From Thiomargarita sp. (GTDB lineage: Bacteria; Pseudomonadota; Gammaproteobacteria; Beggiatoales; Beggiatoaceae): a stretch of 32,997 bases of DNA. The position numbers and the translations under genes are program-made. The notes under the pieces are model-generated. The model did no database searches. It was not told where the DNA came from and worked only from the letters and a program-made list of their open reading frames with translations. The DNA lies in NCBI GenBank assembly GCA_020721025.1, contig DYNO01000009.1:1-32997 (forward strand). Direction: 5' to 3'. Shown in pieces: positions 1-32,997 of this stretch; position 1 is the first letter of the stretch, and the number at the start of each line of letters is the position of its first letter.

Positions 1-6
1 CGTATA

Positions 7-32
7 TAGCTATATTGAACTAAATATAGCTA
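7..32. repeat. Perfect inverted repeat TAGCTATATT-GAACTA-AATATAGCTA
   Basis: 10-bp perfect stem and 6-nt loop read directly; it lies where the DUF262-like ORF loses homology. Confidence 0.7.
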
Positions 33-315
33 ATTTGGTAACAGGAACTAACTCCGCTACGAAAATCGCAGGTGTTGGAATCCCCAATAACAAGGATTCA
101 ATAAATTTGGTTTTCCGATCCTCATCCCAACGAAATAAACGTTGAAATTCCGGGTCGATGATCAACTCTTGATTTTCATACAGGCTGATCAACTCCCCAA
201 AAGACATATCCATTTTTTCAGTCTTGAGACTATTACGAGCTTTATTGATTTCCTCATCTAACTTAGTTTTCCAAAGTTCTTGTTCCAAATTTTTCGGTAC
301 AATCGTAGATTCCAT
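10..315 (-). pseudogene. DUF262 (GmrSD-type N-terminal) protein fragment, truncated after the IFVAE motif
   Basis: Translation MSFGELISLYENQELIIDPEFQRLFRWDEDRKTKFIESLLLGIPTPAIFVAE matches the start of DUF262 proteins. The expected following W.LIDG.QR motif is absent and the ORF ends in AT-rich sequence at an inverted repeat. Confidence 0.6.
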
Positions 316-399
316 ACAAGTTTCCTAGTTGTCAATAATTTTAGGGTGGATAAAAATGTAAATTAGCCACCCCATTGAATAAAGACGACACAATTGAGA

Positions 400-3297
400 T
401 TACAAAGTACGCGCAATAGTCACACGTTCATACACTTCGATATGATCGCCGATTTGTACGTCATTGTAATTTTTCACGCCCACCCCGCATTCGGTGCCGG
501 CTTTAACCTCTTGAATATCATCTTTGAAGCGGCGTAAAGATTCCAATTCCCCTTCATACACCACCACGTTATTGCGTAACACGCGGATGGGGTTGCTGCG
601 TCTCACCATGCCATCGACCACCAAACAACCCGCCACTGCACCGAATTTGGGCGAATGGAATACGTCGCGCACTTCTGCCAAGCCGATAATTTGTTCTCTG
701 ATTTCTGGCTTTAACAAACCACTGATGGCTTTTTTGACTTCATCAATCGCTTCGTAAATGATGCTGTAATAGTGTAAATCGACTTCTGCTTCAGAAATCA
801 AACGTTTGGCACTGCTATCTGCCCGCACGTTGAAGCCGATTAAAATTGCACTGGATGCTATGGCTAAATTGACATCTGATTCGGTGATCGCTCCCACGCC
901 GCTGGCAATGGTATTGACGCGCACTTCTTCATTCGATAATTTCGTCAACGCATCTTGCAAGGCTTCGACTGATCCATTGACATCGGCTTTTAACACGATA
1001 TTCAGCGTATGCGAACCGCCCTCTTGCATTTGCGAGAACATGTTTTCTAACTTAATTGCTTGATTCTTCGCCAATCGGACTTCACGATATTTTCCTTGAC
1101 GGAACAGGGCAACTTCACGGGCTTTGCGTTCGTCAGCCACCACGATGGCATCGTCACCCGCCGCCGGTACGCCTGTCAATCCCAATACTTCAACAGGAAT
1201 GGAGGGGCCCGCGGCATCAACCGCCTTGCCGTTTTCATTAAACATGGCGCGCACTCGACCAAATTCTCGCCCTGCCAATAAAACATCGCCCTTGTGTAAC
1301 GTACCGCCTTGCACTAACACGGTTGCGACTGCGCCCCGACCTTTGTCTAAACGCGATTCGATGACGACACCGTGAGCAGGTCCATCGGCAACGGTTTTTA
1401 ATTCCAATACTTCGGCTTGTAATAACACTGCGTCAAGTAATGCGTCAATCCCTTGCCCAGTTTTCGCAGAGACATGGACAAACATTGTGTCACCGCCCCA
1501 TTCTTCAGCAACCACTTCTTTTCCTGCAAGTTCTTGTTTCACTCGGTCAGGATCGGCATTGGGCTTGTCGATTTTATTCACTGCAACCACGAGGGGAACT
1601 TTGGCGGCTTTGGCATGTTGCACGGCTTCAATGGTTTGAGGCATCACGCCGTCATCCGCAGCAACCACAAGAATAACAATATCAGTGACTTTGGCACCAC
1701 GCGCCCGCATTTGAGTAAACGCTGCGTGTCCGGGGGTATCTAAAAAGCACACCATACCCTTGCCAGTTTCTACGTGATATGCCCCGATATGTTGCGTAAT
1801 CCCACCCGCTTCGCCCAAAGCCACCTTAGTAGAACGGATGTAATCGAGCAATGAGGTTTTTCCATGATCAACGTGTCCCATAATCGTGACCACCGGCGGA
1901 CGCGACACCAATTCCCCCCCCCCTTGCGTTTGCGCGAGATTGTCTTCAATCGCGTTTTCGTTGAGTAATTTGGCTTTATGCCCCAATTCTTCCACCACAA
2001 TCGTCGCGGTTTCCTGATCGATGACTTGATTAATTGTCACCATCGAACCCATTTTGATCATTGCTTTAATCAAATCTGCGGCTTTGACCGACATCTTTTG
2101 TGCTAGATCAGCAATGGTAATGGTTTCCGGAATACTCACTTCTCGCACCACCGGCGCAGTCGGACGGGTAAAACTGCCATGCACCGGCTCCAAACTTTTT
2201 GCCGGATGTCTGCCCTTTTTACGGTTCTTGATTTCGACCAGATGTTCTTGTTTTTTAGAACCTTTGTCATCTCGATCTCGTCCCTTACCACTACTGTTAG
2301 ATTTACCGTCCTTACTTTTCACGACGGTCGATTTCACAGGCTTTTTATGAGATTTCCCGCGCAATAACGTTTCTTCGTCTAATTCCACCAATACATTCGG
2401 GCTTAAACCTTCTTCCAATGCGGTATCGGTCAGCGAGGGCGAAGAAGTGGGACGTTTTTGAGTTTCCGCCTTACGTTTCACCGGCTCTTTAGAACGTTGG
2501 GCGGCGGGTTTCGCGTCGATAGGACGTTTATCTTGTCCTCCAGTCCGGGATTCGGTGGGTTTATCCCCTGGTCTGCGTGGTGGCGATGAGTCAGTTGTAC
2601 GTCTGGCGGGATGTTCAGTGCGATTTGGCATATCACTTTTCGGCGCGGTGGACGATCTCTCGGTTCTAGCTGCCGGTGAGGGCGCTCTTTTAGCAGGAGT
2701 ATCGAGTTTGACAGAACCACCGGTGCGTTCATCGGTTCTCTTGCGCGGCGATTCTTCTATTCTTGGGCGTTGATTGGCTGATTTTTCAGCTGGTTTTTCT
2801 GGTTGTTCCACTTTGATGACGGCTTCCTCTTGGGCACTTGGCTTCATTGCCGGACGTGCGGGTTCTTCTGACTGGGTACGTTCTAACGACTGTTGTTCGG
2901 TGACATCTTGTTCTAATTTACGTTCTAATTGCTCTAATTTCTCACTCATACCCGCTGTGCCACTGCCTTGTACTTTTGGCTTGACGTAAGTATGTTTTTT
3001 ACGCACTTCAACGCTGACTGTCTTGGCACGACCTTGGGCATCCGGCAAACGAATTTCACTATGAGTTTTACGTTTGAGGGTAATTTTTGTTGGTTCAGAA
3101 GGAGGAGCGGGAGGTTTTTCCTCGACTTTTTTATCCTGTCCCTGACGCAACTGTTTGATAATATGAAGTTTATCTTTATCCGAAAGTGTATCCTCGGCAG
3201 TGTTCGCGCTGACACCGAGTTCATTCAGTTGGGTTAATAATCGTTCTACGGGAATATTAATATCGGCTGCAAATTGTTTTATCGTGACTTCTGCCAT
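400..3297 (-). CDS. infB: Translation initiation factor IF-2
   Basis: 965-aa ORF with IF2 N-terminal domain ([21 protein letters not shown]), G-domain [41 protein letters not shown]; located downstream of nusA. Confidence 0.98.
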
Positions 3298-3352
3298 ACT
3301 TTGAACTTAACCTCTGATAGAGACCCGCACTGGGGAGGTCTGCTTGAGAATG

Positions 3353-3487
3353 ATGAATTGAAAATTACGAATTATCAGTGGGTGATGAGCAAGGTCACGA
3401 TGAATTGCGAACATAATGTTTGGTTAAGTGATTAATTCATCATGTTTTATTCGTCATGTCAAAGTGATAATTCGTAATTAAATTCAT
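3353..3487. repeat. MITE-like inverted-repeat element between nusA and infB
   Basis: Perfect 15-bp inverted repeat AATTACGAATTATCA (3363-3377) / TGATAATTCGTAATT (3465-3479). The arms extend outward into ATGAATT/AATTCAT. Confidence 0.75.
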
Positions 3488-3493
3488 GTGTCG

Positions 3494-3520
3494 GTTGTCT
3501 AAACCAAGATTTTCAGGATT
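3494..3520. repeat. Diverged half copy of the family 1 repeat end (TTGTCTaAACCaagATTTTCAggATT)
   Basis: Similar to the reverse complement of the family 1 right end TTGTCTGAACCGTAATTTTCATAATTT, with several mismatches. Confidence 0.45.
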
Positions 3521-3542
3521 GACCACCATAAAATTTACATCT

Positions 3543-3663
3543 TTTGAACCGTAATTTGCTTAATTAACATAATTTACATAAAAATTATTAAAAATTCAAA
3601 CCTGTCAAGTTTCTGAAACCTGACAGGTTTAAAACCCAAATTATGAAAATTACGGTTCAGACA
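3543..3663. repeat. Family 1 palindromic element, copy 1, with nested hairpin
   Basis: TGAACCGTAATT (3545-3556) / AATTACGGTTCA (3648-3659), inner CATAATTT/AAATTATG stem, plus nested 10-bp perfect inverted repeat AAACCTGTCA (3598-3607) / TGACAGGTTT (3621-3630). Confidence 0.85.
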
Positions 3664-3664
3664 A

Positions 3665-5146
3665 TTAGGTTTCAAACCAGTGGGCGCGTGCTGCCATGAT
3701 TAATTTGCCTGCTTGTTCCGTATTTAACAGATTCAATGCCAATAAGTCATCAATAGATTGTTCTGCCAGATCATCCATCGTCTTGATATCATGACGCATC
3801 AAGCCGTCGGCGAGTTCGGGAGTCATGCCTTCTAAGTCCAGCAAATCTTGAGGTAAAGTTTCTGCCGGAACATTTGCCGCGGCGACTTTGGCAAGCAGGG
3901 CTTCCTTGGCACGATGTCGCAATTCTTGCACAATATCTTCATCAAATTCATCAATTTGGAGCATTTCATTCAGCGGCACGTAGGCAATTTCTTCTAAACT
4001 GGAAAACCCTTGTTCGACCAAAATTTTGGCAATATCACTGTCGATATCCAGTGTGAGCATGAAGATATTTTTTAATTTATCTGCTTCGTCGGCATTTTTC
4101 GCAGCGGCTTGGGCTTCCGTCATCACGTTCAATGTCCAACCGGTCAATTGACTGGCGAGTTTCACATTCTGCCCACCGCGCCCAATCGCTTGAGATAATT
4201 GACTTTCTTTGACGGCAACGTCCATGCTGTGCGTATCTTCGTCGATGATAATAGAGACCACTTCCGCAGGCGACATGGCATTAATCACGTATTGCGCGAT
4301 GTTATCATCCCACAGTACCACGTCAATTTTTTCGCCCGCCAATTCATTGGAAACCGCTTGAATTCTCGCTCCCCGCATCCCAACGCAGGCTCCGACCGGA
4401 TCGATGCGATCATCCTTACTCCGCACTGCAATTTTGGCACGAGAACCGGCATCACGCGCCGCGCCCATGATTTCGATTAAATCTTCGCCAATTTCAGGAA
4501 CTTCCAATTTAAACAATTCAATTAATAACCCCGGCGCGGTACGACTGAGCAATAACATGGGACCTTTATTTTCTGCACGCACGCTGCGTAAATAAGCCCG
4601 CAACCGGTCGCCAACTCGCACCACTTCACGCAAAATCATGTCTTCACGGGAAACCACTGCTTCAACGTTGCCACCCAAATCTAAAATAATACTGCTGCGT
4701 TCAACTTTTTTCACCACTCCGCTGACCAATTTCCCTTCTTTTTCTTTGTAGGCGCGGATGACGATTTCCCGTTCAGCTTCACGAATTTTCTGCACAATGA
4801 CTTGTTTTGCCGTTTGCGCACTGATGCGATCAAACACCACAGATTCAATAGATTCTTCCCAATAGCTACCGAGTTGAATATCCGGCTGTTTTTTTAAAGC
4901 GGTCTGCCAAGCAATTTGACGGTCGGGATATTGAAAATGTTCATCATTGACCACCAGCCAACGTTGGAAAGTGAGATAACTACCATCTTTACGGTTAATT
5001 TTCACTCGCACGTCAATATTGGCAGCATGGCGTTTCTTGGTAGCCATCGCAAGGGCGCATTCCAAAGCATCAAAAATGTCTTCTTTATCGACCCCTTTTT
5101 CGTTAGAGACAACTTCGATCATTGAAAGAATTTCTTTGTTCATCAT
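3665..5146 (-). CDS. nusA: Transcription termination/antitermination protein NusA
   Basis: NusA N-terminus [29 protein letters not shown]1 domain, KH motifs ([41 protein letters not shown]), helix-hairpin-helix C-terminal repeats; adjacent to rimP and infB. Confidence 0.98.
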
Positions 5147-5229
5147 ATACCTGTGACATGAGAAAGCGGGAACGCAATCTGTTTAAAAAGGGTAAATACG
5201 CTGTCGATACGTTGCGCGTTTGAATTGCA

Positions 5230-5682
5230 TTAAAAATCTGCTACCAAATGCGCTCTTTCGATCTGTTCATAGGGTAACGCGAATTCTGTTTGATCAACGA
5301 CGATGAAAATTCTATTGTTTTCAATCCGCTGCAATACCCCGCTAAAATTGCGTCGCGTATCTAACGGACGGCGCAACTTCACCGAAACCTTGTGTCCAAC
5401 AAAGCGGCTGAAGTGATCCAGAGTAAATAAGGGACGATCTAAGCCAGGCGAGGAAACTTCTAAGATATATTTGCCAACGATAGGGTCTTCTACGTCGAGA
5501 ATCCCACTGACTTGATGGCTGACGCGCTCACAATCGTCTAACGTAATGCCTTCATCGCAGTCGATAAAAACGCGCAACAATGTACCACGTTTGCCTTGTG
5601 TAATGCGTTCTATGCCTAATAATTCGTAGCCTAATGCGGTGATCGCAGGTGCCAGTAATTCTTGTAACTTATTGTCTATCAA
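5230..5682 (-). CDS. rimP: Ribosome maturation factor RimP
   Basis: 150-aa ORF with LGYELLGIERITQGKRGTLLRVFID and VSSPGLDRPLFTLDHFSRFVGHKVSVKLR; upstream of nusA. Confidence 0.97.
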   Translation of the reverse strand: MIDNKLQELLAPAITALGYELLGIERITQGKRGTLLRVFIDCDEGITLDDCERVSHQVSGILDVEDPIVGKYILEVSSPGLDRPLFTLDHFSRFVGHKVSVKLRRPLDTRRNFSGVLQRIENNRIFIVVDQTEFALPYEQIERAHLVADF

Positions 5683-5700
5683 TGCAATTCAGTCCAGTCT

Positions 5701-5726
5701 AAAATAAAAAAGGGCACAACTGCCCG
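5701..5726 (-). terminator. Intrinsic-terminator-like hairpin in the leader of rimP-nusA-infB
   Basis: Minus strand reads GGGCA-GTTG-TGCCC followed by TTTTTTATTTT, about 20-45 nt upstream of the rimP start. Confidence 0.65.
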
Positions 5727-6002
5727 TTTCCCAACACTATTTCACCACTATTTTGTCAATCTGGTAGATAATTTTTATTATTACATCAGTAAACTCAACA
5801 AATTAGTTAAATTTCAGGCTTGATAAATTGAGTGTGATTCCCGTTGATTGACAACGATTTATTCGTGATTTGAAGTCGAATACAGCATGATAGTGTAGAA
5901 TATCTCATTTTTGTGGAGTAACCACGGCTGAATGCTGCACTGCACGCCAAAATCACTATCGCTAATTATAACACCTATTTTAGAAACCTAGGGCAGATTT
6001 CT

Positions 6003-6350
6003 ATGAATTTATTTCTTATTGAACGCAAGTTACGCACAGTTTTTCTATATTTTGTAGTACTTACCGCCGGTTGTGCCATGCTCAATCCGCGAGTGAGTCA
6101 TGACAATTATTTGAAAATCACCAATGGCATGTCCGAACAACAAGTCTCGAATATTTTGGGTGAACCGACGGAAGTAAAAAGCGCAGGGGCAAACATGGAT
6201 TTGGGCTCAGTGCTGGGGATTAGCGTGGGGTCATTGGTGGGAATTGATTCATTATCCGGTAGTTATATGAAATGGCAGAGTGCCGGAGCCTCGGTGCATA
6301 TTTTGTTTGTGGGGGGAAAAGTGAGATTCAAGAATTACAACACGAATTGA
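6003..6350 (+). CDS. Small lipoprotein, SmpA/OmlA (BamE)-like fold
   Basis: Lipobox-like LTAGC after a hydrophobic segment, then YLKITNGMSEQQVSNILGEPTEV, a motif of SmpA/BamE-like lipoproteins. Confidence 0.75.
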   Translation: MNLFLIERKLRTVFLYFVVLTAGCAMLNPRVSHDNYLKITNGMSEQQVSNILGEPTEVKSAGANMDLGSVLGISVGSLVGIDSLSGSYMKWQSAGASVHILFVGGKVRFKNYNTN

Positions 6351-6445
6351 ACTACAGTGCGTTAAATCAATTGGTTGTATTGTAACCATCCAGATAAACT
6401 TCGTACTATCTTGTCAATTGCGAAACTTATCCCTTTATTTCGTTG

Positions 6446-6666
6446 ATCTCGTTACCAAGTTGAGAGTCTGTAAAAGAACCTCATTTTTTGGATTTTTAGT
6501 TATGTAAAATCAACAACTTACAAGTCAGAAATTGCTAACTTTAGGAATTCTTTTACAGCTTCTGAACTTGGTAATGCCTGCCGAAAAGCTCTGCTTCGTG
6601 ATGTTGAAAATTCATCAAGCAGAGCTTGTAACACTTTCATTACCAAGTTGAACTCGGTAACGAGAT
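6446..6666. repeat. Multi-stem structured inverted-repeat element between convergent genes
   Basis: Outer arms ATCTCGTTACCAAGTTG / AACTCGGTAACGAGAT (one mismatch); CTGTAAAAGAA (6468-6478) / TTCTTTTACAG (6548-6558); AACTTGGTAATG (6565-6576) / CATTACCAAGTT (6638-6649); AAGCTCTGCTT (6586-6596) / AAGCAGAGCTT (6617-6627). Confidence 0.85.
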
Positions 6667-6709
6667 AAATCTAAAATTGCGAGTAAAACCAATTTTTTAT
6701 AAAAACTGG

Positions 6710-7813
6710 TTACGCAGGTTCGATATCAATGCAGGCTTTGCCATGACGCACAAATGGCGGTTTTACGACCTTCGCGGTCAACTGCTTGTTACGAATCGCA
6801 ACCGTGACTTGTTCATGCACTTCGGGGGGAACACGCGCCAATCCAATCGACATGCCCAATGTTGGCGAAAATGTGCCGCTAGTGATTTGTCCCTCTTCGC
6901 GATTTTCTAAATAAACCGTTTGATGCCCGCGCAACACGCCTCTTTTATCATTTAAAATCAATCCCACCATGATGGAATGTTCCCGACGTTGCCGCTGTTC
7001 TTCTAGGGCATCTCGTCCAATAAATTCACGATTGGGGGGAGTCCACGCCACCGTCCATTCTAATCCTGATTCCAACGGCGAATGATTTTCATCCAAATCC
7101 GTGCCATACAAACGCATCCCGGCTTCTAATCGCAAGGTATCCCGCGCCGCTAAACCAATGGGTTTGATTCCTGCGAGCAGTAAATTATCCCAAAAACTTT
7201 GCGCTTGTGGTACCGGCAAAATGACCTCAAAACCGTCTTCCCCCGTATAACCCGTGCGCGCAACGAACCATTGTTCACTCCAGCAAGAATGAAATGGTTT
7301 GAGTCCCAGCGCAGCAGACTGTAGTTCAGGCGGTAAACAAGGCAGAGTTTTGTCACGAGCTGTCGGTCCCTGAATCGCTAACATGGCGTAATGAAGGGAA
7401 TCTTGAATCCGCACTCCAAAATTTTTCGCCTGTTTTTTAATCCAATTCGACACTTTATCTCGCGTCGCTGCATTACATACCATACGGAATTGTGTTTCAG
7501 TTTGTTGATAAACAATCAAGTCATCCAGCACTTTGCCCCGTTCATTTAACATACAACTGTACAATGCCTGTCCCGCCTCCTTCAATTTCGCCACGTCATT
7601 CGCCAAAAGATAACGTAAAAATTCACGTGCTCGTTGCCCTGATAAATCCAAGACTGTCATGTGAGAAACATCAAACACACCGGCATCTCGACGAACTTGA
7701 TGATGTTCCGTGAGTTGTGAACCGTAATGCAACGGCATCAACCAACCATGGAAGTCAACCATCTTGGCGTTTGCTTGCAAATGTTTAGCGTATAAGGGCG
7801 TTTTTTTGCTCAT
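6710..7813 (-). CDS. gcvT: Aminomethyltransferase (glycine cleavage system T protein)
   Basis: MSKKTPLYAKHLQANAKMVDFHGWLMPLHYGS, DVSHMTVLDLSG, RTGYTGEDGFEV, LRLEAGMRLYGTDLDE. Start set at MSKKT; the ORF extends to 7825. Confidence 0.97.
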   Translation of the reverse strand: MSKKTPLYAKHLQANAKMVDFHGWLMPLHYGSQLTEHHQVRRDAGVFDVSHMTVLDLSGQRAREFLRYLLANDVAKLKEAGQALYSCMLNERGKVLDDLIVYQQTETQFRMVCNAATRDKVSNWIKKQAKNFGVRIQDSLHYAMLAIQGPTARDKTLPCLPPELQSAALGLKPFHSCWSEQWFVARTGYTGEDGFEVILPVPQAQSFWDNLLLAGIKPIGLAARDTLRLEAGMRLYGTDLDENHSPLESGLEWTVAWTPPNREFIGRDALEEQRQRREHSIMVGLILNDKRGVLRGHQTVYLENREEGQITSGTFSPTLGMSIGLARVPPEVHEQVTVAIRNKQLTAKVVKPPFVRHGKACIDIEPA

Positions 7814-7970
7814 GTCTGAGATCAACTACAATTTGATTGATATAGTCTTATGATAAAACCGATTTGACGTTTTTAAACTGAGTGAAAATAAAGTCTAAAA
7901 ATATCGTTAAGCGTCTGTAAAAAACCAAACGTTATTCAACATGAGCACAATACTCATATTTTGATCAACA

Positions 7971-8000
7971 TAACTGCTTGATAACTCAAGTCTTAAGTTA
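7971..8000. repeat. Solitary copy of a sequence also found at the downstream side of the tnpB element (possible IS right-end remnant)
   Basis: AACTGCTTGATAACTCAAGTCTTAAGTTAC versus AACTGCTTGATTGCTCAAGTCTTACGTTAC at 28784: 27 of 30 identical. Both contain a CTTGA-n4-TCAAG hairpin. Confidence 0.6.
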
Positions 8001-8137
8001 CGTTTCGGTGCGTCTAAAGTCTTGCTGATTCTTGAATTTTATGGTAAATCTTGATTCTCACCCGCGCTTAAATCATACTCTAAGTTGTTTAATTATGCAA
8101 ATGGGTTGTCGAATTATGAACTGCGCCATTCCTTAAC

Positions 8138-9973
8138 TTATTCAACTGTCACTGATTTTGCAAGATTACGGGGTTGATCGACATCGGTGCCCTTGATGAG
8201 TGCCACATGATAAGCAAGTAATTGCAGCGGCACCACGTAAAGAATCGGCGAAACCACTTCATTAATCTCTCCCATCTCAATGACATGAATAAAATCAAAA
8301 TCTTGCATAATCGCACGATGATTCGCCAATACATACAACTGCCCCCCGCGCGCATGAACTTCTTGTAAATTCGACTTTAATTTTTCCTGTAAGGCATCAT
8401 TCGGCGCGACGGCAATCACGGGCATTTCTGCGTCCACCAAGGCGAGGGGCCCATGCTTCAATTCACCGGCGGGATAGGCTTCGGCATGAATATACGAAAT
8501 TTCTTTTAATTTCAGCGCACCTTCCATCGCAATTGGATAATGCACCCCCCGTCCCAAAAATAACGCGTGTTGCTTGTCTGCAAAATTTTCTGCCAACGTT
8601 TGAATCTGTTCGCTTAATGCCAGCAACTCCCGCAACCGTTCTGGTAAGCCCAACATCGCCTTGACAATTTTGGCTTCCAACGCGCTATCAATGCCATATC
8701 GCCGCCCCAAAACGACGGTCAACATCAGCAACGCTAACAATTGCGTGGTGAAAGCCTTGGTTGAAGCCACCCCAATTTCTGGTCCCGCATAGGTCAAAAA
8801 TACCATGTCCGATAGCCGAACAAGGGAACTTTCTGGCGCGTTACAAATGGTCAAACTGGGTCCGAATCCCAAACGCCGCGCTTCATGCAATGCTGCCAAC
8901 GTGTCTGCGGTTTCCCCCGATTGCGACAAGGTGACAAATAAAGTATTGGGATTTGCCAACGGTTGCCGATAACGAAATTCGCTTGCGACTTCAACAGCAC
9001 AGGGAATTTTTGCGAGACCTTCCAACCAGTAACGCGCCACTAATCCCGCATGATAACTGGTGCCGCAGGCGACAATTTGCACGGCATGGATATTTTTAAA
9101 AATCCGTTCTGCCTGTATGCCAAACGCGGCTTCAAGCACTGTTCCTTTATAAATTCGCCCTTCCAACGTGTCCAATAGGGCGCGCGGTTGCTCGAAAATT
9201 TCCTTTTCCATATAATGCCGATAATCCCCACGTTCCACCGCGTCAATTTGCAAATGACTGAGATGTTCGGGTCGATAAATCGCTCGTCCGGCAAAATCTA
9301 AAATATTGATACTATTGCGTTGTAATTCAACAATATCGCCATCTTCTAAAAAAATCATTCGATTCGTTACTGGAATCAGGGCAGACACATCTGAAGCCAC
9401 AAAATTTTCGCCAATTCCCAATCCTAACACGAGGGGACAACCCCGGCGCGCCGCGACCACGCGTTCTGGCTCAGATAATTGAATCACAGCAATGGCATAC
9501 GCTCCTTCGAGTAACTTGGTTGTCGCGTACACTGCCATCAGTAGATTTTTGCCCTGCGTGATAAACGAGTGAATTTGATGCGCGATAACTTCGGTATCGG
9601 TTTCAGATTCAAATTGATAGCCTTGTTGCTCCAATTGGTGACGCAATCCCTGATGATTTTCAATAATCCCGTTATGTACAATGGCGACAGTACCGCTCGA
9701 AAGATGAGGATGGGCGTTGTTATTGGAAGGTTTACCGTGCGTTGCCCAACGAGTATGCGCGATACCAATGCTAGAAATCAGGGGGTGTTGCGCCAAGGCG
9801 AGTTCTAATTCACGGATTTTTCCCGTCACTCGTTGCCGTTGTAATTGATGATTTTGATGATCAATGATCGCCACGCCCGCGGAGTCATAACCACGATATT
9901 CTAAGCGTCTTAATCCTTCAATGAGAATCGGAACGACATCGCGTTGTGCCACACCGCCAATAATACCGCACAT
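8138..9973 (-). CDS. glmS: Glutamine--fructose-6-phosphate aminotransferase (isomerizing)
   Basis: [33 protein letters not shown], two SIS domains ([27 protein letters not shown]), C-terminus [13 protein letters not shown]. Confidence 0.99.
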
Positions 9974-9999
9974 AGTTTTTTTCCTTCAAATATAAATTA

Positions 10000-10054
10000 A
10001 ATCAATATTTTCAACCGGTTGATTTCACAAATGATTATAAAAAACTGTCCGAAT
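10000..10054. repeat. Family 2 repeat, half copy upstream of glmS
   Basis: AATCAATATTTTCAACCGGTTGATTTCACAAATGATTATAAAAAACTGTCCGAAT matches the right half of the 20626-20735 element at 49 of 55 positions by eye. Confidence 0.8.
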
Positions 10055-10135
10055 GATTGATTTCTAAAAATGGATTAAAATGCTAATTTTCTAAATTATT
10101 TTAATTGGTTAGCGACTGAGCAAAATAATCCGTTA

Positions 10136-11506
10136 TCACAATGTTTGGGTTGCAAAATCTGCCAATCGGGAACGCTCGCCACGTTGTAAGGTGATATGTC
10201 CGCTGTATTGCCAAGGTTTAAAACGATCCACCACGTATGCCAAGCCCGACGTAGTTTCTGTCAAATAAGGCGTATCAATTTGTGCAATGTTGCCCAAACA
10301 CACAATTTTTGTTCCCGGTCCGGCGCGAGTCACAAACGTTTTCATCTGTTTAGAAGTCAGATTTTGGGCTTCGTCTAAGATAATGTAACGGTTGAGAAAA
10401 GTTCGCCCCCGCATGAAATTTAACGAACGAATTTTAATCCGTTGCTGCAACATGTCCGAAGTCACCGCCCGTCCCCAACTGCCACCCTCTTGATCTGGCA
10501 TTAAAACTTCCAAATTGTCCATTAATGCCCCCATCCAAGGAGTCATTTTTTCTTCCTCAGTACCGGGTAAAAATCCAATATCTTCGCCGACAGGAATTGT
10601 GACCCGGGTGATGATAATTTCACGATAACGTTGTTGATCAATGGTTTGTGCCAATCCCGCTGCCAATGCCAACAAGGTTTTTCCGGTGCCCGCCACGCCC
10701 AACAAGGTGACAAAATCAACATCAACATCCATTAATAAGTTTAAAGCAAAATTTTGTTCTCGATTGCGCGCCGTAATTCCCCATACATTTTGTTTGGCTA
10801 GGCGAAAATCTTTGACTTCCTGTATCAATGCGTGGTTACCATTGCATTTTTTCACCACTCCTTCTAAACCTTCATTGTCATAAACTGCTTGATTAGGATA
10901 CCAATTTTCGACTTGATTGCCGTCAATGGCATACACTCTGCGACCATCGAGCAGTTTTGATTCGTTTTTTTTCTGATGAGTTTTCCAAAATTCTGCATCC
11001 AATTCCATCATGCCGCGATAGAGCAAATCAACATCATCGATCACCTTGTCATTGGTATAGTCTTCGGCATGAATTCCCAAGATATGCGCTTTAATTCGTA
11101 AATTGATGTCTTTGGAAACCAAAACAACTTGACGTTGTGGGTCTTGTTGTTGCAGGGAAATTGCCGCGCTAAGTAGATGATTATCCGATGTCCGTCGTGG
11201 CAAATTTTCCGGCAACGTCGCGTTCGCTAGGAGATGGGTTTCAAACAACAATCGCCCCGATTTGCCACCCTCGTAGCTTGGTAATGCAACTCCTTGAGTT
11301 AAATCGTGTTGTTCATCAATCAATTCATCTAAAAAGCGACTGACCTGTCGCACATTGCGCGCCACTTCAGACATACCCTTCTTTGCCGCATCCAGTTCTT
11401 CAAGTACGATCATGGGTAAATACACGGTATGTTCTTGAAAACGAAATAGTGCGCTCGGATCGTGCATCAACACATTGGTATCTAAAATAAACAATTTTTG
11501 CATCAT
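10136..11506 (-). CDS. PhoH family ATPase with N-terminal PIN domain (PhoH2-like)
   Basis: PIN start KLFILDTNVLMHDPSALFRF; PhoH core LLGVAGTGKTLLALAAGL, GRTFLNRYIILDEAQNLTSKQMKTFVTRAG, LTEGERS-like LQRGERS. Confidence 0.95.
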   Translation of the reverse strand: MMQKLFILDTNVLMHDPSALFRFQEHTVYLPMIVLEELDAAKKGMSEVARNVRQVSRFLDELIDEQHDLTQGVALPSYEGGKSGRLLFETHLLANATLPENLPRRTSDNHLLSAAISLQQQDPQRQVVLVSKDINLRIKAHILGIHAEDYTNDKVIDDVDLLYRGMMELDAEFWKTHQKKNESKLLDGRRVYAIDGNQVENWYPNQAVYDNEGLEGVVKKCNGNHALIQEVKDFRLAKQNVWGITARNREQNFALNLLMDVDVDFVTLLGVAGTGKTLLALAAGLAQTIDQQRYREIIITRVTIPVGEDIGFLPGTEEEKMTPWMGALMDNLEVLMPDQEGGSWGRAVTSDMLQQRIKIRSLNFMRGRTFLNRYIILDEAQNLTSKQMKTFVTRAGPGTKIVCLGNIAQIDTPYLTETTSGLAYVVDRFKPWQYSGHITLQRGERSRLADFATQTL

Positions 11507-11634
11507 GGTGGTGGCTATCGTGGTTTTAAATCATTGAATTTATTATTGAGTCGTGACACCGTTTCGATGAACTCGCAGTAAGAATTTTTACTCGTGACGT
11601 TGGCGTGGGCTAAAACAGTTTTCATGCGGGGGTA

Positions 11635-13737
11635 TTATCGGGAATAAAGTTCCATTTTATCGGGACGGGTATGAAGTGAGCAACGCTCCAAATAAATTTG
11701 CGCTACTTTGTCCGCAGGATTACACGCTAAAACTTGTTCAAATAGTTGTTTTGCGTCCGCGCGTTCATCGGAATGGTAGAGTACAAAACCTTGTTCAAAT
11801 TCAGAAAGTGTTTGTTGCTTCAATTCAATCATTTCTGGCATATCTGCATCAAAAATCTCATAAATAGTTACTTCTTCGGTTTTACCTTTTACCATGACGA
11901 CATCAATCAGGCGAATATGATATTGATAAAGATGTTGCAATTTGAGGTAGGTATGTTCGGTAATAAGTAACGGCGTGTGATAGACCTTGGTTAAACCCTC
12001 TACCCGTGAAGCCAAGTTCACTGCATCAGAAATGACTGTCCCTTCCATCCGATTTCGTCCGCCAATTGTGCCTAAAATCAATGGGCCCGTATTCAATCCA
12101 ATCCCAATTTTAACGATAGGCATCCCAATTTCAAGTAATTGTTGGTTGTAGCCGCGCAACGTTTTTAACATTGCAATCGAGCCAGATATTGCATCGTCGG
12201 CACTTAGGGGAAATAATGCCATTATTGCATCGCCAATGTATTTATCAATCACGCCACCATGTTGCAAAATCACCGGTTCCATCCGTCCAAAATAACTATT
12301 GAGAAAATCAAATGTTTCTTTGGGGGTCATTTTTTCTGATAACGAAGTGAAGCCGCGGATATCGCAAAACAAAATGGTCATTTCTTTCTTGGTGTGCTCA
12401 CCTAAATGGACATCGACAATGCTTTTTTTATCCAATAAACTCAGAAACTCGCGGGGCACAAATCGTTCATACGCCTTGTTTAACCGGAAGATTTCATACG
12501 CGGCTTGGGTGCGTTCTTCTTCCATCTGCTTACGAACGCTGATATCGCGCACGAAGGCGAAATCATACTCTTCCCCATTAAATTCAACAAAATTAACGGT
12601 TATCTCGACTGAAAAAATTTTACCTGATTTGGTACAATATTCTGACTCAAAACTAAATGTCCCTTCCAACCTCAACTGTTCCCAATGTTCCAACCATTTA
12701 CTCGCCGGAAAATGAATATCCAAATCATGAATTGTCATGTGATACAACTCATTATGCGAATAACCGAGCACCCGACTTGCCGCCTCATTCACGTAAAGCA
12801 AACGAGCATCCCTACCGACCCACAGTACAATATCACGCGCTTTGTCAATCGAAAAACGGGTTAAACGCAGTGTCTTTTCAGCTTCTTTGCGTTCCGTCAC
12901 ATCCTGAAATACCGTGATACCATAACCTATCTGGTTGTCGGAGTTAAAAATTGGCGTACTCCAACTTTCCAACCGCAACACTTTCTCGCCAATCCGCAAT
13001 TCCAAATCATCCGATGTCGCATTTTCGCCCTGTAAGGCACGCGCCAACGTGGTTTTTTCATACGGATAAACTTCATTCGTTCCCGCGATAAACATGCGAC
13101 GACCATCAACCATATCTCGCGCACTACATTCTAATGCCAACTCCTTGCCCAATAACACTTGCGCCTTACAATTAGCATACACGGGCTGTCCTGATGCGTT
13201 GACAATTCGTACACCCACCGGCATCGCTTCTAAAAATTGGGTCAACCGACTCTCATTTTCATGCAATTTTTTAATTAAATTCGCCTGCTCTTGTGCCAAT
13301 TGATGTAATTTTTCATGCTGTTGCATCAACTCCTGTTCTTGAAAATAACTACGCACCGCCTCCACCACGGTTAAACGTAAGTCTTCAGATTGCCAAGGCT
13401 TTGAAATATAACGATATAATCGTGCATGATTAATCACCCGTCCCACTGCGTCCAAATCAGCCTGACCGGTCAACATAATTTTTAACGTATGAGGAATAAT
13501 GGTGTGAATTTGTCGGAGTAGTTCATCTCCCTTAATATGAGGCATAATATAATCAGAAATAACGAGAGGAATTTGATAACCATCGCTCAACAAATCATTG
13601 ATGAGTTCCAAGGCTTCTTCCCCATCTTCGGCAATTTCTATCAGATATTTATCGGCTAATGCCTTTTTTAATTCAATTTTCAGACTATTGAGAATTGTTT
13701 GTTCATCATCCACGCAAATTATAACATATTTATCCAT
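11635..13737 (-). CDS. Response regulator receiver - PAS - class III adenylate/guanylate cyclase
   Basis: Receiver YVIICVDDEQTILNSL...PLVISDYIMPHIKGDELLRQI...ISKPW; PAS domains; CYCc domain MTILFCDIRGFTSLSEKMTPKETFDFLNSYF...YIGDAIMALF. Start set at MDKYVIICVDDEQ. Confidence 0.93.
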   Translation of the reverse strand: MDKYVIICVDDEQTILNSLKIELKKALADKYLIEIAEDGEEALELINDLLSDGYQIPLVISDYIMPHIKGDELLRQIHTIIPHTLKIMLTGQADLDAVGRVINHARLYRYISKPWQSEDLRLTVVEAVRSYFQEQELMQQHEKLHQLAQEQANLIKKLHENESRLTQFLEAMPVGVRIVNASGQPVYANCKAQVLLGKELALECSARDMVDGRRMFIAGTNEVYPYEKTTLARALQGENATSDDLELRIGEKVLRLESWSTPIFNSDNQIGYGITVFQDVTERKEAEKTLRLTRFSIDKARDIVLWVGRDARLLYVNEAASRVLGYSHNELYHMTIHDLDIHFPASKWLEHWEQLRLEGTFSFESEYCTKSGKIFSVEITVNFVEFNGEEYDFAFVRDISVRKQMEEERTQAAYEIFRLNKAYERFVPREFLSLLDKKSIVDVHLGEHTKKEMTILFCDIRGFTSLSEKMTPKETFDFLNSYFGRMEPVILQHGGVIDKYIGDAIMALFPLSADDAISGSIAMLKTLRGYNQQLLEIGMPIVKIGIGLNTGPLILGTIGGRNRMEGTVISDAVNLASRVEGLTKVYHTPLLITEHTYLKLQHLYQYHIRLIDVVMVKGKTEEVTIYEIFDADMPEMIELKQQTLSEFEQGFVLYHSDERADAKQLFEQVLACNPADKVAQIYLERCSLHTRPDKMELYSR

Positions 13738-13759
13738 AAATAATTTCAATATTACAATG

Positions 13760-13848
13760 GTTCGGACAGTTTTAAAATTGTATTTGAGTTTTAATCGGTT
13801 GACAAACGAAATCAATATTCCCAACTTATTGATTTTACGAAAAACTGC
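13760..13848. repeat. Family 2 repeat, copy upstream of the cyclase gene
   Basis: GTTCGGACAGTTTTAAAATT...AATCGGTTGACAAACGAAATCAATATTCCCAACTTATTGATTTTACGAAAAACTG resembles the 20626-20735 element. The right end is degenerate. Confidence 0.7.
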
Positions 13849-13918
13849 TCACAGCACCGTATTTGATGTATTGACATAACGCAGAAACAACCCTGAATTT
13901 TAAAAGCTAAAAAGTCGT

Positions 13919-14878
13919 TTACTGTATTTTGAAAATGTCCTCGAAACAAGTCGCGGTCAACAGATCGACACTCCATTGTTCTAGCTCAATTAACGTAGCT
14001 TGTTCTAACCGGGCTTGCAAAGTGACTGGTAATTTCCCAAAACGTTTTTCCAGTAACCGAGCTACTACCAGACGTTCACCCTCTATCAAACCGACTTGTT
14101 TACCTTCTGCGAGACCGGCTTGTTTGCCTTCTGCGAGACCGACTTGTTTGCCCTTCTGTTCGCCTTCCAGTTGTCCCATCTGATAAATTTCACGTCCGGC
14201 ACGACTTTGCATTAAATCTAAATTTAACATGTCGATAATCTCCTGATGACTTAAATCACGAAATCGGTTCAGTAACAATAAGCCAATGATATTTAATGCT
14301 TCGCTCAATTCTTCCGTCGCGGGATAACATTTGTCAATGTGGTCTCGCCATTGTACAACTTTCTGTTTTAATATCGCTTTATCCAACTTCGGCGACACGG
14401 TAAACGGTGCTAATACAATCAAACGCGGATCAACCGCCAATAAATCTGCTTCGCTGTAATCCGTTAAAACCAGTTCTTGAACCAAATCTGTTGCTTTTGC
14501 AATGAGTTTATCCAAAGCCAAAGCAGCGGTTTGGTAACGTTTTTCAGTATAAACAATGATTCCGATAACCGGCTTCTCATCTCGACTTTTCAGACAAATT
14601 TGCAACATACTGTTTAAAGTGCGATAGCGAATATATTTATCTGTGTAACCTTGAAATTCTATCGTCACTCGGGTATTCATCGTTTCTAAAACAGGAATTC
14701 CTTCCACATCTGGACGTTGTAGTTGTTTTTCTTTAAATTCCACCGCTCGAAATTCGTAATGCTCGGCTATCTCAGTGGGAAATCCGGCTAATTTTAATAA
14801 ACCCGCGCCACTCAATTGCATTAACTGCAAGAATGTTTCGTCTGTACCACGCAATTGTCGAGATGGTTTTGTCATCAT
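13919..14878 (-). CDS. Rpn/PD-(D/E)XK nuclease-like protein (DUF2887 with DUF4351-like C-terminus)
   Basis: GIPVLETMNTRVTIEFQGYTDKYIRYRTLNSML (DUF2887-like PD-(D/E)XK core) and C-terminal ERLVVARLLEKRFGKLP...LEQWSVDLLTATCFEDIF (DUF4351-like). Confidence 0.8.
   Translation of the reverse strand: MMTKPSRQLRGTDETFLQLMQLSGAGLLKLAGFPTEIAEHYEFRAVEFKEKQLQRPDVEGIPVLETMNTRVTIEFQGYTDKYIRYRTLNSMLQICLKSRDEKPVIGIIVYTEKRYQTAALALDKLIAKATDLVQELVLTDYSEADLLAVDPRLIVLAPFTVSPKLDKAILKQKVVQWRDHIDKCYPATEELSEALNIIGLLLLNRFRDLSHQEIIDMLNLDLMQSRAGREIYQMGQLEGEQKGKQVGLAEGKQAGLAEGKQVGLIEGERLVVARLLEKRFGKLPVTLQARLEQATLIELEQWSVDLLTATCFEDIFKIQ
14079..14150. repeat. Three 24-bp in-frame tandem repeats (GKQVGL(A/I)E units)
   Basis: Units 14079-14102, 14103-14126 and 14127-14150; the last two differ at one base (CCTTCTGCGAGACCG[G/A]CTTGTTTG). 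Confidence 0.9.
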
Positions 14879-15151
14879 TTGCTTCTCAATCGATTAACTA
14901 TTGGTCACAGGAAAAAATTATCAGTTGATGGTCTTGCAACATGAGGTCTTCGGTTGAAAGAAACTGTTGAATCTACGCAGTTCTGGCAATGAATATGAGA
15001 TAAAATTTAATTTGAATTCATTATAGCCGAATTTGACACGTTAATTAGAAAAAACGTTTTCAGTGAGGCACTGCTTTTCGTTAGGTTGAACCATCAAAAT
15101 TAAATTGTTGATGTGCTAGAATCGATCACCTCATTTAGCTCAACTGTTCTC

Positions 15152-16669
15152 ATGCACAAATTATCCAATCTCTTTACTAAACGCGCAGACCCTGAATTGA
15201 TGGCAGCAGTAGATTTGGGTTCTAATAGTTTTCATTTGATTGCTGCACGTATGATTGACGGACAATTACATGTACTTGATAGTATAAGTGAAATGGTCAG
15301 ACTTGCTGCCGGGCTTGACGCACGCAATTATCTCACGGAAGAATCTCAACAACGTGCCCTTGATTGTCTCGCCAGATTTTCGCAACGATTACGGGATATT
15401 CCCACAGAAAATATTCGTATTGTCGGCACCAATACCTTGCGAGTTGCAAAAAACGCCAAAGATTTTGTCACGAAAGCCGAACAAGTGTTGCAGCATCCCA
15501 TTGATATTATTCATGGACGGGAAGAAGCGCGGTTAATTTATCTCGGCGTAGCGCACACTTTGGCAAATACACCGGAAAAACGTTTGGTGATTGACATCGG
15601 CGGAGGCAGCACCGAATTTATCATTGGGCAAAAATTTGAATCCTTACGACGAGAAAGTTTGGCGATGGGCTGTGTCAGTGCCAGTCAACGTTATTTTGCC
15701 GATGGGATGATTCGTGAAAAAACCATGCGTAAAGCGGAAATTGCAGCAATGCAGGAGTTGCAACCGATTGAGGAAATGTTTCAAAATACGGGCTGGAATG
15801 AAGTTGTGGGGGCATCGGGAACGTTGAAGGCAATCAGTCGAATTATCAATGAAATGGGCTGGGATCGCCAAATTACCGCCACCGCATTGCAAAAATTACG
15901 CGAAGTCACGTTACAAGCCAACCATCTGAATAAATTAAAATTAAAAGGTCTCAGTGAGCGACGTTTGCCCGTTTTTCTCGGTGGGCTTGCCATTCTCAAC
16001 GGTATTTTTGAAGGTTTAAATCTCAAAAGTATGAGGGTTTCTGAGGGCGCGTTGCGTGAAGGCTTATGCTACGATTTATTGGGTCGTCATCGCGATGAGG
16101 ATGTCAGGGAGCGGACAATTCAGTTTTTGACCACACGTTATTCAGTGGATACGGCACAGGCAGAACGGGTTGAAACGACGGTACTCAGTTGTTTAGAACA
16201 AGTAGCAAAATCGTGGCAATTATTGGATGAGGAATTTGCACATATCTTAAGTTGGGCGGCACGATTGCATGAAATTGGCTTGATGATTTCGCACCATCAT
16301 TACCATAAGCATGGCGAATATATTCTGCATCATTCTGATTTATCTGGATTTTCGCAACAAGAACAATGGATTTTGGCAGTCTTGGTGCGTTCTCATCGCC
16401 GCAAATTTAGTGTCGAATTGTGTCAAACCTGTTTACACATCGAGCCGAATAAATTGATTCGTTTGTGTATGTTGCTCCGTCTCGCCGTCTTGTTACATCG
16501 TGAACGGAGTCGTTTATTATTGCCTGAATTTTCAATCTTGCCATTACTGAACGGTTTAAAACTGATTTTTCCTCGCGGTTGGTTAGCGCAACACCCTCTT
16601 ACTCAAGCAGATTTAGAGCAAGAACGAGAATTTTTGAAAGTTACAAAATTGCAGCTTGAATTTGAATAA
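15152..16669 (+). CDS. Exopolyphosphatase / pppGpp phosphohydrolase (Ppx/GppA family) with C-terminal HD-like region
   Basis: MAAVDLGSNSFHLIAARMIDGQLHVLDSISEMVRLAAGLD, LVIDIGGGSTEFIIG, VVGASGTLKAI, and C-terminal LHEIGLMISHHHYHKHGEYILHHSDL. Start set at MHKLSNL. Confidence 0.94.
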   Translation: MHKLSNLFTKRADPELMAAVDLGSNSFHLIAARMIDGQLHVLDSISEMVRLAAGLDARNYLTEESQQRALDCLARFSQRLRDIPTENIRIVGTNTLRVAKNAKDFVTKAEQVLQHPIDIIHGREEARLIYLGVAHTLANTPEKRLVIDIGGGSTEFIIGQKFESLRRESLAMGCVSASQRYFADGMIREKTMRKAEIAAMQELQPIEEMFQNTGWNEVVGASGTLKAISRIINEMGWDRQITATALQKLREVTLQANHLNKLKLKGLSERRLPVFLGGLAILNGIFEGLNLKSMRVSEGALREGLCYDLLGRHRDEDVRERTIQFLTTRYSVDTAQAERVETTVLSCLEQVAKSWQLLDEEFAHILSWAARLHEIGLMISHHHYHKHGEYILHHSDLSGFSQQEQWILAVLVRSHRRKFSVELCQTCLHIEPNKLIRLCMLLRLAVLLHRERSRLLLPEFSILPLLNGLKLIFPRGWLAQHPLTQADLEQEREFLKVTKLQLEFE

Positions 16670-16680
16670 CAGTCAGCAGT

Positions 16681-16720
16681 GTCATGCACCAAGGTGTTCA
16701 AATTCACAAAGGTGTATGAC
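16681..16720 (+). terminator. Possible terminator hairpin after ppx/gppA
   Basis: GTCATGCACC / GGTGTATGAC pairs fully with one G-U wobble, followed by ATTTTG. Weak U tract. Confidence 0.35.
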
Positions 16721-16884
16721 ATTTTGCTTATACCTCCTACTCGTGCTGAATTGGCAAACCAAATAAATATGTTCAACCAATTGATTTTCATAACAATCAT
16801 CAAAAACTATCCACAGCATTGACGTTAAATGCGCCATAAAAATGTTAAAATCGCTTGCACATCCCCATAGTTTACACACTCACG

Positions 16885-17247
16885 ATGGATATTATCTACA
16901 TTCGAGACTTAAAAGTCGAAACGGTTATCGGCATTTATGCGTGGGAACGGCAAGTAAAACAATCCGTTATCCTCAATCTACAAATGGCAACCGATATTCG
17001 ACAAGCCGCGGCAACCGATCAAATTGAATACACTTTGAATTATAAAGCCGTCGCCAAACGCTTGATTGATTTCGTCAGTCATAGCCAATTTCAATTAGTT
17101 GAAACACTTGCAGAAAAAATTACTGAAGTCGTCATGACAGAATTCAATGTCCCTTGGGTACGCCTAGAATTGAACAAACGCGGCGCAGTGCGAGGGGCGA
17201 AAGATGTCGGTATTCTTATTGAACGTGGTATTAAAATCTCACAATAA
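16885..17247 (+). CDS. folB: Dihydroneopterin aldolase
   Basis: MDIIYIRDLKVETVIGIYAWERQVKQSVILNLQMATDI...LVETLAEKITEVVMTEF...LNKRGAVRGAKDVGILIER; followed by folK. Confidence 0.95.
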   Translation: MDIIYIRDLKVETVIGIYAWERQVKQSVILNLQMATDIRQAAATDQIEYTLNYKAVAKRLIDFVSHSQFQLVETLAEKITEVVMTEFNVPWVRLELNKRGAVRGAKDVGILIERGIKISQ

Positions 17248-17256
17248 TCAAAATTC

Positions 17257-17748
17257 ATGGACGCATATCTCAGTATTGGCAGTAATATTGATCCCATTTA
17301 TTATATTCAAGCCGGCGTTGCCGATTTACGTCAGCAATATGGCAAATTAAACATTTCTCCCGTCTATGAGAGTGAATCTGTTGGATTTTCTGGTAGCAAC
17401 TTTTACAATTTAATCGTCGCTTTTGAAACGGTTCAAGACCCTTACGAAGTCAACAAAAATTTGCGGATGATTGAAGCCAAACATGGCAGACAACGCAGTG
17501 GGCAACGATTTAGCTCACGCACCTTGGATTTAGATTTGATATTGTATGATAATTTAATTTTGAAAAACAATGGCTTAGAACTGCCGCGCGGCGAGATTCT
17601 TCGCTACGCGTTTGTGCTACAGCCATTGGCAGATTTAGTGCCCGATCTGTTGCATCCTGTGACAGGACAAAGTTATGCTGAATTGTGGCAACAATTTGAT
17701 AAGACTGAACAATTATTATGGCAGGTACAAATGGACTTTCCAATATGA
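17257..17748 (+). CDS. folK: 2-amino-4-hydroxy-6-hydroxymethyldihydropteridine pyrophosphokinase
   Basis: AYLSIGSNIDP, YESESVGFSGSNFYNLIVAFET, RSGQRFSSRTLDLDLILYDN, LPRGEILRYAFVLQPLADL. Confidence 0.96.
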   Translation: MDAYLSIGSNIDPIYYIQAGVADLRQQYGKLNISPVYESESVGFSGSNFYNLIVAFETVQDPYEVNKNLRMIEAKHGRQRSGQRFSSRTLDLDLILYDNLILKNNGLELPRGEILRYAFVLQPLADLVPDLLHPVTGQSYAELWQQFDKTEQLLWQVQMDFPI

Positions 17749-18647
17749 ACATCTTAGTTTTTGATATTGAAACGATTCCTGATATTGCCAGTGGACGGCG
17801 GTTATACGGTCATCCAGCGGAGATGGCACAGCTCAGTGCTGAAGATGTCGCCCGTGTCATGTCGCATTATCGGCAACAACAAACTGATGGGCAGTCGGAT
17901 ATGTTACGCCATCATTTACAACAAGTTATCGCGATTTCCGTGGTGTTTCGTTTCCGTGGGAAGGTGAAAAATAAGGACACGGGACAAGTTGAAGAAAAGG
18001 ATATTTTGGATGTACGCTCTTTGGCACAGCCCGATGCTTCAGAAAAAGAACTGCTCCAACAATTCTTTAATATTATTAAAAAATACACGCCCAACTTGGT
18101 CTCATGGAATGGCAACGGTTTTGATCTGCCCGTGTTGCATTATCGCTGTTTGTTGCATGGCGTAAATATGCAGCGTTATTGGGAAAAAGATCAAATTGAT
18201 GATGACTATGTGTTGAATAACTTTGGACAAAAACGCCGGGTTCATTTTCAATATAATAAATATTTTAATCGCTACAATGAACGCCACCTTGATTTGATGG
18301 ATGTGCTATCGGGTTATCAATCCAAAGTTTTTGCCAGTTTGGATGAAATCGCGACCATGTTGGGTTTGCCGGGAAAAATGGGAATGTCGGGCGATAAGGT
18401 GTGGGAGGCGTATCTGCGGGGTGAAATTGGACAAATTCGTGATTATTGTGAAACGGATGTGTTGAATACTTATTTGATTTATTTACGTTTTGAACAGATG
18501 CGCGGCAATTTGGGTGCCGTTGAATATTTACAAGAATGTCAACGAGTACATCAATTGTTGTTGCATGAATCTAAACCTCATTTCACCGCGTTTGCACAAT
18601 CATGGCAACGAAGCGAAGAATTTAAACAATTGATTCCCATGAGCTAA
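17745..18647 (+). CDS. Predicted 3'-5' exonuclease related to the exonuclease domain of family B DNA polymerases
   Basis: MNILVFDIETIPDIASGRRLYG, LVSWNGNGFDLPVLHYRCLLHG, RHLDLMDVLSGY, YCETDVLNTYLIYLRF. Overlaps folK by ATGA. Confidence 0.9.
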   Translation: MNILVFDIETIPDIASGRRLYGHPAEMAQLSAEDVARVMSHYRQQQTDGQSDMLRHHLQQVIAISVVFRFRGKVKNKDTGQVEEKDILDVRSLAQPDASEKELLQQFFNIIKKYTPNLVSWNGNGFDLPVLHYRCLLHGVNMQRYWEKDQIDDDYVLNNFGQKRRVHFQYNKYFNRYNERHLDLMDVLSGYQSKVFASLDEIATMLGLPGKMGMSGDKVWEAYLRGEIGQIRDYCETDVLNTYLIYLRFEQMRGNLGAVEYLQECQRVHQLLLHESKPHFTAFAQSWQRSEEFKQLIPMS

Positions 18648-18744
18648 GGAATCCTGCTGTTTAAATTTTATGAAGGCGTTCCCCCTTTGCAAATTAACAA
18701 CATGACGATGTGATAGATTTTTTTAAATAAAACAAACGGTTACT

Positions 18745-18790
18745 CGTTCCAATGCTCCGCGTTGGAATGCAGTCCAGACGCTCCAGCGTC
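18745..18790. repeat. REP-like double palindrome CGTTCCAATGCTCCGCGTTGGAATG...GACGCTCCAGCGTC
   Basis: TTCCAA/TTGGAA stem followed by GACGC-TCCA-GCGTC hairpin, intergenic. Confidence 0.7.
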
Positions 18791-18959
18791 ACAAGTCAAA
18801 GATGCTAACTGATTGAACTAAATCTAAGTTACATTTTGAATTGCGTCACTCCTAAATCTACTGAAAATGATATTTGAACGGGATAACTCCCAGAAACGGC
18901 TATGGAATTTGAGATTCTATGGCGAGATTAACTTAAAATATAGGTGATATACATTGACC

Positions 18960-19457
18960 ATGCTTCAAAAAAAAGTATGTATGATAGGTGACTTTTCTGT
19001 GGGAAAAACCAGTTTAGTCTCGCGCTTTGTGAGACAATCCTTTTCTGAAAAATATCTCACCACTGTAGGCGTAAAAATTGATACAAAAATCGTGGAGTTA
19101 GACAAAGAGACGGTGAAATTAATTTTATGGGATATTGCCGGCAATGACGCACTCACCACCACCGCGATTTCTTATCTGCGTGGTTCGGCGGGATATTTGT
19201 TAGTTGTTGATAGTACAAGACTTCCTACATGGGAAAGCGCGCTGAATCTGCGACAGGCGGTTGCTGATCAAATTGGTGAAAAACCGTTCGTGATGCTATT
19301 GAATAAAACAGATTTGCAAGAACAGTGGGAATTAGATAAGGAACTGATTCAAAGCTATATTACGCAAGGATGGCATATTTTACACACCAGTGCGAAAACT
19401 GGCATGAATGTGGAAGAGGCATTTGCGACATTGGCGAATTTAATGCTGCAAGCTTAA
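18960..19457 (+). CDS. Rab/Ras-like small GTPase
   Basis: G1 GDFSVGKTS; switch I TTVGVKIDTK; G3 WDIAGND; G4 NKTDL; G5 TSAKTGMNVEEAF. The order and spacing are typical of the Rab/Ras superfamily. Confidence 0.93.
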   Translation: MLQKKVCMIGDFSVGKTSLVSRFVRQSFSEKYLTTVGVKIDTKIVELDKETVKLILWDIAGNDALTTTAISYLRGSAGYLLVVDSTRLPTWESALNLRQAVADQIGEKPFVMLLNKTDLQEQWELDKELIQSYITQGWHILHTSAKTGMNVEEAFATLANLMLQA

Positions 19458-19630
19458 AGCAAATTTGGGCAAGGTAAAAAAACATCTGGTCTATATTTTG
19501 CCTTGTCAGCGATATCGTCTGATTTACATTTTTTTGGTCAGCTCCAACGAGACAATAACCTGTTGATTAAGTTGAACTTTAACAACTGACCACCCATTTT
19601 TCTACTTTTTAAAAGTATAGGGAGAATTCC

Positions 19631-20071
19631 ATGAGTCTGACTATTCCTTTTGCGATTGCGCGTTATATTCGTTCTGTCTGGATGTCAAAAACTTCTATTG
19701 CCTATTTGCGTTTAGACAAAGAAGGGAATTTATTGGAATGGGGCGGAATGCTAGAATATTATGGCTTACAAGATTTGCGGGTAGGGCAGGCAGCAATTGA
19801 GCAAATTAGTTTTTTAGAAGGGATGTTCCCAGTAGAAGAGCCCGAAGTTTTGGAATTCTTGCGCACTGGCAGTGGACGCAGTGCCCATATTCACTTGGTT
19901 CCTTATGACGAAGGAACTTGGGTAATTTTGTTTGATGCCACTTCAGAGCATGATAAACAACAATATACGCAACAACGGCTGAATGAATTATCATTATCGG
20001 CTTATCGACAAACACAAGCCATTGAACAAATGAGAAATCAGCTCATCGAACCCCAATTAATCAAAAAATAA
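19631..20071 (+). CDS. Small PAS-like protein encoded directly after the Rab-like GTPase
   Basis: 146-aa ORF with a ribosome-binding-like GGGAGAATTCC before ATG. Motifs TSIAYLRLDKEGNLLEWGGMLEYYGLQDLRVGQ...IHLVPYDEGTWVILFDATSEHDKQQYTQQRLNELSL resemble a PAS domain plus coiled linker. Confidence 0.7.
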   Translation: MSLTIPFAIARYIRSVWMSKTSIAYLRLDKEGNLLEWGGMLEYYGLQDLRVGQAAIEQISFLEGMFPVEEPEVLEFLRTGSGRSAHIHLVPYDEGTWVILFDATSEHDKQQYTQQRLNELSLSAYRQTQAIEQMRNQLIEPQLIKK

Positions 20072-20398
20072 AAGGTTATAGAATGATTTCAAATCGTTTG
20101 ATTTGTTCAACGCGATGTCGATTTATTTCCTTGAGGATGCAACAATGATATTTTCAGAATAATTATAAATATTTCTTAAAATCAATTGGTTGCATCTCAA
20201 TTCGATAATTTTTCAGATTTTAACTTTTTTTATATCCATGTTGTATCAACTTGCTACATTTTGCTACGATTTTTCATCTCACCGCGCCAAATTTACCCGC
20301 ATTTCCAAGATTAAAAATTGTGTCCCGCTTTCTGCCCAACAGTTGAACGAATTACGCGAGAATCGCACCATCCGAATTCAAAAGAGCAATCAATTCCA

Positions 20399-20569
20399 AT
20401 GGCAACCAAAATTTACAAATGTTTAGTGTGCAACTTCATTTATGACGAAGCTAAAGGCTTACCCGAAGGCGGTATCGCCCCAGGCACAGTGTGGGAAGAT
20501 GTCCCCGAAGAATGGGTCTGTCCAGAATGTGGTGTGGGTAAGGCAGATTTTGTATTGAAGGAAATGTAA
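20399..20569 (+). CDS. Rubredoxin
   Basis: 56-aa MATKIYKCLVCNFIYDEAKGLPEGGIAPGTVWEDVPEEWVCPECGVGKADFVLKEM with both CxxC knuckles. Confidence 0.97.
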   Translation: MATKIYKCLVCNFIYDEAKGLPEGGIAPGTVWEDVPEEWVCPECGVGKADFVLKEM

Positions 20570-20625
20570 TTTATCATCTGAATCAATCTGATATAACAAG
20601 ATTATGTGACAACAGTTGAGCAATC

Positions 20626-20735
20626 GTTCGGACAGTTAAAATTTTACGTTTTATTGAGATTTCAACGGGTTGGTAAACCGAATCAATATTCTCAACCGAT
20701 TGATTTCACAAATAATTACAAAAAGCTGTCCGAAC
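20626..20735. repeat. Family 2 inverted-repeat element, full copy (110 bp)
   Basis: 10-bp perfect terminal inverted repeats GTTCGGACAG / CTGTCCGAAC, with an imperfect internal palindrome; 45 nt upstream of the next ATG. Confidence 0.85.
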
Positions 20736-20779
20736 TGTTGTTAAGCAAATGACACGGATTCAGATTCACGAGAAAAACG

Positions 20780-21301
20780 ATGAAATATGCTTTACTTTTG
20801 ATTTTATGCTGTGTGGGTCAGGTATCCGCCGATGACGGATTAGAACAACGAATTATTCAGCTTGAACAAGAGGTTACGTTAATCAAACAACAAATTGAGA
20901 TGCTCAATGCAACCGCGCAGAAAAACCAAGCTGCTGCCCCCACGCATTTGAACATTGTGTTGAGTCGATGGTATTTTCGCGCCGAAAAGGTCAAATTTAA
21001 CACTTATTATGCGTTAGACATTGAATTAACGAATCATTTTGACAAAGGGATCAAAGAAATGGATGCCCGCGTCCGGTTTAGTGATTTATTGGGCGGTTTG
21101 TTATACTCAGTTTCTCTGGGTAAACAAATTCAAATTGCCCCCGGTCAGTCATTGGTGGACAAAGGAACGCAAGCAAATCAACGTCTCATCGCAGAACAGC
21201 ATCCGTTAAAACGACTCAGTGAACGAGATGTCAAAGCAGAGATCAATGTGCGAAAAATTGTGTTTGACGATGACAGCGTGTGGGATGCCGGGTTGCAATA
21301 A
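20780..21301 (+). CDS. Predicted exported protein of unknown function with N-terminal coiled coil
   Basis: Signal-peptide-like MKYALLLILCCVGQVSADDG, coiled-coil RIIQLEQEVTLIKQQIEMLN, then a beta-rich domain. Confidence 0.65.
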   Translation: MKYALLLILCCVGQVSADDGLEQRIIQLEQEVTLIKQQIEMLNATAQKNQAAAPTHLNIVLSRWYFRAEKVKFNTYYALDIELTNHFDKGIKEMDARVRFSDLLGGLLYSVSLGKQIQIAPGQSLVDKGTQANQRLIAEQHPLKRLSERDVKAEINVRKIVFDDDSVWDAGLQ

Positions 21302-21383
21302 TTTTATGACCAGATGACGCTAGAAAATCAATCGGTTACAATACAACAGAGTCCAAATATCTCAACGAGGTGTTGGACTCGAA

Positions 21384-22094
21384 TCAACTCAAAGTTTTCC
21401 ATAAGCATTTGCCACCACTACTTTTTTCTAATCCTTCTAAATAAGCCTGATGCGCTTGCAATTCTTCTTCTGTCGGCATCAACACCAGTAAACGCGGTCT
21501 ATCGCTCAAAACTCGTTTCACCTGCGTATGCGATCCCGCCCCTGCTCCCGAATCCAACGCTCCTAACAACGTTGTCTGTCCGCCAGTGATGGCAAGATAC
21601 ACTTCCGCCAATAATTGCGCATCCAACAACGCCCCGTGCAAATCTCGCCGTGAATTATCGACATTGTAACGCTTACACAGCGCGTCGAGTGAATTTTTCT
21701 GTCCGGGGTGTAATTTGCGCGCCAACGGCAAAGTATCGGTAATTTGACAATAATGATTCAGCGGCTGCCAGTCCTGCCTGAGTTGTCGCAATTCATAATT
21801 AATAAAATTGGTATCAAACTCCGCGTTATGAATAATCACTTCCGCATCTTTCACAAAAGCGATAAAATCCTGCACAATGTCTTTAAAACGCGGTTTGTCC
21901 TTCAAAAACTCATTTGTGATGCCGTGCACCGCCAATGCGTCATCATCAATCTTGCGATCTGGTTGTAAATAATGATGAAAATGATGTTGCGTGGTGCGAC
22001 GATTCAGCATTTCGACACAGCCAATTTCAATAATGCGATGTCCATCTTTGGGATCAAGCCCAGTTGTTTCGGTGTCTAAAATCACTTGACGCAT
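21384..22094 (-). CDS. dnaQ: DNA polymerase III epsilon subunit
   Basis: MRQVILDTETTGLDPKDGHRIIEIGCVEMLNRR, ALAVHGIT, IIHNAEFDTNFINYEL, KRYNVDNSRRDLHGALLDAQLLAEVYL. Start set at MRQVILD. Confidence 0.97.
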   Translation of the reverse strand: MRQVILDTETTGLDPKDGHRIIEIGCVEMLNRRTTQHHFHHYLQPDRKIDDDALAVHGITNEFLKDKPRFKDIVQDFIAFVKDAEVIIHNAEFDTNFINYELRQLRQDWQPLNHYCQITDTLPLARKLHPGQKNSLDALCKRYNVDNSRRDLHGALLDAQLLAEVYLAITGGQTTLLGALDSGAGAGSHTQVKRVLSDRPRLLVLMPTEEELQAHQAYLEGLEKSSGGKCLWKTLS

Positions 22095-22098
22095 CTTG

Positions 22099-23445
22099 TT
22101 ATCTCTTCTTAATTTGATCTTGTATCGTCGCAACTTTGCGAATCCACGGCTGAGTTTCTTGTTTTAATTCCTGTGGCAAGTTATCTAACGCTTTTTGTGC
22201 TTGTTCACGATGAGAATACATTCCAGTGATGAGCACATACCAATCACGATTTTGATAACGAGTTTGAAAAACAGCAAGTTGTGATAATGAATGGGCGGTG
22301 CGAAATTTGTCTAAACGCTTGGTCTCATACGCACCTAACAACTGGATTGTATAAGATTCTGGCGGCTGTTGTAACAACCAAGTTTCATCTTTCACCGTCT
22401 TATTCTCAGTTTCCGGTTGTACGGGCAGAATTTCAACTTTTGGCTCAGGCGGAGGCTCTTGTGGCGTATTGACCGGGCTCGTTGGTGTAACATTCTCAGA
22501 ACGCGGTATTTCAACAGGCGGTTGCGGCGGTAGGACAGCAATAGATTGCGGGGGATCGGTGGAAATCAACAAGAGATTTTGGAACAATTCGGGATATTGC
22601 CAATAAGAAAACGCACCGGCAGCCACCAATGTTAGAAAAAGTAGCAACGTCAATGCTAACTTCCTGTAAGATTTGGCTTGATGCACCGGATAAATCGGCT
22701 GTTGTTCCAGAAATCGTTCTAGGGCTTGATAAGCTAATTTATTGATTTTTAATGGAATGCCTTCTGATTGCGTATATATTTTTTTGATTAGATGGTTGTT
22801 AAATGGATGAATAGACGTGTAGCCGGTATTTTGTAACCGAAATAAAATATAGTCACCGACTTGAGTTTGTGAAAATGGCGGAATATCAAGGGTATGCACC
22901 AACGTTTTATGCACAATTTCAAATTCTGGCGTGGCTAAAATGCTCGTAATTTGGGGTTCGCAAAATAACACGACTCGCATTCGCGTGACTTGTTCGGTTT
23001 GCATGGCTAATTCTATCAACATTTTGAGTGTCGCTATCGGCAACAGATGGGCATCATCGACTAAAAGCACGGGTAATTGTCCATGATAGCGCGCCGATGC
23101 AATGTGGCTGCGTAAACTTTCTTTCAATACTTGCGCGGACTTACCTTCATGTCGCACTTTGAATGCAGATAAAATATGTGAGGTCAGGGCATCAGGAGAA
23201 ATCGCGGGGGTACTCGACAAAGTACACACCCACCAATGCTCATTTCCAGCAATTCTGAGTTGATTCAATAAACTGGTTTTGCCATAGCCCTTTTCGCTCA
23301 ATATCAGTACCAATTGCTCGCTATTTTGAATCAGATGGCGAATCAAATTAAAACGTTGCGTCAGTTCGAGGGTGGCAAAAAATCGCCCGGCATATTCGGT
23401 ATCGGCAAAAGGTTGTATTTCACTTAGCGTAGGGATGTTGGACAT
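22099..23445 (-). CDS. AAA ATPase with transmembrane helix and C-terminal SPOR domain (DamX/ExeA-like)
   Basis: Walker A SEKGYGKTSLL, Walker B LPVLLVDDAHLL, TM LALTLLLFLTLVAAGAFSYW, proline-rich linker, SPOR-like YTIQLLGAYETKRLDKFRTAHSL...WYVLITGMYSHREQAQKALDNLP. Confidence 0.88.
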   Translation of the reverse strand: MSNIPTLSEIQPFADTEYAGRFFATLELTQRFNLIRHLIQNSEQLVLILSEKGYGKTSLLNQLRIAGNEHWWVCTLSSTPAISPDALTSHILSAFKVRHEGKSAQVLKESLRSHIASARYHGQLPVLLVDDAHLLPIATLKMLIELAMQTEQVTRMRVVLFCEPQITSILATPEFEIVHKTLVHTLDIPPFSQTQVGDYILFRLQNTGYTSIHPFNNHLIKKIYTQSEGIPLKINKLAYQALERFLEQQPIYPVHQAKSYRKLALTLLLFLTLVAAGAFSYWQYPELFQNLLLISTDPPQSIAVLPPQPPVEIPRSENVTPTSPVNTPQEPPPEPKVEILPVQPETENKTVKDETWLLQQPPESYTIQLLGAYETKRLDKFRTAHSLSQLAVFQTRYQNRDWYVLITGMYSHREQAQKALDNLPQELKQETQPWIRKVATIQDQIKKR

Positions 23446-23857
23446 GTGATTATCTTGTTAATTTTGATAGGTTTGAGCCACAATTTTCATGATTTTTAGG
23501 ATGAACATAAAGTAGGGTTAAATGACAGTTGTTGTGATGGAAATTTGATCAATAATGTGGTTCATTGGGATTCATCTGTCCCATTTACAATACCACAATT
23601 TGACTGCTCATCTGCGATTATTTTATCAAGTAACTATCTCAATCAGAGCAAGGAATTTTAGCGCGCCTATTCCACCATCTAATTTTGGAGTTTTACTGCT
23701 CAAAGCTGCTTTATATTAACATAATCAATTGTGTAGTCAAATATCTGGTGTAAAATCTCGTAAATAATGCTGGATTCAGCCAAAAGCCGCGCCACGCCTG
23801 CGATTTGATTAAAAAACTTGATTTTTACCTCGCACTTGAGATAGCATAAATGTTGAT

Positions 23858-25372
23858 ATGAATAAAATTACCACAATATTACTCTTATGCACCGTTGCGG
23901 GTATGGCAGCTGGGTGCAGCAATGTAGCTACCAAGCCAAATGTTTCTGGCAAGGTCTCTGGCGACAAGAAAGTATTAACTTATGTCGAAGAGATTGATGA
24001 AAGCAGTGAGGAATTTCTTGACGCGCTGCCTCAATGGAAAGATGACAAAAGTTTAGGCACTGTCTGGTTGCATCCTGCATCTAAGCAAGCTCTATTTTTG
24101 CAAAAAGTTTTTACTGACAGTGAACGCTATGATTATCAACAAGCTCAGGCGTATGAGCAATTACCGAGCCAGTATGATAATTTGTGGCAGCGTTTGCGCG
24201 CCGGCTATCAACTTCAGGTGCAAGATAATGCGGAAATAACTCGCACTGTTGGATATTTTTCTCGGAAGCCCCGTTATTTTGAAAATATTTCGCAGCGGGC
24301 GCGTCCTTATCTTTATCATATTGTACAAGAATTAGAACGTCGTAAAATGCCGCTCGAACTTGCGTTGTTGCCCGCGATTGAGAGTTCCTTTCAACCCACT
24401 GCGTTGTCACCGAAAAAAGCCGCAGGTGTTTGGCAATTTATCCCCAGTACCGGTAGAAATTACGGTTTAAGACAAAATCGTTTCTACGACGGGCGGCGGG
24501 ACGTGCTGGCTTCGACTCGTGCGGCATTGGATTATTTGGAAAAATTGCATGAAATGTTTGATGGCGACTGGTTATTGGCGGTAGCTGCGTACAATTGCGG
24601 TGAAGGGGCGGTGGAACGCTCAATTCGCAAAAACCAAGCTCGTGACAAACCAACGGATTTTTGGTCGCTTGACCTGCCGCGTGAAACTCGTCAATATGTT
24701 CCTAATTTGATTGCAGTTTCCAAAATTGTCGCGGAACCGGAAAAGCATGAAGCGAAACTCAGTTATATTTCTAACCGTCCGTATTTGCAAAATGTCAACG
24801 TAGGCACGCAAATTAATTTGAACTTGGCGGCGAGATTGGCGGGACTTTCTACTCATGAATTCAATCGGTTAAATCCCGGCTATCGGTTGGGTGTCACTGA
24901 TCCCGATGGACCCCATCTTTTGACATTGCCAATTGACAAAGTTGATGATTTTAAACAAAAATTAACCGCGATTCCGGTCGAAACCTTACTTTCTGGAATC
25001 ACGCAACCTAAACCTAAACTTGAACCTATTCAAGAAGATTCAGAAGAAACTGCGTCCACTGATACGGATGTTGCTGTCGCTGAAACTACCGTAGTGGCTC
25101 GTGCGGAAGTATCAAAACCAGAACGAGAATATGTCGCTGCGCCTCGTCGTTTTGTTCCTCCACCGCGTATGGCTAAATTATCTCAACCTGCCGCGCCTAA
25201 GCTGTTAGAATCCAAGAAGAAATCAACCACGCATACCGTGAAAAACGGCGATACCTTATGGACAATCGCCCGCAATTACAAGGTCAGTGTGGAAGAATTG
25301 ACGCGATTGAATGGGTTACAAAAGAAGGGCAAGGGTTTACAGTTTGGGAAGAAATTGGCAATTTCCCGGTGA
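23858..25372 (+). CDS. mltD: Membrane-bound lytic murein transglycosylase with LysM (MltD-like)
   Basis: Lipoprotein signal with MAAGCSN, SLT motif LPAIESSFQPTALSPKKAAGVWQFIPSTGRNYGL, LAVAAYNCGEGAVERSI, C-terminal LysM THTVKNGDTLWTIARNYKVSVEELTRLNGL. Confidence 0.93.
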   Translation: MNKITTILLLCTVAGMAAGCSNVATKPNVSGKVSGDKKVLTYVEEIDESSEEFLDALPQWKDDKSLGTVWLHPASKQALFLQKVFTDSERYDYQQAQAYEQLPSQYDNLWQRLRAGYQLQVQDNAEITRTVGYFSRKPRYFENISQRARPYLYHIVQELERRKMPLELALLPAIESSFQPTALSPKKAAGVWQFIPSTGRNYGLRQNRFYDGRRDVLASTRAALDYLEKLHEMFDGDWLLAVAAYNCGEGAVERSIRKNQARDKPTDFWSLDLPRETRQYVPNLIAVSKIVAEPEKHEAKLSYISNRPYLQNVNVGTQINLNLAARLAGLSTHEFNRLNPGYRLGVTDPDGPHLLTLPIDKVDDFKQKLTAIPVETLLSGITQPKPKLEPIQEDSEETASTDTDVAVAETTVVARAEVSKPEREYVAAPRRFVPPPRMAKLSQPAAPKLLESKKKSTTHTVKNGDTLWTIARNYKVSVEELTRLNGLQKKGKGLQFGKKLAISR

Positions 25373-25413
25373 TGAATAATTAATCGCTTGATTTTAAAGT
25401 AATCTAGCCATTG

Positions 25414-25497
25414 TTTGAACCGTAATTCAGTTGATAAACATAATTGACCTGATTCGTTACGTTAATTAGATAAATTATGAAAATTACGGTTCAGACA
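25414..25497. repeat. Family 1 palindromic element, copy 2, between convergent mltD and gltX
   Basis: TGAACCGTAATT (25416-25427) / AATTACGGTTCA (25482-25493), with inner CATAATT / AATTATG stem. Confidence 0.85.
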
Positions 25498-25550
25498 ACT
25501 TTACTGTTCGCCAGTTTTAAAATGATTTAACTCTATGATTTTGAATGAAG

Positions 25551-26957
25551 TCAACAAAACTGAGCGGCATTTTGCAACCGATGACGCGCCCTCGCCACTC
25601 CCATCAATGATAATAAATGCGCCATTTCCGGACCGTGGGTTTCTCCCGTCAACGCAGCACGCAACGGCATAAATAGGTTTTTCCCCTTGGTGCCGGTGCT
25701 TTCTTTCAATAATTGAATCAACTGTTTATAATCTGCCTGACTGGTTTCTAACGCGGTGATCGCATGAGTGAAAAACGCGGCACCAGCTTGTTGAAGGGTG
25801 TCACGCGCAGAATCTTCCATGACCAATTCATCAGTAAACAGTACCTTTGCCCAATGCAATGCTTCTTTCGGAAACAATAAGTTAGGACGAACCGCGCTGA
25901 TAAATTCCTGTTGCAATTCGCTCGGCACAAGGGCATGAACTTCGGCATCCAACAGTTGCCACAATCGTGACGTATCTATCTGATTCATCGCGGCTTGTTG
26001 CCAATGTTGCATTTGCTGCATGTCAAAGTGGGCGGGGGCTTTTCCCAATCTTTCCAACGAAAAATGCTGCGCCAATTCTGCCAACGGTCGCAACCCAATT
26101 TCTTCGGTGAACGTGTGTCCCAATCGCGCCAAATAATTGACCACCGCTTCCGCTAACCAACCGTTTTGTTTCAATTCTTGAATACTCAAACTGCCATTGC
26201 GTTTTGACAGCGGCGCGTTATCTGCTCCGAGAATCATGGAAATATGCCCATATTGCGGCACCGGTAAATTCAGCGATTCCAAAATCAAAATTTGACGTGG
26301 GGTATTGGCTAAATGATCTTCGCCGCGCAACACGCAAGTCACGCCCATCAACGCATCATCAACCGCATTGCAAAAGAAAAACGCCGGCGTTCCATCTGCG
26401 CGACGAATAATAAAATCGCCGATGTCTGCACTCGCAAATTGTTGATTACCGCGCACAATGTCAGTAAATTCAATCAGTCTGTGGCGTGGCAGTCGAAAAC
26501 GCAAGGTCGGTTGTAATCCCTGCTCTAATTTGCGTTGAATATCCGTAGGCGATAAATGGTCGCAATTGCCAGAATAACGCGGTGCCTTGCCAGAAGACAG
26601 TTGAATTTTGCGCGAAATGGCTAATTCTTGTGGCGAACAAAAACAGGGATAGGCGAGATTTTTGGCTTCCAATTCAGCGTAATATTTGGCGTAAATGTCC
26701 CCGCGTTCCGATTGTGCGTAAGAACTTTGCGTCCCACCCACTTCGGGACCTTCCTGCCATAACAAGCCGAGCCAGCGCAAATCTGCTAATAATTGCTGTG
26801 TAAATTCGAGCTTGCTGCGTTCTAAATCCGTGTCTTCGATGCGTAATAAAAACACTCCGCCGGTTTGATAAGCAAACAATGCGTTAAATAAGGCGGTGCG
26901 TACATTGCCCAAGTGCATTAAACCAGTGGGACTGGGGGCAAAACGGGTTTTAATCAT
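25551..26957 (-). CDS. gltX: Glutamyl-tRNA synthetase
   Basis: MIKTRFAPSPTGLMHLGNVRTALFNALFAYQTGGVFLLRIEDTD, VLRGEDHLANTPRQILILESL, PLSKRNGSLSI. Start set at MIKTRF. Confidence 0.97.
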   Translation of the reverse strand: MIKTRFAPSPTGLMHLGNVRTALFNALFAYQTGGVFLLRIEDTDLERSKLEFTQQLLADLRWLGLLWQEGPEVGGTQSSYAQSERGDIYAKYYAELEAKNLAYPCFCSPQELAISRKIQLSSGKAPRYSGNCDHLSPTDIQRKLEQGLQPTLRFRLPRHRLIEFTDIVRGNQQFASADIGDFIIRRADGTPAFFFCNAVDDALMGVTCVLRGEDHLANTPRQILILESLNLPVPQYGHISMILGADNAPLSKRNGSLSIQELKQNGWLAEAVVNYLARLGHTFTEEIGLRPLAELAQHFSLERLGKAPAHFDMQQMQHWQQAAMNQIDTSRLWQLLDAEVHALVPSELQQEFISAVRPNLLFPKEALHWAKVLFTDELVMEDSARDTLQQAGAAFFTHAITALETSQADYKQLIQLLKESTGTKGKNLFMPLRAALTGETHGPEMAHLLSLMGVARARHRLQNAAQFC

Positions 26958-27072
26958 GGTGTGAATCATTGAGTTGAGTGAACGGAATGGAAGAATTGAA
27001 ATTTTTTAATACGATGAAATTGGTGAATATTTGAAGCGTGGCGTGATGACAACGGCGTGCTGGGATGTCACA

Positions 27073-27107
27073 ATGGAGTTTAAAAGGTGATCACTTTCAA
27101 ACTCCAT
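27073..27107. repeat. 35-nt palindrome downstream of the S41 protease gene
   Basis: ATGGAGTTTAAAAGGTGATCACTTTCAAACTCCAT: 9-bp outer arms plus GTGATCAC core. No U tract. Confidence 0.6.
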
Positions 27108-27118
27108 GATTCACTAGG

Positions 27119-28531
27119 CTACTTGTCCTCGATGGAAACCGCTTGTTGTTTGTCGATGATATTCAATCCTTTCAACAAATTCAGAGCTTCATACAACGCG
27201 TAATCCACCTTTTCTAACGGTTCGGATTCAGTAATTTTATCTGGTTTATCCGATTTTCCTTTATTGCTCGTCTTATCTGAGGGTTTATCGGATTTTTCAG
27301 ATTTATCGGGGCGAGCGGTTTTTTTATCGTCTTTCGGATTGCCCAAATGCCGCGCTAAATCTGATTCTTTCACCAAGTTATCTTCATTTCTTTCCACCGA
27401 TGCAATTTCAACTTTGTTCAAGGTAATATCGGGCTGAATCCCCTCGGCTTGAATCGAACGTCCCGACGGCGTGTAATAACGGGCTGTGGTCAATTTTAAC
27501 GCGGCATTGCCGTTCATGGGTAGAATCGTTTGCACCGACCCCTTACCGAACGTTTTTGTTCCCATCACGACCGCTCGCTTGTGATCCTGCAACGCCCCTG
27601 CGACAATTTCCGAAGCGGAAGCCGAACCGCCATTGACCAAGACCACTATCGGCGCGCCTTCTAAAATATCCTTCGGACGGGCGCGAAATTTCAACGACGC
27701 ATCATCAACCCGACCTTCGGTGTAAACGATTAAGCCCTTGGTTAAAAACGAATCGGACACGGCAACCGCAGCATTTAACACGCCACCGGGATTGTTACGC
27801 AAATCGAGGATTAAACCCTTGAGATTTCCTTTGTTTTCTTCTTTCATCTTGTCAATGGCTTTTTCCAAATCTTCGCCGGTGTTGGACTGAAATTGACTGA
27901 CGCGTAAATAAGCATAACCGGGTTCAACCAAGCGATTTTTCACACTTTTCACCACGATGACCGCCCGCGTGATGTTAATTTTTAGCGGTTTATCTTCATT
28001 TTCTCGCACAATGGTTAAAGTGATAGAGGTTCCCGGCGTGCCCCGCATCAATTTCACTGCGTCGTTTAAAGCCATGCCTTTCACCGGTGTATCATCCAAA
28101 CGAATGATTAAATCTCCCGCCTTAATTCCTGCGTTGTCTGCGGGTGTATCGTCAATCGGTGAAATTACCTTGACAAACCCATTTTCCATGCCCACTTCGA
28201 TCCCTAATCCGCCAAACTCCCCTGTCGTTCCCACTTGCAATTCTTTATAGGCTTCTGGATTCAAATAGTTAGAATGTGGGTCGAGTCCAGTGAGCATCCC
28301 CTGTATGGCATTTTCCAACAAGGTTTTATCATCCACTTCTTCCACGTAATCAGTTTTAATTTTTTGAAATACTTCGGTGAAGGTGCGTAATTCTTCAAAC
28401 GGGATTTTCTTAATAATTCCATCCGGGGTTGCCGTGCTCCGCCCAGCAAAAACCGTCGTTCCGATGGCGATAAACGCGCCCAAGATCGAACCGAGAAACA
28501 ATGGGGGTAAATAACGAAATAGAATCTGCAT
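27119..28531 (-). CDS. Carboxy-terminal processing protease (S41 family, PDZ domain)
   Basis: PDZ GGLGIEVGMENGFVKVISPIDDTPADNAGIKAGDLI, catalytic NGGSASASEIVAGALQDHKRAVVMGTKTFGKGSVQT, lysine-rich C-terminus. Confidence 0.95.
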   Translation of the reverse strand: MQILFRYLPPLFLGSILGAFIAIGTTVFAGRSTATPDGIIKKIPFEELRTFTEVFQKIKTDYVEEVDDKTLLENAIQGMLTGLDPHSNYLNPEAYKELQVGTTGEFGGLGIEVGMENGFVKVISPIDDTPADNAGIKAGDLIIRLDDTPVKGMALNDAVKLMRGTPGTSITLTIVRENEDKPLKINITRAVIVVKSVKNRLVEPGYAYLRVSQFQSNTGEDLEKAIDKMKEENKGNLKGLILDLRNNPGGVLNAAVAVSDSFLTKGLIVYTEGRVDDASLKFRARPKDILEGAPIVVLVNGGSASASEIVAGALQDHKRAVVMGTKTFGKGSVQTILPMNGNAALKLTTARYYTPSGRSIQAEGIQPDITLNKVEIASVERNEDNLVKESDLARHLGNPKDDKKTARPDKSEKSDKPSDKTSNKGKSDKPDKITESEPLEKVDYALYEALNLLKGLNIIDKQQAVSIEDK

Positions 28532-28731
28532 GAAACTGACCTTTTGCTATAAAAAATTATCATCCACGTACTGTGGCGGGGAAAATGGACTGTGGGGACT
28601 CAACTGAGTTCATTCAGAATGCAATTGATATAATTTATTGATTTAACACAATAAAAATTTTAGTAACGCGTGCTTTTACGATAACTTGATGTATTCAAAC
28701 AGCTTCTAAACCATTGACAATCACTAACAAA

Positions 28732-28750
28732 GAGAATGAGAATGATTATC
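28732..28750. promoter_or_regulatory. Fur-box-like sequence
   Basis: GAGAATGAGAATGATTATC matches GATAATGATAATCATTATC at 16 of 19 positions; a TTGACA hexamer lies at 28714-28719. Confidence 0.6.
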
Positions 28751-28829
28751 AGTGATATTCCCGTCGTATCAAACTATTTTCGCAACTGCTTGATTGCTCA
28801 AGTCTTACGTTACTATGACGGGCGATTAC

Positions 28830-28854
28830 AGTCCCGCTGAAGCTCGTCGGGACT
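28830..28854 (-). ncRNA. Candidate RE/omega-RNA hairpin downstream of tnpB
   Basis: Minus strand AGTCCCGACGAGCTTCAGCGGGACT: 7-bp AGTCCCG/CGGGACT stem just after the tnpB stop, where TnpB omegaRNA scaffolds usually map. Confidence 0.5.
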
Positions 28855-28869
28855 TACGGCAAAAACAGT

Positions 28870-29976
28870 TTAAGCAGTGTAATTGTTCAGATTAATTGCG
28901 GCATTTAAGTCACGATCAATCACAAACCCACAAGCATCGCATTCAAAAATACGATCCTTCAAAGTTAGGATTTTCTTGACTTGTCCGCAATTTGAGCAAG
29001 TTTTACTGCTTGGGAAGAATCTATCGGCAATCACGACAATGCAATTTCTTAAGACTGCTTTGTATTCAATGAATTGCCGCAGCATTCCGAACCCAACATC
29101 TGCAATGGCACGGCTCAACTTTCTGTTTTTCATCATGCCTTTGACATTTAAATCTTCGATAACGATTCTATCAAAGGTTTTCGTCAGATAATCAGAGAGT
29201 TGGTGCAGTATTGCTTCACGTTGTCTTGCAATCAAAAAGTGGAGTTTCTGAATCTTTAGCTTGGCTTTCGCATAACCATTCGATCCCCTCACTTTTCGAG
29301 ATAAACTTCTTTGTAACTTCCGCAACTTACGCAAATTGTTTCTCAACAATCTGCTGTTTTCAAAAACTTCGCCATTACTCAATGTTGCCAATGACTTAAT
29401 CCCAACATCCACGCCAACAGACGGCTGCCGATTAACATCTTTTGGGTCATATTCATCGGTTTCGACTAAAAACGACGCAAAATACTTTCCTGCTCGTTTT
29501 GAAATGGTCACTCGTTTGAGTTTGCCGCCAAAACGAATCGGTTGACGCATATCTATCCGAGTTTTCAACTTTTCGATCCGTAACATTTTGTTTTTAACGT
29601 CAAACTTCGCAGAATCACGAATAGAAAAGCGGTCTCTGTCGCCACGCTTCTTAGGCTTAGGATAGCCCGGATTCTTACTTCCTTGCCGAACTTTACGAAA
29701 GAACTGTGTAAAAGCGGCATCCAAATCATCAATAACATTACGAGTTATTACCGATGAAACTTCACTATACCACGAAAATTCCACCCGTAGAACTTTCATG
29801 TAGAATTGATAACCAGCATCTTTTGTCCATTTGAAAATGTAATGTCCATCAGCATCTTGCTGACTAAACCACGCCCGCATGTGATTCCAACAATGCCGAT
29901 AATGACCACAGGCTTTATTAAGGTAATCAACCTGATCGGGAGTGGGTCGCAATTCTACTTTATGTGCCAGTAACAT
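28870..29976 (-). CDS. tnpB: TnpB, RNA-guided endonuclease of the IS605/IS1341 type
   Basis: RuvC-like motifs VGVDVGIKSLATLSNG, RIVIEDLNVKGM, IDRDLNAAINL; zinc ribbon CSNCGQVKK...CDACG. N-terminus MLLAHKVELRPTPDQVDYLNKACGHYRHCWN. Confidence 0.95.
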   Translation of the reverse strand: MLLAHKVELRPTPDQVDYLNKACGHYRHCWNHMRAWFSQQDADGHYIFKWTKDAGYQFYMKVLRVEFSWYSEVSSVITRNVIDDLDAAFTQFFRKVRQGSKNPGYPKPKKRGDRDRFSIRDSAKFDVKNKMLRIEKLKTRIDMRQPIRFGGKLKRVTISKRAGKYFASFLVETDEYDPKDVNRQPSVGVDVGIKSLATLSNGEVFENSRLLRNNLRKLRKLQRSLSRKVRGSNGYAKAKLKIQKLHFLIARQREAILHQLSDYLTKTFDRIVIEDLNVKGMMKNRKLSRAIADVGFGMLRQFIEYKAVLRNCIVVIADRFFPSSKTCSNCGQVKKILTLKDRIFECDACGFVIDRDLNAAINLNNYTA

Positions 29977-30193
29977 AAAAATCCTGTAAATAAATGGCAA
30001 CCTAAGTTATCTGTTGTCAACTGTTATGGTAACAGGACGGAGCATCTCGCAAACCAAGTTGAGTCAAGCGTCATTTTTAGTCGTAATAGTAGCATAAACT
30101 TGAGGTGGTGGTGAGTTAATTGCTGTTATGGTGTGAAGGCGAAATTATTGATGTGGGGCTGCATGGTGAGTAAAAATTTGTTTTAAATTAACC

Positions 30194-30286
30194 TGTTGAA
30201 CCTTAATTCGCTTAATTAACATAATTTGCCTAACCATCGTACCGATGATGATAATGGTGTCAATTAGGAAAATTAAGGTTCAGACA
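30194..30286. repeat. Family 1 palindromic element, copy 3, next to the ybiB stop
   Basis: TGAACCTTAATT (30197-30208) / AATTAAGGTTCA (30271-30282), with inner ACCAT/ATGGT. Confidence 0.85.
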
Positions 30287-30288
30287 AT

Positions 30289-31308
30289 CTACACAACCGA
30301 TTGATATTTATCTTTATTTCGAGACTGCCACATCTCAAAAGCCATTTTTTGCGCCTCTGCCACACTGCCCGCCTTCCCTAGCAAACGGAGTGCAATTGCT
30401 GCCGTGCCATAAACCGCACCTTCAGCATACTCATCTTGCACCTCGCCCCGCCACAAACCAACTAACAGTTCTGGTTGCATGGATTCTTCCTTGATATGCC
30501 GCTGTGGAAAAATCGGTGCCCACACTTCTTCAAGCAATTCCCCCTGATGCACACTTTGCACCACACATTCCACATCCGGATCACGTTCACTTTCACCTCC
30601 ATCGCCTTTAAATACAGCAAGATGCGGTTGCTCAATTAACAATGCCGCTTCTTGATGCACTTGACGATAATTGGGGTGAAAAATCCCTTGCATCACATAC
30701 GGCGCACGACACGGATTGATCATACGAGCCAAGGTGTGCACCGGCGAACGCAATCCCATCAAGGAACGTAAATTGATAATTTCATGCAATTTCGGCGACA
30801 GATACTCCAACGACATATAACAAAAATTTTGTTGTTCAAGTTGCTGTTTCACTTCATCAAAATTTTTGGCATCGGTCAAATTAAAATAACGCAACACGCT
30901 TTGAGTATAAACGCGTCCACTGGTATGTCCACTTTCACCGTGCATAAAAACCTTGATTCCATTCTCAGCCAACAATAGCGTTGCCAATAAAAACCAAGGT
31001 AAATGCCGCCGCTTGCCTGCGTAAGATGACCAGTCCAAATCAACTTGAATGTTGGAAGGAACTGCGAGTGATTCTTGCACCCCGAGAATGAAACCCGCTA
31101 ATTCTTCTCGTGTTTCTTCCTTCACCCGCATCAACATGAGGAAAGCCCCAAGTTGCACCGGTTCAACTTCCCCCGCCATAATCATCTTCATTGCGGTTTG
31201 GGATTCTGTCAACGTCAGCGGACGAGTGCCATTTTTGCCCTTCCCCAACGCTCTGATAAATGGTGCAAACGCATGTTCTTGATACACGGTAAAAACATTA
31301 TGTGACAT
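30289..31308 (-). CDS. ybiB: YbiB-like protein of the anthranilate phosphoribosyltransferase / nucleoside phosphorylase fold
   Basis: IRALGKGKNGTRPLTLTESQTAMKMIMAGEVEPVQLGAFLMLMRVKEETREELAGF; HGESGHTSGRVYT; FKGDGGESERDPD. Confidence 0.85.
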   Translation of the reverse strand: MSHNVFTVYQEHAFAPFIRALGKGKNGTRPLTLTESQTAMKMIMAGEVEPVQLGAFLMLMRVKEETREELAGFILGVQESLAVPSNIQVDLDWSSYAGKRRHLPWFLLATLLLAENGIKVFMHGESGHTSGRVYTQSVLRYFNLTDAKNFDEVKQQLEQQNFCYMSLEYLSPKLHEIINLRSLMGLRSPVHTLARMINPCRAPYVMQGIFHPNYRQVHQEAALLIEQPHLAVFKGDGGESERDPDVECVVQSVHQGELLEEVWAPIFPQRHIKEESMQPELLVGLWRGEVQDEYAEGAVYGTAAIALRLLGKAGSVAEAQKMAFEMWQSRNKDKYQSVV

Positions 31309-31481
31309 TGCATTGCCTCTTGAATAGATAGATGTTAAAGTTTGGGGATGTAACCCAGTTGTAGAGAGTTAATTTTCAGTATAATCAAACGGTTGGTGCT
31401 GAAAATCTATCATCGGTTATTCACTCCACCGGAGGAATATTAGGGCGCATCTTGAGAATTTCAATCAGAATTTTCCACGCT

Positions 31482-31682
31482 TCAAAAATCTTCCCAACCG
31501 TTATCATCTGTTTTACCCTCCGTCAGCGGTTTTTTCTCCACTGATTTTTTATTCAAACTACTTGATGATATTCGTGATTTTGCCACTTTTGCCGGTTCAA
31601 GGGCAGGTAATGTCGCAGTCGCTTGATGACCTACATTGAAAAATCTAATTTGCTCTTTCAACAGCCCAACTTGTTCTGACAT
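31482..31682 (-). other. Out-of-frame C-terminal tail of the chemotaxis receptor
   Basis: [19 protein letters not shown]...DDNGWEDF looks like the usual MCP C-terminus (SExMxEQ..LL...I..F ... WEEF-like tail), but is in a different frame from 31645-32961. Confidence 0.75.
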
Positions 31683-32961
31683 GAGTTTCGCTGGAAAGCG
31701 CGGCTTTTTGTACTAAAGTTGAGTTTTGTTGCGTCATCTCATCCATTTGCGAAATTGCGGTGTTGACTTGATTAATTCCTGAGGATTGTTCAGCACTTGC
31801 CGCTGCGATTTCTGCAATAATGTCACTCACTTTTTTCACTGCTGCGACGATTTGTTGCAGGGTTTCACCCGATTTATTCGCCAACTTGGTGCCTTCATCC
31901 ACTTTACCCACGCTGTCTTGAATTAACAGTTTGATTTCCTTCGCAGCCGCGGCACTTCGTTGCGCCAAATTGCGTACTTCCGATGCAACCACAGCAAAGC
32001 CCCGTCCCTGTTCCCCTGCCCGTGCAGCTTCGACTGCGGCATTCAGTGCTAACAGATTGGTTTGAAAGGCGATTTCATCAATTACACCAATGATGTCGGT
32101 AATTTTCCGACTGCTGGTACTAATTTTTTCAATTGCTTGCACCGCTGCCCCCACCACATCACTGCCTTTTTCCGCCAACCCACGTGCCGAAATTGCCAAT
32201 TGCGTGGCTTCATGGGCATTATCCGCATTTTGTTGCACGGTACTGGTCATTTCTTCCATACTCGCTGCGGTCTGTTGTAAGAAAGAAGCGTGCTGTTCCG
32301 TGCGTTGACTTAGGCTAGTGTTACCTTCGGAAATTTCTAATGCCACCCGGTTCACAATATCAACCATTTGCTGAATTAATAAAATAATTTCTGTCAATTT
32401 CCGTGTCGTCGCATTGGCATCATTACGCAATTGTTCAAATTCACCAACATATTGTTTTTCAATCGTTTTTGTCAAGTCACCTTGTGCTAATGCCGCGAAC
32501 ATGTGCATGGTCTCGCGTAGGGCAGATTGATTGAAATCCATAATTTTGTTGACACCCTCGCCAAACACCGAGAAAAATCCACTTTTATTTAACATATTGA
32601 TTCGTTGGCTAAAATCACCTTGTGACGCTGCTTGTACCACTGTATTGATTTCCTGCTCGACAGCAACTTGTACTGAAATGTCTCGAAATTCGGCAACTGT
32701 CCCAATTCGCACGCCTTCAGCATTTAATACCGGCGTAACTGTTGAATCTATGGTCAGTTCGCCCATTTTGAATTTCGAGTTATAACTGCCGGTCAAGCCA
32801 TCTAATAGACCGCGTTGTTGTTCTGGAAGACTATGATATTTATCTATTTTTGAGCCTAACACATCGTTGACATTAAAATTGTTAAAACGATGCCGAAAAT
32901 GGGTTTCTTGCTTACTGAGCAAGTTATACGCAGATTTGTTCATATAGAACCGATTTGACAT
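31645..32961 (-). CDS. Methyl-accepting chemotaxis protein (PAS-linker-MCP signalling), C-terminus frameshifted
   Basis: PAS region [11 protein letters not shown]...[23 protein letters not shown], signalling hairpin [54 protein letters not shown]. Confidence 0.93.
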
Positions 32962-32997
32962 CTTTAAGCCATTTAGATCAAGTTGTTTCTATTTTCA

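Follow-up and report, generated by a model that had tools for sequence, protein, structure and literature searches.

A Rab-like GTPase and a kinase-less PAS-like protein in Thiomargarita sp. as part of a Group 1 Rup system with a predicted longin/roadblock-fold partner

Background

Group 1 Rup GTPases were described computationally by Wuichet and Sogaard-Andersen (2014, PMC4316618). They are very similar to eukaryotic Rab, Ran, Ras and Rho proteins and lack the G3 glutamine; none had been characterised as of that study, and no later characterisation of a member was found in the literature searched. Their partner genes encode a coiled-coil protein, a protein with an unknown domain, a transmembrane helix and an OmpA domain, and an output protein whose N-terminal region carries an invariant glutamine (PMC4316618). 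This glutamine was proposed to act in trans where the GTPase has no Gln61 in cis (PMC4316618).

Other systems also pair a Ras-like GTPase with a roadblock- or longin-fold protein. MglA is a small bacterial Ras-like GTPase whose partner, MglB, has the roadblock/longin fold. In the conservons of Streptomyces (CvnA-D), a GTPase, a histidine kinase and a roadblock-fold partner form one signalling unit (PMC4316618). Eukaryotic Rab proteins are served by longin GEFs such as TRAPP and Mon1-Ccz1. The geometry of GTPase binding on roadblock/longin dimers is conserved, and the families are thought to be archaeal in origin (PMC10933270).

We analysed a stretch of 32,997 nucleotides from Thiomargarita sp. 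(the window), for which a preliminary description had proposed that a Rab/Ras-like GTPase and a small PAS-like protein encoded beside it form a two-gene switch.

Results

The GTPase of the window

The features of the locus are as follows.

18960..19457, + strand: GTPase gene, 165 aa from ATG; Pfam Ras match at 5.6e-32; Group 1 Rup (Rab/Ras-like)
18993..18995, + strand: Phe codon of the P-loop (GDFSVGKT), Ras Gly12 position; Phe in 81/81 homologues
19143..19145, + strand: Asn codon at the Ras Gln61 position (WDIAGN), from the alignment of GTPase homologues
19631..20071, + strand: putative stand-alone Rup-partner N-terminal domain, 146 aa, from 46-57% identity to the N-termini of ~515-aa kinase ORFs beside the GTPase gene in relatives, a PAS model and Foldseek
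19973..19984, + strand: Gln115-x-x-Asn118 of the QQxxNE motif in the C-terminal helix, from the domain alignment
20072..20383, + strand: gap ahead of a rubredoxin gene, without HisKA, HATPase or REC trace

The Rab/Ras-like character of the GTPase was borne out by the Pfam match and by all of the motifs quoted for it (GDFSVGKTS, TTVGVKIDTK, WDIAGND, NKTDL and TSAKTG), and its top PDB sequence matches were Rab1B and Rab8A (E~4e-24). The reading frame spans 18954-19457 (167 aa) if a TTG start is used; the ATG start at 18960 (MLQKK) agrees with relatives. Orthologues at 65-75% identity are present in 27 of 37 same-family genomes, the window's own counted in.

Asn at the Gln61 position and the absence of a C-terminal cysteine, both noted previously, were confirmed. 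The protein ends in NLMLQA, without the prenylation Cys of eukaryotic Rabs. Among 59 homologues with the WDxAG pattern, the Gln61-equivalent residue was Asn (16), Thr (15), Ser (13), Ala (6), Lys (4), Gly (2), Glu (2) or His (1), and never Gln (0/59). Gln occurs at this position only in the cyanobacterial loci L166 and L167 (WDIEGQ).

In the window, the GTPase gene has the PAS-like gene and an exonuclease gene as neighbours, and no Robl_LC7 (MglB) gene is coupled to it. It differs from MglA in this and in its Rab-type G3 motif (WDxAG); true MglB-like proteins are encoded elsewhere in the genome (C210, C278). No RNA families or tRNAs were found within the window. A 376-aa ORF at 28870-30000 (- strand) looks, in our own reading, like an IS605-type OrfB/TnpB protein.

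The PAS-like protein and its conserved glutamine

The 146-aa gene lies on the same strand as the GTPase gene, behind a 173-bp upstream gap of its own. Pfam and NCBIfam profiles gave zero matches for its product. An alignment-based AlphaFold model (mean pLDDT 89) has PAS topology and ends in a long C-terminal helix. In the PDB, Foldseek's top matches were either PAS domains or sensors that contain one, led by 3k3c (6.8e-5). Of the curated PAS profiles, PAS_9 matched two of the 88 homologues, with 1.6e-4 as the best value, and the window protein was unmatched. The PAS-like fold suggested earlier is supported by this model and by the Foldseek matches, and we consider the protein a predicted PAS fold plus signalling helix.

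The most conserved residues of the domain are Gln115 (96 of 99 domains), Leu62, Gly64 and Asn118 (89/99, the rest His). Gln115, Asn118 and Glu119 lie on the helix that follows a DAT (DIT-like) motif. All three are present in the window copy, which retains 19 of 20 near-invariant positions and ends 27 residues past Glu119. The near-invariant glutamine is of the kind noted in PMC4316618, which favours the partner role (sensor, GAP/GEF or effector) suggested for the protein, and we infer that Gln115 is the same residue as the invariant Gln reported for Rup partners in 2014.

Conservation of the gene pair

Adjacent co-occurrence in related genomes, offered in the preliminary description as a check, was examined and found. 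A homologous PAS-like domain is encoded just downstream of the GTPase gene, on the same strand, in 76 of 81 loci, which were picked by GTPase similarity, are not phylogenetically independent and often come from metagenome-assembled genomes. The two genes often overlap or lie within about 50 bp of each other, and the adjacency spans Gammaproteobacteria and Cyanobacteria. Of the five remaining loci, L112 has the domain slightly further off, L149 ends soon after the GTPase gene, and the cyanobacterial loci L169, L173 and L179 had no match to the domain.

In same-family genomes, the 146-aa protein aligns, mostly at 42-57% identity, with the N-terminal ~135 residues of ORFs of ~515 aa located behind the GTPase orthologue. 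When scanned, these ORFs contained HisKA, HATPase_c and Response_reg domains and are thus hybrid histidine kinases. A single-sequence search with the window protein missed some relatives, as well as the cyclase fusion described below; profiles built from alignments recovered them, and with an iterated profile 131 ORFs across the fetched loci proved to carry the domain. The notion that the full-length homologues are cyclases was rejected, as most are hybrid kinases, though cyclase fusions occur too. At three Symploca (cyanobacterial) loci, L174, L181 and L185, the gene immediately behind the GTPase gene encodes the domain fused to a class III cyclase, in place of a kinase. At locus L091 (6679-6687), the GTPase and kinase genes share one frame, with just a TAG and one codon between the GTPase gene and the kinase ATG.

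Loss of the kinase

The two-gene switch could not be upheld as a self-contained unit: the PAS-like protein, which in relatives forms the N-terminal part of a histidine kinase, has no kinase part in the window. With all full-length kinases as queries, tblastn matched the N-terminal domain alone, and a kinase remnant was absent downstream of 20071. As the assembly is 92% complete, it might lack a kinase copy. In the domain tree, many forks of which are weakly supported, the window copy sits among kinase N-termini and on a long terminal branch (0.73). As judged from homology, it is a kinase-less derivative of a kinase N-terminus, by clean loss of the kinase. The stand-alone pair L115/L128, L156 and a clade of stand-alone paralogues encoded upstream of the GTPase gene in several relatives all branch elsewhere in the tree. 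Because these copies branch apart, kinase-less forms appear to have arisen several times.

A second locus with a cyclase output

A second contig of the same genome, C207, encodes a 254-aa coiled-coil protein and an 822-aa OmpA protein. A third gene, divergent from these, encodes a 360-aa protein in which the PAS-like domain is fused to a class III cyclase. The fusion carries the motif QQHNEL, and the QQxxNE helix is common to both domain copies. By our own reading of its sequence, the cyclase retains the residues expected of an active adenylate cyclase and is a predicted maker of cAMP. A profile search at E<=1e-6 found exactly two proteins with the PAS-like domain in the genome, that of the window and this fusion. 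At another locus (L189, 4258-5340), a domain-class III cyclase fusion is likewise divergent from coiled-coil and OmpA genes. Second domain copies of ~360-400 aa are present in about 20 family genomes, and those examined carry a cyclase domain.

A link of the window pair to cyclic-nucleotide signalling had been suggested earlier. The link gains support, by a different route from the one then given, because the genome's only other domain copy is fused to the C207 class III cyclase. The window itself contains, 5 kb from the GTPase gene, a 729-aa protein (11635-13824, - strand) in which a receiver and PAS-like parts accompany a class III cyclase. This protein was rejected as the output, since the Rup-partner profile did not match it.

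From these features of sequence and partner genes, we assign the GTPase and the PAS-like domain to a Group 1 Rup system, a larger and already described set to which the presumed self-contained switch would belong. As in that system, the genome has a GTPase without the G3 Gln, a coiled-coil protein, a domain-TM-OmpA protein and an output N-terminus with the conserved glutamine. Two features set it apart: the N-terminal region is encoded as a separate protein, and the one output domain to which this region is fused is a class III cyclase, whereas kinases and diguanylate cyclase/phosphodiesterases are typical in PMC4316618. Moreover, in this Beggiatoaceae-type (Thiotrichales) genome the set is split between C191 (GTPase and 146-aa protein) and C207, unlike the single neighbourhood of many relatives, and we do not claim an intact operon. 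Because the C207 genes do not adjoin the GTPase gene, the two loci are linked in this genome by homology only.

A predicted longin/roadblock fold in the OmpA-anchored partner

In the 822-aa protein of C207, the domain previously called unknown is joined through a transmembrane helix to a peptidoglycan-binding OmpA domain. A model of the first domain, built from 56 relatives, has an alpha-beta2-alpha-beta3-alpha core. Foldseek matched it to AP sigma, TRAPP, Ragulator, MglB (including MglB with MglA) and Mon1-Ccz1, with 37 matches at <=1e-3; among them were 7b6d, 3cue and 5ldd (the TRAPP and Mon1-Ccz1 comparison). We therefore predict a longin/roadblock fold for this domain, as in Rab GEFs and MglB. 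The Robl_LC7 profile matched 1 of the 56 domains, weakly (0.0077). Alignment of the domain with the family's MglB-like proteins by hhalign was also weak (probability 17.5, P 0.0014; unrelated controls 0.2-3.9). The earlier statement that the GTPase lacks a roadblock partner holds for the adjacent gene, which is not Robl_LC7, but not for the OmpA-anchored partner if the predicted fold is correct.

The distribution of this protein follows that of the GTPase. In a survey of 274 gammaproteobacterial genomes, the GTPase was present in 21, each of which (21/21) also has the longin/OmpA protein; of the others, 3 carry only the latter and 250 lack both. In the same-family set, 26 genomes have both, 2 the GTPase only, 1 the longin protein only and 29 neither. 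The longin/OmpA gene lies upstream of the GTPase gene in 60 of 81 loci. One genome that is 99% complete (G023, locus L104) has the kinase partner and the longin/OmpA protein, and the GTPase was not found in it. In the open-access literature, we did not find the longin/roadblock fold assigned to a Rup partner; subscription journals lie mostly outside this coverage.

Relative to the conservons, the kinase of Rup relatives is a hybrid with a PAS-like N-terminus, the predicted roadblock-fold domain is part of an OmpA-anchored protein, and the set in the window genome has no kinase. The likeness to eukaryotic Rabs and their longin GEFs comprises a Rab-like G domain and a predicted longin-fold partner. 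It is a likeness of fold, with no sequence-family match, and here the prenylation Cys and any membrane-traffic context are absent.

Discussion

On balance, we think it probable that this gene pair is one half, the switch, of a split Group 1 Rup system, with its regulator and its cyclase output on C207. The GTPase would be the switch. The state of the envelope, sensed by the wall-anchored coiled-coil/longin protein, would change the nucleotide state of the GTPase. The longin/roadblock-fold domain of the 822-aa protein, together with the 254-aa coiled-coil protein, probably controls this state. The PAS-like domain would be the part of the output proteins that faces the GTPase and in most relatives would drive the hybrid histidine kinase. 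In the window genome, the GTP-bound GTPase may engage the PAS-like domain of the C207 cyclase and so alter cAMP output, and the free 146-aa domain could compete for, tune or end the cyclase signal. The proposal takes the composition of the system, its conservation and co-occurrence, the loss of the kinase and the retained motif as observations, and the folds as predictions. GTPase binding, the direction of the signal, nucleotide cycling, GAP or GEF activity and cAMP are parts of the proposal itself.

Might the PAS-like protein instead be a GAP, in which Gln115 on the C-terminal helix replaces in trans the missing Gln61 of the GTPase? This is possible, though we lean against it. Nearly all GTPase homologues lack Gln61 and have Phe at position 12, Gln115 is retained across the domains with stand-alone forms included, and a trans glutamine is what was proposed for Rup partners (PMC4316618). 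However, at the cyanobacterial locus L166 a GTPase with Gln61 goes along with a retained Gln115; the few informative cases thus give no sign of compensation. Furthermore, Gln115 lies within the helix that leads from PAS to output, where its conservation may reflect dimer signalling, and a conserved Arg finger was not seen.

Rather unlikely, in our judgement, is that the free domain pairs with or titrates the PAS-like domain of the C207 cyclase, as a hetero-dimer or decoy, and does not touch GTP hydrolysis. The free copy and the cyclase fusion are the only two in the genome and both have the QQxxNE helix, and several relatives have a free paralogue alongside a full kinase copy. The two copies are, however, distant in the tree, and mixed pairing is therefore uncertain.

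We also considered whether the window protein is what remains of a histidine kinase, now decaying and without function. The long terminal branch and the loss of the kinase are consistent with decay. The window genome is the sole genome of its genus, and the stand-alone pair L115/L128 gave a dN/dS of 0.61, not significantly below 1. Nevertheless, the frame is intact, has its own start codon and keeps the near-invariant positions, and after simulated neutral change of 0.2 substitutions per base about 1% of runs retained an open frame. Copies without the kinase are found repeatedly, in separate lineages; among them, the clade of upstream paralogues is under strong purifying selection (dN/dS 0.11-0.18), so the domain can persist as a free protein. 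Decay therefore seems improbable to us. An independent small-ligand PAS sensor that is next to the GTPase by chance would fit the PAS fold and the separate upstream gap, but is very hard to reconcile with an adjacency conserved in both Gammaproteobacteria and Cyanobacteria.

A broader reading would make Group 1 Rup systems the bacterial equivalent of an entire Rab cycle, in which a peptidoglycan-anchored longin/roadblock protein exchanges or positions the GTPase and a PAS domain both contributes the catalytic Gln in trans and gates a kinase or cyclase, the window protein being a free GAP. We offer this as speculation and regard it as doubtful.

Conclusions

The Group 1 Rup system itself has been known since 2014 (PMC4316618); what is new here is the predicted longin/roadblock fold for the domain of its OmpA partner. 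The free 146-aa domain of Thiomargarita sp. is a small, soluble candidate partner for binding and GAP assays with the kinase out of the way, and if it were indeed a free GAP, PAS would be a new GAP fold. As a near-obligate partner, the predicted longin/roadblock domain would supply the missing regulator of Group 1 Rup systems and may bear on the origin of Rab-longin regulation.
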